DNA of 64,000 bases from Alexandriicola marinus (lineage in GTDB: Bacteria; Pseudomonadota; Alphaproteobacteria; Rhodobacterales; Rhodobacteraceae): the NCBI RefSeq assembly GCF_004000435.1, contig NZ_RBVZ01000001.1:124001-188000 (forward strand). The letters run 5' to 3'. The notes beneath the pieces were generated by a model. The model was given only the letters and a program-made list of their open reading frames with translations, searched no databases and was not told the DNA's origin. Below, one piece after another: positions 1 through 64,000 of the stretch (the first letter of the stretch is position 1; each line of letters begins with the position of its first letter). The translations under genes were made by a program, and so were the position numbers.

Positions 1-103
1 GGCGGCGCTGCCGCCAGACGCAAAATGCGGCGCGGATGAGGGCGAATACCGGGGTGGAAGGGCGGGCGGTGCGGGCCCGGCCCAAGGCGTCGAGGCGAAC
101 CAT
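1..103 (-). CDS. Partial DUF1127-like small protein (N-terminus only)
   Basis: An open frame runs from an ATG at 103 off the left edge, giving 34 residues. An AAAGGA ribosome site lies about 7 nt upstream of the ATG. The residues include a hydrophobic/basic run (VFALIRAAFCVWRQRR) like the start of the short arginine-rich DUF1127 proteins common in Rhodobacterales, some of which act in RNA turnover or phosphate/oxidative stress physiology. The conserved C-terminal part of that family lies outside the window, so the family call is inference. It is divergent from the LysR gene and shares a 129-bp intergenic region with it. Confidence 0.4.
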   Translation of the reverse strand, partial: MVRLDALGRARTARPSTPVFALIRAAFCVWRQRR

Positions 104-232
104 GGCTGATCCTTTCAGGGTGTCACGTCTTGTGATGGTTTGGGAGGTTTGAATTCTTGTTGTTGATATATGGGGCAGGAGTGGGGATAATGGAAATGAA
201 TGTTTGGAAAGTGATTCATCACAGGTGTTGAT

Positions 233-1126
233 ATGCCCAGAAACCTTGATCTGACCGCGCTCCGCGCCTTCGTGACTGTCGCCGAATGCGGTGGTGTGAC
301 AAAGGCGGCGGGCCTTCTGAACCTGACGCAATCGGCGGTGTCGATGCAGCTGAAACGGCTGGAAGATTCGCTGGGCGCGTCGCTTCTCGACAGGTCGGGG
401 CGCGGCATCGGGCTGACCGCGTCGGGCGAACAGCTTCTGGGCTTCGGGCGCCGCATGCTCGAGCTGAACGATCAGGCCTTTGCCCGTTTGACCGGCGAGG
501 ATTACGAGGGCGAGATCGTACTCGGCGTGCCGCATGACATCATCTATCCCTACATCCCGCCGATCCTGCGCCGGTTCGCAGCGGAATACCCCCGAATGCA
601 GATCAAGTTGTTCTCCGCCCCGACGCGGCGACTGCGCGAGATGTTCGCCCATGGGGATTGCGATGTGATTTTGACCACCGAGGACGAGCCCGGCCCGGGA
701 GGTGAGACGCTGGTGCGCCTGCCGCTCGTCTGGATCGGCGCCGAAGGCGGAACCGCATGGCGGCAACGCCCGCTTCCGATCGCGTTCTGTTCGAACTGCA
801 TCTTCCGCTCGGGCGTTCTGCGCCGCGTGAACGAGGCGAATGTGCCGTGGCGGATGGTGGTCGAATCGGCGCTCGACAACGCGGTCGATGCGGCGGTCAG
901 TGCCGATCTGGCGATCAGCGCGGCGATCGAGGGCGGCTATCCGCCCCAGACCGCCGCGATCGAGCACAAGGGCGCACTGCCTGATCCGGGCGAGACGGGA
1001 ATCGTCCTGTACATGGCGCAGCAGGGAACGCCGGTCGCCGCCGCGCTGCGTGACATGATCCGGTCCGCCTACCGAGCCGGGGGCCCGGGATCGGCGGCCG
1101 AACTGGCCCGGCAACTCACGGCGTGA
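233..1126 (+). CDS. LysR-family transcriptional regulator
   Basis: The 297-residue protein has the usual LysR length. Residues 5-65 form the winged helix-turn-helix, with the typical pattern LRAFVTVAECGGVTKAA and the recognition stretch LTQSAVSMQLKRLE. Residues about 90-290 fit the periplasmic-binding-like effector domain, beginning EGEIVLGVPHD. It should bind DNA as a tetramer and respond to a small molecule that the sequence does not identify. It is divergent from the partial DUF1127-like gene, and its 3' end overlaps the convergent quinone oxidoreductase gene by 11 bp. The ATG at 233 is preceded only by a weak AGGTG-like site. Confidence 0.9.
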   Translation: MPRNLDLTALRAFVTVAECGGVTKAAGLLNLTQSAVSMQLKRLEDSLGASLLDRSGRGIGLTASGEQLLGFGRRMLELNDQAFARLTGEDYEGEIVLGVPHDIIYPYIPPILRRFAAEYPRMQIKLFSAPTRRLREMFAHGDCDVILTTEDEPGPGGETLVRLPLVWIGAEGGTAWRQRPLPIAFCSNCIFRSGVLRRVNEANVPWRMVVESALDNAVDAAVSADLAISAAIEGGYPPQTAAIEHKGALPDPGETGIVLYMAQQGTPVAAALRDMIRSAYRAGGPGSAAELARQLTA

Positions 1127-2075
1127 CGACGACCTTGCCGGTAGATTTGCGGGTCCGCAGCAGCTCCAGCGCATCGGCGGCCTGCGCCAGCGGCAGGACG
1201 TGGCTGACATGCGGGGCAAGCCGGCCTTCGTCGTGCCACAGCATCAGTTCGGCCAGGCTCTCGGTCAGGGCCTCGGGGGCGAATTTCAGGTAGCCGCCCC
1301 AGTAGAACCCGATCACGTCGATGTTCTTGACCATCGCGATATTGGCGGGGACCTGCGGGACCTCCCCGCTGGCAAAGCCGATGATCAGGATCCGCCCCTC
1401 GCGGTTCATCGCACCAAGCGCTGCGGTGAAGGCATCGCCGCCCACAGGATCATAGGCCACGTCGATCCCGCCCAACGCCTTGAGCCGCGCCTTGAGATCA
1501 GGTTCATCGCTGTCGATCAATTCGTGGGCGCCTGCGTCGCGGGCGACCTTCAGCTTATCATCGCCCCGCGCGACCGCGATGACCCGCGCCCCCATCGCGG
1601 CGCCAACCTCGACCGCGGTCAGCCCCACACCACCGGCGGCCCCGAAGACCGCGAGCGTTTCTCCGGGTTTGAGCCGGGCGCGGCGGATCAGGGCAAGATG
1701 GGAGGTGCCGAAGGCCACCTGAAACCCGGCCGCGACCTCGGACGACATGCTTTCGGGCACGGGGCGGCACAGTTGCGCGGGGAAAACCCCCTCTTCGGCA
1801 AGACCGCCCTTGCCGCCGAAGACGGCGACCCGCTCGCCCAGAACCGGCGCGGCCACGCCGTCACCCTGTGCCAGAACAATGCCGCAAACCTCCATGCCAA
1901 GCGTAAAGGGCGGCTCGGGCGTATCCTGGTAACGGCCCTGCGCCATCAGGAGATCCGCGAAATTCAGGCCGCAGGCTTCGATTTTCAGCAGAACCTCGCC
2001 GGGCCCGGGCCGCGGGCTCTCCAACGTCCGAAGCGCGGGCGGGGTGTCGAAACTGGATACCTGGAAGGCACGCAT
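1116..2075 (-). CDS. NADPH:quinone oxidoreductase-like (zinc-independent MDR family)
   Basis: A 319-residue medium-chain dehydrogenase/reductase. The N-terminal GroES-like domain has NFADLLMAQGRY, the family motif in which the zinc ligands of alcohol dehydrogenases are absent. The Rossmann domain carries GAAGGVGL at residues 145-152 for NADPH. Such enzymes reduce quinones or enoyl substrates in the cytoplasm; the substrate here is unknown. The gene is monocistronic and convergent with the LysR gene. The 272-bp gap upstream separates it from the divergent XRE gene. Confident to family level only. Confidence 0.88.
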   Translation of the reverse strand: MRAFQVSSFDTPPALRTLESPRPGPGEVLLKIEACGLNFADLLMAQGRYQDTPEPPFTLGMEVCGIVLAQGDGVAAPVLGERVAVFGGKGGLAEEGVFPAQLCRPVPESMSSEVAAGFQVAFGTSHLALIRRARLKPGETLAVFGAAGGVGLTAVEVGAAMGARVIAVARGDDKLKVARDAGAHELIDSDEPDLKARLKALGGIDVAYDPVGGDAFTAALGAMNREGRILIIGFASGEVPQVPANIAMVKNIDVIGFYWGGYLKFAPEALTESLAELMLWHDEGRLAPHVSHVLPLAQAADALELLRTRKSTGKVVVTP

Positions 2076-2347
2076 GAAGGTCTCCGTCTGGGAATTCTCG
2101 GTCCGGGGCGTAGCGTGGTTTACGCAACGTCACCAGACGGTCGGTGGTCAAAACAACTGAAAATCGACTGTGCCTGTCCAAAAGGTAAGGATGACATCCT
2201 CAACCGAAGCGTGTGATACCACTTACAGTCAGATTAGAATATGTAGAGCGATCCCCGAAAGACGACTGATGGTTCAGACGTCGTTAGTGTTGAAAACGTT
2301 TTATTTTACGAGCGTTGGGGTGCCACTGCAATAGCGAGGTAGACAAG

Positions 2348-2722
2348 ATGAAACACCCGGTTGACGTGCATGTAGGCAAGCGCATTCGCCATCGCCGTTG
2401 GGTGACGGGGACGACCCAGCAGCAGCTGGCCGAACAGGTCGGCATCAAGTTCCAGCAGATCCAGAAATACGAGACCGGGATGAACCGCGTCAGCGCCTCC
2501 CGCCTGTGGGATATCGCTCACGCGCTTCAGGTCGATGTGGCCTTCTTCTTCGACGGGCTCGAAGAGCAGGGCATCGAACGTCCCGACACGTCGGATGTTC
2601 CGGGCGATATCCTGTCGGATCGCGAGGCGCTGGAATTGCTGCGCTCCTATTATGCGATGCCCGAAAATCAGCGTCGGCGCCTGTTCGACCTGGCGCGCGT
2701 TCTCAGCGACGCGGCCGCCTGA
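2348..2722 (+). CDS. XRE-family transcriptional regulator (SinR-like HTH)
   Basis: The 124-residue protein has an HTH_3 domain at about residues 11-66 (TQQQLAEQVGIKFQQIQKYE, then VSASRLWDIAHAL) and a C-terminal helical tail with EALELLRSYYAM. This architecture is widespread and highly conserved in Rhodobacterales and Rhizobiales as a small regulator; its regulon is not evident. I chose the ATG at 2348 over an earlier GTG because GAGG at 2336-2339 sits 8 nt upstream and the family starts MKHPVDVHVGKRIR. A hairpin at 2772-2795 follows the gene. Confidence 0.88.
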   Translation: MKHPVDVHVGKRIRHRRWVTGTTQQQLAEQVGIKFQQIQKYETGMNRVSASRLWDIAHALQVDVAFFFDGLEEQGIERPDTSDVPGDILSDREALELLRSYYAMPENQRRRLFDLARVLSDAAA

Positions 2723-2771
2723 GCCGGAGCCGGTTGACCCTCCGGCCAATCAAGGGCTAGCTCCAGAACAT

Positions 2772-2800
2772 GCCCCCGCCTTACCGGGCGGGGGCGTTTG
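2772..2800 (+). terminator. Probable intrinsic terminator after the XRE gene
   Basis: A perfect 9-bp GC stem (GCCCCCGCC / GGCGGGGGC) with a 6-nt loop occupies 2772-2795 and is followed by GTTTG. The T-run is short, so termination may be partial. It lies between the XRE stop and the hisN-like start, and it favours the ATG at 2818 over an upstream in-frame ATG at 2770 that would place the hairpin inside the coding region. Confidence 0.55.
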
Positions 2801-2817
2801 CATTCGAGGGGGCCGGA

Positions 2818-3624
2818 ATGGCGGACGACCGTGACACTATCCGTAACGAACTCCGATTGGTGGCGCATGAACTTGCCGATCTGGCCCGGCCCGAGACGCT
2901 GAGGCATTTCCGGACCGGTCTTGCCAGCGACAACAAGGCCGGCCCCGGCGGGTTCGATCCGGTGACAGAGGCCGACCGAGCCGCAGAGGCCGCGATGCGC
3001 GCCCGTCTGGCCGAACTGCGCCCCGATGACGGGATCCTGGGCGAGGAATTCGGCCATCAGACCGGCACCACGGGCATCACATGGGTCCTCGATCCGATCG
3101 ACGGGACACGGGGTTACATCTCGGGCACGCCGACATGGGGTGTCCTGATCGCGGCTTCTGATGCGCAGGGCCCGATCTTCGGCGTGATCGATCAGCCCTA
3201 TATCGGCGAGAGGTTCTCGGGCGGCGGCACTCAGGCCGAGGTCGACGGGCCGATGGGCAACGCGGCCCTGTCGGTGCGCAAGACCAGCCGGCTGGAGGAT
3301 GCGATCCTGCTGACGACCTTTCCCGAAGTGGGAACCGCCGAGGAAGGCGCGGCGTTCCGCGCCGTGGCCGAGCAGGTCCGGCTCACCCGGTATGGCATGG
3401 ATTGTTACGGCTATGCGCTGCTGGCCGCGGGGCAGGTCGATCTTGTGATCGAGGCCGGGCTTTATCCCTATGACGTGCACGCGCCGATCGCGGTGGTGCA
3501 GGGCGCGGGCGGGATCGTCACCGACTGGCGCGGCGGGCCCTGCCATGACGGCGGGCGCGTGATCGCTGCGGCCAACCCCACCATTCACGCACAGGCGCTC
3601 GCGTTCCTGAGCGGGGTTGAATGA
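2818..3624 (+). CDS. hisN: Histidinol-phosphatase-like inositol monophosphatase family enzyme
   Basis: A 268-residue Mg-dependent phosphatase of the IMPase superfamily. The metal-site motifs are EAD at 51-53, GEE at 75-77 and DPIDGTRGY at 92-100, and a C-terminal YDVHAPIAVVQGAGG matches the second family signature. The sequence resembles HisN proteins, which remove phosphate from L-histidinol phosphate in histidine biosynthesis, more than SuhB, but no his gene is nearby, so the substrate is inferred. GAGGGGG at 2806-2812 is a good ribosome site for ATG 2818. The stop overlaps the deaminase start in an ATGA, implying coupled translation. Confidence 0.75.
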   Translation: MADDRDTIRNELRLVAHELADLARPETLRHFRTGLASDNKAGPGGFDPVTEADRAAEAAMRARLAELRPDDGILGEEFGHQTGTTGITWVLDPIDGTRGYISGTPTWGVLIAASDAQGPIFGVIDQPYIGERFSGGGTQAEVDGPMGNAALSVRKTSRLEDAILLTTFPEVGTAEEGAAFRAVAEQVRLTRYGMDCYGYALLAAGQVDLVIEAGLYPYDVHAPIAVVQGAGGIVTDWRGGPCHDGGRVIAAANPTIHAQALAFLSGVE

Positions 3625-4961
3625 CCTCGCTCCTGATCCGTGGGGCGTCCCATCTCGTCACGATGGACGATGCGGGCACGGAGTTGGAGGGGGCCGATAT
3701 CCGGATCAGCGATGGTGTGATCGCCGAGATTGGCCATGGGCTCGACCCTGCCGGGGCAGAGGTGATCGAGGCGGACGGATGCCTTGTGACACCGGGTCTC
3801 GTGAACACGCATCACCACCTCTACCAGACGCTGACCCGCGCGGTGCCGGGCGGTCAGGATGCGCTGTTGTTCGGCTGGCTCAGAACGCTTTACCCGATCT
3901 GGGCGCGCTTCGGCCCCGAAGAGATGTTCGTTTCGGCGCAGGTCGGGCTGGCCGAACTGGCGCTGTCGGGCTGCACGATGACGTCCGATCACCTGTATCT
4001 TTTCCCCAACGGCGCGCGTCTCGACGACACGATTGCCGCGGCCCGTGAGATCGGCCTGCGATTTCACCCCACGCGCGGTGCGATGAGCATCGGTGAAAGC
4101 GATGGTGGCCTGCCGCCCGACGCGCTTGTCGAGCGGGAGCCCGCGATCCTCGAGGATTGCATCCGGGTCATCGACGCCTTTCACGACCCGTCGCCCGGGT
4201 CCATGATCCGGGTGGGCGTGGCCCCCTGTTCGCCCTTTTCCGTAAGCCGGGAGCTTATGCGCGACGCGGCCCTTCTGGCGCGCGACAAGGGCGTGATGCT
4301 GCACACGCATCTGGCCGAGAATGACGAGGATATCGCCTATTCCGAGGCGATGTTCGGATGCCGGCCGGGCCAATATGCCGAGGATTTGGGCTGGACGGGC
4401 GCCGATGTCTGGCACGCCCATTGCGTCAGGCTCGACGCGGCAGAGATCGACCTCTTTGCCCGCAGCCGGACGGGCGTTGCCCATTGTCCCTGTTCGAATT
4501 GCAGGCTGGGCTCCGGTATCGCTCCGGTTCGGGCGATGCGGGATGCGGGTGTGAAAGTGGGCCTCGGTGTCGACGGTTCGGCGTCGAACGACGCGGGCAA
4601 CCTCGTGCTCGAGGCGCGGCAGGCGATGTTGCTGCAACGGGTCGCGCAGGGCGCGGATGCCATGAGCGCGCGCGAAGCGCTGCGCATCGCCACGCGGGGC
4701 GGGGCGGAAGTGTTGGGCCGCGGCGGCGAATGCGGGCAGATCGCGCCGGGCTATCGCGCCGATCTGGCGATCTGGCCCACCAACGGGATCGAGACGGCGG
4801 GCAGCTGGGATCCGGCAGCCCTCCTGCTGGCAGGCCCGGTCCGCGTGCGTCACCTGATCGTCGAGGGCCGGCAGGTCGTCCGCGATGGGCGGCTGATCAC
4901 TGCCGATGAGGACGAACTGGTCTCGCGGCAGAATAGGCTTGCCCGCGCGCTGGCCTCGTGA
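3621..4961 (+). CDS. 8-oxoguanine deaminase (amidohydrolase superfamily)
   Basis: A 446-residue metal-dependent hydrolase. The zinc-site motifs are in order: NTHHHLYQT around residues 62-70, HTHLAEN, a WHAHCVRL stretch, and DGSASND near the C-terminal metal-binding Asp. The wording VPGGQDALLFGWL and LSGCTMTSDHLYLFP is characteristic of 8-oxoguanine deaminases, which convert 8-oxoguanine to urate, and of close relatives annotated as hydroxyatrazine ethylaminohydrolases. It overlaps the upstream phosphatase gene by 4 nt. A guanine deaminase lies 1.5 kb downstream, so purine salvage or oxidised-purine catabolism is a plausible theme. Confidence 0.85.
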   Translation: MTSLLIRGASHLVTMDDAGTELEGADIRISDGVIAEIGHGLDPAGAEVIEADGCLVTPGLVNTHHHLYQTLTRAVPGGQDALLFGWLRTLYPIWARFGPEEMFVSAQVGLAELALSGCTMTSDHLYLFPNGARLDDTIAAAREIGLRFHPTRGAMSIGESDGGLPPDALVEREPAILEDCIRVIDAFHDPSPGSMIRVGVAPCSPFSVSRELMRDAALLARDKGVMLHTHLAENDEDIAYSEAMFGCRPGQYAEDLGWTGADVWHAHCVRLDAAEIDLFARSRTGVAHCPCSNCRLGSGIAPVRAMRDAGVKVGLGVDGSASNDAGNLVLEARQAMLLQRVAQGADAMSAREALRIATRGGAEVLGRGGECGQIAPGYRADLAIWPTNGIETAGSWDPAALLLAGPVRVRHLIVEGRQVVRDGRLITADEDELVSRQNRLARALAS

Positions 4962-5367
4962 TCGCGGCCCCTGCGGAAATGAGATCAATCCACCGTCTCA
5001 TCGGGTCTATGACCGGGATCTGGCTATGATCTTGTTCGTCTTGCCAAATTCACTAACGGAAACAGTCTGTTGGTCTACGGGCAACAGCTGAAATAGGGCA
5101 GGGCCTGTTGTCATGCCTGTCCCGGCCCTGACGCAGGCTGCCCGGCTCGGCAAAAGGGGAAGGTCACCCCATGCTTCATGGCCAATCGTGGGAAGACCGG
5201 ACCATCGTCGATTGCTCCGGCCCACGCCCGTTTGACGGGTGCGGGGCTCTTTGCCGTCACCGATTGCGGCGGGAATCAGACGGAGGCGCGCCGTCCTTGG
5301 CCGCAAACGTGCCATGGTTCTTGGGCACAAATAACGTCCGGTGGGGGCCGAAAGACGAGGTGACTCG
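4962..5367. other. 406-bp non-coding gap with possible structured RNA
   Basis: I find no convincing coding frame here. Between 5100 and 5260 there are several local helices: GGGG 5156-5159 with CCCC 5167-5170, CCGG 5197-5200 with CCGG 5217-5220, and CCCG 5227-5230 with CGGG 5236-5239. All could be enclosed by CGGCAAA 5148-5154 pairing with TTTGCCG 5250-5256. This could be a long 5' leader of the downstream lipoprotein gene or a separate small RNA. Helices like these also arise by chance in GC-rich DNA, so this is only a candidate. Confidence 0.25.
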
Positions 5368-5880
5368 ATGCGCGTTTGGTCAGTGCTGCTAATTCTGCCC
5401 CTCTCGGCCTGCATGACAGTGCTGCCCATCGAGCAGATCGTCCTCGATGCCGCGCAGACCTCCGCCGGGGGCGCGCCGACCCAGGCTGCGCCACCCCGCG
5501 AGGTGGCCTATGCGGGCAGCGAATCCTTTGCGGTGCTCCTGAACGACGAAAGGGGCGGGCTGAACCTTGTCGCCGTTGTCCCAGAGCCGCGCCTGACTGA
5601 AGCCGCGCAATCCCATGCCGAAGACATGGCCACCAACAATTATCTCTCGCATACGGCGCTCGATGGATCCTCGGCGGCCGACCGGGCGCTCGAGGTGGGC
5701 TATGACTATACCTTCATCGCCGAGAACATCGCCCAGGGCTTCTATTCCGAACAGGCCGTCATGGAGGCCTGGATGAATTCCCCGGGCCACGCGGCAAACA
5801 TCCTAGACGGGCGGGCCGAGGATTTCGGCCTTGGCCTAGACGGTGATACCTGGGTCCTGATGCTGGGTGCCGAGCGGTAA
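5368..5880 (+). CDS. CAP-domain (SCP/PR-1-like) lipoprotein, copy 1
   Basis: A 170-residue protein starting with a lipoprotein signal peptide; LSAC places the lipidated cysteine at residue 15. The CAP domain follows from about residue 55: LLNDERGGLNLV, then SHAEDMATNNYLSHTALDG with the conserved His, then IAENIAQGF and a C-terminal NSPGHAANIL. Bacterial CAP proteins are extracytoplasmic and of mostly unknown function; lipid or peptide binding has been proposed. The start at 5368 is set by GAGGT at 5357-5361 and by the signal peptide. A paralogue follows 81 bp downstream, pointing to tandem duplication. Confidence 0.85.
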   Translation: MRVWSVLLILPLSACMTVLPIEQIVLDAAQTSAGGAPTQAAPPREVAYAGSESFAVLLNDERGGLNLVAVVPEPRLTEAAQSHAEDMATNNYLSHTALDGSSAADRALEVGYDYTFIAENIAQGFYSEQAVMEAWMNSPGHAANILDGRAEDFGLGLDGDTWVLMLGAER

Positions 5881-5961
5881 GCTGGCTGGAGCCGGAAACT
5901 ATCAGTTGCCAAGCAGGGGCCGCGCGGCCCAAAATAGGCGCGGTCTTAACCGGAGGCGAGA

Positions 5962-6468
5962 ATGCGTTTTCTTTGGGGTGTCGTGGCCTTGGGGCTGAGC
6001 GGATGTATCGTCGTGCCCGTCGGCGAAGACGGAATTTTCAGTGATCCGATTTCCGTGGCGAATGATGCGCAATTCGACGACCCGAGCCCGGATGCCTTCG
6101 AAGAAGACCTGTTCCTTGCCCTCGTCAACGACGAACGCGGCAACGTCTCTGCCCAGCCTGTCGTCTACAATGCACTTCTGACCGAGGCCGCGCAGGACTA
6201 TGCCGAAGACCTCGTCGCCAACAACAGGTTCGATCATATCGGGCTCGACGGCTCCACGCCCGGTGACAGGGTTAGCGCGACGGGTTACGAATGGGCGTGG
6301 GTCGCGGAGAACCTGTTCCGGGGCTCCACCAAGGAGGCCGCTGCGATCCAGACATGGATGGAATCGACATCGGGCCACCGTGAGGCCATGCTGGAGGAAC
6401 GCGCCGAAGAGATTGGCGTCGGCCTCGAAGACACGACCTATGTGCTGATCCTCGCCGACCCGCTGTGA
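5962..6468 (+). CDS. CAP-domain (SCP/PR-1-like) lipoprotein, copy 2
   Basis: A 168-residue paralogue of the preceding gene. The lipobox LSGC puts the modified cysteine at residue 15. The CAP core is LVNDERGNVSAQPV, AEDLVANNRFDHIGLDG, WVAENLFRG and a TSGHREAMLEE segment. It keeps the main CAP signatures but has diverged greatly outside them, so the duplication is old. GGAGG at about 5951 precedes the ATG. The stop abuts the stop of the convergent guanine deaminase gene with no gap. Expected location is the periplasmic face of a membrane. Confidence 0.84.
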   Translation: MRFLWGVVALGLSGCIVVPVGEDGIFSDPISVANDAQFDDPSPDAFEEDLFLALVNDERGNVSAQPVVYNALLTEAAQDYAEDLVANNRFDHIGLDGSTPGDRVSATGYEWAWVAENLFRGSTKEAAAIQTWMESTSGHREAMLEERAEEIGVGLEDTTYVLILADPL

Positions 6469-7761
6469 TCAGGGACGGCGGACGCCGTTCACCCAGACAT
6501 CCCGGATCGCGCGGTCGTCGCCCATCATGATCGTCGGAAAGAGCGCCTCCCAGATGTCGCGGGCCTCGGCCGTGCGCTGGGCGATTGCCGGTGTTGACGC
6601 CAGATCGAGGATGCACAGATCGGCCTCGGCGCCCGGTTCGAGCGTGCCGATCCGCCCGCCCAGATGGAGCGCACGGGCCGAACCTTCGGTCGCCAGCCAG
6701 ATCAGCTGCGCCGGATGCAGAGGCGTGCCGCGCAGCTGCGCCACCTCGTAGGCCGCCGCCATCGTGCGCAGCATCGAAAAGGACGACCCGCCCCCGGTGT
6801 CGGTGGCAAGCCCCACGGACACGCCGCGCGCCTTGAGGCCCGCCATGTCGAACAGGCCCGAGCCGATGAAGGTGTTCGATGTGGGGCAATGCACGACGCT
6901 TGCGCCCACGTCGGCCAGCCGGTCGATCTCTCGCGGTTCGAGGTGGATCGCGTGGCCATACAGCCCGCGCGCGCCCAGAAGGCCGTGGGCTTCGTAGGTA
7001 TCGAGGTAATCGCGCGCATCGGGATAGAGCGCGCGGGCCCACGCGACCTCGTCTGTCTGTTCGCTCAGGTGGGTCTGCATCAGGCAGTCGGGATTTGCGG
7101 CCCAGAGCGCACCAAGCGCCTCGAGCTGATCCGGCGTCGAGGTCGGTGAGAACCGCGGCGTGATCGCATAGATGGCGCGGCCTTGCCCATGCCAGCGCTT
7201 AATCAGCGCCGCGCTGTCGTCATGGGCCGATTGCGCGGTATCGCGCAGGCCTACGGGGGCGGTGTCGCGATCCATGCAGGTCTTACCGGCCACGATGCGC
7301 ATGTCTCGCGCCTCTGCCGCCTCGAAGATTGCATCGACGCTGTGTGGGTGGATGGTGCAGAAACTGGCCACCGTGGTGGTGCCGTGCGCAAGGTTGAGAT
7401 CGAGCGTTCTGGCCGCGATTTCATGGGCATAGGCCGGGTCGGCCAGCCGCATTTCCTCGGGGAAGGTATAGCTGTTGAGCCAATCGATCAGGCGCTTGCC
7501 CCAACTCGCGATCATGGCGGTCTGGGGATAGTGCATATGCGCGTCGATGAAGCCCGGAGAAATCAGGGCGTCGCCGTAATCCACCACGAGGGCGTCGGGA
7601 TGGGCGCGGCGCAGGTCCGGTCCGTGACCCAGCGCGGCGATCCGGCCATGCTCGATCAGCACGCCGCCGCGGCTGTCGGTGCGGACGATGTCCTCGGGCG
7701 CGCCGGAGAAGGGATCGGCAAGGAAACGGAGCGTCTGCCCCAGAAGAAGCGTTTTCGTCAT
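6469..7761 (-). CDS. guaD: Guanine deaminase
   Basis: The 430-residue amidohydrolase converts guanine to xanthine and ammonia in the cytoplasm. Visible family motifs are PGFIDAHMHYPQT (zinc-binding HMH at 75-77), SYTFPEE, HLSEQTDEV, HCPTSNTFIGSG and ATDTGGGSSFSMLRTM, all typical of GuaD. Length matches the family. It is transcribed toward the CAP lipoproteins and away from mgtE. With the 8-oxoguanine deaminase at 3.6-5.0 kb it makes a pair of purine deaminases, although they are on opposite strands and cannot share a transcript. Confidence 0.92.
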   Translation of the reverse strand: MTKTLLLGQTLRFLADPFSGAPEDIVRTDSRGGVLIEHGRIAALGHGPDLRRAHPDALVVDYGDALISPGFIDAHMHYPQTAMIASWGKRLIDWLNSYTFPEEMRLADPAYAHEIAARTLDLNLAHGTTTVASFCTIHPHSVDAIFEAAEARDMRIVAGKTCMDRDTAPVGLRDTAQSAHDDSAALIKRWHGQGRAIYAITPRFSPTSTPDQLEALGALWAANPDCLMQTHLSEQTDEVAWARALYPDARDYLDTYEAHGLLGARGLYGHAIHLEPREIDRLADVGASVVHCPTSNTFIGSGLFDMAGLKARGVSVGLATDTGGGSSFSMLRTMAAAYEVAQLRGTPLHPAQLIWLATEGSARALHLGGRIGTLEPGAEADLCILDLASTPAIAQRTAEARDIWEALFPTIMMGDDRAIRDVWVNGVRRP

Positions 7762-7919
7762 GATCGCAGATTAGGATCGGGGGCGACGAAAAGACCAGTG
7801 GAAAGGCAGGCCCGCCGGAGCGGGCCCCACCAAGTGCGTCGTGTCGCCCGAATTCCCGGGCGCCCCGTTGTCGCGCCCTGTCGATCCGTTATGGTCCGAC
7901 GCAACAGTCAGGGGGTGGC

Positions 7920-9305
7920 ATGGCCGACGAATCGAGACTGACCGACGACGCGACGGACGACGATTTCAGCCTTGCCGCAAGGTTGTTCGACGATGTCCTC
8001 GACGCGATCGAGGCACAGGATGCCGAGGCGTTGGGCAACCTGCTCGATCCGCTGCACCCGGCCGACCTTGCCGACCTTCTCGAACAGATCGACATGCGCG
8101 ACCGGCGGGCGCTGCTGGCGCTCTGGTCGCGGGGGATCGACGGCGAATTGCTGTCCGAACTCGATGACAACCTGCGCGAAGAGATCATCTCGGAACTGCC
8201 CGAGGCCGAGCTGGCCATGGCGGTCCGGTCGCTGGAATCCGACGACGTGGTCGATCTGGTCGAGGATCTTGAGCCCGAACGGCGGGCCGCGATCCTGCGC
8301 TCCCTCGATGCGATGGACCGGATCGCGGTGGAGAAGGCGCTGGCCTATCCGGAATACTCCGCAGGCCGGCTCATGCAGGGCGAGGTGGCCCGGGTGCCCG
8401 AACACTGGACGGTGGGCGAGACGATCGATCACCTCAGGTCCGGGATCAGCCTGCCCGACCAGTTCTATCACGTCATCCTCGTCGATCCGCGGATGAAGCC
8501 CGTGGGCTATGCCACGCTGGGCCGTATCCTGTCATCAAAGCGCGATGTGGCGCTGGCCGACCTGATCGAGCCCAGCTTCCGCACCTTCCATGTCGAGGAC
8601 GAACAGGGCGCGGTGGCCTATGCGTTCAACCAGTATCACCTGATCTCTGCGCCCGTGGTGGATGACGATGACCGGCTTGTGGGCGTGATCACCATCGACG
8701 ACGCCATGGAGGTTCTCGATGAGGAGCATGAAGAAGACATCATGCGCCTTGCGGGTATCAGCGGCGAAACGGAGCTGTCGGATTCGATCCGCTCCACCAC
8801 GCGGCGGCGGTTTCCATGGCTGGCGATCAACCTGTTCACCTCGATCCTCGCCTCCCTCGTGATCGCGCTTTTCGAGGGCACGATCGAAAGCCTCGTGGCG
8901 CTGGCCGTGCTGATGCCCATCGTGGCCTCGATGGGCGGCAATGCCGGGACGCAGTCTCTCACTGTTGCGGTGCGCGCGATCGCCACCCGCGACCTGACCG
9001 GATCGAATGTCTGGCGCGTCCTGAGGCGCGAGATCGCGGTGGGCGCGATCAACGGCGTGCTGTTCGCGGTCATCATGGGGATCGTCGGCATGGTCTGGTT
9101 CGGATCGCCCATGCTGGGCGTGGTGATCGCGGTCGCGATGGTGGTGAACCTGATCGTGGCAGGACTGGCAGGCACGGCGGTGCCCATCATCCTCGACAAG
9201 ATGGGGATCGACCCGGCGCTGGCCTCGGGCGCCTTTGTCACGACGGTGACGGACATCGTGGGCTTCTTCGCCTTCCTCGGCCTGGCCGCGCTGGTTTTGC
9301 TGTGA
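7920..9305 (+). CDS. mgtE: Magnesium transporter MgtE
   Basis: A 461-residue inner-membrane Mg channel. The order is the standard one: an acidic N-terminal superhelical domain (about 25-135) with HPADLADLLEQID, two CBS domains (about 140-265), a connecting helix, then five membrane segments from about residue 295, with the pore-lining MPIVASMGGNAGTQSLTVAVRAI. Cytosolic Mg normally binds the N and CBS domains and closes the pore. GGGGG precedes the ATG. The upstream 158 bp hold a 7-bp hairpin at 7809-7826, but I see no recognisable Mg riboswitch. The stop overlaps the next start (GTGA). Confidence 0.95.
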   Translation: MADESRLTDDATDDDFSLAARLFDDVLDAIEAQDAEALGNLLDPLHPADLADLLEQIDMRDRRALLALWSRGIDGELLSELDDNLREEIISELPEAELAMAVRSLESDDVVDLVEDLEPERRAAILRSLDAMDRIAVEKALAYPEYSAGRLMQGEVARVPEHWTVGETIDHLRSGISLPDQFYHVILVDPRMKPVGYATLGRILSSKRDVALADLIEPSFRTFHVEDEQGAVAYAFNQYHLISAPVVDDDDRLVGVITIDDAMEVLDEEHEEDIMRLAGISGETELSDSIRSTTRRRFPWLAINLFTSILASLVIALFEGTIESLVALAVLMPIVASMGGNAGTQSLTVAVRAIATRDLTGSNVWRVLRREIAVGAINGVLFAVIMGIVGMVWFGSPMLGVVIAVAMVVNLIVAGLAGTAVPIILDKMGIDPALASGAFVTTVTDIVGFFAFLGLAALVLL

Positions 9306-9880
9306 CCGATCTGGCTCGGATCAAGGCGCAGGCGCGCAAGGATGCCTTTGCCCGGCGCAAGGCGGCGTTCGACGTCGCGGGGCCGGGTTGCGCCGGGCAT
9401 CTGTCCGAGGTTCTTGCCGGGTATCGCGGTGTGCCGCTGGCGGGCTATGCCGCCATGCGCACCGAGATCGATCCCCTCCCGGCCCTCGAGGAAGCGGCGG
9501 CCCATGGTCCGGTCGGAATGCCCGTCATCATGGGCAAGGCGCAGCCGCTGAAGTTTCGCGACTGGACGCCCGGCTGCGAGATGATCGCAGGCGAGTTCGG
9601 CGCCGCGATCCCCGCGCGCGGCGACTGGCTGGAGCCACAGATCCTGATCGTTCCGCTTCTGGCCTTCGACTGGCGCGGTGGGCGGCTGGGCTATGGCGGC
9701 GGCTTCTATGACCGAACGCTCGAGCGCCTGCGCGCGGCGGGACCGGTCCTTGCCATCGGCTTTGCCTTCGCCGCGCAGGAGACCGAGAGCCTGCCGACGG
9801 AGCCGATCGATCAGCCGCTTGACCTGATCGTGACGGAACAGGGCATCCTCGAGCCACGGGCGGCGGCCAAAATTAGCTAA
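9302..9880 (+). CDS. 5-formyltetrahydrofolate cyclo-ligase
   Basis: A 192-residue enzyme converting 5-formyl-THF to 5,10-methenyl-THF using ATP. The signature is GGRLGYGGGFYDRTLERL near residue 130, preceded by QILIVPLLAFDWRG. I place the start at GTG 9302, which overlaps the mgtE stop; longer readings of this frame run through mgtE and are not credible. In many proteobacteria this gene lies next to 6S RNA; I could not recognise one here. The 3' end lies within a perfect palindrome at 9866-9887. Confidence 0.88.
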   Translation: MTDLARIKAQARKDAFARRKAAFDVAGPGCAGHLSEVLAGYRGVPLAGYAAMRTEIDPLPALEEAAAHGPVGMPVIMGKAQPLKFRDWTPGCEMIAGEFGAAIPARGDWLEPQILIVPLLAFDWRGGRLGYGGGFYDRTLERLRAAGPVLAIGFAFAAQETESLPTEPIDQPLDLIVTEQGILEPRAAAKIS

Positions 9881-9887
9881 TTTTGGC
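9866..9887. repeat. 22-bp perfect palindrome across the cyclo-ligase stop codon
   Basis: GCCAAAATTAG is followed directly by its exact reverse complement. It is AT-rich in GC-rich surroundings and contains the TAA stop at 9878-9880. As RNA it could form a hairpin, but no T-run follows, so it is a poor intrinsic terminator. It might instead be a protein-binding operator for the downstream metallophosphoesterase gene, which starts about 95 bp away. Confidence 0.6.
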
Positions 9888-9982
9888 GCGCCTGCGGAGA
9901 TCGTGGGCGGTTCGTCGGGCAAATAGGCCCGTGGTGTGCCTCGTGCCTTGCGCTGTGGCCAAGCCGGTCCTATCGATGCCGG

Positions 9983-10810
9983 ATGCGGATACTTTTTCTT
10001 GGCGATGTCATGGGCCGGGCCGGACGGCGGGCCATTACCGAAAACCTCGCAGCGATGCGGGCGGATTGGCGGCTGGATTTCGTCGTGGTCAACGGCGAAA
10101 ACGCCACCTCGGGTGCGGGGCTTTCGCCCGATCACGCGAAAGTGCTGCTCGAGGCCGGTGCCGATGCGATCACGCTGGGCGATCATGCCTTCGACCAGAA
10201 GGACATGATGGGCTTCATCGAATCCGAGCCGCGGATCATCCGGCCGCTGAACTTTTCCAAGGCCGCGCCCGGGCGCGGTGCCCGGGTCTTTGATGCCCCC
10301 GGCGGGCGCAAGGTTCTCGTGGCGCAGGTTCTGGGCCAGGTCTTCATGAAGCGGCCCTTCGACGATCCGTTTTCCCATCTCGATACCGTCCTGAAGGCGC
10401 ATCCGATGGGAGGCATGGTCAATGCGAGTCTCGTCGATATCCATTGCGAGGCGACCAGCGAAAAGATGGGCGTCGGCCATTACTGCGATGGCCGTGCGAG
10501 TATTGTCGTGGGCACCCACACCCATGTGCCGACAGCTGACGCGATGATCCTTCCGGGCGGCACGGCGTTCCAGTCGGATGCGGGCATGTGTGGCGACTAC
10601 AATTCCGTGATCGGGATGGAAAAGGACGAACCGATGCGCCGTTTCGTGACCGGAATGCCCAAGGGCCGCTTCACCCCCGCGGCCGGAGAGGCCACGTTGT
10701 CCGGCCTTTATGTCGAGACCGATGACCGCACCGGCAAGGCCACGCGGGTCGTGATGATCCGCAAGGGCGGCCGGCTCGCGCAGGCCTCCCCGGCGGAGGC
10801 GCCGGATTGA
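9983..10810 (+). CDS. YmdB-family metallophosphoesterase
   Basis: A 275-residue member of the family that includes Bacillus YmdB, which acts on 2',3'- or 3',5'-cyclic nucleotides. Metal ligands can be followed: FLGDVMGR (D8), NGENA at 37-41, LGDHAFD, DIHCEATSEK and GTHTHVPTAD. The length and motif order are standard. In alphaproteobacteria this gene often follows the 5-formyl-THF cyclo-ligase, as here. The stop overlaps the next gene's TTG start. The physiological substrate cannot be read from sequence. Confidence 0.88.
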   Translation: MRILFLGDVMGRAGRRAITENLAAMRADWRLDFVVVNGENATSGAGLSPDHAKVLLEAGADAITLGDHAFDQKDMMGFIESEPRIIRPLNFSKAAPGRGARVFDAPGGRKVLVAQVLGQVFMKRPFDDPFSHLDTVLKAHPMGGMVNASLVDIHCEATSEKMGVGHYCDGRASIVVGTHTHVPTADAMILPGGTAFQSDAGMCGDYNSVIGMEKDEPMRRFVTGMPKGRFTPAAGEATLSGLYVETDDRTGKATRVVMIRKGGRLAQASPAEAPD

Positions 10811-11721
10811 TCGCGCGCCCCGCGGGCCCGCCTGTCCGGACGGGGCTGAGCGGTATCCTTCTGATCATCGGGATCGGCTGGGGCGCGACGCAGCCGCTGG
10901 CCAAGATCGCGGTCACGGGCGGCCATGGCCCGATCGGGCTTGTCTTCTGGCAGCTTCTGATCGGTGGCGTTCTGCTCAGCATCGTGAACCGGCTGCGCGG
11001 CTACCGCCTGCGCCGCGATGCCCGCGCGTTGCGGCTTTATGCCTTTATCGCGCTGGTGGGCACGATCCTGCCCAACACCGCAAGCTATACGGCGGCCTTT
11101 CACCTGCCGGCCGGGATCATGTCGATCGTGATCGCCACCGTGCCCATGATGGCGTTTCCGATGGCGCTTGCCCTCGGGACAGACCGGTTCTCGACCCGCA
11201 GGACGGTGGGCCTGTTGCTGGGCATCTCCGGCGTGGGCCTGATCGCGCTTCCGGGCACGGCGCTTCCCGATCCGGCGATGGTTGCCTTCCTGCCGCTCGC
11301 CCTGATCGCGCCGTTTCTTTATGCGGTCGAGGGCAATTACGTGGATCGCTGGGGCACGGACGGGCTGGATGCGATCCAGCTGTTGCAGGGAGCGTCGCTG
11401 ATCGGGTGCGTCATCGCACTGCCAATCGCCCTTGGGACCGGGAACTTCGTGGCTCTCGATACGACATGGGGGCGCGAGGAATGGGCATTGATGGCCCTTT
11501 CGGTGATCCATGCACTGGTGTATTCCGGATACGTTTGGCTGGTTGGCCGGGCGGGCGCCGTGTTTGCCGCTCAGGTCAGCTACCTTGTCACCGGTTTCGG
11601 AGTGGTCTGGGCGATGATCCTGCTGTCTGAGCGCTATTCCATCCTGGTCTGGGCCGCCATGGCCGTGATCCTTGCGGGCGTGGCGCTGGTTCAGCCGCGC
11701 GACAGGGGCGAGGCGGGCTGA
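10807..11721 (+). CDS. EamA/DMT-superfamily transporter
   Basis: A 304-residue integral membrane protein with about ten hydrophobic segments in two EamA repeats, the first containing GIGWGATQPLAKIAVTGG and the second VIHALVYSGYVWLVGR. This family exports metabolites such as amino acids or nucleosides; the substrate is not predictable. The start is TTG 10807, overlapping the previous stop; no better internal ATG precedes the first helix. The last base of its stop is the first base of the next ATG, so the run from mgtE onward looks like an operon. Confidence 0.82.
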   Translation: MIARPAGPPVRTGLSGILLIIGIGWGATQPLAKIAVTGGHGPIGLVFWQLLIGGVLLSIVNRLRGYRLRRDARALRLYAFIALVGTILPNTASYTAAFHLPAGIMSIVIATVPMMAFPMALALGTDRFSTRRTVGLLLGISGVGLIALPGTALPDPAMVAFLPLALIAPFLYAVEGNYVDRWGTDGLDAIQLLQGASLIGCVIALPIALGTGNFVALDTTWGREEWALMALSVIHALVYSGYVWLVGRAGAVFAAQVSYLVTGFGVVWAMILLSERYSILVWAAMAVILAGVALVQPRDRGEAG

Positions 11722-13499
11722 TGTTCGGCATCGCCCTGTCCCCGGACCTGGCCCCTCTGGTCGCCGGTATCATCGTCGTGGCGATGTTCACGGCCTTTGT
11801 CTTCGAGCGCTATCCCGTCGAGGTCGTGGCCCTGACCGGGGCCGTCATGATGGTTGTCCTCGGCATCGTCCCGCAGGAGCAGGCGATCGGCGTTTTTGCC
11901 AATCCGGCACCCTGGACGATCGCGGCGCTGTTCATCATCGTGGGCGCGATGGTCCGGACCGGGGCGCTTGACTGGATATCGAACCAGGCCGCGCGGCATG
12001 TCGACAAACGCCCCGTGCTAACGCTTGTCACGCTTATCTTGACGGTGATCGGGTTGTCCGCCTTCATCAACAACACGCCCGTTGTCGTGGTCATGATCCC
12101 GATCTTCGTCAAGCTGTCGAAACAGCTGGGTCAGGCGCCATCGCGCCTGCTGATCCCGCTGAGCTATTTCGCCATCTTCGGCGGAACGCTCACGCTGATC
12201 GGCACATCGACCAACCTGCTGGTGGACGGTATCGTGCGCACCGCCGGAGAGCCGCCCTTCACGATCTTCGAGATCACGCCCGTGGGTCTTGTCCTGACGG
12301 CGACGGCAACGGCCTACCTCTACCTGTTCGGTCGCCACCTCCTGCCGAACCGTGACAGCATGGCAGGCCTCTTGTCGGACCGCTCGAAGATGCGGTTCTT
12401 CACCGAGGCCGTGATCCCGCCGGATTCGAACCTGATCGGCCGCGAAGTGCTGGACGTGAAACTGTTCAAACGCGACGGCGTTCGCCTGATTGACGTGATC
12501 CGGGGCGACGCATCGTTGAGGCGCAACCTCAAGGGCGTGGCCCTCGAGGTGGGCGACCGGGTCGTGCTGCGCACCGCGATGACGGAGCTGTTGTCGCTTC
12601 AGAACGACAAGTCGTTGCGCCGGGTCGATCAGGTTTCGGCAGTCGAGACGACGACGGTCGAGGCCCTGATCACGCCGGATTGCCGGATGGTCGGACGCCG
12701 CCTTGGCCAGCTGCGCCTGCGGCGGCGCTATGCCGTCTATCCGCTGGCCGTCCATCGCCGCGACAAGAATATCGGCCGCCAGATCGACGATCTGGTCGTG
12801 CAGGTGGGCGATACGCTCCTGCTGGAAGGCGCGCCCGCCGATATTCAGCGGCTGGCGCAGGACATGAACCTCGTCGATGTATCGCATCCCGCGACGCGCG
12901 CCTTTCGCCGGGGTCACGCGCCCATCGTGCTGGGCGTTCTGGCCGGCATCGTGGGCCTGTCGGCGCTGGGCGTGGCCTCGATCGCATCGCTGGCCTTCAT
13001 CGGGGTGGCCATCGTGCTCCTGTCGCGCTGCATAGATGCCGAAGAGGCCTTCGGCTTTGTCGACGGGCGCCTTCTGACACTGATCTTTGCCATGCTCGTC
13101 GTGGGCACGGGGCTCGACCGGTCGGGCGCGCTGAACCAGTTGGTCGGGGCATTGTCACCCTACCTGATGAACCTGCCCGACTGGGCCATCGTGCTGTGCG
13201 TCTATCTTCTGGCCTCGACCCTAACAGAGATCGTGTCGAACAATGCCGTGGCCGTGATCCTCGCGCCCGTGGCACTGGGCCTGGCGCAGACGCTGGGCGT
13301 CGATCCACGTCCCCTTGTGGTGGCGGTCATGATGGGGGCCTCGGCGGCCTTTGCGACGCCCATCGGCTATCAGACCAACACGCTGGTCTACGGTCCGGGG
13401 GGCTATCGCTTTACCGATTTCCTGCGGATCGGTCTGCCGCTCAATCTGCTGACGGCGCTGACCGCCTCTCTCTCGATCCCGTTCTTCTTTCCCTTGTGA
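11721..13499 (+). CDS. SLC13/DASS-family permease with two RCK-C (TrkA-C) domains
   Basis: A 592-residue transporter. Membrane segments fill residues about 5-190 and 390-592, with the family motifs SAFINNTPVVVVMIPI and SNNAVAVILAPVALGL. The central soluble region holds two TrkA-C-like domains (about 215-300 and 305-385; one has RDGVRLIDVIRGD). This layout occurs in sodium-coupled sulfate or dicarboxylate permeases of marine alphaproteobacteria; sulfate or an organic acid is possible, but nothing fixes the substrate. It is the last gene of the overlapping run. Confidence 0.85.
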   Translation: MFGIALSPDLAPLVAGIIVVAMFTAFVFERYPVEVVALTGAVMMVVLGIVPQEQAIGVFANPAPWTIAALFIIVGAMVRTGALDWISNQAARHVDKRPVLTLVTLILTVIGLSAFINNTPVVVVMIPIFVKLSKQLGQAPSRLLIPLSYFAIFGGTLTLIGTSTNLLVDGIVRTAGEPPFTIFEITPVGLVLTATATAYLYLFGRHLLPNRDSMAGLLSDRSKMRFFTEAVIPPDSNLIGREVLDVKLFKRDGVRLIDVIRGDASLRRNLKGVALEVGDRVVLRTAMTELLSLQNDKSLRRVDQVSAVETTTVEALITPDCRMVGRRLGQLRLRRRYAVYPLAVHRRDKNIGRQIDDLVVQVGDTLLLEGAPADIQRLAQDMNLVDVSHPATRAFRRGHAPIVLGVLAGIVGLSALGVASIASLAFIGVAIVLLSRCIDAEEAFGFVDGRLLTLIFAMLVVGTGLDRSGALNQLVGALSPYLMNLPDWAIVLCVYLLASTLTEIVSNNAVAVILAPVALGLAQTLGVDPRPLVVAVMMGASAAFATPIGYQTNTLVYGPGGYRFTDFLRIGLPLNLLTALTASLSIPFFFPL

Positions 13500-13522
13500 C
13501 GGGGCAGGAGCGTTGCACGGCC

Positions 13523-13552
13523 TTGCAGCGGGGCGAGGTGCGGGGCTATAGA
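13523..13552 (+). promoter_or_regulatory. Candidate sigma70-type promoter for yebC
   Basis: TTGCAG at 13523-13528 and TATAGA at 13547-13552 are separated by 18 bp and lie about 40 bp before the yebC ATG. They are a fair match to the housekeeping consensus in a region with no competing gene. This is a pattern-based call. Confidence 0.3.
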
Positions 13553-13590
13553 GTTCCGAATTCCGCGAACACATAGCAAAGAGGTGGGCG

Positions 13591-14364
13591 ATGGCCGGCC
13601 ATTCCAAATGGGCAAACATTCAGCACCGCAAGGGCCGTCAGGACGCGGCCCGGTCAAAGCTGTTTTCCAAGCTCTCCAAGGAAATCACCGTCGCGGCGAA
13701 GATGGGCGACCCCGATCCCGAAAAGAACCCGCGCCTGCGGCTTGCGGTCAAGGAAGCCAAGTCGCAATCGGTGCCGAAGGACGTGATCGAGCGCGCGATC
13801 AAGAAAAGCGAAGGCGGCGATGCCGAAAGCTATGACGAGATCCGCTATGAAGGCTACGGCCCCGGCGGCGTGGCCATCATCGTCGAGGCGATGACGGACA
13901 ACCGCAACCGGACCGCCTCGACCGTGCGTTCCACCTTTTCGAAGAACGGCGGCAATCTGGGCGAGACCGGATCGGTTGGCTTTATGTTCGAACGCAAGGG
14001 CCAGATCGTCTTCGACTACGGCGTCGGCAGCCCCGATGACGTGATGATGGCCGCGATCGAGGCCGGTGCCGAGGACGTCGAAAGCGCCGAGGGCGATGGT
14101 GACGAGGATGAGGGCGGCCACTGGATCACCTGTGCCGATACCGACCTGTCGGAGGTGTCGACGGCGCTGGAACAGGCGCTGGGCGAAAGCCGCTCGACCA
14201 AACTGGTCTGGCAGGCGCAGACGACCTCGCCAGTCGATCTTGAGACGCTTCAGAAGGTGATGAAGCTGGTCGAAACCCTCGAGGATGACGACGACGTTCA
14301 AAGCGTCACGACGAATATGGACGCGCCCGACGAGGTGATGGAAGCCTACGCCGCAGCATCCTGA
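13591..14364 (+). CDS. yebC: YebC/PmpR-family protein (TACO1-like)
   Basis: The 257-residue protein opens with the invariant [18 protein letters not shown], continues with EYGPGG-like [17 protein letters not shown] and a central [18 protein letters not shown], all diagnostic. Family members bind DNA or the ribosome; some repress quorum-sensing genes, and recent work on YebC proteins links them to relief of ribosome stalling at proline stretches. GAGGTGG just upstream of ATG 13591 is a strong ribosome site. It stands alone with a candidate promoter upstream. Confidence 0.95.
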
Positions 14365-14430
14365 CGACAGGTTGGGGCCGGCGGGTCAGCCCTTCCTGAT
14401 CCCGGTGGCCCTCAAGGCGCGAGTTTCCTG

Positions 14431-16260
14431 ATGACGCATTATTTTGGCCGTGACCTGATTTCTGCCCTGCAGGCCGGGCATGGCTTTTGCGATCATTCGC
14501 AAGACGGCCGGGTTGGCGGTGTGGCCCATGAGGGCGGAGCCGTCGTGACAGGGGCCGGACAGGTCTGGGAACTGACGCTCCCCGCAAGCCGGGCCATTCG
14601 GTTCGTGGTGATCGAGAATGCGACACCCGTCGACAGACCCGATGCCCCGATCGAAGCGGATATCCGGGACCCCGACGGGAATTGGCTGCGGGTGCACGCG
14701 GGCCTCTGTTCCTTCGGGGATCAGGAGACCGGCCTGCCGCTTGTCATCGACCTTGGCCCCGGGCGCCGGTTTTCGGGTGTGCGGCTGACGGGCGATGCGG
14801 GGCTGCGGCTGGCCTCTGTCCGGCTGATCGGACCGGCGGCCCCGAATCCCGATTTCCGCTTTGTGGCGACCCGGCTGGATGGGCTGTGCCAAAGGCTGAC
14901 GACCCTGCTGAACGCCGTGATCCTCGCCGATCTGACGGGCCGGGATTTCGGGTTCATCTGGTATGCGGCCGATCTGCCCGAGGTTGACGGGCAGGCGAAT
15001 TCGGATCTGGGGCTGCTTTTCGAGCCGGACTTTGTTGAACGTCACCTCGTCGATCTGCACGCACTCCATCGCGGGATGCCGCATTACTACAACCGCCCCT
15101 ATAGCGAGGCGGAATTCGACTGGCTGATGAAGGAGGCCGAGGATCACGGCGTCTTCCAGGTCGACCGGCCCGGCAGGGTCGAGCAGATCTTTCCGCAATT
15201 CGCCGACCGGATCGACAGGTTCACCAATGCGCGCGCCTTCGACAGTCTGGGTTTTACAGCGACCGCCCGCGCCGCGATCGACGAGGCGCTAGGACACCCT
15301 CTGCCCGAGGGCGCGGTCGGTCTGCACCTGCGGGGTGGCGATATCGTGCACGGGACGCATTCGAACCACGGTGGCTATCTGCACAAGGCCGTTTCGATCT
15401 TCGAGGTCGAAGCACTTGCCGAACAGACGAAGACGGCCGGAACGCCGCTGGTCATCGTGGGCCAGGAGCACGATCTGATCGACCTGATGGTCGCGCGATA
15501 CGATCATGTGAGCGGGGTGCATCATCACACATCGACACGGGGCTTCGATCCGGTTCAGGGCGTGCTGTTCGATGCCATCATCCTGTCGCGCATGGCGCGC
15601 ATCTGGGCGCCGCTCAGTGCGGTGTCGCGCCTCTCGATGAAGCTGGGCGACGTGCCGCTGACGGATATGGGCAAGCTCTCCCTGCTGCCCGACCCGGGCC
15701 TCTTTCGGGACAAGCCCTTCGACGATACGGACTATAGCGGTATTTCGGCGAATTACCGGGCCTATTCGGCGATCAAGAGCGTCTGGATGCAGCCGGTCGA
15801 ACGCTGGGGGGCGGGCCATCTGGCGGCGTTGCAATATGCCAATCGCGTGCGGCCGGGTGTGCAGTTCATCCACCTGCTTCTCGGGGCGGTCCGGGCGCGG
15901 ATGGGCAGGTGGGATATCGCCGAAGACAGGATCCGCTCGACCCTGACGCTGCCACCGCCGTTCGAGGAGACGGATGTCACGACGAGCTATCTGCTGTCCA
16001 CCGATCCGCCCGCGCCCGAAGCGGTGATCGGCTGTTTCGCCGGGGCCGATCCGGTGGCGCATCCCCATGTGCATTTCCTGTTCCAGCTTTGCCGCGCCTT
16101 TCATCTGCGTGATCCGGAGGCACGCGCCCATGTGCGGCGGGTGATCGCTGGCGAGACAGCAATCCAACTGCGGCCCGAACTGATCGCCGATATCGAACAG
16201 CTCGTCTTCGGAAAGCGCAACCGCGACCTGCCGGGGGATCAGATCGCGTGGCTGCGCTAG
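14431..16260 (+). CDS. Putative fucosyltransferase-like protein with N-terminal beta-sandwich
   Basis: I do not recognise this 609-residue protein as a characterised enzyme. Residues about 45-135 look like a discoidin-type beta-sandwich (WELTLPASRAIRFVVIEN). At 150-178 the string GLCQRLTTLLNAVILADL resembles the N-terminal loop of NodZ/GT11/GT23-like fucosyltransferases, and GLHLRGGDIVHG at 297-308 resembles their nucleotide-sugar motif (H-x-R-x-GD). Residues 440-609 appear helical. No signal peptide is visible, so it is probably cytoplasmic and acts on a surface glycan or protein. The next gene starts 5 bp after its stop. Confidence 0.5.
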   Translation: MTHYFGRDLISALQAGHGFCDHSQDGRVGGVAHEGGAVVTGAGQVWELTLPASRAIRFVVIENATPVDRPDAPIEADIRDPDGNWLRVHAGLCSFGDQETGLPLVIDLGPGRRFSGVRLTGDAGLRLASVRLIGPAAPNPDFRFVATRLDGLCQRLTTLLNAVILADLTGRDFGFIWYAADLPEVDGQANSDLGLLFEPDFVERHLVDLHALHRGMPHYYNRPYSEAEFDWLMKEAEDHGVFQVDRPGRVEQIFPQFADRIDRFTNARAFDSLGFTATARAAIDEALGHPLPEGAVGLHLRGGDIVHGTHSNHGGYLHKAVSIFEVEALAEQTKTAGTPLVIVGQEHDLIDLMVARYDHVSGVHHHTSTRGFDPVQGVLFDAIILSRMARIWAPLSAVSRLSMKLGDVPLTDMGKLSLLPDPGLFRDKPFDDTDYSGISANYRAYSAIKSVWMQPVERWGAGHLAALQYANRVRPGVQFIHLLLGAVRARMGRWDIAEDRIRSTLTLPPPFEETDVTTSYLLSTDPPAPEAVIGCFAGADPVAHPHVHFLFQLCRAFHLRDPEARAHVRRVIAGETAIQLRPELIADIEQLVFGKRNRDLPGDQIAWLR

Positions 16261-16264
16261 GCTG

Positions 16265-16867
16265 ATGGTGGCCTTTCTCACCGGTTTTTCGCTGGGATTG
16301 TCGCTGATCCTCGCGATCGGGGCGCAGAACGCTTTTGTCCTGCGGCAGGGATTGCGGCGGCTGCATGTCCTGCCGGTCGTTCTGACCTGCGCGATCTCGG
16401 ACGCGGTCCTGATCGTGGTGGGCGTGTCGGGTTTCGGCGCCCTGTCGCAGGCCGCGCCATGGATCGTGGACGCTCTGCGCTGGATGGGAGCCGCGTTCCT
16501 CGTGGTCTATGGCGCGATGGCATTCCGGGCGGCATGGCTGGGGACGGGCGCGATGAAGGCAGAAGGGCGCATCGAGGGCAGCGCCGCGGCGGCGGTGGCG
16601 ACCTGCCTTGCGCTGACATGGCTCAACCCGCATGTATATCTCGATACCGTGGTTCTGATCGGTTCGGTCGCAGCGGGGCAGGAGGGCGCGCGTGCGGCCT
16701 TTGGCGCGGGGGCCGTTGCGGCATCGTTCACGTTCTTTTTCTCGCTGGGCTATGGCGCACGGCTTCTGGCGCCGGTCTTTGCCCGGCCCGCCGCGTGGCG
16801 TGTTCTGGATATCGGGATCGGTTGCATCATGTGGGCCATCGCTTTGGGGCTGATAATCAAGGGATAA
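16265..16867 (+). CDS. LysE/ArgO-family amino acid exporter
   Basis: A 200-residue membrane protein with six predicted helices. The N-terminus FSLGLSLILAIGAQNAFVLR and the downstream CAISDAVLIVVGVSGFG are the hallmarks of LysE/ArgO, which export basic amino acids such as lysine or arginine. LTWLNPHVYLDTVVLIGSVA also matches the family. The start at 16265 is 5 bp after the previous stop, suggesting co-transcription with the 609-residue gene. Confidence 0.88.
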   Translation: MVAFLTGFSLGLSLILAIGAQNAFVLRQGLRRLHVLPVVLTCAISDAVLIVVGVSGFGALSQAAPWIVDALRWMGAAFLVVYGAMAFRAAWLGTGAMKAEGRIEGSAAAAVATCLALTWLNPHVYLDTVVLIGSVAAGQEGARAAFGAGAVAASFTFFFSLGYGARLLAPVFARPAAWRVLDIGIGCIMWAIALGLIIKG

Positions 16868-16883
16868 CCCGGCGAGGCCCCTT

Positions 16884-17828
16884 GTGGATGCGATCCGATG
16901 GGTTCAGAACCGTCACATGGGGACATCTGTCGACAATTCATCAAACCGGCCCGTTGCGGGCGTGATCTGGATGCTTGTGACCGGGCTGAACTTCGTCGCG
17001 GTCACGGCGATCGTGAAATACCTCGGCGATGACATTCCGCCGGCGCAATCGGCCTTCCTGCGCTATGTGCTGGGCCTGGTGTTCCTTCTGCCGATGATCC
17101 GCTCGATCCGGAGCGCGCATCTCACGAAACGGCAGCTTGGCCTGTTCACCCTGCGCGGCCTGACCCATGCCATGGCGGTGATCCTGTGGTTCTTTGCGAT
17201 GACGCGGATCCCGCTCGCCGATCTGACGGCGATGAATTACCTCAACCCCGTCTACGTGACGATCCTGGCCGCCATTGTGCTGGGCGAGGGCCTGCCGCCC
17301 CGGCGGCTGGCGGCGGTGATCGTGGCGTTGCTTGGCGCGCTCGTCATCCTCAGGCCCGGGATGCGCGCGATCGAGCCCGGGCATATCGCGATGCTCGGCA
17401 CCGCAGCGCTGTTCGCGGTGGGTTACCTGACGGCCAAGATCCTGTCGACGGAGGTGCCCGCCTCCGTTGTGGTGGGCATGCTCAACATCATCGTGACGAT
17501 TGCGCTTCTGCCCTTTGCGCTGGCGGTCTGGGTCACCCCGGACCTGACCGATCTGATGTGGCTGTTCCTCGTGGCCTGTTTCGCGACGGCGGGACATTTC
17601 TCGATGACATTCGCCTTTGCCGCGGCGCCGCTTACCGTGACGCAGCCGGTGACCTTCCTGCAATTGGTCTGGGCTGTGCTGCTGGGTGCGATCGTCTTTG
17701 GCGAACCGATCGACGCGATGGTGATCGTGGGCGGGACCATGATCCTTGCCGCCGTCAGCTTCATCACATGGCGCGAAGCGCTGGCCCGCCGCCAGATCAC
17801 GCCCGCCGTGCCCGACACCAAGGTCTAG
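16884..17828 (+). CDS. EamA/DMT-superfamily transporter
   Basis: A 314-residue protein with ten hydrophobic segments and two EamA repeats (first repeat FLRYVLGLVFLLPMI, then LADLTAMNYLNPVYVTILAA; second repeat ending GGTMILAAVSFITWR). It is similar to riboflavin/S-adenosylmethionine-type or unassigned Rhodobacterales DMT proteins; substrate unknown. I use GTG 16884 because GAGG at 16874-16877 is well placed; an internal ATG at 16917 lacks a site. Its stop overlaps the stop of the convergent gene by 3 bp. Confidence 0.82.
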   Translation: MDAIRWVQNRHMGTSVDNSSNRPVAGVIWMLVTGLNFVAVTAIVKYLGDDIPPAQSAFLRYVLGLVFLLPMIRSIRSAHLTKRQLGLFTLRGLTHAMAVILWFFAMTRIPLADLTAMNYLNPVYVTILAAIVLGEGLPPRRLAAVIVALLGALVILRPGMRAIEPGHIAMLGTAALFAVGYLTAKILSTEVPASVVVGMLNIIVTIALLPFALAVWVTPDLTDLMWLFLVACFATAGHFSMTFAFAAAPLTVTQPVTFLQLVWAVLLGAIVFGEPIDAMVIVGGTMILAAVSFITWREALARRQITPAVPDTKV

Positions 17829-18412
17829 CCCGCGTCCTCATCGAGGGCACGGGCCAGCGGCCGGGTCGCGGCCTCCTTTGTCGAGGGCAGGTTCGCCGCC
17901 ACGATACCCCCGCCCATGAGGAAGATCGCGCCGCCGATGGCCAGACCCTGAACCACGCCGCCCTCGGCGATCAGGATCGCGGCGGCCACGCCGCCCATGA
18001 TCGCGAGCGTTGCGCCAAGGGCCACCATCACCGTCGAGATGCCGCGGGATTCACCCATGGAATAGGGCAGGTCGGGGCTGATCTCGGACAGGCGCCGCAG
18101 GGTGTGGACGATGATCGTCGTGATATCCCTGAGCGGTTCGGACGGGCCGCGAACCGGGTGGTTGATCTCCAGCCGCCGGGTCGTGTCGGGATCTGTGGTC
18201 AGTTCAAGCCGCATCATGATCTGCCCGCCCATCGTATGGTGCACCAGCCGGACGGCCGTCACCTCCGGCAGTTCAAGCCGCCAGATCTCGGCCCCATCGG
18301 CGCGGGCGAGCGTCAGCAGGTCGGCGTCGAGCGTCGCCGTCACCTCTCCTCGGGCAGGCGCCGGGTGCCAGCTTCGTGTGAGGGTCTCTTCGGGCGTATC
18401 GTCGATGGTCAT
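17825..18412 (-). CDS. Hypothetical membrane protein with two C-terminal helices
   Basis: A 195-residue protein not recognised as a named family. Residues 1-120 are soluble, with alternating beta-like strands (WRLELPEVTAVRLVHH) that resemble a PH-like or bacterial PH-type fold. Two adjacent membrane helices follow (about 127-150 and 153-173), and the tail is charged. The gene lies 20 bp downstream of choV on the same strand, so it may be the last gene of the choXWV transcript; a role in choline transport is not evident. Confidence 0.65.
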   Translation of the reverse strand: MTIDDTPEETLTRSWHPAPARGEVTATLDADLLTLARADGAEIWRLELPEVTAVRLVHHTMGGQIMMRLELTTDPDTTRRLEINHPVRGPSEPLRDITTIIVHTLRRLSEISPDLPYSMGESRGISTVMVALGATLAIMGGVAAAILIAEGGVVQGLAIGGAIFLMGGGIVAANLPSTKEAATRPLARALDEDAG

Positions 18413-18432
18413 GCTGGCCTTTCCGGACGGGC

Positions 18433-19437
18433 TCAGCCGCCCAGACGATGTAGAAGCGAGGCCTGCGTGATCCGCCCGATGGGCTGGCCGTCCTCGATTA
18501 CCGAAAACCCTGTCTCATCGATCGAGGAGATGATCTCCATCACCGGCGTCTCGGACGAGACGGCCGGCGCGGTGCTGGGCCCGTCGATCATCACGTCGCG
18601 GGCGGTCAGCACGCCGAGCGGGTTCATATGCGCCACGAAGTCGGCGACATAGTCATTCGCGGGATCGGTGAAGATCTCGCGCGGGGTGCCGCATTGCACG
18701 ATCCGGCCGCCCTCCATGATGGCGATCCGGTTGCCGATCTTGAACGCCTCGTCGAGGTCGTGGCTCACGAAGATGATCGTTCGGCCGCGCTTGCGCTGCA
18801 ACTCGAGCAATTCGTCCTGAAGGCGGGTCCGGATCAGCGGATCGAGGGCCGAGAACGGCTCATCCATCAGAAGGATCGGCGCATCGGTTGTGAAGGCGCG
18901 GGCAAGGCCCACGCGCTGCTGCATCCCTCCCGAAAGCTCCGCCACCAGCGCATCGGCCCGGTCGGCCAGTCCCACAAGCTCCAGTTCTTCGTCGACACGG
19001 GCCGTGCGCTCTGCCCGCGACATGCCGGCAAGTTCCAGCCCGAGGCCCACGTTGTCGCGGACGCTGCGCCACGGCAGAAGGCCGAATTGCTGAAACACCA
19101 TCGCCACGTCATGCAGGCGCAGGCTGCGCAGGGTCCGCCCCTTGGCCTGCGTCACGCTTGTCATGCCCGAACGGGTCTTGATCCGCACGTCGCCGCGCAC
19201 GACCGGGTTGAGCCCGTTGACCGCCCGAAGAAGCGTCGATTTTCCGGACCCCGACAGCCCCATCAACACGAGGATCTCGCCGTCTTCGACAGACAGGGTG
19301 CAATCGTGCACGCCCAGAACCTGATCGCAGGCCTGTTGAATCTCGGCCCGGCTCTTGCCGGCATCCATCAGCGGTAGCGCCTCTTCGGGGCGGGCTCCGA
19401 AGACGATGGAAACCGCGTCGAATTCGACCGCGCTCAT
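18433..19437 (-). CDS. choV: Choline ABC transporter, ATP-binding subunit
   Basis: A 334-residue ProV/OpuAA-type ATPase. Walker A is GLSGSGKST at residues 60-68, the signature is LSGGMQQRVGLARA, Walker B is ILLMDEPFSALD, and a CBS-like region (TARDVMIDGP onward) fills the C-terminus. These subunits power quaternary-ammonium uptake across the inner membrane; the CBS region may sense ionic strength. It overlaps choW by 4 nt. Assignment as choline rather than betaine specific rests on the neighbouring bet genes and the binding protein. Confidence 0.92.
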   Translation of the reverse strand: MSAVEFDAVSIVFGARPEEALPLMDAGKSRAEIQQACDQVLGVHDCTLSVEDGEILVLMGLSGSGKSTLLRAVNGLNPVVRGDVRIKTRSGMTSVTQAKGRTLRSLRLHDVAMVFQQFGLLPWRSVRDNVGLGLELAGMSRAERTARVDEELELVGLADRADALVAELSGGMQQRVGLARAFTTDAPILLMDEPFSALDPLIRTRLQDELLELQRKRGRTIIFVSHDLDEAFKIGNRIAIMEGGRIVQCGTPREIFTDPANDYVADFVAHMNPLGVLTARDVMIDGPSTAPAVSSETPVMEIISSIDETGFSVIEDGQPIGRITQASLLHRLGG

Positions 19438-20264
19438 TTGTTGACCCTCAGCATGCGATCCAGAAGGATCGCGACCACGACGATCACGAAGCCCGATTCA
19501 AAGCCCAGCCCGGTATTCACGGTGTTCAGCGCCCGGATCACCGGCACGCCCAGCCCCGAGGCACCCACGAGGGCCGCGATCACCACCATCGACAGCGAGA
19601 GCATGATCGTCTGGTTGAGACCGGCCATGATCTGCGGCAGGGCCGAGGGCAGTTCGACCTTCCACAACAGCTGCTGTTTCGTGGCGCCGAATGCCTGTGC
19701 GGCCTCGATCAGGGCCGTGGGCGTCGACTTGATGCCCAGCGTCGTCAGCCGGATCGGGGCGGGCAGGACGAAGATCACCGTCGCGATCAGCCCCGGCACC
19801 ATCCCGATTCCAAAGAACACGATGGCCGGGATCAGGTAGACGAAGGTCGGCAGCGTCTGCATCAGGTCGAGCACGGGAACAAGCGCCCGGTTCAGCCGCG
19901 GTCTGTGGGCCGCGGCGATCCCGATCGGAACGCCAAGCCCCATGCACACCACGCAGGCCGACAGCACAAGCGTCAGGCTTTCCAGCGTCTCGTCCCAATA
20001 GCCCTGGTTGAGAATGAACAGGAACCCGAGAACCACCAGAAGCGGTGTCTTCCAGGTGCGCTGGAGCGCAAACGTCAGCCCGGCGAATGCCGCGATGATG
20101 ATCAGCGGATGCGGCGTTTCGAGGACCCAGAGGATCGCGTCGATCAGCGCCTCCATCGCATCGGCCAGCGCATCGAACAGGAATGAGAAATTGTCGTTGA
20201 GCCAATCGAACCCGGCCTCGGCCCAATCGCCGACGGGTATCTTGTTTTCAGTGAGCCAATTCAT
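19434..20264 (-). CDS. choW: Choline ABC transporter, permease subunit
   Basis: A 276-residue ProW-type permease. The N-terminus MNWLTENKIPVGDWAEAGFD is typical of ChoW; a cluster of membrane helices follows, with the ABC-coupling loop (EAAQAFGATKQQLLWKVELP). I chose ATG 20264; an in-frame TTG at 20279 would add five residues but matches the family less well, and neither has a strong ribosome site. A strong hairpin lies just upstream, between choX and choW, which may lower permease output relative to the binding protein. Confidence 0.9.
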   Translation of the reverse strand: MNWLTENKIPVGDWAEAGFDWLNDNFSFLFDALADAMEALIDAILWVLETPHPLIIIAAFAGLTFALQRTWKTPLLVVLGFLFILNQGYWDETLESLTLVLSACVVCMGLGVPIGIAAAHRPRLNRALVPVLDLMQTLPTFVYLIPAIVFFGIGMVPGLIATVIFVLPAPIRLTTLGIKSTPTALIEAAQAFGATKQQLLWKVELPSALPQIMAGLNQTIMLSLSMVVIAALVGASGLGVPVIRALNTVNTGLGFESGFVIVVVAILLDRMLRVNK

Positions 20265-20281
20265 CTTGGGGTCGGGCAACG

Positions 20282-20313
20282 GGCGTGGCGGCGCACCTTT
20301 GCGCCGCCACGCC
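20282..20313 (-). promoter_or_regulatory. 14-bp intercistronic hairpin between choX and choW
   Basis: GGCGTGGCGGCGCA pairs perfectly with TGCGCCGCCACGCC around a 4-nt loop. No T-run follows in the direction of transcription, so full termination is unlikely. Such stem-loops behind binding-protein genes commonly protect the 3' end of the upstream message and give more binding protein than membrane components. The position, 9 bp after the choX stop and 2-18 bp before choW, fits that role. Confidence 0.6.
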
Positions 20314-20321
20314 TGAGTGCC

Positions 20322-21245
20322 TTACATCGCGAGCTTGGCTTCGACCGCGGCGACGGCGTCGCCGCCATCCTTCGTGGTCACGCCGTCAAGCCAGCCCATC
20401 CATGCATCGGTATTGGCGGCAAGCCAGGCGCTGGCCGCATCCGCCGGATCCTCGCCATCGTTGAGGATCGCGCCCATGATCTCGTTCTCCATCGCAAGCG
20501 AGAATTCGAGATTGTTCAGAAGGGCGCCGACGTTCGGGCAGGCCTCGGAAAATCCCGCGCTGGTGTTGGTATAGACCGTGGCCCCACCGAGGTTGGGGCC
20601 GAACCAATCGTCCCCGCCGGTCAGGTAGGTCAGATCGAAGTTGGCGTTCATCGGGTGGGGCTCCCAGCCAAGGAACACGATCGGTTCGTCCCGGCCCGTG
20701 GCCCGGTCGACCTGCGCCAGCATCCCCTGTTCCGAGCTTTCGACAACTTCGAACCCTTCGAGGCCAAAGGCGTTGTCCGCGATCATGTCCATGATCAGGC
20801 GGTTGCCGTCGTTGCCCGGCTCGATTCCGTAGATCTTGCCGTCGAGCGCGTCGGCATTGGCGGCGATCGCGTCAAAGCTGTCGATGCCGAGGGCCGCGCC
20901 CGCGGCATTGGTCGCCAGCGTGTATTTCGCGCCTTCAAGGTTCGCGCGGACGGACACGACCGTCCCGGCCTCGCGATAGGGGGCGATATCGGCCTCCATC
21001 GTGGGCATCCAGTTGCCAAGGAAGATGTCGACGTCGCCTTCGGCGAGCGAAATGTAGGTCACCGGGACCGACAGCACCTTGATATCGGTCTCGTAGCCGA
21101 GCGCCTCGAGGATGGTGGTCGTCGCCGCGGTGGTTGCCGTGATGTCGGTCCAGCCGACATCCGAAAAGGTGATCGTGTCGCAATCGGCAAGCGCGGGTGC
21201 GGCCGCGCAGATCGCGATGGCCGAAAGTGTCGTGCGCAGGGTCAT
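20322..21245 (-). CDS. choX: Choline ABC transporter, periplasmic substrate-binding protein
   Basis: A 307-residue OpuAC-type binding protein. A signal peptide (hydrophobic ATAICAAAPALA-like core, cleavage after ALA near residue 20) precedes DCDTITFSDVGWTD. Aromatic residues likely to cage the quaternary ammonium are present in GWTDI, FLGNWMPTM and FLGWEPHPMN. I chose ATG 21245 because AGGAGGG lies just upstream and a signal peptide starts there; the longer frame from 21287 would prefix a charged tail. It heads the choXWV operon and is divergent from betI. Confidence 0.92.
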   Translation of the reverse strand: MTLRTTLSAIAICAAAPALADCDTITFSDVGWTDITATTAATTTILEALGYETDIKVLSVPVTYISLAEGDVDIFLGNWMPTMEADIAPYREAGTVVSVRANLEGAKYTLATNAAGAALGIDSFDAIAANADALDGKIYGIEPGNDGNRLIMDMIADNAFGLEGFEVVESSEQGMLAQVDRATGRDEPIVFLGWEPHPMNANFDLTYLTGGDDWFGPNLGGATVYTNTSAGFSEACPNVGALLNNLEFSLAMENEIMGAILNDGEDPADAASAWLAANTDAWMGWLDGVTTKDGGDAVAAVEAKLAM

Positions 21246-21274
21246 CGGTGTCTCCCTCCTGGGGTTGTTTCTTG

Positions 21275-21288
21275 ATTGACGGGTCAAT
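21275..21288. promoter_or_regulatory. Candidate BetI operator in the choX-betI intergenic region
   Basis: ATTGAC-GG-GTCAAT is a perfect inverted repeat, and with flanks TTG and AAA the symmetry extends further. It lies 30 bp upstream of choX and 133 bp before betI. BetI repressors of proteobacteria bind palindromes built on ATTGA/TCAAT half-sites and release DNA on choline. The position would allow control of both divergent units. Binding is inferred. Confidence 0.5.
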
Positions 21289-21420
21289 AAAGATCCGTTT
21301 CATTCCATCTGACAAGCCCGGCCCGAGAGCGCGGACCTGCCTTGCAGGGAGCCTATACGGGCAAAGTGCACTGTGAAAGCGGCGAAATAAGTCCGAACCA
21401 ATTGTTCCGAAAGGATCGAC

Positions 21421-22005
21421 ATGCCGAAATTGGGAATGGAGCCGATCCGGCGCGCGGCGCTGGTCAAGGCCACGATCGAAGAGATCGGAGCGCAAGGCTC
21501 GCTGGACGTGACGGTCGGTCAGATCGCGCGGCGGGCGGGCATGTCCTCGGCGCTGGCGCATCACTATTTCGGCGGGAAAGAGCAGATCTTTCTGGCTGCG
21601 ATGCGGCATATCCTGTCGACCTACAGCGCCGAGGTGCGCGGCGCGCTGTCGATGGCGACCGACCCGCGGTCGCGGGTCGAGGCGGTGATCCGGGCAGGGT
21701 TTAGCACATCGAATTTCCGGCCCGAAGTCGTTGCCGCCTGGCTGAATTTCTATGTGCTGGCACAGACATCGCCTGATGCGGCGCGCCTGCTGTCGATCTA
21801 TTACGCGCGGCTTCGGTCGAACCTATGCCATGGGTTGCGCCCGCTTGTGGGCGACAGGGCGCCCGAAATCGCCGGGCGGATCGGTGCGATGATCGACGGG
21901 CTCTATCTGCGGCAGGGTCTGGGGCAGGGGCTGCCCTCGGGCGAGGGGACGATCGGACAGGTGGTGCATCTGCTCGATCTCGAACTGGGGGCGGCGCAGT
22001 CATGA
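21421..22005 (+). CDS. betI: Transcriptional repressor BetI (TetR family)
   Basis: A 194-residue TetR regulator. The N-terminal HTH (IGAQGSLDVTVGQIARRAGM, then SSALAHHYFGGKEQIF) matches BetI closely, including the start PKLGMEPIRRAALVKATIEE. BetI senses choline and controls betaine synthesis and choline uptake. AAAGGA lies upstream of the ATG. The stop overlaps the betC start (ATGA), so the regulator is cotranscribed with the catabolic genes. Confidence 0.94.
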   Translation: MPKLGMEPIRRAALVKATIEEIGAQGSLDVTVGQIARRAGMSSALAHHYFGGKEQIFLAAMRHILSTYSAEVRGALSMATDPRSRVEAVIRAGFSTSNFRPEVVAAWLNFYVLAQTSPDAARLLSIYYARLRSNLCHGLRPLVGDRAPEIAGRIGAMIDGLYLRQGLGQGLPSGEGTIGQVVHLLDLELGAAQS

Positions 22006-23510
22006 CCGCGCCGAACATCCTTATCCTGATGGTCGATCAGCTGAACGGCACGCTGTTCCCCGATGGGCCCGAGCCATGGCTGCACACGCCCAATCTGCGC
22101 GCTCTGGCGGAACGGTCGGTGCGGTTTTCCAACTGCTATACCGGCTCGCCGCTGTGTGCGCCGGGGCGGGCCTCGTTCATGTCGGGTCAATTGCCGCGCC
22201 GCACGCAAGTCTATGACAACGCGGCCGAATTCGCGTCATCCATCCCGACCTATGCCCATCACCTGCGCCGTGCGGGATATCTGACCTGTCTGTCGGGCAA
22301 GATGCATTTCGTGGGGCCCGATCAACTTCATGGTTTCGAAGAGCGGCTGACGACGGACATCTACCCCGCGGATTTCGGCTGGACCCCGGATTATCGCAAA
22401 CCGGGCGAACGGATCGACTGGTGGTATCACAACCTCGGTTCCGTCACCGGGGCGGGCGTGGCCGAGATCACGAACCAGCTGGAATATGATGACGAGGTCG
22501 CCTCGAACGCGATCCACCGGATCTATGACCTGTCGCGCGGACATGACCCCCGGCCCTGGTGCCTGACGGTCAGTTTCACGCATCCCCACGACCCCTACGT
22601 CGCGCGGCGCCGGTTCTGGGACCTCTACGACGACTGCGATCACCTCGAACCGACGGTCGGAGCGATTGACTATTCCGAACATGACGCGCACTCGCAGCGG
22701 CTGTTCGAGGCCAATGACTATCAGAATTTCGATATCACCTCCGAAGACGTCCGCCGGAGCCGCCAGGCCTATTTTGCCAACATCTCCTATCTCGACGACA
22801 AGATCGGCCAGATCCTTCAGGTGCTGGACGAGACCCGGCAGGAGGCGATTGTCCTGTTCGTCTCGGACCACGGCGACATGCTGGGCGAGCGGGGCCTGTG
22901 GTTCAAGATGTCGTTCCGCGAAGGTTCGGCCCGGGTGCCGCTGATGATCGCAGCGCCGGGGCTCGCGCCCGGACGGATCGACACGCCGGTCTCGACGATC
23001 GACGTCCTGCCGACGCTGGCCGAGCTTGCGCAGGTGGATCTGACCGAGGTCGCGCCATGGACCGATGGCCAGAGCCTCGTTTCGCTTGCAGGTGGGACAG
23101 AGCGGACAACCCCGGTCTTGATGGAATACGCGGCCGAAGGCTCGAACGCGCCGCTTGTGGGCATCCGCCACGGCCGGTGGAAATACATCCGCTGCGAGCT
23201 TGATCCCGAACAGCTGTTCGATCTCGAGGCCGACCCGCACGAGATGACGAACCGCGCCGCTGATCGCGATTGCGCGACGATCCTTGCCGAAATGCGCGGC
23301 ATTGCAGACGCCAAATGGGACCTTGCGGCCTATGACGCCGAAGTCCGCGAAAGCCAGGCCCGCCGCTGGGTCGTCTACCCGGCTTTGCGCAACGGCGCCT
23401 ATTACCCATGGGATCACCAGCCCCTGCGCCGCGCATCCGAGAGGTTCATGCGCAATCACATGGACCTCAACGTGCTGGAAGAAAACCAACGCTTCCCGCG
23501 CGGGGAATGA
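22002..23510 (+). CDS. betC: Choline-sulfatase
   Basis: A 502-residue type I sulfatase that hydrolyses choline-O-sulfate to choline and sulfate. The formylglycine-forming motif is LCAPGRASFMSG with Cys52, preceded by the metal-site VDQLNG (Asp12); the second metal cluster is SDHGDMLGERGLWFK. The C-terminus (WDHQPLRRASERFMRNH) is the conserved BetC tail that closes the active site. No signal peptide is present, in keeping with cytoplasmic BetC. It overlaps betI by 4 nt. Confidence 0.95.
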   Translation: MTAPNILILMVDQLNGTLFPDGPEPWLHTPNLRALAERSVRFSNCYTGSPLCAPGRASFMSGQLPRRTQVYDNAAEFASSIPTYAHHLRRAGYLTCLSGKMHFVGPDQLHGFEERLTTDIYPADFGWTPDYRKPGERIDWWYHNLGSVTGAGVAEITNQLEYDDEVASNAIHRIYDLSRGHDPRPWCLTVSFTHPHDPYVARRRFWDLYDDCDHLEPTVGAIDYSEHDAHSQRLFEANDYQNFDITSEDVRRSRQAYFANISYLDDKIGQILQVLDETRQEAIVLFVSDHGDMLGERGLWFKMSFREGSARVPLMIAAPGLAPGRIDTPVSTIDVLPTLAELAQVDLTEVAPWTDGQSLVSLAGGTERTTPVLMEYAAEGSNAPLVGIRHGRWKYIRCELDPEQLFDLEADPHEMTNRAADRDCATILAEMRGIADAKWDLAAYDAEVRESQARRWVVYPALRNGAYYPWDHQPLRRASERFMRNHMDLNVLEENQRFPRGE

Positions 23511-23613
23511 TCCCGCCCGACAATCACCCGTTGCCCGAGGATACCGTCTTGCATAGCAAAGCCACCCGGCCCGATTTCTGCGTGTCCCTCCAGCCGCTTC
23601 CGGCGGTGCGGGG

Positions 23614-25269
23614 ATGAGGCAGGCCGATTACGTCATCGTCGGTGCCGGAAGCGCGGGCTGCGCGATGGCCTACCGGCTGTCGGAGGCCGGGCACCGGGTC
23701 ATCATCATCGAATATGGCGGCACCGATGCCGGCCCGTTCATCCGCATGCCGGCGGCACTCAGCTATCCGATGAACATGTCGCGCTATGACTGGGGGTACT
23801 CGTCCGAGCCCGAGCCGCATCTGGGCGGGCGCAGGTTGGCCTGCCCGCGCGGCAAGGTGATCGGCGGATCCTCGTCGATCAACGGCATGGTCTATGTGCG
23901 CGGCCATGCGCGCGATTTCGACCATTGGTCCGAAGTCGGTGCGCAGGGCTGGGCCTATGCGGATGTCGCGCCCTATTTCCGGCGCATGGAAACCTGGCAT
24001 GGCGGCACCGATCCCGATGGCGTGCGGGGCACCGATGGCCCGCTTCATATCAGCCGCGGCCCGCGGGACAACCCGCTGACCCGCGCCTTCGTCGAGGCGG
24101 GCGGGCAGGCGGGATACCAGCTGACCGACGATTACAATGGCCGCAAGCAGGAGGGCTTCGGGGCGTTCGAGGCCACGATCCACAACGGCGAACGCTGGTC
24201 GGCCGCGCGGGCCTATCTCGATCCCGCCCGCGCCAGCGGCCGGGTCGAGATCGTGCGCGGCCTTGCCCGCCGCGTGGTGATCGAGATGGGCCGGGCGACC
24301 GGTGTCGAGATCGGGAGCCGAAGGGGCGTCGAGACGATCCACGCCCGGCGCGAGGTCATCATCGCGGCCTCGGCCATCAATTCACCCAAACTGCTGATGC
24401 TGTCGGGGATCGGGCCGGCGCGGCATCTGGCCGAACACGGGATCGACATCGTGGCCGACCGGCCCGGTGTGGGGCAGAACCTTCAGGATCATCTGGAACT
24501 TTACGTGCAGATGTCGTCGGTGAAACCGGTCTCGCTCTATCGATACTGGAACCTTCTGGGCAAGGCGACATTGGGGGCGCAATGGCTGTTCACGCGCAAG
24601 GGGCTTGCCGCGTCGAACCAGTTCGAAAGCACCGGTTTCATTCGTTCGGCCCCGGGGGTCGATTATCCCGATCTGCAGTTTCATTTCCTGCCCATCGCCG
24701 TGCGCTACGACGGCAAGAGCGCGGTGCGCGGCCATGGATTTCAGGCCCATGTGGGGCCAATGCGGTCGCCGTCACGCGGCGAGATCAAGCTGAAGAGCGC
24801 CGATCCCGCCGCGCCACCGCGCATCTTTTTCAACTACATGAGCCACGAGGACGATTGGCGCGATTTCCGGCAGGGCATCAGGCTCACCCGCGAGATTTTC
24901 GCGCAGGCCGCTTTCGATCCCTATCGCGGCGTCGAGGTTCAGCCCGGAGAGGCCGTGCAGACCGATGACGAGCTGGATGATGCGATCCGCGAACATGCCG
25001 AAAGCGCCTATCATCCCTGCGGGACCTGCCGGATGGGGCGCGCCGACGATCCGCTGGCCGTGGTCGATCCGGAATGCCGGGTGATCGGTGTCGAGGGGTT
25101 GCGCGTCGCAGACAGCTCAATCTTTCCGCGCATCACCAATGGCAACCTCAACGGTCCGTCGATCATGGTCGGTGAAAAGGCCTCGGATCATATCCTTGGC
25201 CTCGATCCGCTGCCGCGAATGAATTCTGAGCCGTGGGTTCACCCGAATTGGGAAACCGAGCAGCGTTAG
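23614..25269 (+). CDS. betA: Choline dehydrogenase
   Basis: A 551-residue GMC oxidoreductase oxidising choline to betaine aldehyde. The FAD dinucleotide motif is [20 protein letters not shown] at the N-terminus, the GMC signatures are [14 protein letters not shown] and [17 protein letters not shown], and the C-terminal active site is [12 protein letters not shown] followed by [16 protein letters not shown]. BetA is membrane-associated and passes electrons to the respiratory chain. It follows betC after 103 bp. The aldehyde dehydrogenase BetB is not next to it. The stop overlaps the convergent coxG-like gene by 4 bp. Confidence 0.94.
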
Positions 25270-25742
25270 GCGGTGGCGGTATCTTCCGCCTGATCGCTGC
25301 CGCCGCCTTCGACCTCGGCCTGGAACCGGTCAAAGAACTGGTCGGCCATCTTGCGCGCAAAGCCCGAGATGATGCGGTTGCCAAGCTGGGCCAGTTTGCC
25401 GCCGACCTTGGCCTTGACGGCATAGGTCAACTCGGTCCCGCCCTCGACATCGGCGAGCGACACATCCGCCCCGCCATTGGCAAAGCCCGCAACGCCGCCC
25501 TTGCCCTCGCCCGAGATGGTATAGCTTTGTCCGGGCACGACATTCGACAGCTGCACGGCGCCCTTGAACGTGGCCTTCACCGGGCCGACCTTCTGGGTCA
25601 CGACCGCCTCGAACCCGTCGTCGGGGTTGCCTGTCAGGTCCGAACAACCCGGGATGCAGGCCTTGAGCGTCTCTGCGTCGTTCAGCTTTTCCCAGACCGT
25701 CGCACGGTCCGCCGCGATCACGCGGGTGCCATCCATTTCCAT
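25266..25742 (-). CDS. CoxG/SRPBCC-family protein
   Basis: A 158-residue SRPBCC-fold protein with the CoxG wording [33 protein letters not shown] and a glycine-rich [14 protein letters not shown]. CoxG-like proteins accompany CO dehydrogenase-type molybdenum hydroxylases and help recruit them to the membrane, but many are stand-alone. No xanthine- or CO-dehydrogenase genes are near, so its partner is unknown. GGGAGG lies upstream of ATG 25742. Confidence 0.85.
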
Positions 25743-25805
25743 GAGGCTTCCTCCCAGAATTCAGAGCCTTATCTATCGGCCCTGTGCCCGGCGAATGCAA
25801 GTCGA

Positions 25806-27206
25806 TCAGGCCACTGAATAGGGGAGGATGCCGCGTCGGCCGGGTTCGACATTCAACCGCCGCTCGATCGGGGGCACGGCGCGCTGGTGGCAATCGCGCC
25901 TGTCACAGATGCGACAGGAAATCCCGATCGGCTCGAAGGCCTCATCGGTCTCCAGGTCAAGGTGATCTGCATAGACAAGCGCGGGCGCGTGGCGCAATTC
26001 GCACCCCAGCCCGATCGCGAAGCGGCGCATCGGGGCATCGAAGGCGCCGCCCGTCTTGCTGACGTCGCGGGCGAGGCAGAAGTAACGCACCCCGTCAGGC
26101 GTTTCCGCCAGCTGGCGCAGCCAGTTATTGGGTGTCTCGAACGCGCGGTGCACGTTCCACAGGGGGCAGGCCCCGCCATAGCGCGCGAATTGCAGCGATG
26201 TGGCCGAATGGCGCTTGGTAATCTGGCCCGCCTGATCGACCCGGACAAAGAAGAAGGGGATCCCCTTCCGCCCGGGCCGCTGCAGAGTCGAGAGCCGGTG
26301 CGCCACCTGTTCGAGAGAGGCGCCGAAGCGGTCGGACAGCCGTTCCAGATCGTGGCGGGTCTCCTGCGCGGCCTCGAGAAAGCGGCCATAGGGCATCATT
26401 GCGGCCCCGGCGAAATAATTCGCCAGCCCGATCTTGGCGATGGCGCGGGCCTCGGGTGTCTGGAACCGCGCCAGATCGAGTGTCGCCTCAAGCAGCCGTT
26501 CCTGTGTCAGCAGGGCCAGTTGCAGGAGCATCTGGAAGGTGCGGGTCGAGCCGGGCACCCGGCGTGACAGCCGCAGGATGCCCGCCTCGGCGTCGAGGCG
26601 GCGGATATCGGCATCCTCGGTCTCGACCACGGTGATCCTGTGGCGCGCCAGCGCATCGCGCGCGGCCTCGGCCGTCGACTGGCCGGGCGGAACCGCGCTC
26701 GCAAAGCGCTCGGCGGCATGATCGACGGCGTCGATGTAGTTGTCGCAATAGTGAAAGAAGTCGCGCACTTCCTCCCAGGGGGAGGGTTGAAGGCGCGCAT
26801 CTTCGCGCCCCAGCGCCTCGTCCAGAGAGGCCAGTCGCTCTGTCGCCTGCCTGTAAGCCGTGTGGAGGGCAAGAAACGCATGGGCCAGCGCAGGCGCATT
26901 GGAGGCGGCGAGCCGAAGGTCGGCGGCAGCCGGGGCAGGGCCCGCGAAGACCGGATCGGCGAGCGCTTCGCGCATGTCGCTGACAAGGCGGGCCTCGTCG
27001 CCGGAACTCAACTCGGTTACGTCAAAGCCGAATTCCTGCGCCAGTGCGACCACCACCGAGGACGAGACCGGGCGGTTGTTATTCTCCATCTGGTTGAGAT
27101 AGGGCAGCGACACGCCCAGCCGGGCCGCGAAGGCCTTTTGCGTCAGGCCGATCCGGCCGCGCACCTCCCGAAGCTTGGCCCCGGCATAGAGTTTGACACC
27201 GGCCAT
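25806..27206 (-). CDS. pccR: Short-chain acyl-CoA responsive regulator (PccR/ScfR type)
   Basis: The 466-residue protein joins an N-terminal XRE HTH (about 10-65, TQKAFAARLGVSLPYLNQME) to a long ligand-binding region (DUF2083 type) ending in a cysteine cluster ISCRICDRRDCHQ. This is the ScfR architecture (RamB, MccR, PccR). PccR of Rhodobacter sphaeroides controls propionyl-CoA carboxylase by binding TTTGCAAA motifs, and such motifs occur here before this gene and before pccB. AAAGGAGG sets the start at 27206; the frame open to 27539 is read-through of the transporter gene region. Confidence 0.9.
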   Translation of the reverse strand: MAGVKLYAGAKLREVRGRIGLTQKAFAARLGVSLPYLNQMENNNRPVSSSVVVALAQEFGFDVTELSSGDEARLVSDMREALADPVFAGPAPAAADLRLAASNAPALAHAFLALHTAYRQATERLASLDEALGREDARLQPSPWEEVRDFFHYCDNYIDAVDHAAERFASAVPPGQSTAEAARDALARHRITVVETEDADIRRLDAEAGILRLSRRVPGSTRTFQMLLQLALLTQERLLEATLDLARFQTPEARAIAKIGLANYFAGAAMMPYGRFLEAAQETRHDLERLSDRFGASLEQVAHRLSTLQRPGRKGIPFFFVRVDQAGQITKRHSATSLQFARYGGACPLWNVHRAFETPNNWLRQLAETPDGVRYFCLARDVSKTGGAFDAPMRRFAIGLGCELRHAPALVYADHLDLETDEAFEPIGISCRICDRRDCHQRAVPPIERRLNVEPGRRGILPYSVA

Positions 27207-27216
27207 CCGCGCCCTC

Positions 27217-27258
27217 CTTTGCAGTTCTTTGCAAGTTGCACCTGCAAAGGCTGCAAAG
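27217..27258. promoter_or_regulatory. pccR: Cluster of PccR-type half-sites upstream of pccR
   Basis: Within 42 bp there are CTTTGCA at 27217-27223 and 27227-27233, and TGCAAAG at 27243-27249 and 27252-27258, so two copies face two inverted copies. They match the TTTGCAAA core of ScfR-family operators and overlap the region just before the pccR ribosome site, which fits autoregulation. The site is seen directly; binding is inferred. Confidence 0.65.
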
Positions 27259-27265
27259 CAAGCCG

Positions 27266-28492
27266 TCAGGCTTCTCCCAGCCGCCGCGCCCGGCGGATCA
27301 CGAGGAGGATCGCGACCATCGACGCCACGGATGAAAGAAACATCATCAATTGCAGCGGCGCGGGCCCGGTTTCCTCGGTCAGAAGAAGCCCGCTGAAGGC
27401 CGACATTGCCGCCCCGCCACCGATCATGATCGCCCCGCCGAGGCCAGACGCGGTGCCCGCCAGTTCCGGCCGGACCGACATCGATCCCGCGATCGCATTT
27501 GGCATGGTCATTCCATTGCCGACGCCAAGGAACGAACACAGCCCGAAGAACGCCACCGGCCCGATGTCGCCGAATACCCCGAAGACGAAGGAAACGCCCA
27601 TCGCCGCCGTGGAAATCCCGGTCCCCAGAAGCGACATGCGGTTCAGCCCGACCTGTTCGGAAAAGCGGCCCGAGACGTAATTGCCGGCGATATAGCCCAC
27701 CGCCGGCGCGCCAAGGGCAAGGCCCGCAAAGACCGGATCAAGACCGAAGGAGACACTGGCCACGAACGATGCGCCGCCCAGCAGGGCAAAGAAGGCGCCA
27801 CTGGAAAAGGCCGAACACAGGACATAGCCCCAGAACCGCGGAGAGCGCAGCAGTTCGGGAAAGCCACGGGCCTGTTCCGCGAATGTCATGCCGCGGCCCG
27901 TTCCGGTCTCGCCCAGATCAACCCAGGTCAGCACGAGGACCAAGGTGCCCGCCACGGCCAGAAAGGCAAAGGTCGCCTGCCAGAAGAACGCCTGTTCCAG
28001 CGCACCGCCGATCAGCGGGCCGATCATCGGAACCACGGCCATTCCCATGGTGACATAGCCGATCATCGAGGCGCTTTTCTCGGTCGAGAACATGTCCCGC
28101 ACGATTGCGCGGGACAGGACGATCCCGGTCGCGACAACCGCCTGAAGCATTCGGAACACGAGGAAGACCTCGACGCTTTGCGCAAGCATCGCCCCCAGTG
28201 TGAACAGCACGAACAGGGCGAGTGAGGTCAGCAGAACGGGTCTGCGACCGAACCGGTCGGACACGGGCCCCACGATGATCTGTATCCCCGCCGTCGCTGC
28301 CAGATAGAGCGAGACCGCCAATTGCATGATGGCGTAGTCGGCCTCGAAATAGAGCGACATGGCCGTCAGCGATGGCAGGAAGATCGACATGTTCAGTGCC
28401 GAGATACCTGCAACAAGGATTAGGGTCAGGACATGGGGTGGGGTCGACCTGTCCAGGAACCGGACTGTCGCCGCGTCGGAAGCGTCTTGCAT
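27266..28492 (-). CDS. MFS drug/metabolite exporter (Bcr/CflA type)
   Basis: A 408-residue major-facilitator protein with twelve hydrophobic segments. The loop-2/3 signature is present as GPVSDRFGRRPVLLTS, and ALGAPAVGYIAGNYVSGR fits the Bcr/CflA group. Export of a drug or a metabolite is likely; nothing fixes the substrate. It is divergent from pccB across a 180-bp region carrying TTTGCAAA sites, so it could also respond to PccR, and it lies 60 bp upstream of pccR on the same strand. Confidence 0.85.
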   Translation of the reverse strand: MQDASDAATVRFLDRSTPPHVLTLILVAGISALNMSIFLPSLTAMSLYFEADYAIMQLAVSLYLAATAGIQIIVGPVSDRFGRRPVLLTSLALFVLFTLGAMLAQSVEVFLVFRMLQAVVATGIVLSRAIVRDMFSTEKSASMIGYVTMGMAVVPMIGPLIGGALEQAFFWQATFAFLAVAGTLVLVLTWVDLGETGTGRGMTFAEQARGFPELLRSPRFWGYVLCSAFSSGAFFALLGGASFVASVSFGLDPVFAGLALGAPAVGYIAGNYVSGRFSEQVGLNRMSLLGTGISTAAMGVSFVFGVFGDIGPVAFFGLCSFLGVGNGMTMPNAIAGSMSVRPELAGTASGLGGAIMIGGGAAMSAFSGLLLTEETGPAPLQLMMFLSSVASMVAILLVIRRARRLGEA

Positions 28493-28560
28493 GGGCTGTT
28501 GCTACGTCCGGGGCGGAACGGAGTCCATACCGATATTCCGGCCGCGCGGCGTTGCCAAAA

Positions 28561-28605
28561 TTTGCAAAATAATTGTTCAGCTAATCAGATAGTTTGCAAA
28601 TTTGC
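28561..28605. promoter_or_regulatory. pccB: TTTGCAAA operators upstream of pccB
   Basis: Perfect TTTGCAAA occurs at 28561-28568 and 28593-28600, 32 bp apart (three helical turns), with partial copies next to each (TTGCCAAAA before the first, TTTGC at 28601-28605 after the second). The region is AT-rich and lies 70-110 bp before the pccB start. The motif equals the core described for PccR. It probably controls pccB and perhaps the divergent MFS gene. Confidence 0.75.
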
Positions 28606-28672
28606 CTGATCCTCCTTCTCGTGACCCGTCGGGCCGGTTAGGGTGCAGGCCAGATGTGGAAGGGAGCCGGGT

Positions 28673-30205
28673 ATGAAGGATATTCTCAGGGAGCTGGAAG
28701 ATCGTCGCGCGATCGCACGCCTTGGCGGCGGCGAAACGCGGGTCGCGGCGCAGCACGCAAAGGGCAAGCTGACGGCGCGGGAGCGGATCGACCTTCTGGT
28801 CGATGAAGGCAGCTTCGAGGAATATGACACCTTCGTCACCCATCGCTGCACCGATTTCGGGATGGAGGAAAACCGTCCTGCCGGTGACGGCGTCGTCACG
28901 GGCTGGGGCACGGTCAACGGCCGCATGGTCTATGTGTTCTCGCAGGATTTCACGGTTCTCGGCGGGTCGGTCTCGGCCACCCACGCGGCCAAGATATGCA
29001 AGATCATGGATATGGCGATGCAGAACGGCGCGCCGGTCATCGGGATGAACGATTCGGGCGGGGCCCGCATTCAGGAAGGCGTCGACAGCCTTGCCGGCTA
29101 TGGCGAGGTCTTTCAGCGCAACATCATGGCCTCGGGTGTTGTGCCGCAAATCTCGATGATCATGGGGCCCTGCGCCGGTGGCGCGGTCTATAGCCCGGCG
29201 ATGACGGACTTCATCTTCATGGTGAAGGACAGCTCCTACATGTTCGTGACCGGCCCCGACGTGGTGCGGACCGTCACCAACGAACAGGTCACCGCCGAGG
29301 AACTGGGCGGCGCTTCGACCCATACGAAGAAAAGCTCGGTTGCGGATGCGGCCTTTGAAAACGATGTGGAGGCCATCACCGAGGTGCGCCGCCTGATCGA
29401 TTTCCTGCCTTCGTCGAACCGGGAAAAGCCGCCCGTGCGCCCGTTCTTCGATGCGCCTGACCGCATCGAGCCAAGCCTTGATACGCTGATCCCCGACAAT
29501 CCCAACGTGCCCTATGACATGAAGGAATTGATCCTCAAGGTCGCGGACGAAGCGGATTTCTATGAAATCCAGGAAAACTTCGCCAAGAACATGATCACTG
29601 GTTTCATCCGGCTCGAGGGGCAGACGGTCGGCGTCGTGGCGAACCAGCCGATGGTTCTGGCGGGCTGCCTTGATATCGACAGCTCGCGCAAGGCGGCGCG
29701 CTTCGTGCGGTTCTGCGACGCCTTCGAAATCCCGCTCCTGACGCTGATTGATGTCCCGGGCTTCCTTCCGGGCACGACGCAGGAATATGGCGGCGTCATC
29801 AAGCATGGCGCAAAGCTTCTGTTCGCCTATGGCGAGGCGACGGTGCCCAAGGTCTCGGTCATCACGCGCAAGGCCTATGGCGGCGCCTATGTCGTTATGG
29901 ATTCCAAGCATCTGCGTTCGGACGTGAACTATGCCTGGCCCACCTCGGAGATCGCGGTGATGGGCGCCAAGGGCGCGACCGAGATCCTCTACCGTTCGGA
30001 GTTGGGCGATCCCGAAAAGATCGCGGCCCGTACCGCCCATTACGAAGACAGGTTCGCCAATCCCTTCGTGGCCGCCGAACGCGGTTTCATCGACGAGGTG
30101 ATCCAGCCGCGAATGACGCGCAAGCGCATCTGCCGGGCCTTTGCGTCGCTGCGTGGCAAGAAGCTCCAGAACCCCTGGAAAAAGCACGATAACATTCCGC
30201 TGTGA
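28673..30205 (+). CDS. pccB: Propionyl-CoA carboxylase, beta (carboxyltransferase) subunit
   Basis: The 510-residue protein transfers CO2 from carboxybiotin to propionyl-CoA, giving methylmalonyl-CoA. Recognisable segments are [19 protein letters not shown], the acyl-CoA oxyanion-hole region [15 protein letters not shown], the second one around [15 protein letters not shown], and [21 protein letters not shown] at 28660-28666 supports ATG 28673 over a longer frame from 28643. It heads a three-gene overlapping unit and lies downstream of two TTTGCAAA sites. The alpha subunit follows about 1.2 kb later. Confidence 0.96.
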
Positions 30206-30576
30206 TGCGCTGGCTTGTTCCCATCTTTCTGCTTGCGACCCCGGCCGCCGCACAGGAGATCGCCGTGCCGTCGGGACTGCCGCTCACGTTCCAGGAGGTG
30301 ATCCTGGAGCCCGAGACGGGGTTCGCGCGGTTCCGGTTCGTCTCGGACGTACTGGGACAGCCGGGATGGGAATTGCCGGATGTGACGGACGATTTCGCAT
30401 GGCTGTGTGACGAGGTGGTTCTGCCCGCGCTCGACCAGAACGGCTGGGAGGCCAACCAGATCGTGATTTCCATGGCCGACAGCGCCTTCGAATTCGGAGA
30501 GATCATGCCCGACGCCGTCCAGTATTTCGAAGGTTATGCCATCGTGGATGGCGCATGCGAATGGGTGCCCTTCTGA
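30205..30576 (+). CDS. DUF6497-like secreted protein
   Basis: A 123-residue protein with an N-terminal signal peptide (LVPIFLLATPAAAQ, cleavage after AAAQ or AAA) and an otherwise acidic, cysteine-containing mature part (DDFAWLCDEVVLPAL, IVDGACEWVPF). Similar small proteins occur beside pccB in Rhodobacteraceae, where they carry the label DUF6497; no function is known. ATG 30205 overlaps the last base of the pccB stop; a GTG at 30202 would add one Met. Conserved neighbourhood suggests cotranscription with pccB. Confidence 0.7.
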   Translation: MRWLVPIFLLATPAAAQEIAVPSGLPLTFQEVILEPETGFARFRFVSDVLGQPGWELPDVTDDFAWLCDEVVLPALDQNGWEANQIVISMADSAFEFGEIMPDAVQYFEGYAIVDGACEWVPF

Positions 30577-30920
30577 TGGAAAAGCATCGCGGTTTCCCCT
30601 CGCGCCTGCCGGGCACGGATTTCCAGTTCACCGTGCGGCGCCCTGCCAAGGGCACGCCCACGAAGATCATCGAACGCGAACGCTATGCCGACAGGCGGCC
30701 CGCCGACAGGCGCGCCGATGTGGGGTTCATGGCCTGCCTGTGGGAGCAGTTCGGCGAAGAGCCCTTCGTGCGTGGCAACCTTGACGCGGGGCGGCTCAGC
30801 TGGCTGTTCGGACGCGAAGTGATCCCGGCCGAGGACCCGTTCGACCCAGAAAGCTATGACGCGCTCCTGCGGATCGACGTGGCGCGCGCGATGCGGGCCT
30901 TTCCGGAAGTCTTCGAATGA
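30576..30920 (+). CDS. Hypothetical protein in the pccB operon
   Basis: A 114-residue cytoplasmic protein that I do not assign to a family. Its ATG (30576) shares a base with the previous stop, so it is translationally coupled to the DUF6497-like gene. The sequence is basic at the N-terminus and then mixed (GFMACLWEQFGEEPFVRGN, GREVIPAEDPFDPESYDALL) with no membrane segment. Codon use matches its neighbours. A terminator-like hairpin follows 195 bp after the stop. Confidence 0.65.
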   Translation: MEKHRGFPSRLPGTDFQFTVRRPAKGTPTKIIERERYADRRPADRRADVGFMACLWEQFGEEPFVRGNLDAGRLSWLFGREVIPAEDPFDPESYDALLRIDVARAMRAFPEVFE

Positions 30921-31114
30921 TCGGGCGGGGCGATATCGGCAGAACTCTGCCATCGGGAATGCAATTCTGGCGGGAATCTGCTGATCTGTCCGGCATGGGA
31001 TCGGAACGCTTTTCCCCGGCGGTGGAATCGTGCGAGCGTCTTTCCGTGATCGGATGTGCCAGCAAGCGTCCGGTCGCGATTTGTCAATACCGTTACCCTT
31101 CCCCAACAGGGCGG
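30921..31114 (+). other. Non-coding 194-bp tail before the terminator
   Basis: No credible coding frame is present. The stretch is GC-rich, then becomes AT-richer near 31080. It ends at the intrinsic terminator. It may be an untranslated 3' end of the pccB unit or a small RNA that uses that terminator; nothing in the sequence decides which. Confidence 0.3.
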
Positions 31115-31144
31115 CCCGAGATAGTTTCTCTCGGGTCGTCTTTT
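31115..31144 (+). terminator. Intrinsic terminator
   Basis: CCCGAGA at 31115-31121 pairs with TCTCGGG at 31129-31135 around a 7-nt loop, extendable by two more pairs, and is followed by TCGTCTTTT. This is a good rho-independent terminator for the plus strand. It separates the pccB unit from pccA and implies that pccA has its own promoter in the 266 bp that follow. Confidence 0.8.
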
Positions 31145-31173
31145 GTCGTTGGCGTGGCTGGTGGTGAAAAATC

Positions 31174-31383
31174 TTATTTTGAATCAAAGACTTGCGATGA
31201 GGCGGCCTGCTCGAAAAGCGATGCCCCGCCACTGGTCAGGCGGTCGGCCCCGCGGCGCGTCCATCGTGATCGCCCGAGCCGACCCTGCATGACCCGGTCG
31301 GCGGCACTGCCCGCCACCAGATATTCCTTCGCGCTGCGCCGAACGGTGCCCAGCTTGCAACCGGGGCGGTCCTTGGCTGCCAC
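31174..31383 (-). CDS. Possible small protein, divergent from pccA
   Basis: An open frame of 69 residues starts at GTG 31383 with AAGAAGG close upstream. Most of the frame has GC-rich third positions and a plausible composition (KLGTVRRSAKEYLVAGSAAD). It would start 28 bp from the pccA ATG on the other strand. I recognise no family, and overlapping frames are also open, so this may be chance. It is listed because the region is otherwise empty. Confidence 0.25.
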   Translation of the reverse strand: MAAKDRPGCKLGTVRRSAKEYLVAGSAADRVMQGRLGRSRWTRRGADRLTSGGASLFEQAASSQVFDSK

Positions 31384-31410
31384 GACCCTTCTTCAATTCG
31401 GGGAACGACC

Positions 31411-33456
31411 ATGTTCAACAAGATACTGATCGCCAACCGCGGCGAGATCGCCTGCCGCGTGATCAAGACCGCGCGCAAGATGGGCATCAAGACCGTCGCG
31501 GTCTATTCAGACGCCGACAAGAACGCGCTGCATGTGCAGATGGCCGACGAGGCGGTCCATATCGGCCCGCCCCCGGCCAACCAATCCTACATCGTGATCG
31601 ACAAGATCATGGAGGCAATCCGCGCAACCGGCGCCGAGGCGGTGCATCCGGGCTATGGCTTTCTCAGTGAGAACGCGAAGTTCGCCGAGGCGCTCGAGGC
31701 GGCCGGCGTGGCCTTCATCGGCCCGCCCAAGGTCGCGATCGAGGCGATGGGCGACAAGATCACCTCGAAGAAGCTGGCGCAGGAGGCCAATGTCTCGACC
31801 GTGCCCGGATACATGGGCCTGATCGAAGACGCGGACGAGGCCGTCAAGATTTCGGGCCAGATCGGCTATCCGGTCATGATCAAGGCCAGTGCCGGCGGTG
31901 GCGGCAAGGGGATGCGGATCGCGTGGAACGATGCCGAGGCGCGCGAGGGGTTCCAGTCGTCGAAGAACGAGGCGGCGAGCTCCTTCGGGGACGACCGCAT
32001 CTTCATCGAGAAATTCGTGACCCAGCCGCGCCATATCGAGATCCAGGTTCTCGCCGACAAGCACGGCAACACCGTCTACCTGCACGAGCGGGAATGCTCG
32101 ATCCAGCGGCGCAACCAGAAGGTCGTCGAAGAGGCACCGTCGCCCTTCCTCGATCCCGAGACACGGGCTGCGATGGGCAAGCAGGCCTGTGCGCTGGCCG
32201 CCGCCGTGGGCTATTCCAGTGCGGGCACCGTCGAATTCATCGTGGACGGGGACAAGAACTTCTACTTTCTCGAGATGAACACCCGCCTTCAGGTGGAACA
32301 TCCCGTGACCGAGCTGATCACCGGCGTCGACCTTGTCGAGCAGATGATCCGCGTGGCGGCCGGCGAAAAGCTGCCGTTTGCGCAAGAGGATATCAAGCTT
32401 GAGGGCTGGGCCATCGAGAACCGGCTTTATGCCGAGGATCCCTATCGCGGCTTCCTGCCGTCGATCGGGCGGCTGACGCGCTATCGTCCGCCGGTCGAGG
32501 TTGCGGCCGGCCCGATGGCCGAGGCCGGCACGTGGCATGGCGAGGCCGAGACGGGCAAGACGGCGGTCCGCAACGATACCGGCGTCTACGAGGGCGGCGA
32601 GATCTCGATGTTCTATGACCCGATGATCGCCAAGCTGTGCACATGGGGCCCCGACCGGGCCACGGCGATCGAGGCGATGCGCAATGCGCTCGATACCTTC
32701 GAAGTCGAGGGGATCGGCCATAACCTGCCCTTCGTGGCGGCGGTGATGGATCATCCGAAATTCATCTCGGGCGAGATGACGACGGCCTTCATCGCCGAAG
32801 AATATCCCGACGGCTTCGAAGGCGTGACCTTGCCGGAGAACGAGGTGACGCGCGTCATGGCGGCGGCGGCGGCGATGTACCGGGTCTCCGAGATCCGGCG
32901 CGCGCGCGTGTCCGGCCGGATGGACAATCACAACCGCACCGTCGGAACTCACTGGGTCGTGAAAATCGGTGATCGCTCAGAGACCGTCGATATCGTGGCC
33001 GACCCGATGGGAGCCACAGTGAATTTCGCCGGCGGCCCGTCGATGCGCGTCAAGGGCGGCTGGGTCCCGGGGATGAGCCTCGCCGAGGTCACGGTCGACG
33101 ACGTGCCGCTGACCATGAAGGTCGAAAAGAAGACCTCCGGCTATCGTCTGCGCCACCGCGGCGCCGATCTGCGGGTCTTTATCCGGACAGAGCGGCAGGC
33201 CGAACTGGCAGCACTCATGCCCGAAAAACTGCCGCCCGATACGTCGAAATTGCTGCTTTGTCCGATGCCGGGCCTCGTGGTCAGCCTTGCGGTGGCCGAG
33301 GGGGACGAGGTTCAGGAAGGTCAGGCGCTGTGCACGGTCGAGGCGATGAAGATGGAAAACATCCTGCGGGCAGAGCGTGCAGGCACGGTCGTGGCCATAC
33401 GCGCCGAGATCGGTGCAAGCCTCGGTGTCGACGAAATCATCATGGAGTTTGAATGA
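31411..33456 (+). CDS. pccA: Propionyl-CoA carboxylase, alpha (biotin carboxylase/BCCP) subunit
   Basis: The 681-residue protein carboxylates its own biotin with ATP and bicarbonate. Domains in order: biotin carboxylase from MFNKILIANRGEIACRVIKT to about residue 450, with the glycine-rich ATP loop KASAGGGGKGMRIAW and EMNTRLQVEHPVTE; the BT linker domain; and a C-terminal biotinyl domain with VEAMKMENIL near residue 646, whose middle Lys carries biotin. GGGGAACGACC precedes ATG 31411. Unlike pccB, no TTTGCAAA motif is visible upstream. Confidence 0.96.
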   Translation: MFNKILIANRGEIACRVIKTARKMGIKTVAVYSDADKNALHVQMADEAVHIGPPPANQSYIVIDKIMEAIRATGAEAVHPGYGFLSENAKFAEALEAAGVAFIGPPKVAIEAMGDKITSKKLAQEANVSTVPGYMGLIEDADEAVKISGQIGYPVMIKASAGGGGKGMRIAWNDAEAREGFQSSKNEAASSFGDDRIFIEKFVTQPRHIEIQVLADKHGNTVYLHERECSIQRRNQKVVEEAPSPFLDPETRAAMGKQACALAAAVGYSSAGTVEFIVDGDKNFYFLEMNTRLQVEHPVTELITGVDLVEQMIRVAAGEKLPFAQEDIKLEGWAIENRLYAEDPYRGFLPSIGRLTRYRPPVEVAAGPMAEAGTWHGEAETGKTAVRNDTGVYEGGEISMFYDPMIAKLCTWGPDRATAIEAMRNALDTFEVEGIGHNLPFVAAVMDHPKFISGEMTTAFIAEEYPDGFEGVTLPENEVTRVMAAAAAMYRVSEIRRARVSGRMDNHNRTVGTHWVVKIGDRSETVDIVADPMGATVNFAGGPSMRVKGGWVPGMSLAEVTVDDVPLTMKVEKKTSGYRLRHRGADLRVFIRTERQAELAALMPEKLPPDTSKLLLCPMPGLVVSLAVAEGDEVQEGQALCTVEAMKMENILRAERAGTVVAIRAEIGASLGVDEIIMEFE

Positions 33457-33504
33457 GGTGGCCCGACAGGCCCGGCCATCCCTGAGGCGCGGCGGCGCGG
33501 CGGA

Positions 33505-34014
33505 TCAGCCGTTGGCGTCGCGTATCTCCTGCTGCCGAAGCGGCATCTTGTCGATCGCCCGTTCGATTTCACGCACATGCCAGGGCGACGGTTTGCGCAG
33601 CGCGACCCGCCCGTCCTTGCCGATCAGGACAAGCGCAAAACCACGTGGCCGCAGGGTCTGGCGGGCATCGGTCCTTGCATCGGGATCGGTGTCCACGATG
33701 ACAATCACGTCGCGGGTCACCAGACCGTCGATCCGGTCAAGCAACAGGTCCATCTGCTCGGAAAACAGCGGGTCCGCCGGGCTGTCAGCAAAGACTACCA
33801 ACGGCCGCGCGATGAATTGCAGCTCGTCCAGCACGATTTCCGTGGCGTCGAACACCGTATCCGGGTCCTCGGCCCAGCGTTCGAGCACGGTCATCACGGG
33901 CTCCGATGCCTCGAGGGACTGGGCCTCGTCTTCGCCCTGCGCGAGGACGGGTCCGCCTGCGGCGACAAGTGCGACCAGCAAGGCCGCCGTGGACTGCACG
34001 ATTTTCCTGTTCAT
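33505..34014 (-). CDS. DUF4174-domain periplasmic protein
   Basis: A 169-residue protein with a signal peptide (STAALLVALVAAGGPVLAQ, cleavage after LAQ). The mature part has the thioredoxin-like DUF4174 pattern: RPLVVFADSPADPLFSEQ, DVIVIVDTD, and GFALVLIGKDGRVALRKPSPW. It lacks a CxxC pair, so redox activity is unlikely. It sits between pccA and mcm on the opposite strand, as in several Rhodobacteraceae. Function unknown. Confidence 0.8.
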   Translation of the reverse strand: MNRKIVQSTAALLVALVAAGGPVLAQGEDEAQSLEASEPVMTVLERWAEDPDTVFDATEIVLDELQFIARPLVVFADSPADPLFSEQMDLLLDRIDGLVTRDVIVIVDTDPDARTDARQTLRPRGFALVLIGKDGRVALRKPSPWHVREIERAIDKMPLRQQEIRDANG

Positions 34015-34177
34015 GATCCGGTATATAGGGCCCCCGAAACCGAAAGCGAAGGCCGCGAAGGGCCCGGTCGATCAATATTTAGGTTTAAGCTTCTGGTCAG
34101 GAGCCCTGTTGCAACGTCCGGGCAACGGGACCGGGGCCTTCGGGTCGGTCCTTTCGCTTTCAAGGGCCGGACCGGAC

Positions 34178-35188
34178 ATGGACATCATCGTGCATCTTGG
34201 CGCGCATCGCAGTGCCACAACGACGCTGCAGCGATACCTCGCGCGCAATGCGCCGGCGCTGCGCGGGGCAGGGGTCGAAAGCTGGACACCGCCGCTGACG
34301 CGGGACGGGCGTTTCGCAGGGTTGATCCAGAAACCGTCCAAGTCGACACCGCTGCTTGATGACCTTGCCCGGCGCTCGGTCAACCGGGTCCGGCTTGAAC
34401 TCGACCGTCTCGAACGTAGGGCCACGCGTCAGTTGATCGTCAGCGAAGAGAACATCATCGGTGCGATCCTCAGCAACCTGCGCGCAGGCCGGCTTTATCC
34501 CGACCTGACCGAGCGGCTGGTGCGGTTTGTGCCGGCCGTTGGCGGGCGGACGACCCGGCTGGCCATTGGTCTGCGGTCCTATGACAGCTACTGGGCCTCG
34601 GCGCTGGCCTATGCGATTGGCCGCGGGTTCCCGGCGCCTGACGCGGACGTGCTGCACCAGCTTGCCACTCAGCCGCGCAGCTGGCGCGCCATTGTCGCCG
34701 AGATCGCCGAGCTGTGTCCCGATACCCAGATCATCGTCTGGCCGTTCGAGGCGCTGGCGGGCGAGCCGTCCCGTCAGGTCGAATTGCTGACGGGCGGCAT
34801 TTGCCTGGCGTCCGGCACGGCGTGGCAGGCCGGTCGGCACAATGTCGGTCCCGACGCGGCGGCGCTGAACACGATCCTCGAAGCGCGCGGTGAGGGTGGC
34901 CCGGCCTATCCTCCTGCCGAGGCCGGGCGGCACTGGATGCCCTTCGATCCTGCGCAGCGGGCCCGGATGCGGGCACGCTATATCGAGGATCTCGATTGGC
35001 TGGCGTCCGGGGCGGGTCACCAGATCCGGTTCTTCGGAACCGAACAGGACACCGCCGATCAACGGCGGGTCAGACATACCAGAATGCTTGACAGAGCGAG
35101 TGAAGTCTCCGGGTTTGCCGCGTCAGCGCGCGCCTGGACGCCCCTGAACGGAGGACAAGGAATTGGGAACGAAAGACGCATGGTCTGA
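34178..35188 (+). CDS. Sulfotransferase-like P-loop protein
   Basis: A 336-residue protein opening with [19 protein letters not shown], which matches the PAPS-binding 5'-phosphosulfate loop of bacterial sulfotransferases. [10 protein letters not shown] and a later [16 protein letters not shown] segment (the RxPxDR-like 3'-phosphate loop region) also fit. It may transfer sulfate or bind a nucleotide in surface-glycan chemistry; the acceptor is unknown. ATG 34178 is chosen because upstream frame has no family similarity. Its 3' end overlaps the mutase start by 26 nt, so it is inserted tightly between pccA and mcm. Confidence 0.72.
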
Positions 35189-37298
35189 ACGGGCCGCGAA
35201 GGAGCTTCGGGGCCGCTCGCTGGACGAGTTGAACTGGAAGACGCTCGAGGACATCGAGATCCGGCCGCTCTATACCGCCGAGGACACTGCGGGCCTCGAT
35301 CACCTGCAAAGCCTTCCGGGCGAGGCGCCTTTCGTGCGCGGTGTCCGATCGACGATGTATGCGGGGCGGCCCTGGACGATCCGGCAATATGCGGGCTTCT
35401 CGACTGCCGAGGAATCGAACGCGTTCTATCGCCGGGCGCTGGCCGCCGGTCAGCAGGGCGTCTCGGTCGCCTTCGATCTGGCGACCCACCGGGGCTATGA
35501 CAGCGATCATCCGCGTGTCGAGGGGGATGTGGGCAAGGCCGGCGTCGCCATTGACAGCGTCGAGGACATGAAGATCCTTTTCGACGCGATCCCGCTGGAT
35601 CAGGTCAGCGTTTCCATGACGATGAACGGCGCGGTGATCCCGATCCTCGCCAATTTCATCGTCACCGGCGAGGAACAGGGCGTCGACCGGGCCAAGCTGT
35701 CGGGCACGATCCAGAACGACATCCTCAAGGAATTCATGGTCCGCAACACCTATGTCTATCCGCCCGAACCTTCGATGCGGATCGTCGCGGATATCATCGA
35801 ATACACTTCGGCCGAGATGCCCAAATTCAATTCGATCTCGATCTCCGGCTACCACATGCAGGAGGCGGGCGCGAACCTCGTGCAGGAGCTGGCCTTTACG
35901 CTGGCCGACGGGCGCGAATACGTCCGCACCGCGATCGAGCGGGGCATGAATGTCGACAAGTTCGCGGGCCGGCTGTCGTTCTTCTTTGCGATCGGCATGA
36001 ATTTCTTCATGGAGGCGGCCAAGCTGCGCGCCGCGCGCCTGCTCTGGCACCGCGTGATGAGCGAATTCGAGCCCGCCGATCCCAAGTCGATGATGCTGCG
36101 CACACATTGCCAGACATCGGGCGTGAGCCTTCAGGAGCAGGACCCCTACAACAACGTCATTCGCACCGCATACGAGGCGATGGCGGCGGCTTTGGGGGGC
36201 ACGCAATCGCTCCATACCAATGCGCTGGACGAGGCGATTGCCCTGCCCACCGACTTTTCGGCCCGGATCGCGCGCAACACGCAGCTGATCCTGCAGGAAG
36301 AGACGGGGATCACCAATGTCGTCGATCCGCTGGCCGGCTCCTACTATGTCGAAAGCCTGACGAACGAGCTGGCCGAAAAGGCCTGGGCCCTGATGGAAGA
36401 GGTCGAGGAGATGGGCGGCATGACCAAGGCCGTGGCCTCCGGAATGCCCAAGCTCCGGATCGAGGAAACCGCCGCCCGGCGGCAGGCGATGATCGATCGC
36501 GGACAGGAGGTGATCGTCGGCGTCAACAAGTACCGCAAGGACAAGGAAGACCCGATCGACATCCTCGATATCGACAACGTCAAGGTGCGCGACGGTCAGA
36601 TCGCGCGGCTGAAACAGGTGCGCGACACACGGGATGAAAGCGCCTGCACCGCAGCGCTCGAAGAGATGACGCGGCGTGCGCAGAGCGGCGGCAACCTTCT
36701 TGAGGCCGCTGTCGATGCAGCACGCGCCCGCGCAACGGTAGGAGAGATCAGCATGGCCATGGAAAAGGTGTTCGGACGGCACAGGGCCGAGGTGAAGACG
36801 CTCGCCGGTGTTTACGGCGCGGCCTACGAGGGCGACGAGGGGTTCGCGGCCATCCAGAAATCGGTCGAGGACTTCGCCGAGGACGAGGGCCGGCGCCCCC
36901 GGATGCTTGTCGTCAAGATGGGGCAGGACGGCCATGATCGCGGCGCCAAGGTGATCGCCACGGCCTTTGCCGATATCGGGTTCGACGTGGACGTGGGTCC
37001 GCTGTTCCAGACCCCCGAGGAGGCTGCGCAGGACGCGGTCGACAACGACGTGCATGTCGTGGGCATCTCTTCTCAGGCCGCGGGTCACAAGACGCTGGCG
37101 CCCAAACTGGTCGAGGCGCTGCGTGCCGCGGGGGCGGAGGATATCATCGTGATCTGCGGCGGGGTAATCCCGCAGCAGGATTACCAGTTCCTTTATGACA
37201 AGGGGGTGAAGGCGATCTTCGGCCCCGGCACCAACATCCCCGAGGCCGCCCAGAACATCCTGTCGCTGATCCGTGAGGCCCGCGCCTCGCAGGGCTGA
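35163..37298 (+). CDS. scpA: Methylmalonyl-CoA mutase
   Basis: A 711-residue single-chain mutase that converts (R)-methylmalonyl-CoA to succinyl-CoA with adenosylcobalamin. The substrate barrel begins near residue 60 ([17 protein letters not shown]), and the C-terminal B12 domain has [11 protein letters not shown], where His591 ligates cobalt. The start is TTG 35163 with GGAGG upstream, which overlaps the sulfotransferase-like gene. It completes the propionyl-CoA route from PccBA; the epimerase and MeaB chaperone are not in this window. Confidence 0.95.
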
Positions 37299-37390
37299 GG
37301 CGGGCCCCTGCTGGCCGGATCGGGGTTGGCGTCTTAGGCGCCTCCGGGTTAACGCTTTGGCTCTGTTGACGAGTGTTCAGGGAATGAGTG

Positions 37391-37930
37391 ATGCCCGACA
37401 GGGTCATGATCGTGATCGAAATGGCGATCGCTGCGGTTTGGACGTGGTTTGTCTTCACCCGTTTGCCGGGCTTGGTCACGGTGCCCGACGGCCCGCTGAT
37501 CGAAGGCGTCATGCGGGCCTTTCTGTTGCCGGGGCTGGTGCTGGCCGCGATGGTGATGACTGTCGGGCTGCACAGGTTCATCGGCAACGATGCGGCCTAA
37601 GGGGGCCGGTTTCACGGACCCCGGGCGCAGATCAACCAGCGTGTCCTGATCAATTCCACCGAACAAAGCGTTCTGGCGCTCGCGATCTGGCCCGGCGCCG
37701 CGCTCGCCATTGGTGAGCCTGGCGCAGGCGTTTTGGCCGCGATGGGATTGAGTTTCGTGTTGGCCCGACTGCTGTTCTGGGCGGGCTACCACATTCGTCC
37801 GCCGCTCCGTGCGCTGGGCTTTGCGGCGACCTCCTATCCGACGGTCGCTTTCGGCAACTGGGGCGTGGTGGCGGCCTTCGGGGCCCAGTTCCCCGTGGCG
37901 CCGACCGGCCAGTTCTGGCAAGCTGTCGAC
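37391..37930 (+). pseudogene. MAPEG-family membrane protein split by an in-frame stop
   Basis: ATG 37391 opens 69 residues with two hydrophobic helices, then TAA at 37598-37600. In the same frame, right after the stop, the MAPEG-like sequence continues: RAQINQRVLINSTEQSVLALA (the QN/EQ helix) and LARLLFWAGYHIRPPLRALG. The natural end is also lost, since the frame runs on into the next gene. MAPEG proteins are glutathione-linked membrane enzymes. A nonsense mutation best explains this; stop-codon readthrough or an assembly error are alternatives. The end at 37930 is approximate. Confidence 0.7.
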
Positions 37931-37931
37931 C

Positions 37932-38546
37932 ATGATGGAAATCGACCATATCGCAATCGTCTGTGCCGATCTGGACCTCGGATGCCAGAACGTCGAGGAG
38001 CGGATCGGCCTGCCATTGCGGCCCGGCGGCCGCCATGCGCGCTATGCCACGCACAACAGGCTTTTGGGTCTGGGCCCCGACATCTATCTCGAGGTGATCG
38101 CGCCCGACCCGTCGGTGCCTGCTCCGTCCCATCCGCGCTGGTTTGCGCTGGATCATGCGCTCGAAGTTCCGCGCGTGGGCAACTGGCTGGTTCGCGTGCC
38201 CGATCTAGGGGCCGCGCTGGCCGGGGCACCCGAGGGCGCGGGCCGGCCCGTGGCCCTGGCGCGCGATGACCTGAGTTGGGAGATCGCGGTGCCGGACGAC
38301 GGATCGCTGCCGATGGAAGGCGGCTGGCCCACCATGCTGCAATGGCATGGCGGCCTGCACCCCGCCCGGCGGCTGCCCGATGACGGGGTTCGTCTGACGA
38401 CGATCGAGGTCCGGCACCCCCGGGCCGACTGGCTTGCCCGGACACTCTTGCCGGGCCTGACGGGCCCCGAAGTCCGCTTCATCCCCGCGCCTGCGGCGGC
38501 GCTGTCGGTTGAGCTGTCCACGCCGGGCGGGGTTGTGTGGCTTTGA
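37932..38546 (+). CDS. VOC-family glyoxalase-like protein
   Basis: A 204-residue protein of the Glyoxalase_3-like VOC fold, beginning MEIDHIAIVCADLDLG and continuing with GPDIYLEVIAPDPSVPAP and HPRWFALDHALE. VOC proteins are metal-dependent lyases, dioxygenases or resistance proteins; the reaction here is unknown. Two consecutive ATGs (37932, 37935) are both possible starts. It lies right after the broken MAPEG gene. Confidence 0.8.
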   Translation: MMEIDHIAIVCADLDLGCQNVEERIGLPLRPGGRHARYATHNRLLGLGPDIYLEVIAPDPSVPAPSHPRWFALDHALEVPRVGNWLVRVPDLGAALAGAPEGAGRPVALARDDLSWEIAVPDDGSLPMEGGWPTMLQWHGGLHPARRLPDDGVRLTTIEVRHPRADWLARTLLPGLTGPEVRFIPAPAAALSVELSTPGGVVWL

Positions 38547-38615
38547 GACGGTTGGTGTGTGCCGCGCTGCCGCATTTCGACTGACACCACCGGCCCGAAC
38601 GATTAGGGTGATCCC

Positions 38616-39302
38616 ATGTCGATCTGGAGCAGGATAGGAGAGGCCCTTTCGGCCCTGACCGCGGGCGAAAGCCTGACGGTCGTCTTTGACAAGTTGCGCA
38701 GCAATCCGGAACGCTCCGTCGCCTTTACCATTGCCGTGATCGCGCTGGGGGCCAAGATGGCCAAGGCCGACGGGCTTGTCACGCGTGACGAGGTCGCGGC
38801 CTTTCGCGAGGTGTTCCATATCTCGGGCGAGGACGAGGGGCAGGCGGCCCGGGTGTTCAACCTCGCGCGCCAGGACATTGCCGGATTCGAGGAATATGCT
38901 AGGCGGATCGGTGCGATGTTCCGGTCCGCCGAGGGCGAGACGCCGCTGTGCGATCTGCTGGAGGGGCTGTTTCACATCGCGGTGGCCGATGGCAAATATC
39001 ATCCCGCCGAGGATGCCTTTCTGGCCCGGGTGGCCGAGTTGTTCGGTTTCGGCGAAAGGGAATTCGCGCGCGTCCGGTCGCAATTCGTGCCCGAGGCCGA
39101 GGCCGACCCCTACGACGTTCTGGGCGTCTCTCCTGACATGGAGACGGCCGAGATCCGCTCCGCCTGGCGGCAGTTGGTCCGCGAGACCCATCCCGACCGG
39201 ATGATCGCCCGCGGCGTGCCCGAAGAGGCGATCAAACTTGCCGAAAAGCGGCTGATCGCGGTGAACCGGGCCTGGGAACGGATCGCCGAAAGCAGGGTCT
39301 GA
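38616..39302 (+). CDS. djlA: TerB- and J-domain co-chaperone (DjlA-like)
   Basis: A 228-residue soluble protein. Residues about 30-145 form a TerB/tellurite-resistance-type helical domain (IALGAKMAKADGLVTRDEV), and the C-terminus is a J domain (PYDVLGVSPDMETAEIRSAW, then ETHPDRM with the catalytic HPD). The J domain should stimulate DnaK ATPase. It lacks the membrane anchor of E. coli DjlA, as in other alphaproteobacteria. It is 3 bp from the next gene, so the two are likely cotranscribed. Confidence 0.87.
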   Translation: MSIWSRIGEALSALTAGESLTVVFDKLRSNPERSVAFTIAVIALGAKMAKADGLVTRDEVAAFREVFHISGEDEGQAARVFNLARQDIAGFEEYARRIGAMFRSAEGETPLCDLLEGLFHIAVADGKYHPAEDAFLARVAELFGFGEREFARVRSQFVPEAEADPYDVLGVSPDMETAEIRSAWRQLVRETHPDRMIARGVPEEAIKLAEKRLIAVNRAWERIAESRV

Positions 39303-39305
39303 GCC

Positions 39306-40322
39306 GTGCGGATCGCGACGTACAATGTCGAATGGTTCGATCACTTGTTCGACGAGCATGGCCATCTTCGGGCGGATGATGGCTGGTCCGGCCGCTATGA
39401 CGTGACACGCATTCAGCAGATCGAAGCGCTGATCCGTGTCTTTTCCGCGCTTGATGCCGATGCGGTCATGGTGATCGAAGCCCCCGACACCCATCGCGAC
39501 CGTGATGGCGTTGCCGCACTCGAGACATTCGCCGAGGCGGCGGGCCTGCGGGCCCGCAAGGCCCTGATCGGATTTGCCAACCAGACCCAACAGGAGATTT
39601 CGCTGCTCTACGATCCAGATGTAGGCTTGGCCCGGCATGACCCCAAGGGCGGAACAGCGGGAGAGCCCGGCATTCCGAAATTCGACGAGGAATACCGGAT
39701 CGATCTGGATATCGACGCCTCGCCCGATCCGGTGCGCTGGTCGAAACCCCCGTTGGAAGTGGAATTCGTGCCGCAGGGAAAGAATCCGATCCGGCTGATC
39801 GGGGTGCACGCGAAATCCAAGGCGCCTCATGGCGCCCGGTCCGAGGCCGAGGTGATGCGCATCTCGATCGACAACCGGCGCAAGCAACTTGCCCAGTGCA
39901 TCTGGCTGCGCGCCCGGGTGGCCGAGCATCTTGATGCCGGCGATCCGCTGATCGTCATGGGCGATTTCAACGATGGTCCGGGCCTCGATGAATACGAAAA
40001 GCTCTTTGGCCGGTCCGGCGTCGAGATCGTGATGGGCGAGGGTAACGGCCCGCGCCTGTTCGACCCGCATGCCCGGCAGGCCCTGTCGCGCCGGATCGTT
40101 GCCGCGCCTTCGACCGCGCGGTTTCGCATACATCCCGAGGGACGCTATCTTTCGGCGCTTCTGGATTACATCATGATCTCACCCGACCTGATGGCGCTTC
40201 GGCCCGCCTGGCGGATCTGGCACCCGTTCGATGATCCCGAATGTTTCAGCGACGCGGAGCTGTGCCGCGCGCTTCAGACCGCCTCGGATCATTTCCCGGT
40301 CACACTCGATATCGAGCTGTGA
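39306..40322 (+). CDS. Endonuclease/exonuclease/phosphatase-family protein
   Basis: A 338-residue protein of the EEP fold. It begins MRIATYNVEWFDHLF, with the metal-binding Asn-Val-Glu, and ends with a conserved catalytic DH-like TASDHFPVTLDIEL. VMGDFNDGPG supplies the central Asp-Asn pair. The family includes DNA repair nucleases and lipid phosphatases; the target is not evident. The start is GTG 39306. No signal peptide. Confidence 0.83.
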   Translation: MRIATYNVEWFDHLFDEHGHLRADDGWSGRYDVTRIQQIEALIRVFSALDADAVMVIEAPDTHRDRDGVAALETFAEAAGLRARKALIGFANQTQQEISLLYDPDVGLARHDPKGGTAGEPGIPKFDEEYRIDLDIDASPDPVRWSKPPLEVEFVPQGKNPIRLIGVHAKSKAPHGARSEAEVMRISIDNRRKQLAQCIWLRARVAEHLDAGDPLIVMGDFNDGPGLDEYEKLFGRSGVEIVMGEGNGPRLFDPHARQALSRRIVAAPSTARFRIHPEGRYLSALLDYIMISPDLMALRPAWRIWHPFDDPECFSDAELCRALQTASDHFPVTLDIEL

Positions 40323-40359
40323 TCTTAAAGAACGCGCTGGCCGACCCTATATCGGTGTC

Positions 40360-40743
40360 ATGAGACGTCACCTTGCCGCCATCGCGCTTTGTCTTGCAAG
40401 CGCTGCACCGCTTTCCGCCCAGACCGCGGAGGACGAGGGCTTGTCCCTGATGGAGGAAGGCGCCCAGATGTTCCTGCGCGGCCTGATGGAGGAGTTGGAC
40501 CCAGCGATCCGCGAACTTGAGGGGATCGCCGGGGAGATCGAGCCCGCCTTTCGTGACATGGCGCGACAGATGGGCCCGGCTCTCGCCGAGATCATGGCCA
40601 CCATCGACAACATCCGCTTCTACGAGGCGCCGGTCATCCTCGACAATGGCGACATCCTGATTCGCCGCCGCGCGGATGCGCCGCTCTACGAGCCGGAAAA
40701 TCCCGAGCCGATGGACGAACCGGCGGGCGAAATCGACCTCTAG
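40360..40743 (+). CDS. Hypothetical secreted protein
   Basis: A 127-residue protein with a clear signal peptide (LAAIALCLASAAPLSA, cleavage before QTAED). The mature part is acidic and helical, with repeated amphipathic stretches (GAQMFLRGLMEELDPAIREL). Short secreted proteins like this are common in Rhodobacteraceae, often beside ppx; function is unknown. Its stop overlaps the convergent ppx stop. Confidence 0.7.
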   Translation: MRRHLAAIALCLASAAPLSAQTAEDEGLSLMEEGAQMFLRGLMEELDPAIRELEGIAGEIEPAFRDMARQMGPALAEIMATIDNIRFYEAPVILDNGDILIRRRADAPLYEPENPEPMDEPAGEIDL

Positions 40744-42287
40744 GTCGGGGCGCGCACCACCGCCTCCGCCTCGAGCGCGGCGGCAAGCGACGTAAAGCGG
40801 GCTTCGGCCACCTCGCCGAACAGGCGTTCGGCCTTGGGAGACAGGATCAACTCCAGCGTCTTCTTTCTGGGTCGCCATTTCAGCTCGCCCGGCGGGGTCT
40901 CGATCCCGAGCCAGAGCATCGCGCCAAAGCGCAGGGCCTTGCCCAACACCTCTGCCTCGCGCGCATCATGTTCGTCGAGCAATTCGAACAGTGCTTCGAA
41001 ATGCGTGCCTTCGCGCTTGTTCTTGTAGCGGTGCAGCAGCGCCAGCCCGAGGAAGATTCGTTCCCGGTGCTTGAGCCCGCCGAGATTGGCCCGCGTGGTG
41101 TTCTCAAAGCTCATTTCGGCGCGGTAATCGGGATGCGCGCGCCAGCTGACATCATGCAGCAGGCAGGCGGCATGGATCAGGCGGCGTTTCTGCCAGTCGG
41201 CGCGCGGGAACAGCGGCGAGACAAAGCCGTAGAGCAGGTCACCAAAACCCGGCAGCCGCGCATCTTTTTGCTCGGCGAAATGGCAGGCCTCGATCAGCGG
41301 GTCGCGTTCCCTCAGGGATTGCGGCATCTCCTCAAAGAGCATCCCCTCGCGGATCCCGTAGGACGAGATCGCGATATCCTTGGGCTTGAACGTATGCACC
41401 AGCGAGGCCAGCACCAGCGAAGCATGGGGCACGAGGATGCTGCGTTCCTTCGACAGGCCCAGCCTGTTGCGCAGCTCTTCGGGATCGGTCTTCTTGATGT
41501 ATTCCCGCGTCGCCGTGATCTGGCGACTTGTCATCCGGTATTCGTGAAGCACGGCCAGGGGATATTCGCGCCGGTCCATGTCGATGCGCGCGATGGCGCG
41601 CCACGAACCGCCGACCAGAAAGAGCCGCATCCCCGTAGGCCCGCCCATGCGGGCGTGCAGGTCTTCCATCGTCTCGCGAATATGCGCCTTGACGGCTTTG
41701 CGCCCGCCCTTGATCTCCATCAGCTTGAGGGGGCCGAGCGCCGAGGTCAGTCTGTCGCCCACCTTGCCCTCGTCGAGCGTCGCCAGTTCCATCGACGAGC
41801 CGCCGATATCGCAAACCAACCCGTAAGAGCCCGGCCAGCCCAGCAGAACGCCCTGCGCAGAGAGCCGGGCCTCTTCCTCGCCGTCGATGATATAGATGCG
41901 TATGCCCGTCTCGCGTTCGATCTCTTCGCAGAATTCGGCCCCATCCTCGGCCTCGCGGACTGCGGCGGTGGCTACGGCGCTGAGCGGGGCGATGCCCATC
42001 CCCTCGGCAAGACCGGCGAACCGCCGCATCGCGTTGAGCGCGCGAACACGGCCCTCGGGGTTGAGCCGGCCGGTCTGCGACAGGCCAGAGCCGAGGGCGC
42101 ACATGATCTTTTCATTGTAGAAATAGGCGGGGCTTCGTGCCGCGCCGTCGAAGACGACAAAGCGCACGGAGTTCGAGCCCACGTCGATGACGCCCACGCG
42201 CGACAGCGCCGAGACGTCGGGATCGGCGAACAGCGGCCTTCCGAACGGTCCATGACGTTGGGCCCCGTTATCGGCTATGCCGTCCAT
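40740..42287 (-). CDS. ppx: Exopolyphosphatase / Ppx-GppA phosphatase
   Basis: A 515-residue ASKHA-fold enzyme releasing phosphate from the end of polyphosphate or from pppGpp. Phosphate-1 motif: GVIDVGSNSVRFVVFDG; phosphate-2 motif: VCDIGGSSMELATL; a catalytic Glu region near FCEEIE. The C-terminal half is an HD-like helical domain (LIHAACLLHDVSWRAHPDYR). It points toward the short secreted-protein gene. Polyphosphate kinase lies 1.2 kb away on the same strand, giving both directions of polyphosphate metabolism. Confidence 0.9.
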   Translation of the reverse strand: MDGIADNGAQRHGPFGRPLFADPDVSALSRVGVIDVGSNSVRFVVFDGAARSPAYFYNEKIMCALGSGLSQTGRLNPEGRVRALNAMRRFAGLAEGMGIAPLSAVATAAVREAEDGAEFCEEIERETGIRIYIIDGEEEARLSAQGVLLGWPGSYGLVCDIGGSSMELATLDEGKVGDRLTSALGPLKLMEIKGGRKAVKAHIRETMEDLHARMGGPTGMRLFLVGGSWRAIARIDMDRREYPLAVLHEYRMTSRQITATREYIKKTDPEELRNRLGLSKERSILVPHASLVLASLVHTFKPKDIAISSYGIREGMLFEEMPQSLRERDPLIEACHFAEQKDARLPGFGDLLYGFVSPLFPRADWQKRRLIHAACLLHDVSWRAHPDYRAEMSFENTTRANLGGLKHRERIFLGLALLHRYKNKREGTHFEALFELLDEHDAREAEVLGKALRFGAMLWLGIETPPGELKWRPRKKTLELILSPKAERLFGEVAEARFTSLAAALEAEAVVRAPT

Positions 42288-42358
42288 CGCAGTCTCCGGT
42301 TACGTCGGCCCCGTTATGGGCATGACGTGCCGCCCGGGTCAATCGCCCAGAGGCATTT

Positions 42359-42763
42359 TCATTTCTTCCCGGAAAAGAGCCCCGTCAGGAAGCCCGCGCT
42401 CATCACCATCGCCGTCGTTTCGGGGGTGGGACCGTTCCTGGGTGTTTCGCTCTCCGGATGGGAGCGGGGCCCCGGATCACGGTCTTCATGATCGTGGGCC
42501 GAGGCAGGGGTCATCGCGACAAGGATGAGAACCGCCGCAAAGACGCCAGCCATCGCCGCCACAGAAAAGGCCGCGACGATGGCGCCTTGCGTGACGGTCA
42601 GCATCAGGAACAGACCCACCGCTCCAAAGCCCAGCATCAGGCACAGGAATATGAGCGCAAGCGCCCACAAGGCCGCCGAAAGAGCGGCCCTGCGCGCGGT
42701 GCGTCGGGCGGATCGGACGACGAAATCCGCTCCGGTCCGGGTCAGGTCTGACAGGTGTGTCAT
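42359..42763 (-). CDS. Phage-holin-family/actin-like membrane protein
   Basis: A 134-residue protein with two membrane helices (about 27-50 and 55-82) and an acidic Pro/Asp-rich cytoplasmic tail (HDHEDRDPGPRSHPES). The pattern matches the holin superfamily 6 (YqjE) proteins that accompany DUF883 genes; it is not a phage lysis gene in this context. It overlaps DUF883 by 4 nt. Probably part of a three-gene envelope stress unit. Confidence 0.75.
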   Translation of the reverse strand: MTHLSDLTRTGADFVVRSARRTARRAALSAALWALALIFLCLMLGFGAVGLFLMLTVTQGAIVAAFSVAAMAGVFAAVLILVAMTPASAHDHEDRDPGPRSHPESETPRNGPTPETTAMVMSAGFLTGLFSGKK

Positions 42764-43056
42764 CGGCGGCCCAAGAGACCGGCGGCGACAATGCCGGCCG
42801 CGAAGGCAAGCCCGATCGTCGCCATCGGATGCTGTTCGACCTGACGCTCGGCCGTGTGCCGCAGCTGGGCGCCTTCCTGGCGGGCACGGTCGTACAGCTC
42901 ACGCGTTTCCTGCGACAGGCCGTCGATCCCCTGCCGGGCGTGATCGACACCGTTCTGTGCCTTCTGCCGCGCGGTTTCACCCGCCATATTGGCCAGTGCC
43001 GCGATGTCGCGTCGCGCGACGTCGAGTTGTTCTTCAAGTTCTTCCTTGGTAGCCAT
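42760..43056 (-). CDS. DUF883 (ElaB/YqjD-like) protein
   Basis: A 98-residue protein with an amphipathic coiled-coil-like N-terminal part (EELEEQLDVARRDIAALANM, GVDHARQGIDGLSQETREL) and one C-terminal membrane helix with ATIGLAFAAGIVAAGLLGRR. ElaB/YqjD proteins anchor ribosomes at the membrane in stationary phase. It is followed by the holin-like gene (4-nt overlap) and preceded by the DUF1328 gene. GAGG-type site upstream. Confidence 0.85.
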   Translation of the reverse strand: MATKEELEEQLDVARRDIAALANMAGETARQKAQNGVDHARQGIDGLSQETRELYDRARQEGAQLRHTAERQVEQHPMATIGLAFAAGIVAAGLLGRR

Positions 43057-43134
43057 TTGAACCTCCAGAGTTATCGGGGCGGGTCCGGTCAGGGGCCCGC
43101 CGTATGGAAAGGGATTTGTCGAAATTTCCCGGTG

Positions 43135-43308
43135 TTACATCGGGGGACGGCCGCGCACGGCGCGCGCCACCATCGCGATGATGAAGAGCACGAGAAAGAC
43201 AAAGAAGATGATCTTCGCAATCTGGGCCGACACGATTGCCACGCCGCCGAATCCGAGGATACCGGCAATGACCGCGACGGCCAGAAAGGTGAGTGCCCAA
43301 CCAAGCAT
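43135..43308 (-). CDS. DUF1328 small membrane protein
   Basis: A 57-residue protein found by reading the minus strand from ATG 43308 to TAA 43137-43135. It has two closely spaced membrane helices ([20 protein letters not shown] and [19 protein letters not shown]) and ends GRPPM, as in DUF1328 proteins. These tiny proteins are commonly stress-induced. An AGGAGAG site precedes the ATG. It heads the unit DUF1328-DUF883-holin. Confidence 0.9.
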
Positions 43309-43475
43309 GTGGTCTCTCCTTTCGGTTTACGGGCGCATGATTGCGCCGCGTTAAAGTCAAGGTGGGAGAGAATTCGGAATATTCAAGGGGTCTCGCAGAG
43401 AGGGGGTTCTGCAAGATATTGAAAATATTACGATTTAATCTTCAATTTTACTTAGCTTGACAAAGTAACCCTTAG
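43309..43475 (-). promoter_or_regulatory. AT-rich region with likely promoter for the DUF1328 unit
   Basis: The stretch 43400-43475 is much AT-richer than the surroundings and lies between the ppk stop and the DUF1328 start, both on the minus strand. On that strand TTGTCA, TTGAAG and several TATT/AAAT runs could form a promoter, but I cannot choose one pair. A hairpin with GCAGA/TCTGC arms sits at about 43394-43411 and could end the ppk transcript. Confidence 0.35.
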
Positions 43476-45644
43476 TCAGTCATCTCCGTGGGTCAGCTTG
43501 GGCACGTCCGAGGCGCCCGCGGAACCCCGGCCTGACAGGGACGGGTTCTCCATGAAGAACCGGTGGCAGTTGAAGGCGAATTCGCCCTCCGTCCATTCGG
43601 CCCGGACAAATTGCCCGTCGGGCCGCATGATCCAGCTTTGCGCCACATCCGCGAGGTTGGCGGCCATCACCTGATCGACGATCTGCGCCTTCACGGTGGC
43701 ATTGCGGATTTCGACGAGCGTTTCGACCCGCCGGCTCAGGTTGCGGTCCATCCAGTCGGCCGAACTCATGAAGACCCGTGCCTTCTTGTGGGGCAGGCCA
43801 TGGCCATTGCCGAAACAGACGATCCTCGAATGTTCAAGAAACCGGCCGATGATGGATTTGACGCGGATATTCTCGCTCAGGCCTTTGACCCCGGGCCGCA
43901 GCCCGCAGATGCCGCGCACGACGAGGTCGATCTTGACCCCGGCCTGACTGGCGGCGAACAGCGCGTCGATCACGTCGCCTTCGACCAGTGAATTCAGCTT
44001 GGCCCAGATCGCCGCGGGCCGGCCCTGACGGGCATGTTCGGCCTCTGTCTCGATCAGCTCGAGCAGCCGGGTCTTGAGGGTTGTCGGTGAAATGGCAAGG
44101 TTTTCAAGATCTTCGGGCTGAGCATAGCCACCGACATAGTTGAAGACCTTGGTCGCATCGCGACCCAGTGCCGGATCGCAGGTAAAGAGCGACAGATCGG
44201 TATAGATGCGCGCCGTGATCGGGTGATAATTGCCGGTGCCGAAATGGGTGTAGGTTACGAGGTTGTCGCCCTCGCGCCGGACGACGACGCTGATCTTGGC
44301 ATGGGTCTTGAGCTGGGTGAAACCATAGACGACATGGGCGCCCGACCGTTCGAGCCTGCGCGACTGGCGGATGTTGGCGGCCTCGTCGAACCGGGCCTTC
44401 AGCTCGACCAGCGCGGTGACGGATTTTCCGTCTTCGGCCGCCTCGCACAGGGCCTCCACGATGGGGGAATTGCGCGAGGTGCGGTAGAGCGTCTGCTTGA
44501 TCGCGACCACATCGGGATCTGTCGCGGCCTGTTGCAGGAACCGGACGACCATATCGAAGGTCTCGTAAGGGTGATGCAGAAGCATGTCCTTCTGCCGGAT
44601 CGCGGCGAACATGTCGCCATCGTGATCCTGCACCCGTTCCGGCACGCGCGGACTGAACGGCGGCCAGAGAAGGTCGGGCCGGTAATCGGTGACCAATTCG
44701 CCCAGATCGCTGATCCCGATCAGGCCATCGACCTCGACGATCTCTTCCTCGGTGACGGGAAGTTCGTTCATGATCAGCGTCTTGAGCGCCTTGGGCGCAT
44801 TCGCGGACATCTTCATCCGCACGACTTCGCCCCGGCGGCGGCGTTTCAGGGCGACCTCGAATTCGCGGACCAGATCCTCGGCTTCGTCCTCGACCTCCAG
44901 ATCGCTGTCGCGCAGCACCCGGAAGGCGCAATGCCCCTCGGTCCGGTAGCCGGGGAACATCCGGTCAAGATGCAGCAAGAGAAGCTCTTCCAGCGGCAGA
45001 TACCGCATCTCGCCCGGGCCGGGCAGGGGCACGAAGCGGTCGATCTGGTGCGGCACGGGCAGAAGCGCGCGCAGGCTGCGCTTGTCGGAGCGGCGCTGAA
45101 GCTGAAGTGCGAGGGCAAAGCCTTCGTTCGGGATGAACGGGAAGGGATGAGCCGGGTCGATCGCAAGCGGCGACAGGACCGGGAACACCTTGTTCAGGAA
45201 CACGTCGAGAAGGTGGCCTTCATCGGACTTGGTCACGTCGTGGCGGGTCAGGATACGGATGCCTTCGCCGGCCAGCTCTTCGGTCAGGTCGCGGAACACC
45301 TGCTGCTGCCGGGCCATCAGTTGCCGGGCATTGGCGTCGATCAGGCTGAGCTGTTCGGCAGGTGTCAGCCCGTCGATCGCAGGCGTCGTGTTGCCAGCGT
45401 GGGCCAGTTCGCGCAAGCCCGCCACGCGCACGGTATAGAATTCGTCAAGGTTGGTGGCCGAGATCGACAGGAACCGCAAACGTTCCAGCAGGGGAACGCG
45501 CAGGTTTTCGGCCTCGCCCAGAACGCGCCAGTTGAACCCGAGCCAGCTGAGTTCGCGGTTGAAGAACCGGCCCGGCCCGCTCAGATCGGTGTCGATTTCG
45601 ACCGGCTCGGGGATCGGCGCTGTGAGGAAGTCCGCGTCAGACAT
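43476..45644 (-). CDS. ppk1: Polyphosphate kinase 1
   Basis: A 722-residue kinase that makes polyphosphate from ATP. Visible parts: [16 protein letters not shown] at the N-terminal domain, [15 protein letters not shown], and the catalytic region [15 protein letters not shown] plus [12 protein letters not shown], whose His is the phosphorylated residue. I place the start at 45644 ([14 protein letters not shown]) on family grounds; an ATG at 45671 overlapping the hdaA stop is an alternative that adds nine residues. Longer frame from 45818 is a shadow of hdaA. Confidence 0.94.
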
Positions 45645-45667
45645 CGGGGGCCTTTTCTCTTTTTCCA

Positions 45668-46351
45668 TCATTCTCCCTCGCCTGCGGGGAAGGTGTCCAG
45701 AATTTCCCGCGCAAGTGAAGAATTGATGACACGAGCCTCGCTGAGTGCGCGGTTGTCCAATTCGCTGACGATCCTGTCGGCGGCGAGAAAGGACCGCTCC
45801 ATCCGGGGCAGGAGCCACTGGATCAGCTTGGGGTCGGGGGTCAGTTGCCGGTCGGCGAAAAGCTTCGTCAGGATCGCGCGCAGAAGATCATCGTCCGGGT
45901 CACCGATGGTGACGACGGTTGCGGCGTTCATCCGGCTTGCCAGATCGGCAAGGGCGATGGCCCAGCGGGCGGGGGCCGTGCGCCCCGTTACAAGGAGCCG
46001 CCCTCCGCTGCCCAGCACGTTGTTGTGCAGGTGAAACAGCGTCTCTTCGGCGCAACCGGGCAGGCGGTCGACATCTTCGACGCAAATCCGCGCACCCGGC
46101 TCTGCCGTCAGGGGGGCGTCGGCCAGGCAGCGCGCGTCGAGGATCGTGGCTCCGGCCTGCGCGGCCCAGACCCGTGCCAGATGCGTCTTGCCCGAGCCTT
46201 CAGGCCCGATCAGCGCCAGTTTGCCCTCGGGCCATGCGTGGTCGGCGCGCACCATCTCGAATGCATGGGAATTGGCGTCAGAAACAAAGAAGTCCTGATC
46301 CCCCATGGCGACCCTTGCGGGCAAAGGAAAATGAAGCTGCTGCGGCGTCAC
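45668..46351 (-). CDS. hdaA: DnaA regulatory inactivator HdaA
   Basis: A 227-residue AAA+ protein similar to DnaA domain [23 protein letters not shown] is the conserved N-terminus with the clamp-binding motif QxxLPxx-like QLHFPLP, Walker A is [14 protein letters not shown], and VEDVDRL is a Walker B-like stretch. HdaA with the beta clamp stimulates DnaA ATP hydrolysis and prevents over-replication. The start is GTG 46351, overlapping the AI-2E permease stop by 4 nt; the frame upstream is a shadow. Confidence 0.9.
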
Positions 46352-47448
46352 GCGTCCCCGCTTTCCTCTTGCACGGGGGGCGGCGCTTCGGTGGCGCCCT
46401 CGCTCCCGCGGTAAAGCAGGCTGGACTTGTACTGATCCAGGCCGAACCGGGTCAGGACACCCAGCATCGCCGCCACAGGCACTGCCACCAGAAGCCCGAC
46501 GAACCCGAACATCGCCCCGAAGAGCGACAGAGCCAGCAGGAGCCAGACCGGATGCAGGCCGACACTGCCGCCGACGAGTTTCGGGGTCAGGATGTTGCCT
46601 TCGACGAACTGGCCCAGTTGAAAGACGACGGCGACCGCGACGATCCACCACCATTCGCCCCAGAACTGGAACAAGGCGAGACCCACGGCCAGCACCCCGC
46701 CGATCAGCGCGCCGACATAGGGGATGAAGGTGACGAGCCCTGCCGTGGCCCCGATCACAAGGCCGAAATTCAGCCCGATCAGCATCAGCGCGACCGCGTA
46801 ATAGGTGCCGAGGATCAGACAGACGAGGCCCTGCCCACGGATGAAGGAGGCCAGCGTCCGGTCGATATCGCGGGCCAGGTTCCGGATGACAGGGGCATGA
46901 TCGCGGGGCAGCAGATCGTCGAGCCGGGCTACCATGCGATCCCAGTCAAGAAGCAGGTAGAACGCGACAACCGGCACGATGATGAACAGGACCGCAACGT
47001 TGATCACGCCAAGGGCGGAGTTGAAGATCCGGTTCAAGAGCTCGCCGCCCTTGGCCGCGATCGTGTCGCCGATGGCGGCGATCTGCTGGCGGATCGGGCT
47101 GCCGTCCTCCATCACGCCGGGGAACCTCTCCGTCAGCCAGGCCTGAAGGCTGCGGAACAGATCGGGCGCGGTGTTCACCAGCTGCCCGGCCTGCGAGATC
47201 AAGAGCGGGATCACCAGCAGGATCAGCAGGACGAACAGCAAGACGGCCACGATCGTGATGAGCACGACCGATGCTGTCCGGCCGAGGCCCGCCCGTTCCA
47301 GCCGATCCGCGATCGGGTCAAGACAATAGGCGATTGCGCCGCCCAGAACGAAGGGCAGAATGACATCTCCGAAGAACCACAGCGCGAGAAACAGCACGAG
47401 CGCGGCGATCCCCCAATATCTCAGCTGCACCTGGACGGGCAGGGCCAT
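46348..47448 (-). CDS. AI-2E/PerM-family transporter
   Basis: A 366-residue membrane protein with about eight hydrophobic segments and the family signature FIPYVGALIGGVLAVG, followed by GNILTPKLVGGSVGLHPVWL. Such permeases were named for AI-2 export but their substrates vary. I start at ATG 47448 because GGAGG lies 8 nt before it. Gene order AI-2E permease - hdaA - ppk is a typical alphaproteobacterial arrangement, with tight overlaps. Confidence 0.88.
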   Translation of the reverse strand: MALPVQVQLRYWGIAALVLFLALWFFGDVILPFVLGGAIAYCLDPIADRLERAGLGRTASVVLITIVAVLLFVLLILLVIPLLISQAGQLVNTAPDLFRSLQAWLTERFPGVMEDGSPIRQQIAAIGDTIAAKGGELLNRIFNSALGVINVAVLFIIVPVVAFYLLLDWDRMVARLDDLLPRDHAPVIRNLARDIDRTLASFIRGQGLVCLILGTYYAVALMLIGLNFGLVIGATAGLVTFIPYVGALIGGVLAVGLALFQFWGEWWWIVAVAVVFQLGQFVEGNILTPKLVGGSVGLHPVWLLLALSLFGAMFGFVGLLVAVPVAAMLGVLTRFGLDQYKSSLLYRGSEGATEAPPPVQEESGDA

Positions 47449-47518
47449 GGGACGATCCTCCTTGGTTTGGGGATACATGGCCGCTTTGCGGCGTTCATGC
47501 AATGGCGGCGGGGGCCGG

Positions 47519-47911
47519 TTAGGCAAGCGGCCCGTGGACCGCCCGGCTTTCCTCGCACATCAGCGCGCGAAACCAACGGTGATGCGCGGCGCCGCGATTG
47601 CGCCTGTGCCACTGGATGCCCTCCGGCAGGTCGCCCGTCAGCCCCCCGGCCGGGAAACGCCACGACGATCCCTCCTCGGCGATCTTGCGGACCATCAGGC
47701 CGGGCAGCGCGCCGATCAGGTCGGCTTCCTGCACGAGCCGGGCGATATCCGAGAAGGTGGGCGCGGTGACAACCGTCTTGCGCCTGAGTGCGGCCGAGAC
47801 CGCGGGTTGGGGCAGGCCGATCCTGCGCCCGGCCGCGACAGTTGGGCCCTCGGTCGTCAGGGCGTCGAAGACCTTGAGGGGGTTGAGGTTGAAGGTCCGC
47901 AAATTTGCCAT
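47519..47911 (-). pseudogene. LysR-family regulator with large in-frame internal deletion
   Basis: The 130-residue frame starts like a NodD/CatM-type LysR (NLNPLKVFDALTTEGPTVAA, then GRRIGLPQPAVSAALRR) and at about residue 43 jumps directly to the C-terminal part of the effector domain (KTVVTAPTFSDIARLVQEADLIGALPG). Roughly 170 residues, including the rest of the HTH wing, linker and most of the ligand domain, are missing. It cannot work as a normal LysR protein. Start MANLRTF at 47911; an upstream ATG at 47926 is possible. Confidence 0.8.
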
Positions 47912-48092
47912 GTGGATAGAATACATAATGACAATCGATTTCCCGGATCCTCGTTTTTGGGGCAGAGTGACGTCGCGGGCGGAATGCTCGGCGCGGAGGT
48001 AAAAGCTTAATATTTTCAGACGTGTAGGCATGGGTCGGCGCTTTGGCTGGCCGTGATCGGAGATCGTGTGCCCGCGCGTGGAAGGAGGATGA

Positions 48093-48305
48093 ATGCCGGA
48101 CGAATTGCTGGGGCGCGATGTCTGCCGGTGGGGGCCCTCGATCTACAGGATGATCCTGACGACCAAGGTCGAGCATTTCTTCGAAGAAATGGCCACAGGC
48201 CAGTTCCGGATCCCCGACAACGTGCCCCTGTTCGAGGAATGCGCCGCGCGCCACAACCTGCGCTTCACCGGACCGCCGCTTGCGGTCGACGAGGCGGCGC
48301 CATGA
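48093..48305 (+). CDS. Hypothetical small protein
   Basis: A 70-residue protein with a strong ribosome site (AAGGAGG about 4 nt before ATG 48093). It has mixed character with no membrane segment (MILTTKVEHFFEEMATGQF, FEECAARHNLRF). I recognise no family. It overlaps the next gene by 4 nt (ATGA), so the two are cotranslated. The function is unknown. Confidence 0.6.
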   Translation: MPDELLGRDVCRWGPSIYRMILTTKVEHFFEEMATGQFRIPDNVPLFEECAARHNLRFTGPPLAVDEAAP

Positions 48306-48556
48306 CCCGGGGCCGGAACGTGGCGATCGCATTGGGGCTGACCGCACTCGGTGCGCTGGCGGTTGCCTTCGGTGGGGCCGGGCCGGAGGTGCGGGGTATG
48401 GGCGTCTTGTCGGTTGCTTCGACCGCGAGCGGCACCCCCGACGGCGTTGCTACAACGGCGAGTGGCACCCCCGACGGCGTCATCTCGGCGGACCGGACCC
48501 GCAACATCATGTTCGAAACCCTCACTGCGCCCGATCGCGACGAAACATCAAGATAG
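48302..48556 (+). CDS. Hypothetical small envelope protein with 11-residue tandem repeat
   Basis: An 84-residue protein with an N-terminal hydrophobic segment (NVAIALGLTALGALAVAF) that could be a signal anchor. Its middle contains two copies of an 11-residue unit beginning ASGTPDGV. The tail is charged. I recognise no family. ATG 48302 overlaps the previous stop; the next gene follows after 12 bp. Confidence 0.55.
   Translation: MTRGRNVAIALGLTALGALAVAFGGAGPEVRGMGVLSVASTASGTPDGVATTASGTPDGVISADRTRNIMFETLTAPDRDETSR
48425..48490 (+). repeat. Two tandem 33-bp units inside the small envelope protein gene
   Basis: Units 48425-48457 and 48458-48490 share their first 23 bases except one substitution, and then diverge. 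They encode ASGTPDGVATT and ASGTPDGVISA. The period of 33 keeps the frame, so this is an in-frame duplication, old enough for the second part to drift. Confidence 0.85.
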
Positions 48557-48568
48557 GAAGGACCGATC

Positions 48569-48940
48569 ATGAAACAGATCGCATTCGCATTCTTCGCGCT
48601 TGGCGCGATTTCCGTCACGCTTGGCATGGTCTGGGGAATCCAGATGTCGGCCACGCATGACCACACCCTGTCGCCGGCACATGCCCACCTGAACCTGGTC
48701 GGTTGGGTGACCTTCGCGATCTTCGGTATGTATTATCATCTGGTGCCCGAGGCTGCTCAGTCGCCGATTGCCAAGATCCATTTCGGTCTGGCGGTTCTTG
48801 GCCTCGCGGCTCTGGTTCCGGGGATCGTGCTGGCCATCAACGAGACGACCGAAACGCTGGCCATCATCGGGTCGTTCCTGACGCTCGCCGCGATGCTGGT
48901 CTTTCTCTTTACGGTGTTCAGGAACCGCGCTGCAGCCTGA
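48569..48940 (+). CDS. Small heme-copper-oxidase-subunit-I-like membrane protein
   Basis: A 123-residue protein with four hydrophobic helices. The stretch SPAHAHLNLVGWVTFAIFGM and then YYHLVPEAA places several histidines in and next to helix 2, resembling single helices of cytochrome oxidase subunit I or NnrS-type heme proteins. The role is unknown; heme or metal binding is possible. AGGAAGGA lies upstream of ATG 48569. It is the third gene of a plus-strand run and is followed by a symmetrical hairpin. Confidence 0.65.
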   Translation: MKQIAFAFFALGAISVTLGMVWGIQMSATHDHTLSPAHAHLNLVGWVTFAIFGMYYHLVPEAAQSPIAKIHFGLAVLGLAALVPGIVLAINETTETLAIIGSFLTLAAMLVFLFTVFRNRAAA

Positions 48941-48946
48941 ACGATC

Positions 48947-48972
48947 CCGGCCCGGTCAGACGACCGGGCCGG
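48947..48972. terminator. Symmetrical hairpin between convergent genes
   Basis: An 11-bp stem (CCGGCCCGGTC with its complement) encloses a 4-nt loop, AGAC. It lies between the oxidase-like gene (stop 48940) and the convergent fasciclin gene (stop 48980), so it could end transcription from both sides. There is no T-run on either strand, so it may act with Rho or as an RNA stabiliser. Confidence 0.45.
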
Positions 48973-48979
48973 CGCGTCG

Positions 48980-49492
48980 TCAGTGGCAGGCAGGCCGGGT
49001 GCCCGGCAGCAGAACCTTGTCGATGACGTGGATCACGCCATTCGATGCCACGATATCGGCAATCACGACATTGGCGACATCGCCGGTGCCGTCCGCGATG
49101 GTGACGCCGGCACCCGAGGTGATGCACAGCCGCTCGCTGTCGAGGATGGGCTTGTAGTAATTGGCGCCGGCCGCGAAATCAGCGGCCATCAGCTTGCGGT
49201 CATCAACGTGATACAGAAGAATGTTGGTCAGGTCGCCCACGTTTTCCGGCATCAGGAGCGTCTCGACCGTGCCCTCGGGCAGCGCGGCGAAGGCGTCGTT
49301 GACCGGCGCGTAAACGGTGAAGGGGCCGGGGCCGGACAGCGTTTCGGCAAGGCCGGCGGCCGTCACGGCGGCGACGAGGGTCGAAAACCTGTCATCGCCC
49401 GCGGCGATTTCGACGATGTTTTCGGCATGTGCCGGAGCAGCGAGGAAAAGAGCGCAGGCGGCAGCTTGCACAACGGATTTGATTTTTGTCAT
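48980..49492 (-). CDS. Fasciclin (FAS1)-domain secreted protein
   Basis: A 170-residue protein with a signal peptide (VVQAAACALFLAAPAHA, cleavage before ENIV) and one FAS1 domain: FSTLVAAVTAAGLAETL, GPFTVYAPVNDAFAAL (the H1 motif region), LLYHVDDRKL and the C-terminal VIHVIDKVLLP (H2-like). Bacterial FAS1 proteins mediate surface adhesion or host interaction. I use ATG 49492; a GTG at 49510 adds six residues. It is monocistronic. Confidence 0.88.
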   Translation of the reverse strand: MTKIKSVVQAAACALFLAAPAHAENIVEIAAGDDRFSTLVAAVTAAGLAETLSGPGPFTVYAPVNDAFAALPEGTVETLLMPENVGDLTNILLYHVDDRKLMAADFAAGANYYKPILDSERLCITSGAGVTIADGTGDVANVVIADIVASNGVIHVIDKVLLPGTRPACH

Positions 49493-49689
49493 GTGTTTGT
49501 CCCTATTCACAACATGCCAATTTGCATGTGTTAAGGTTTACGCAAGGTCAGCCACTCCGGACCTGTGACATCACGCAACCGTCATCCGGCGTGATCACGG
49601 GTGGCGGGCTGATCGCGGGATGATCGGATGGCTTGCCCCCTTCGCGGGCTTCCCCTAGACCAAGCGCGACACTCATCGGAGGAAACCAG

Positions 49690-51027
49690 ATGCGCCTCTC
49701 CCGTTACTTTCTTCCCGTCCTGAAAGAGACCCCTCGCGAGGCCCAGATCGTCAGCCACCGGCTGATGCTTCAGGCGGGCATGATCCGTCAGGCGAGCGCG
49801 GGCATCTATTCGTGGCTGCCGCTTGGCTACAAGGTGCTCCGTAACATCGAGAAGATCGTCCACGAGGAGCAGATCCGCGCGGGCCATATCCCGATGCTGA
49901 TGCCGACCCTGCAGTCGGCCGATCTCTGGCGCGAAAGCGGGCGGTATGACGATTATGGCGAGGAAATGCTGCGCATCACCGACCGGCACGGGCGCGACAT
50001 GCTATACGGGCCGACCAACGAAGAGCTGATCACCGATATCTTCCGCTCCTACGTATCGAGCTATCGTGACCTGCCGCTGACGCTTTACCATATCCAGTGG
50101 AAGTTCCGCGACGAGGTGCGCCCCCGGTTCGGGGTCATGCGGGGCCGGGAATTCTACATGAAGGACGGCTATAACTTCGACCTGACCAAGGAAGACGCCC
50201 TCCACGCCTATAACCGCCACCTCGTCAGCTATCTGCGGACCTATGAGAGGATGGGCCTTCAGGCGATCCCTATGCGCGCCGACAGCGGGCCGATCGGGGG
50301 CGATGATACGCATGAATTCCTCGTTCTGGCCGAGACGGGCGAATCGGAGGTGTTCTATGACAGCGCCGTCACCGACCTGACCTTCGGGGATCGTGAGATC
50401 GATTACGACAGCGTCGAACAATGTCAGTCGATCCTCGAGGAATTCACCTCGAAATACGCGCGCACCGACGAAACCCACGACGAGGCCATGTTCAACGCCA
50501 TCCCCGAAGAACGGCGCCGCGTGGCCCGCGGGATCGAGGTTGGCCAGATCTTCTATTTCGGGACCAAGTATTCCGACGCCATGGGCGCGACGGTGCAAGG
50601 CCCGGATGGCAAGTCGGTTCCTGTCCACATGGGATCGCACGGCATCGGCGTCTCGCGTCTTGTGGGCGCGATCATCGAGGCCAGCCACGACGATAAGGGC
50701 ATCATCTGGCCCGAGGGCGTGACGCCGTTCCATTGCGGGATCGTCAACCTGCGTCAGGGCGATGCAGAGGCCGACGGGGCCTGCGAGGCCCTCTACAAGG
50801 CGCTGACCGACAAGGGGCTCGAGCCGCTCTACGACGACCGCGACGAACGGGCAGGGGCCAAGTTCAATACGATGGACATGATCGGCCTGCCGTGGCGGAT
50901 CACCGTCGGGCCGCGCGGCCTGAAGAACGGGGTGGTCGAGCTGACCTCCCGCCGCACGGGCGAAAGCGAGGAACTGGCACCCGAACTGGCGGTCGCGCGG
51001 ATTGCGGAGATCTATTCCGGCGTCTGA
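49690..51027 (+). CDS. proS: Prolyl-tRNA synthetase
   Basis: A 445-residue class II synthetase of the short alphaproteobacterial type, lacking the editing insertion. Motif 2 is around [21 protein letters not shown], motif 3 around [12 protein letters not shown], and the N-terminus [20 protein letters not shown] is characteristic. The anticodon-binding domain follows. GGAGGAAA before ATG 49690 sets the start. In related genomes proS is near lolCD, as here, but separated by 3.9 kb. Its 3' end overlaps the convergent methyltransferase gene by 16 bp. Confidence 0.95.
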
Positions 51028-51632
51028 GCCTCGATGAACAGGGCCGATCCGGGCCCTGCGCTCCAGCGATCGAGGATGCGCAGGCCCGCCGCTTCATGCG
51101 CGGCGATCACCTGATCGGCCGACATCGGGTTCAGCCGGGGCAGTAGCCGCGTCCACGACAGATATGGGATCAGGCGTGGAACAAGGCCGCCCATGTCGCG
51201 CAGGCAGACGGTGGAGGAAAAGACATATCCGCCGGGGCGCAGGCAGTCCGTCACGCGGCGCAGGGTCGCGGTGGGATCGGGCAGCAGATGCAGGATCGAC
51301 ATCGCAAGGGCCACGTCGAAGGGCGCCTCGGGGCGGGGCAGGTCATCGATGGCCTCGACCACGAACTCGACATTGGTGACGCCCGCGTCCTCGGCCTTTT
51401 GCCGGGCGATCGCGATCATCTGAGATGAGAAATCGCTGGCCCTGACATGGGCCACGTTCGGTGCGTGCCAGAGCGCGGTCGTCCCGGTGCCGCAGGCGAT
51501 CTCCAGCAGGCGGGACGAGGGCGTCAGCCGTTGCGCGGTCTGTTCCAGCTTGCGGTTGTAGCTTTCGGGATCGCTGATCGCGCGTTTGGCGTAACCCTTG
51601 GCAAAGCGATCCCAGATGGCGGCCTGGCTCAT
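51012..51632 (-). CDS. Class I SAM-dependent methyltransferase
   Basis: A 206-residue methyltransferase. Motif I is [13 protein letters not shown], the acidic loop [15 protein letters not shown] follows, and later [20 protein letters not shown] matches post-I/motif II regions. The substrate is unknown; the PGGYVFSS and proline pattern resembles small-molecule or quinone-type methyltransferases. GGAGGAC precedes ATG 51632. It is the last gene of the five-gene minus-strand operon and overlaps the dehydrogenase gene by 4 nt. Confidence 0.85.
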
Positions 51633-52624
51633 GGTTTGTCCTCCTCGGGGAGGGGCGGCATCGTGACGACGACGCAACCCTGTTTGTGATGGGTCGAGAC
51701 AAGGCGATGCGCCTCGACGATATCTTCGAACTCGAAGACCTGTCCAATGACAGGTGTATAGGCGCCATCGCGGTGAAGCTGCAAAAGCCGCGCCATGGCG
51801 GCGGGCGTCTCGGTGACTTCTCCGGCCAGGAGCCGCAGTCCCGCACGGCGGGGGCGCAGTATCGCGCCCAGCATCTGGACCAAAGTCGAGACGACCATCA
51901 GAAGCCGTCCGCCCGGTGCAAGGTGATCGCGCGCCCGGGGCCAGGGCAGGGTGCCCGCAGTGTCCATGATCACGTCGAACGTGCCAGCGACCGGTTCTGA
52001 GCGGTAATCGAGACAGGTCTGCGCGCCCAGTTCGCGGGCCAGGGCGTGGTTGTCCCGCCGCCCCACCGCGGTGATCCGGGCGCCGATATGCCGCGCGATC
52101 TGAAGCGCGGCAATGCCCACGGCACCTGTCGCGCCATTGATCAAAAGCGTCTCGCCGCGGGCGAGATGCGCCTTGTCGATCAGGAAGCCGGCCGCGGTCA
52201 GGCCGCCGAAGAAGAACCCCGCCGCTTGCGTGGCCGAGAGGCTGTCAGGCACGGAGAAGACCCGTTCGGCAGGCAGGCAGACATATTCCGCATGGCAGCC
52301 GCCCTTCAGCCCGATCGTGCCCATGACGCGGTCACCGGGGGCGAAGCCCGAGACACCTTTGCCAAGGCGATCGACCACGCCGGTGCATTCGTGGCCTTGC
52401 ACAACGTGGCGCGGGCGGCGCCAACCCATGACCAGCCGAAGCAGCAATCCGTAACCCTTGGGAATGTCGAACCCCCGGATGCGCGCATCGGCGATGCTGA
52501 CGCTGGTGGCGGTCACCCGCACACGAACCTCACCACGTTTCGGCTCAGGTATGGGCCTCTCCTCGATGCGGACAACGTCGGGCGGGCCATAGGTTGGTGT
52601 GACGGCGGCTTTCATCGGGCTCAT
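51629..52624 (-). CDS. Zinc-independent alcohol dehydrogenase-like (MDR) oxidoreductase
   Basis: A 331-residue medium-chain reductase with an N-terminal GroES-like domain (PEPKRGEVRVRVTATSVSIA, VQGHECTGVVDRLG) and a Rossmann domain with INGATGAVGIAALQIARH. The catalytic zinc ligands are not all present; it fits quinone or enone reductases. ATG 52624 overlaps the DUF2306 stop. A shorter start, MKAAV at 52615, is possible. Part of the five-gene operon. Confidence 0.85.
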   Translation of the reverse strand: MSPMKAAVTPTYGPPDVVRIEERPIPEPKRGEVRVRVTATSVSIADARIRGFDIPKGYGLLLRLVMGWRRPRHVVQGHECTGVVDRLGKGVSGFAPGDRVMGTIGLKGGCHAEYVCLPAERVFSVPDSLSATQAAGFFFGGLTAAGFLIDKAHLARGETLLINGATGAVGIAALQIARHIGARITAVGRRDNHALARELGAQTCLDYRSEPVAGTFDVIMDTAGTLPWPRARDHLAPGGRLLMVVSTLVQMLGAILRPRRAGLRLLAGEVTETPAAMARLLQLHRDGAYTPVIGQVFEFEDIVEAHRLVSTHHKQGCVVVTMPPLPEEDKP

Positions 52625-53268
52625 CCCGCGGCCATCAGCGCGGTCGCGCGGCGCGGCGCAGCCCGCCGGATCGCGCATTCGGCCACCGCAAGGTTGATGA
52701 CCCAGCCGGAGAGCAGCACCAGATCCGACCAGAGCCCTTTGGGTTCGCCGATGAAGAGGAAATAGGGAAAGAGAACAAGCGCTTGTGTGCCCGCGGCGAT
52801 CCCGATGGCGTATCCCCGGATCATCCAGTCCCGATGGCTCTGGATATCGCGCCCACAGGCCGCGCGGACCGCAAGCGGCAGGCAGCCCAACAGCGCCGCC
52901 GACATCAGCAATCGGCCCGATTGCAGCGGCCAGGTCGCAGAGGCAGGATAGAGCGCCAGAAGCCACAAGCCCGAAATGGCCAGCAGAAGGCCCGCGCCCA
53001 CGAAGACGCGTCCGGATGCGCGGTGAAACCCGGGCCAGCGCTCGCGCATGCGCGGCGCGAATTGCACAGGCCCCAGAAGGCCGAAGAGCAGCCCGCCGAT
53101 GGCATGGGCGGCGAAGGGCAGCGGTGTTTCCGCCAGCCGGGGATGATCGGCGGGTATCGCGCCAGTTACCGACCACGTGATGATGGCGGCCGAAAAGCCC
53201 ACGGGGATCACGCCCAGACCAAGCAGTCCGGCAGGCACGGCAATATCTGTCCAGGAACGGCGGTTCAT
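52621..53268 (-). CDS. DUF2306-family membrane protein
   Basis: A 215-residue protein with about six hydrophobic segments and the DUF2306 wording FHRASGRVFVGAGLLLAISG and SHRDWMIRGYAIGIA. Members are predicted membrane oxidoreductase or transport-like proteins without a known role; conserved His/Arg in RASGR and SHRDW suggest a functional site. It overlaps the dehydrogenase gene by 4 nt and is 34 bp downstream of the XRE gene, hence the same transcript. Confidence 0.8.
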   Translation of the reverse strand: MNRRSWTDIAVPAGLLGLGVIPVGFSAAIITWSVTGAIPADHPRLAETPLPFAAHAIGGLLFGLLGPVQFAPRMRERWPGFHRASGRVFVGAGLLLAISGLWLLALYPASATWPLQSGRLLMSAALLGCLPLAVRAACGRDIQSHRDWMIRGYAIGIAAGTQALVLFPYFLFIGEPKGLWSDLVLLSGWVINLAVAECAIRRAAPRRATALMAAG

Positions 53269-53302
53269 GGAAAAATCCCTTTTTTGTCAACAAAATGGAG
53301 GT

Positions 53303-53524
53303 CTATTCCTCCGGCGCCTCGTAGATGAAGACCTCTTCCAGCGGCGTGTCGAAGGCCGCTGCGATCTTGAAGGCAAGTTCGAGCGTGGGTGAGTATTTCG
53401 CATTTTCGATCGCGACGATCGTCTGGCGCGTCACCCCCACCTTCTGGGCGAGGTCCTTCTGCGTCATCTCGTCCGCGTCAAAGCGCAAGCGCCTGATGTT
53501 GTTGGTGATGCGGGGTTTGCCCAT
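53303..53524 (-). CDS. Small XRE-family regulator
   Basis: A 73-residue protein that is a single HTH: TQKDLAQKVGVTRQTIVAIE with NAKYSPTLELAFKIA after it, the pattern of the YozG/Cro-like regulators that pair with a membrane protein. It starts 3 bp after the stop of the upstream membrane-protein gene. These small XRE repressors commonly control their own operon. Start ATG 53524, with a GGTAGC-poor upstream region; the family N-terminus MxxxITNNIRRLR fits. Confidence 0.88.
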   Translation of the reverse strand: MGKPRITNNIRRLRFDADEMTQKDLAQKVGVTRQTIVAIENAKYSPTLELAFKIAAAFDTPLEEVFIYEAPEE

Positions 53525-53527
53525 GTG

Positions 53528-53977
53528 TCAGGTTCCCACCCGGTAGCTGACGAATTTCACGAGGTTTCCGATCAGGTCCCCCGCGGCGAAGGCCACGTAA
53601 AGCAGGGTGAAGACTACCAGCGCCTCCCACCCGAAAGCGAGGGCCACGAGACAGCCGAGAAACCCGAACGAGGCCACGACCATCGTCACGGCCATTCCGC
53701 GCATCTGAAACATCCGGTCACGTTCATCCACCGTGAAATCGGGGTTTTCGTCGCGTGTCGCGATGGCGAAGACGATGTTGGCGAGGATCGTCAGAACGAT
53801 CGTGCCCACGATCGCGATGGGCACGACCCACAGCACGGCCCGCGCCCAGATCATCAGAGCGTCCGGCCTGTCGAATGCGCCCTCGGCCCACAAGCCGCGC
53901 AGCCGGATCAGGATGTAGGTGTTGGTGATCACGCTCACGACGATGGCGACGATGTTGTTGCGTTCTTCATGGGACAT
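53528..53977 (-). CDS. DUF2178-like four-helix membrane protein
   Basis: A 149-residue protein with four hydrophobic segments (about 8-30, 38-62, 88-110, 112-135) and the short loop DENPDFTVDERDRMFQMRG between the second and third, which matches the sequence pattern of membrane proteins encoded next to small XRE regulators. Role unknown; such pairs often sense membrane state. GAGGTCGCC lies before ATG 53977. It heads the five-gene operon. Confidence 0.7.
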   Translation of the reverse strand: MSHEERNNIVAIVVSVITNTYILIRLRGLWAEGAFDRPDALMIWARAVLWVVPIAIVGTIVLTILANIVFAIATRDENPDFTVDERDRMFQMRGMAVTMVVASFGFLGCLVALAFGWEALVVFTLLYVAFAAGDLIGNLVKFVSYRVGT

Positions 53978-54148
53978 GGCGACCTCACGGTGAGTCGGTT
54001 TCGTTAGACATTGAGTAATTTGAAACGGACTTAGTGTAAAGTATATTTTACCTTGTGTCCGGTTCGTCATTCTTTACGATTGGCCTTGACCGCCCTCCTT
54101 GCCAGAGCCAACCTGTCGCCGAAACAGCGCATCAGGGAGGACGCGGGG

Positions 54149-54856
54149 ATGGCTAAGGCATTGATCACATGGGGTGGCTGGGAAGGTCACGAACCGGAAA
54201 AGGTGGCCGGTATTTTCGCCGAAATCTGCCGGAGCGGGGGGCTTGAACCGACCGTCACCGACACGCTGGATGTGTTCGACGACGCCGAGGCTCTTCTGGA
54301 GTATGACCTGATCGTCCCGGTCTGGACCATGAGCGAATTGAGCCGCGAGGCCGCCGCCAATGTGTCCGAGGCGGTGGCGCGGGGCACCGGCCTTGCTGGC
54401 TGTCATGGCGGGATGTGCGATGCGTTCCGCTCGAACGTGCTGTGGCAGTTCATGACCGGGGCGAACTGGGTCGCCCATCCGGGTGGCGACGGCGTCAGCT
54501 ACATGGTCGAGATCACCTCCGATGATCCGCTGGTCGCGGGCATCGACAATTTCGAGGTCGTCTCGGAGCAGTATTACCTGCATGTCGATCCGGCCAACAA
54601 GGTGCTGGCCACGACCCGGTTCCCGACGGTCACCTGGTATCACTCCGCCAATCCGCCCGCCGATGTGCCCGTCGCCTGGACGCGCGGTTGGGGCGAGGGG
54701 CGCGTCTATTACAACGCGCTGGGCCACAAGGCCAATGTCATCGACCACGGTCCCGCTCATGAAATGCTGCGCCGCGGTCTGCTTTGGGCGGCGGAAGGCA
54801 AGTCGAAGGCCAGCGGCGATATCTCGCGGTTCCAGAACGACGGCAAGCATTTCTGA
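54149..54856 (+). CDS. ThuA-like domain protein
   Basis: A 235-residue cytoplasmic protein of the ThuA/glutamine-amidotransferase-like fold. ALITWGGWEGHEPEKVAGIF is the first ThuA block; GLAGCHGGMCDAF holds the position of the nucleophile-like region; GRVYYNALGHKANV is the conserved C-terminal block. ThuA proteins take part in sugar (trehalose, uronate) catabolism; the substrate is unknown. GGGAGG lies 8 nt before ATG 54149. It is divergent from the five-gene operon. Confidence 0.86.
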   Translation: MAKALITWGGWEGHEPEKVAGIFAEICRSGGLEPTVTDTLDVFDDAEALLEYDLIVPVWTMSELSREAAANVSEAVARGTGLAGCHGGMCDAFRSNVLWQFMTGANWVAHPGGDGVSYMVEITSDDPLVAGIDNFEVVSEQYYLHVDPANKVLATTRFPTVTWYHSANPPADVPVAWTRGWGEGRVYYNALGHKANVIDHGPAHEMLRRGLLWAAEGKSKASGDISRFQNDGKHF

Positions 54857-54955
54857 GTGACGGACCGCCCAAGCAAGGGGGGCGGCGGCGCATCGGCTTG
54901 ACCCGGCGCCGCCGACAAGGGAGTGTGCGCCGAACTCAGGCAAGGCAGGCATGAC

Positions 54956-56245
54956 ATGGCGCGCAAGACCCCGCCCCCCTTTGCGGCATTCGAATGGATG
55001 ATCGCGTGGCGCTATATCCGCGCGCGCCGCGCCGAAGGTGGCGTCAGCGTCATGACGTGGATCAGCCTGATCGGCATCACGCTGGCCGTCTTTGCCCTGA
55101 TCGCGACCCTGTCGGTGCGGGCCGGGTTCCGCGCGGAATTCGTCGATACCATTCTGGGTGCGAATGCGCATGTCACGGTCTACCAGCAGATCGAGGTTGA
55201 CGAATTCGGCCGCTCTTCCCGTGTGATCGAGGAGTACGGGCAGATGGCCGAACGCCTGTCATCGGTTCCCGGGGTGACCCATGCGGCCCCGCTGGTGCGC
55301 GGGCAGGTCATGGCGAACTTTCAGAATTCGAACGCGGGGGTTCAGGTTTACGGAATTTCGGCGGAGGATTTTGCACAAATCCCACGTGTGGCCGATCCCG
55401 AGACCTCGCAAGGCGATATCGCGCGGTTTGGCGACGGCATCGCCATAGGCTCGGGTGTCGCGCGGGAACTGGGGGTGGGTGTCGGCAATCGGATCCGCGT
55501 CATCTCGCCCAACGGGGTGCGCACGGCGCTGGGCACCTCGCCCCGAACCGGCGCCTACGAGATCACCTACATCTTCTCCGCCGGGCGCTATGACATCGAC
55601 GCGACCCGCATCTACATGCCGCTTGCCGAGGCGCAGACCTTCTTCAACAGGGATGGGGTCGTCGACCGGATCGAACTTATGGTCGAGGATCCCGACAAGG
55701 TAGAGGAGATCGTGCCGGCGATCCTCGGGGCTGGTGGCGACAGGGCGCTTGTCCTGACATGGCGCGACACGGCGGGCGCGTTCCTGCGGGCGCTGACGAT
55801 CGAGGACAACGTGATGTTCGTCATCATGTCGATCCTCGTGTTGATCGCGTCTCTCAATATCGTGTCGGGCCTGATCATGCTGGTGAAGAACAAGGGCCGC
55901 GATATCGGCATCCTGCGCACGATGGGGTTGAGCGAAGGTTCGATCCTGCGGGTCTTTTTCATCTGCGGCGCCGGGATCGGCACCATTGCCACAGTGCTTG
56001 GCGTGGCGCTGGGCTGTGCCTTCGCGATCTGGATCGATCCGATCTTTGCCCTCGTCAACTACATGTCCGGCGGCGGCGTCTGGGACCCGTCGATCCGTGG
56101 CATCTATCACCTTCCGGCAAAGCTGGAGCCGGGGGACGTGCTGTCTGCCGTCGTGCTGTCGCTGGGGCTCAGCTGGATCGTCACCATATTCCCCGCGCGC
56201 CGCGCGGCGCGGATGAACCCGGTCGAGGCGCTGCGTTATGAGTGA
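54956..56245 (+). CDS. lolE: Lipoprotein-releasing ABC permease LolC/LolE
   Basis: A 429-residue MacB-type permease: an N-terminal helix after [18 protein letters not shown], a large periplasmic domain (about 50-270), and three C-terminal helices including [20 protein letters not shown] and ending [17 protein letters not shown]. It extracts outer-membrane lipoproteins from the inner membrane with LolD. The single LolC/E-type subunit suggests a homodimeric LolF-like system. I start at ATG 54956 (MARKT); the stop overlaps lolD by 8 nt. Confidence 0.92.
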
Positions 56246-56921
56246 GCCTGTTCTGGAACTCGACGCCCTGACCAAGGTCTACAACAAGGGCCGTCCGAAC
56301 GAGGTGACTGTCCTGCAGGGCGCAAGCGTGACCGTGGCCGAGGGCGAGGTTGTGGCCCTCGTCGCGCCGTCGGGCGCGGGGAAATCCACGCTTTTGCATA
56401 TCGCAGGGCTTCTGGATACGCCCGACGAGGGGCTGGTCCGGATCGCGGGCCGCGACATGACCCGCCTGTCCGATCGCAAGCGGACGGCCGCCCGACGCGA
56501 TGACGTGGGCTTCATCTACCAGTTCCATCACCTTCTGCCGGAGTTTTCGGCGCTGGAGAACATCGTCCTGCCGCAACGTGCCAACGGCGTCTCCGTGGCC
56601 GAGGCCGAGGCACGGGCGATGTCGCTCCTCGAGAATGTGGGCATCGGTGCGCGCGCGGCGCATCGCCCGGCCGAGCTGTCGGGGGGCGAACAGCAGCGGG
56701 TGGCATTCTGCCGGGCACTGGCCAACAGCCCGCGCCTTCTTTTGGCTGATGAGCCGACCGGAAACCTCGATCCCGGCACATCGGACCGGGTGTTCGGCGC
56801 CTTGATGGATCTTGTGCGCGGCACCGGTCTTGCCGCCCTGATAGCCACCCACAACCTCGAATTGGCGGGAAGGATGGACCGGGTGGTCCGTCTCGACGCG
56901 GGCCGCGTCGTCGGGACCTGA
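56238..56921 (+). CDS. lolD: Lipoprotein-releasing system ATP-binding protein LolD
   Basis: A 227-residue ABC ATPase. Walker A is APSGAGKST, the signature is [15 protein letters not shown], Walker [13 protein letters not shown], followed by [13 protein letters not shown]. The LolD-type MacB-family architecture fits the permease before it. ATG 56238 lies within the lolE 3' end. ATP hydrolysis drives lipoprotein transfer to LolA. Confidence 0.94.
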
Positions 56922-57042
56922 GCGCCGCTTGCGCGTGATGCCGCGATCCTCACTCCCGGTGACAAGGGCGTGACCGGGGCAAAGGTGGCTTGGATCGCGC
57001 CGACAAGGCTTTAGGTTGGCCCGAAAGCAACGGGAGACATTC

Positions 57043-57684
57043 ATGCGCACCCTGCCGATACTCATTCTTTCCGCCACTCTTGCCGCCGGTCCGGCGGTTT
57101 CCGGAGCGGTGTCATTTTCCTCGGGCTGGAACGAACAGCGGCTGAGCCTGTTCCGGTCGAATGATTACCGCTTTGGCGAACAGCTGGGGATCGTTTCGGA
57201 CGGGGCTGTTTCACTTGCGTGGAAAAGGCTGCCACGTTCCGAATGGCAGGCCCGCTCTGCCTCCTGGAGCTGGCGCGTCGATCAATCGGTGCCGCCCACC
57301 GATCTGGGCCGAAAGGGCGGGGATGATCGCAACATCTCGCTATATTTCGTGTTTCTTCCCGAAGCCGAGGCCAACGCCCTCGAAGGGGCCAATATCCGTC
57401 AGCTGATGGGCAACGACAACGTCCGCATTCTGCAATATGTCTGGGGCGGCAATCACGGCCGGGGTCAGATCATCGGATCGCCCTATGCACCGGGGCAGGG
57501 GGTCACGGTCGCGCTCAGGCAGGCCGGCACCGGCGCCTTCAGCGAACAGGCGGATCTGGCGGCAGACTTTCGCCGGGCCTTCGGATCCGAACCGGGGTCT
57601 CTGGTGGGGCTTGCGGTCTCGGCGGACAGCGACGATACAGATACAGCGATCCGTGCGGCGATCGGCGGCCTGACCCTGCGCTGA
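57043..57684 (+). CDS. DUF3047-family secreted protein
   Basis: A 213-residue protein with a signal peptide (LPILILSATLAAGPAVSGA, cleavage before VSFSS). The mature part fits DUF3047: SWSWRVDQSVPPTDL, DRNISLYFVFLP and RILQYVWGGNHGRGQIIGS, and it is probably a beta-sandwich. Function unknown. The gene is isolated downstream of lolD by 121 bp; GGGAGA precedes ATG 57043. Confidence 0.8.
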   Translation: MRTLPILILSATLAAGPAVSGAVSFSSGWNEQRLSLFRSNDYRFGEQLGIVSDGAVSLAWKRLPRSEWQARSASWSWRVDQSVPPTDLGRKGGDDRNISLYFVFLPEAEANALEGANIRQLMGNDNVRILQYVWGGNHGRGQIIGSPYAPGQGVTVALRQAGTGAFSEQADLAADFRRAFGSEPGSLVGLAVSADSDDTDTAIRAAIGGLTLR

Positions 57685-57750
57685 CCCGGCCCGGATCGGA
57701 GTGCCTGCTCAAGCCGGGGCCAAGGGTCGCCCCCCGTGAAGGAGCGTTCC

Positions 57751-58140
57751 ATGCGTCTGATCTTGTTGCCGGTTCTGGCCCTTACAGCGGCCTGCACCAT
57801 TGACCAGGACATCTCCGGCCCGGTCTATTTCGCTGAGAATTGCGCGGCCTGTCATGGCCCCACCGGCGAAGGGGACGGACAATTGGCCGAATTCCTGAGC
57901 GTGCCGCCCTCCGATCTGACGATGCTGTCTGCCCGCAACGGCGGTGTCTTCCCACGCGACGCCGTCATGAGCGCGATCGACGGCTATGCGCGGGGCGCGC
58001 ATTTCGCGCCCGAGATGCCGGAATTCGGCGCCGGCGATCTGGGGGATACGATCATCGTCGAGGATGAAGACGGCATCGGAACCCCGATCCCCGAAGGCCT
58101 GGTCGCGCTGGCCGATTACCTCGAGACGATCCAGAAATAA
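57751..58140 (+). CDS. Small c-type cytochrome lipoprotein
   Basis: A 129-residue protein with a lipoprotein-like signal (LALTAAC, Cys15) and one heme c site CAACH near residue 35, plus a downstream Met in MPEFGAGDLG as axial ligand candidate. The motif PSDLTMLSARNGGVFPRDAV is shared with the cytochrome 0.9 kb downstream. It likely carries electrons in the periplasm. GAAGGAG precedes ATG 57751. Confidence 0.85.
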   Translation: MRLILLPVLALTAACTIDQDISGPVYFAENCAACHGPTGEGDGQLAEFLSVPPSDLTMLSARNGGVFPRDAVMSAIDGYARGAHFAPEMPEFGAGDLGDTIIVEDEDGIGTPIPEGLVALADYLETIQK

Positions 58141-58143
58141 CGC

Positions 58144-58833
58144 CTATTGCGGGCCGTCGCAGATCCCTTCGATCTGAACGCCCGCCCAGGGCAGGATCAC
58201 TTCGCGGGACAGCGGCTGTTCAAGGGGCGGAAGGTCGAACGCCTCTGACAGCATCGCATGAAGCCGCGCCGTGCGTTCGGCTTCGGGGGCCAGTGTCTTG
58301 CAGCAGATGTATTCCTCCATGATCGCGCCCTGCTGTTCATAGCCATAGGCGAGAAACGCGAATTCGCTTTCGGGATCGAACAGGTAAGGGTCCGGGCTGC
58401 CCACATGTTCAAAGACGGCGCGAACCGGGTGATACCCGGTCACGCTGCGCTGGCGCCATTGCCAGACATGCACCATTTCGTGCGCCAGCAGCATCGCGTC
58501 GGGCAGATACATGCGGTCGGGATATTCTGGCAGGAAATCGTCGAGGTAGAGCCTGTCCGAGAAATACACATCGTTGAAGACCGCCATGGCATGGGTCGTC
58601 ACCCGCGCTGTCTGCCTGCCCGAGGGCGGATAGAGCCGGGACTGGCAGGTCAGCCGGGGCGGCACCGGCACGGTGCGCGGCGCGGGGCTCTGCAGGCCGT
58701 CGTGGAGGCGCGCCCAGCCCGGATCGAAGGATTGCCCCTTCAGCGCCTGCATGAAGGCGGTCTCGTTATCGGTCAGTGGCCTGCCGCAGGCGGCAAGGAT
58801 CAACAACAGGATGAGGGCGGGGATCCATCTCAT
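58144..58833 (-). CDS. Lipoprotein with HExxH zinc-peptidase-like motif
   Basis: A 229-residue protein with a lipoprotein signal (LILAAC, Cys16). LLAHEMVHVWQWRQRS contains HEMVH, the zinc-binding HExxH signature of metallopeptidases; a possible downstream third ligand is in the EYIC region. Peptidase activity is not proven. It sits on the opposite strand between two cytochrome genes; its 3' end is 3 bp from the upstream cytochrome stop. Confidence 0.72.
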   Translation of the reverse strand: MRWIPALILLLILAACGRPLTDNETAFMQALKGQSFDPGWARLHDGLQSPAPRTVPVPPRLTCQSRLYPPSGRQTARVTTHAMAVFNDVYFSDRLYLDDFLPEYPDRMYLPDAMLLAHEMVHVWQWRQRSVTGYHPVRAVFEHVGSPDPYLFDPESEFAFLAYGYEQQGAIMEEYICCKTLAPEAERTARLHAMLSEAFDLPPLEQPLSREVILPWAGVQIEGICDGPQ

Positions 58834-58972
58834 GGCCCTGAGCCTAGCGACCTTCGTGGCGCGGGTGAACGGGGAATTGGGCGCCCGCGCGGGAACTTGA
58901 TCGGTATCAAGGCGCGGGCCCCCGAAATCTGGGAGCCTTCCTCATGGGGCGCCCGTCAGAAGGACATTGATC

Positions 58973-59377
58973 ATGCTTGTCAGAACATTTGCCGCGTCAC
59001 TCGCCGCGGCCGCATTCATCGCAGGCCCCGCCTGTGCACAGGACGCCGATACAGGGGCCGCGATATATTTGCAGCACTGCGCGACGTGCCATGGGCTCGA
59101 CGCGGATGGCAAGGGGCCGATGGCGCCTGCGCTTGTCCTGCAGCCGCCCGATCTGACGGCGCTGTCGGCGCGCAATGGCGGGCGGTTTCCCTATGCGCGC
59201 GTCATCGCCCGGATCGACGGGCGCGATCCGCTGGTGGCGCATGGCTCGCCCATGCCGGTCTATGGCGACTTCTTCGAAGGCGCCAATGCGACCATCAAGG
59301 ACGAGGTCGGCCACCCGATCCTGACAAGCGTTCCCGTCGTCGATCTCGTGGCCTATCTCGAAGGGCTGCAGGGGTGA
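58973..59377 (+). CDS. Small periplasmic c-type cytochrome
   Basis: A 134-residue protein with a signal peptide (LAAAAFIAGPACA) and one heme c site CATCH near residue 38. MPVYGDFFEG supplies a possible Met ligand. PDLTALSARNGGRFPYARV is nearly the same as in the cytochrome at 57751, so the two are paralogues. AAGGA precedes ATG 58973. The stop overlaps the next gene by 4 nt. Confidence 0.86.
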   Translation: MLVRTFAASLAAAAFIAGPACAQDADTGAAIYLQHCATCHGLDADGKGPMAPALVLQPPDLTALSARNGGRFPYARVIARIDGRDPLVAHGSPMPVYGDFFEGANATIKDEVGHPILTSVPVVDLVAYLEGLQG

Positions 59378-59568
59378 TCGGACAGACGACGCATCACGTC
59401 TCGCATTATTCGATCCTGTCCGATGCCAAGGCAGAGGCGCTGTCCCGCCTCGTCGAGACGGCGATCCATAACGGCTGGCAGCCGTGGGGTGCCATGTCGA
59501 CCACCGAGCAGGACGGCGCGCCGCTCTACGTGCAGGCGATGGTGAAATACGCCGACAGGTTCAGGTGA
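59374..59568 (+). CDS. DUF1737-domain small protein
   Basis: A 64-residue protein with the DUF1737 pattern: HYSILSDAKAEALSRLVETA, GWQPWGAMSTTE and LYVQAMVKY. These small proteins are of unknown function. The start is GTG 59374, overlapping the cytochrome stop, so translation is coupled. The gene ends 67 bp before the GST gene. Confidence 0.75.
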   Translation: MIGQTTHHVSHYSILSDAKAEALSRLVETAIHNGWQPWGAMSTTEQDGAPLYVQAMVKYADRFR

Positions 59569-59635
59569 CCCCGACCGGCACTGGCCAAGTCCCCCCGGGC
59601 CATGCATTCTGCCCCTGAACAGGGGGAGGACGGAC

Positions 59636-60289
59636 ATGCGCCTGCATGGATACTGGCGATCGAATGCAACCTACCGGGTGCGCGTGGCGCTGCTGCTCAA
59701 GGGGATCGAATTCGAGGAGGTGGAACATGACCTGCTGGAGGGTCACCAGTTCGCGCCCGATTTCCTCGAGGTGAACCCCAACGCCGCCGTGCCCGCGCTC
59801 GAGGTGGGCGGGCAGGTGCTGACCCAATCCTTCGCGATCCTCGATTATCTCGACACGCTGCCCGGTGGGCCGCGCCTGATCCCGGAAAACCCGCTGGACC
59901 GGGCCGAGGCGCTGGCGCTTGCCATGGGGACGATCGCCGATGCCCATCCGCTGATCGTGCCGCGCATCCGCAAGTATCTGGCGACCGAGCTGGGCGCGGA
60001 CGAGGCGCAGGTAAAGGCCTGGGCGCGGCACTGGCTGATCGAGGGGCAGAAGGCCTACGAGGCCCGGCTCGAACGCCGTCCGCCCGCGCCCTACACCTTC
60101 GGCGACACCCCCGGCCTCGCCGACATCGCCATCGCCAGCCACGTGGTCGCCGGCACCGCGTTCGAGGTGACGACGGAGGGCTTCCCCCACCTCAAGGCCC
60201 TGACCGACCGGCTGCTGGCCGTGCCGGAATTCGCCGAGGCGCATCCGTTCAGGCGGCGGGAGGTTGTCGGGGGGAATAAGTCGATTTAG
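59636..60289 (+). CDS. maiA: Maleylacetoacetate isomerase-like glutathione S-transferase
   Basis: A 217-residue zeta-class GST. The N-terminal thioredoxin-fold has RLHGYWRSNATYRVRVALLL, with the SNATYR-type catalytic loop of zeta enzymes (SSCSxR in others), and NPNAAVPALEVGGQ; the C-terminal helical domain ends FPHLKALTDRL. The role is isomerisation of maleylacetoacetate in tyrosine breakdown, or another GSH reaction. A 6-bp hairpin at 59612-59625 overlaps the strong GGGGGAGGA site. No hmgA/fahA genes are near, so the pathway is inferred. Confidence 0.8.
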   Translation: MRLHGYWRSNATYRVRVALLLKGIEFEEVEHDLLEGHQFAPDFLEVNPNAAVPALEVGGQVLTQSFAILDYLDTLPGGPRLIPENPLDRAEALALAMGTIADAHPLIVPRIRKYLATELGADEAQVKAWARHWLIEGQKAYEARLERRPPAPYTFGDTPGLADIAIASHVVAGTAFEVTTEGFPHLKALTDRLLAVPEFAEAHPFRRREVVGGNKSI

Positions 60290-60353
60290 CCCGAACTAGA
60301 GATCCGGGAATGGAGATTCAGTAGAGCTGTTTCTTCAATGGAGGTAACCTGCA

Positions 60354-61343
60354 TCACTTGAACGGTTCCCACGTGCTTTGATTGGATCGAGTAGAATGGA
60401 CAAAGTTAATCTTAGACTTCAACTCACTAAGATCACTTGGGTCAGCCTGCTTATGAATCATACGATGGCAAGTTGGACAGAGCACAAGAAAGTCATCGGG
60501 AATCCGATATCTTCTGCTTTCTCCCAATGCCAACTCATTGATTGGACGAGCATGATGAACGTCGACAGGAGATTGCGCCGGCTGCCCCTTATAGCTCAGG
60601 TGTTTCTTTGGATCCAAACCACAGCCTTCGCATGTTATTCCACGACTTTTCAGTACCTGGGATCTCACATTTGGGGCGCGTTCAATCCGTCGCGAAAGTA
60701 CGAATTTTCGGACTTCAATCACATCAGACGAACCTGCCTCTTCTTGCATTACGTCAGAGGGAGTGACTCCTCCGCGATCAACAAGTTCGGCATAGGCTGC
60801 TAGCATCATTTCAAAGTCTGATTCAAACTCATTAAGCTCTTTGGAGCCCGGAGCATAGCGTCTTCCGAACGCGTGTCCTGCCTCATATCCTTTTGGCAAA
60901 GATGCTTCGCTTGAAAGATCGATAGGATCGGTCTCAAAGCGACTGGCAAATTCGGGTACCCTGTCTGCAATATCTTTGGCTCGGCGAAGTAGAACCTTTT
61001 GACCACTTGATTCTCCGTATTCTTGATAAACTGCCGTAGTCCCCTGATTCATCGACAGGTAGATGTCTTGTGTCTGTGGATTAATGAGATAGACAACATA
61101 GAAGCCTTTGGTTGCCGTCGAAGTGACTATAGGGTCAAAAAAGCCTAGCCAGGGGATTGCAGCCCAGACTCCGGAGCCAACGCTAGCTTTCACCTTCAAG
61201 TCATAGGGAAGGAAGACAAGGCGCTTCTTTGCCTCTATTGCGATGTCATGCCTTACAAAGTTTCCAAAATCATTGTCCGCAAAGGGTTTTGCTCGCTGAA
61301 ACGTGTATTCGCGTGCAACCTTTGAAAGCATTTCGGAAAGCAC
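60354..61343 (-). CDS. McrB-N (DUF3578)/HNH endonuclease, putative modification-dependent restriction enzyme
   Basis: A 329-residue protein. Residues about 30-115 match the McrB N-terminal domain (AAIPWLGFFDPIVTSTATKG and YLINPQTQDIYLSMNQGTT), which binds modified cytosine. The C-terminus is a zinc-ribbon HNH nuclease: CEGC at 238-241, HH at 263-264 and CPTC at 289-292, then RMIH. The fusion suggests a type IV restriction enzyme. GC content is near 45%, well below its neighbours, so it was probably acquired by transfer. Start ATG 61343; ATG 61331 is an alternative. Confidence 0.82.
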   Translation of the reverse strand: MLSEMLSKVAREYTFQRAKPFADNDFGNFVRHDIAIEAKKRLVFLPYDLKVKASVGSGVWAAIPWLGFFDPIVTSTATKGFYVVYLINPQTQDIYLSMNQGTTAVYQEYGESSGQKVLLRRAKDIADRVPEFASRFETDPIDLSSEASLPKGYEAGHAFGRRYAPGSKELNEFESDFEMMLAAYAELVDRGGVTPSDVMQEEAGSSDVIEVRKFVLSRRIERAPNVRSQVLKSRGITCEGCGLDPKKHLSYKGQPAQSPVDVHHARPINELALGESRRYRIPDDFLVLCPTCHRMIHKQADPSDLSELKSKINFVHSTRSNQSTWEPFK

Positions 61344-61453
61344 TTCGATCTCCTCATCAGAAATCTAGGGACAATTGCACGATCATATTGGCATCCCATT
61401 CACTTCAAGAAAAGCTTCGAGCAATGGATGTAGGGCATAATCGTACTCTACTC

Positions 61454-61627
61454 TCACAACCCCAACGCCTCCCGCAGCCGCTCGTTCGCACGCGTCTGCC
61501 AACCCTTGCCGCCCTCTTTCAGCCGCTCCACCACGTCGCGATCCAGATACATCGTCACGCGCTGTTTCTTCTGATCCTCGGGCAGGGGCGGGCGGCCGGG
61601 TTTGACGAGGCGGGCAACCTCAAACAT
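61454..61627 (-). CDS. BrnA-like antitoxin remnant overlapping parE
   Basis: A 57-residue protein from ATG 61627 whose start overlaps the parE stop by 8 nt. It ends with the BrnA ribbon-helix-helix pattern (QRVTMYLDRDVVERLKEGGK then GWQTRANERLREALG). The N-terminal segment of full-length BrnA proteins is missing, and no BrnT-type toxin is next to it. It looks like an orphan or truncated antitoxin. An in-frame ATG at 61651 inside parE would add eight residues. Confidence 0.65.
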   Translation of the reverse strand: MFEVARLVKPGRPPLPEDQKKQRVTMYLDRDVVERLKEGGKGWQTRANERLREALGL

Positions 61628-63578
61628 CCAACTCTTCAACGAACCTCGCATTCTCCTGAATATACTGGAACCGCAGTTCGGGCTTCTTGCCCATGAGCCG
61701 TTCCACCAGATCCGCCGTTTCCCCCGGCATGTCGTCGCCGATGGTGACGCGGATGAGTTTGCGGGTGTCGGGGTTCATGGTGGTGTCTTTGAGGTCTTTC
61801 GCGTCCATCTCGCCCAGTCCCTTGAAGCGGCTGACGTCGATCTTGCCCTTGCCGCCGAGGCCCTTTTCGAACCACGCGTCGCGTTCCGCCTCATCGAGGC
61901 AATAGACCCGTTTCGCCCCCTGCGTCAGCCGGTAGAGCGGCGGGCAGGCGAGGTAGAGGTGGCCCTGATCGATCAGGGGCCGCATCTGGGTAAAGAAGAA
62001 CGTCATCAGAAGCGCCGCGATATGGGCGCCGTCGACATCGGCGTCGGTCATGATGATGATCTTTTCATAACGCAGGTCGTCGATGTTGAACCGCGTCCCC
62101 AGACCACAGCCCAGGGCCTGCGTGAGATCCGAGATCTCGGCATTGCTGCCCAGTTTCGACGAGGCCGCGCCCAGCACGTTGAGGATTTTGCCCCGTAGCG
62201 GCAGAAGCGCCTGCGTCTTGCGATCGCGCGCCATCTTGGCGCTGCCGCCCGCGGAATCGCCCTCGACGATGAAGAGTTCCGTCCCCTCGCGCGATGTGGC
62301 CGAACAATCGACCAGCTTGCCCGGCAGGCGGAGTTTCTTGGTGGCCGATTTCCGGGCGGTTTCCTTTTCCTGCTTGCGGCGCAGACGCTCTTCCGCGCGC
62401 AGGACGAGGAAATCGAGGATCGCGCCGGCGGATTTGGTGTCAGCCGCCAGCCAGTTGTCGAAATGATCGGCCACGGCCTGCTGAACCATCCGTTGCGCCT
62501 CGGCGGTGGCGAGGCGGTCCTTGGTCTGGCCCACGAATTCGGGCTCGCGGATGAAACAGCTGACGAGTGCGCAGCCTCCCGTCGCCAGATCGTCGCGGGT
62601 GATGTTGGCGGCCTTGCGGTTGCCCACCAGTTCGCCATATGCGCGGATGCCTTTGAGGATCGCGTTCCAGAAGCCGGTCTCGTGGGTGCCGCCCTCGGGC
62701 GTGGGCACGGTGTTGCAATAGGACTGGATGAACCCGTCGCGCGAGGGCGTCCAGTTGATCGCCCATTCGACCTTGCCGGGCTGGCCGAATTTCTCGTTGA
62801 AATCCACGGTTCCGGCAAAGGGCTTCTCGGAATAGGTGGAGGCGCTGCCCAACGTCTCGCCCAGGTAATCCGACAGGCCGCCGGGGAAATGGAACGTGGC
62901 CTCTGTCGGCGTTTCGCCGTCGTCGATCGCGGATTTCCAGCGGATCTCGACCCCCGAAAAGAGGTAAGCCTTGGAACGCACCATCTTGAGCAGGCGGGCG
63001 GGCTTGAACCGGTGGTGGCCGAAGATCTGTTCGTCGGGGTGGAACGTGGTGGTGGTGCCGCGCCGGTTGGGCGCCTGGCCCACCTTTTCGATCGGGCCCA
63101 GCGGGATGCCGCGCGAAAAGCGCTGCTCGTGCAGTTCCTTGTTGCGGGCGACCTGCACGACCATGGAATCCGACAGCGCATTGACGACCGAGGCACCCAC
63201 GCCATGCAGGCCGCCCGAGGTCTGGTAGGCCTTGCCCGAGAATTTGCCGCCTGCGTGAAGCGTACACAGGATCACCTCGAGCGCGGATTTCTCGGGGAAC
63301 TTGGGGTGCGGGTCGATCGGGATGCCGCGCCCGTTGTCGCGGATGGTGACCGCGTAATCGTCATGCAACTCGACCTCGATCCGCGAGGCATGGCCCGCCA
63401 CGGCCTCGTCCATCGAATTGTCGAGGACTTCGGCCACGAGGTGGTGCAGCGCGCGTTCATCGGTGCCGCCGATATACATCCCCGGCCGTTTCCGGACAGG
63501 TTCGAGACCTTCGAGAATCTCGATCGAGGAGGCATCGTAATCGGTGGGATCAGACCCGGTCAGAAGATCGTCGGCCAT
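61620..63578 (-). CDS. parE: DNA topoisomerase IV subunit B
   Basis: A 652-residue type IIA topoisomerase subunit that decatenates chromosomes with ParC. The ATPase part has RPGMYIGGTDERALHHL, the GHKL loop HGVGASVVNALS and QTSGG; the Toprim part has VEGDSAGGSAKMARDRK and MTDADVDGAHI. Length matches ParE rather than GyrB (no 165-residue insertion). ATG 63578 (MADDLLTG) is the family start; the frame continues open upstream to 63965 without family similarity. The stop overlaps the BrnA-like start. Confidence 0.95.
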   Translation of the reverse strand: MADDLLTGSDPTDYDASSIEILEGLEPVRKRPGMYIGGTDERALHHLVAEVLDNSMDEAVAGHASRIEVELHDDYAVTIRDNGRGIPIDPHPKFPEKSALEVILCTLHAGGKFSGKAYQTSGGLHGVGASVVNALSDSMVVQVARNKELHEQRFSRGIPLGPIEKVGQAPNRRGTTTTFHPDEQIFGHHRFKPARLLKMVRSKAYLFSGVEIRWKSAIDDGETPTEATFHFPGGLSDYLGETLGSASTYSEKPFAGTVDFNEKFGQPGKVEWAINWTPSRDGFIQSYCNTVPTPEGGTHETGFWNAILKGIRAYGELVGNRKAANITRDDLATGGCALVSCFIREPEFVGQTKDRLATAEAQRMVQQAVADHFDNWLAADTKSAGAILDFLVLRAEERLRRKQEKETARKSATKKLRLPGKLVDCSATSREGTELFIVEGDSAGGSAKMARDRKTQALLPLRGKILNVLGAASSKLGSNAEISDLTQALGCGLGTRFNIDDLRYEKIIIMTDADVDGAHIAALLMTFFFTQMRPLIDQGHLYLACPPLYRLTQGAKRVYCLDEAERDAWFEKGLGGKGKIDVSRFKGLGEMDAKDLKDTTMNPDTRKLIRVTIGDDMPGETADLVERLMGKKPELRFQYIQENARFVEELDV

Positions 63579-63722
63579 GGCTGCTGCTCTTTGTTGGTTG
63601 GCCGGTATTGTGGCCCAAGCGCCGGGGCGGGGCAATGTCTTGTGTGTCTTTGTCCACAGGGGAATCGGCTTGCCCGTGCCGGTCAGCGGCGTAGTTTGGG
63701 CCGCAACAAAGGAGGAAAGATC

Positions 63723-64000
63723 ATGCGCGTTTTCTTCACGGGTGGCTGTGGCAAGGCAGGGCGGCACGCCGTGCCCTATCTGCGCGAGCAGGGGCACCGG
63801 GTTCTGAATGTCGATCTGAATGCCGATATCGGGGCGGGCCGGGACGAGCTGCGCGTCGATCTGACGGATGCGGGTCAGGTGTTCAACGCGATGTCGGGCT
63901 TTGGCGATTTCGCCGATCTTGACAGCCCGCGTCCCGGGGCGCCGGCCTTCGACGCGGTCGTTCATTTCGCGGCGATCCCCTGCATCCTGATGGTCCCCGA
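63723..64000 (+). CDS. NAD-dependent epimerase/dehydratase (partial)
   Basis: The N-terminal 92 residues of an extended SDR enzyme run off the right edge. The nucleotide-binding motif FTGGCGKAGRHAVPYLREQG starts at residue 5 and the acidic NVDLNAD follows the second strand; AVVHFAAIPC matches the conserved strand-4 region. GGAGG precedes ATG 63723. The gene is divergent from parE with a 144-bp gap. Confidence 0.85.
   Translation, partial: MRVFFTGGCGKAGRHAVPYLREQGHRVLNVDLNADIGAGRDELRVDLTDAGQVFNAMSGFGDFADLDSPRPGAPAFDAVVHFAAIPCILMVP

Follow-up and report, generated by a model that had tools for sequence, protein, structure and literature searches.

The gene at 14431-16260 of the window (the whole 64,000-nucleotide stretch of Alexandriicola marinus DNA that was analysed) encodes a protein, P0001, that by predicted fold and profile homology is a member of the alpha-1,2/alpha-1,6/O-fucosyltransferase superfamily. 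The reading that fits the evidence best, at a probability of about 70%, is that P0001 is an inverting GT-B enzyme that transfers fucose from GDP-fucose to a glycan, and that it represents an undescribed family related to NodZ and FUT8 (GT23) and to GT11. The analysis shows the reading frame, the homology, the conserved residues, the lost lectin triad and the gene neighbourhoods directly, and the fold is predicted; donor, acceptor, inversion, metal-independence, cell compartment and the role of the tail are what we infer for it. New bacterial fucosyltransferases are practically useful for producing fucosylated glycans.

The gene and its relatives

The open reading frame runs from ATG to stop without interruption over 609 codons, starting 66 bases past a YebC-type gene, and a LysE-type exporter gene begins 4 bases beyond its stop codon. 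Its GC content by codon position (0.714/0.452/0.775) is close to the values of four neighbouring genes. A search for promoter-like sites gave none, with 0.7 expected, and there are six terminator-like sites, part of them within genes. Queried alone, the protein had no match in Pfam, NCBIfam, PHROGs or the PDB sequences, bearing out its description as uncharacterised in an earlier note on this DNA. The features discussed below are as follows.

13591-14364, + strand: YebC-type gene, upstream neighbour (name read from the sequence without a family scan)
14431-16260, + strand: complete gene for the transferase-like protein P0001, 609 residues (open reading frame, relatives, predicted structure)
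14536-14838, + strand: degenerate F-type-lectin-like beta-sandwich, residues ~36-136 (fold match, HMM score, lost residues)
14845-15684, + strand: predicted GT-B fucosyltransferase-type catalytic domain, residues ~139-418 (VIA match to NodZ, core profile, hhalign)
14881-14916, + strand: N-terminal motif GLCQRLTTLLNA, residues 151-162 (26-row alignment)
15325-15342, + strand: motif I, HLRGGD, residues 299-304, counterpart of HxRRxD (26-row alignment)
15616-15618, + strand: invariant Ser396 of the C-terminal motif, opposite a Ser in NodZ and GT11 (alignment)
15748-16227, + strand: TPR-like helical region, residues ~440-599 (model helices; TPR matches in relatives)
16265-16867, + strand: LysE-type exporter gene, downstream neighbour (name read from the sequence without a family scan)

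The first relatives came from tblastn and whole-genome searches, and the deeper kinship became visible from family alignments only. Two relatives, both on Roseobacteraceae plasmids, were found by tblastn among 72,556 records. Of 394 genomes of the same family, 12, counting the source genome, matched at an E of 0.01 or lower; the weakest matches, in G313 and G102, leave the catalytic core uncovered. A six-row profile matched 3 of 385 class-level genomes, again counting the source genome, one of them in the C-terminal part only, and a search of the genome collection with the six-row alignment gave 31 loci: 16 from Mesorhizobium, three from Helicobacter, two from Brevundimonas, two from Campylobacteraceae MAGs and one each from Flavimaricola, Harenicola, Neomegalonema, Palleronia, Kushneria, Luteimonas, Campylobacter and a Trueperaceae MAG. 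In a search of 61 genomes the source genome itself was the one match and the 60 nearest relatives gave none, and the viral contig collection held no confirmed relatives. P0001 and 25 relatives, drawn from 40 open reading frames, make up the 26-row alignment used below; 12 Mesorhizobium frames, the minus-strand frame of locus L049 and L041:3466-5040, which has the N-terminal domain only, were omitted.

Two side observations concern copy number. The source genome carries a second, distant family member of about 706 residues on contig C57 (match at 38535-39365, - strand; L019 / L060:7267-9384), with a borderline TPR_9 match close to its C-terminus. Tandem pairs of family genes lie right after gmd-fcl in six Mesorhizobium loci (L024, L027, L031, L032, L033 and L040).

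The catalytic domain is predicted to be related to NodZ and GT11

The AlphaFold2 model of P0001 (mean pLDDT 79.1, pTM 0.73, with residues 1-36 below pLDDT 50) has a GT-B-like domain between a beta-sandwich and a helical tail. In a Foldseek search of the PDB the top match was NodZ at E 5.6e-7, and the first 48 of the best 50 matches listed were fucosyltransferases (NodZ, POFUT1, FUT8, AtFUT1 and POFUT2). With VIA, residues 139-418 of the model aligned to NodZ (3siw) with a Z of 11.9 (230 residues, rmsd 4.8), and FUT8 was level with it at a Z of 11.6. The GT-B fold proposed in the earlier note is thus also what structure prediction and fold comparison give, of the fucosyltransferase type and closest to NodZ. 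FUT8, AtFUT1, POFUT1 and POFUT2 (GT23, GT37, GT65 and GT68) share the predicted catalytic fold, with Z values of 9.5-11.6 among the matches listed, but are eukaryotic, have other accessory regions and show 8-15% aligned identity in those matches. A fold search of viral proteins returned giant-virus and phage proteins, several of them named fucosyltransferases, and nothing specific.

Profile comparisons point the same way. A core profile of the 26 members, run against the PDB, found NodZ as the sole sequence below E 0.1 (E 1.7e-4 over nearly the whole NodZ length; the next of the eight listed was at 0.11). By hhalign the family core matched NodZ at 95.9% over 248 columns and GT11 at 96.3% over 263 columns, against 12.7% for GT9, 0.1% for GMD and 0.4% for GDP-fucose synthase as controls, the sets holding 5 NodZ, 9 GT11, just 2 GT9, 25 GMD and 25 GDP-fucose synthase sequences. 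Compared directly, GT11 and NodZ reached 72.1%; the family thus stands between GT11 and GT23, at ~96% to each against 72% for the two mutually. It is nevertheless distinct from both. A tree of 50 rows, 28 of them near and 8 distant members of the family, placed the family in a clade of its own, apart from both the five NodZ rows and the nine GT11 rows, with support of 98/92 for the separation and a warning from the tool of long branches; the joining of NodZ to GT11 in this tree is not trustworthy because their long branches meet. The Pfam NodZ model (PF05830) matched neither P0001 nor any of the 26 members at E 0.5. The GT11 model (PF01531) likewise matched none of these, and one of six members gave a weak match (0.063). 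The closest homologues found carry no Pfam or NCBIfam family across the catalytic core, so that neither of the outcomes named in the earlier note as refuting its reading, a fold other than GT-B or closest kinship to a different characterised family, emerged.

The presence of POFUT1 and POFUT2 among the structural matches raises the alternative that P0001 is a protein O-fucosyltransferase, with the TPR-like tail picking out a protein acceptor. The TPR-like character of that tail in relatives and the position of the gene outside any polysaccharide cluster would suit such a role, which is nonetheless judged distinctly unlikely, given that NodZ (11.9) and FUT8 (11.6) exceed POFUT (10.4) in VIA Z and that several relatives lie amid glycan genes.

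Conserved residues of the predicted donor site

Nine residues are invariant in all 26 rows and present in P0001: Gly151, Arg155, Trp177, Phe197, His299, Arg301, Asp304, Lys319 and Ser396. The two motifs of NodZ/GT11/GT23 type that had been noticed from the sequence, GLCQRLTTLLNA and HLRGGD, are therefore real, in that residues of both are invariant and the core profile finds NodZ. The N-terminal glycine motif and the H-x-R are common to the family and NodZ, and HLRGGD aligned both with the H-x-R of NodZ and with motif I of GT11 (H-x-R-x-G-D). The first Arg of HxRRxD corresponds by alignment to Arg301. This residue is reported to be critical in WbsJ (PMC4202792), and in POFUT1 its equivalent, Arg240, is reported to be required for GDP binding and activity (PMC3180450). 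At the position of the second Arg P0001 has Gly302, which counts against the preferred reading; this Arg is however not universal, since NodZ as aligned also lacks it. Cys153, within the N-terminal motif, is found in P0001 and its Flavimaricola relative in place of the Gly of the other 24 rows.

In the proposed mechanism GDP-L-fucose would bind in the cleft, held chiefly by the second Rossmann half. Arg301, as the first Arg of motif I, would contact the donor phosphates, and the motif at 151-162 and Ser396 may help to build the donor site. The acceptor of the fucose would then be a surface glycan, or a precursor of one.

Neighbouring genes and the identity of the donor

The genes gmd and fcl make GDP-fucose. 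One or both are present in 19 of the 31 loci, with a nearest gap to the transferase frame of at most 712 bases, and gmd and/or fcl also adjoin homologues in G272, G317 and G144, as judged by coordinates (G255 is the Harenicola locus again and adds no further case). On a Sulfitobacter plasmid gmd and fcl lie about 6-7 kb from the family gene. On a Mesorhizobium plasmid, gmd and fcl likewise neighbour a NodZ gene, so that this setting is a further likeness between NodZ and many members of the family. Glycan-synthesis genes were seen among the Pfam-scanned neighbours of five loci (L023, L041, L044, L049 and L050), and none among those of L021, L028, L045 and L048, the last three being a point against the preferred reading.

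The distribution is uneven, and this weighs against the preferred reading: all 16 Mesorhizobium loci have gmd or fcl, compared with just 3 of the other 15 (Kushneria, Harenicola and Luteimonas), and near the P0001 gene, as near that of its Flavimaricola relative, there is no gmd, fcl or recognised glycan gene. The source genome does encode gmd (C101:50323-51375) and fcl (C101:52698-53639), on a contig other than that of P0001. The fcl frame is intact, a reported stop sitting ahead of its Met. On the donor evidence taken together GDP-fucose is plausible for P0001, although its own gene is unlinked to gmd and fcl. In both the source genome (L059:1247-8436) and the Sulfitobacter plasmid cluster (L002:3898-8411), gmd is accompanied by a DUF2793 protein at a distance of up to about 5 kb.

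Elsewhere in the family the donor may in places be something other than GDP-fucose: of 20 distinct genomes that carry family members, 5 gave no gmd match at E 1e-50. This figure combines 1 of 10 (G222) with 4 of 11 (G946, G947, G952 and G954), one organism being in both sets and locus L036 lying outside the search. The latter four are two Helicobacter genomes and two MAGs (G952 and G954), and one gmd-less MAG is the source of the relative with a complete lectin motif described below. These genomes favour the view that the same fold serves another donor, such as a rhamnosyl donor or a different GDP-6-deoxyhexose, as do the dTDP-rhamnose genes that the Sulfitobacter cluster also holds. In plants, the GT106 branch of this fold uses UDP-rhamnose. 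Set against this, gmd and/or fcl recur directly adjacent to the transferase in unrelated lineages, and in none of the 31 loci was an rfbA-D query the best match of any frame at E 1e-20. It would seem unlikely, on balance, that P0001 uses such a donor, and GDP-fucose is preferred.

The N-terminal domain resembles F-type lectins

The N-terminal region had been described as discoidin-like. The beta-sandwich is indeed present in the AlphaFold2 model, its strands lying within residues 38-133, and profile evidence refines the assignment by placing the domain with the F-type fucose lectins. With VIA, residues 35-136 matched the fucose-binding module 2j22 with a Z of 9.8 and an rmsd of 2.4 over 92 residues. 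Foldseek with an N-terminal domain alone ranked an APC10 chain first. The corresponding domain of the relative in locus L021 (model pLDDT 82.6) gave F-type lectins first in VIA at Z 14.8, tied with other discoidin folds, CBM32 being at 14.4. As these values are tied, the fold cannot decide between an F-type lectin and a CBM32 or discoidin domain, and the claim of F-type kinship is made on the sequence profile. This five-row profile, built from four transferases including P0001 and one protein adjoining a transferase, had F-type lectins (MsaFBP32, eel agglutinin and SpX-3 among the proteins compared) as its first six PDB matches, at E 1.4e-13 to 1.2e-5, followed by neuropilin at 0.077. The P0001 domain as a lone query found nothing, and scored 24.1 bits against an HMM built from five other domains; of 500 shuffled sequences 204 scored at all, the best at 0.0 bits.

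The lectin motif is given as HX24RXDX4(R or K), although in the eel lectin His52 and Arg79 have 26 residues between them (PMC5712786). The relatives of P0001 also have 26 residues between the motif His and Arg. By alignment the binding His and, 26 residues on, the Arg are kept in all five relatives examined, and the full motif H-x26-R-x-D-x4-K in two, each encoded by a Campylobacteraceae MAG: the L021 transferase and L041:3466-5040, which is not a transferase. The latter is an otherwise unidentified protein carrying the F-type domain, and adjoins a family transferase that lacks one. In P0001, unlike the known F-type lectins, the three basic fucose-contacting positions are lost, the His being aligned with Val, the Arg with Ala and the third position not being basic, and the domain is fused to a transferase. 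The P0001 domain thus appears, from the alignment, to have lost its sugar-binding residues, and its role is probably structural because they are gone. Looser matches to the lectin motif in L002, L043 and L023 were rejected as spurious, as they run into the catalytic motif.

Four of the 26 alignment rows carry the domain, as judged by eye, and the Flavimaricola relative lacks it. The domain would descend from an F-type lectin and, in relatives, could recognise fucose already present on the acceptor. Some members may therefore combine a transferase and a fucose-recognising lectin on one chain, a writer fused to its own reader, an idea that is put forward tentatively and at somewhat less than even odds. 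If true, such a fusion could render glycan fucosylation self-reinforcing or processive. It is a testable idea on how bacteria might control fucosylation, with relatives that keep, lose or lack the lectin sites; in the lineage of P0001 the reader has decayed in one genus and is absent in the next. In the open-licence literature searched, by titles and the starts of abstracts, no description of a fucosyltransferase fused to an F-type lectin was found.

The C-terminal tail

The model has helices at 440-599, in agreement with the helical C-terminal third read from the sequence, and the region is TPR-like in relatives: the Pfam family TPR_19 was matched in 13 of the 26 members with E values no higher than 0.5 and as low as 7.8e-7, P0001 not being among them, and the family profile matches TPR proteins in the PDB. 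The tail probably holds the acceptor or a partner protein. Together with the lectin-like region it sets the family apart from NodZ, which has neither, and GT11 likewise has another domain architecture.

A further label comes from NCBIfam NF058596, matched by 2 of the 26 members, according to which these proteins would be phosphoramidate (MeOPN) transferases of the Campylobacter CJJ1420 kind. The matches cover only positions 5-101 of the 596 in the profile and score 76.3 and 88 bits, where the cut-off is 600; this reading has next to no chance of being correct. The label was rejected: in the two proteins concerned, both from Helicobacter, it is the C-terminal tail that matches and not the catalytic core, and nothing comparable is present in P0001. 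The matching segment is about 95 residues long and C-terminal in both (L045:9662-11758 and L050:2505-4508).

Evolution of the yebC-lysE locus

The closest relative found is that of Flavimaricola marinus, with 35% identity and in the same yebC-lysE interval. P0001 and this protein have in common the substitutions G153C, R311S and D346E. They share a long stem in the tree (1.46), and the end branch of P0001 is itself long (1.26). There are 56 positions at which 18 or more of the other 24 rows are conserved; P0001 deviates at 19 of these, including at Gly153 and Asn477, which are identical in all 24. The long stem and the altered positions speak against the preferred reading, and it could be that the yebC-lysE lineage is a drifting or non-catalytic descendant that lost its lectin function and is now losing the enzyme; the lengths of both branches, the lost lectin triad, the 19 changes and the absence of the N-terminal domain from the Flavimaricola relative would all be consistent with this. 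Against it, the reading frame is intact, its codon composition is near that of its neighbours, all nine invariant core residues are present and a relative has been retained at the same place in another genus, so that drift is considered improbable and an active fucosyltransferase is preferred.

Around lysE in 23 other loci, yebC and lysE lie close together with no room for a gene in four (L082, L086, L098 and L100), are separated by a gap of about 1.05-1.4 kb in five, and in 14 yebC is not inside the short stretch covered. When the family profiles were compared with the frames in these five gaps and in two of the short intervals, none matched. The P0001 gene thus appears to be a lineage-specific occupant of the interval, the sampled yebC-lysE gaps having no family match. 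Four of the five gaps hold an opposite-strand frame that by eye resembles a LysR-type regulator, where the interval at 14365-16264 of the window and that of Flavimaricola have the transferase gene instead.
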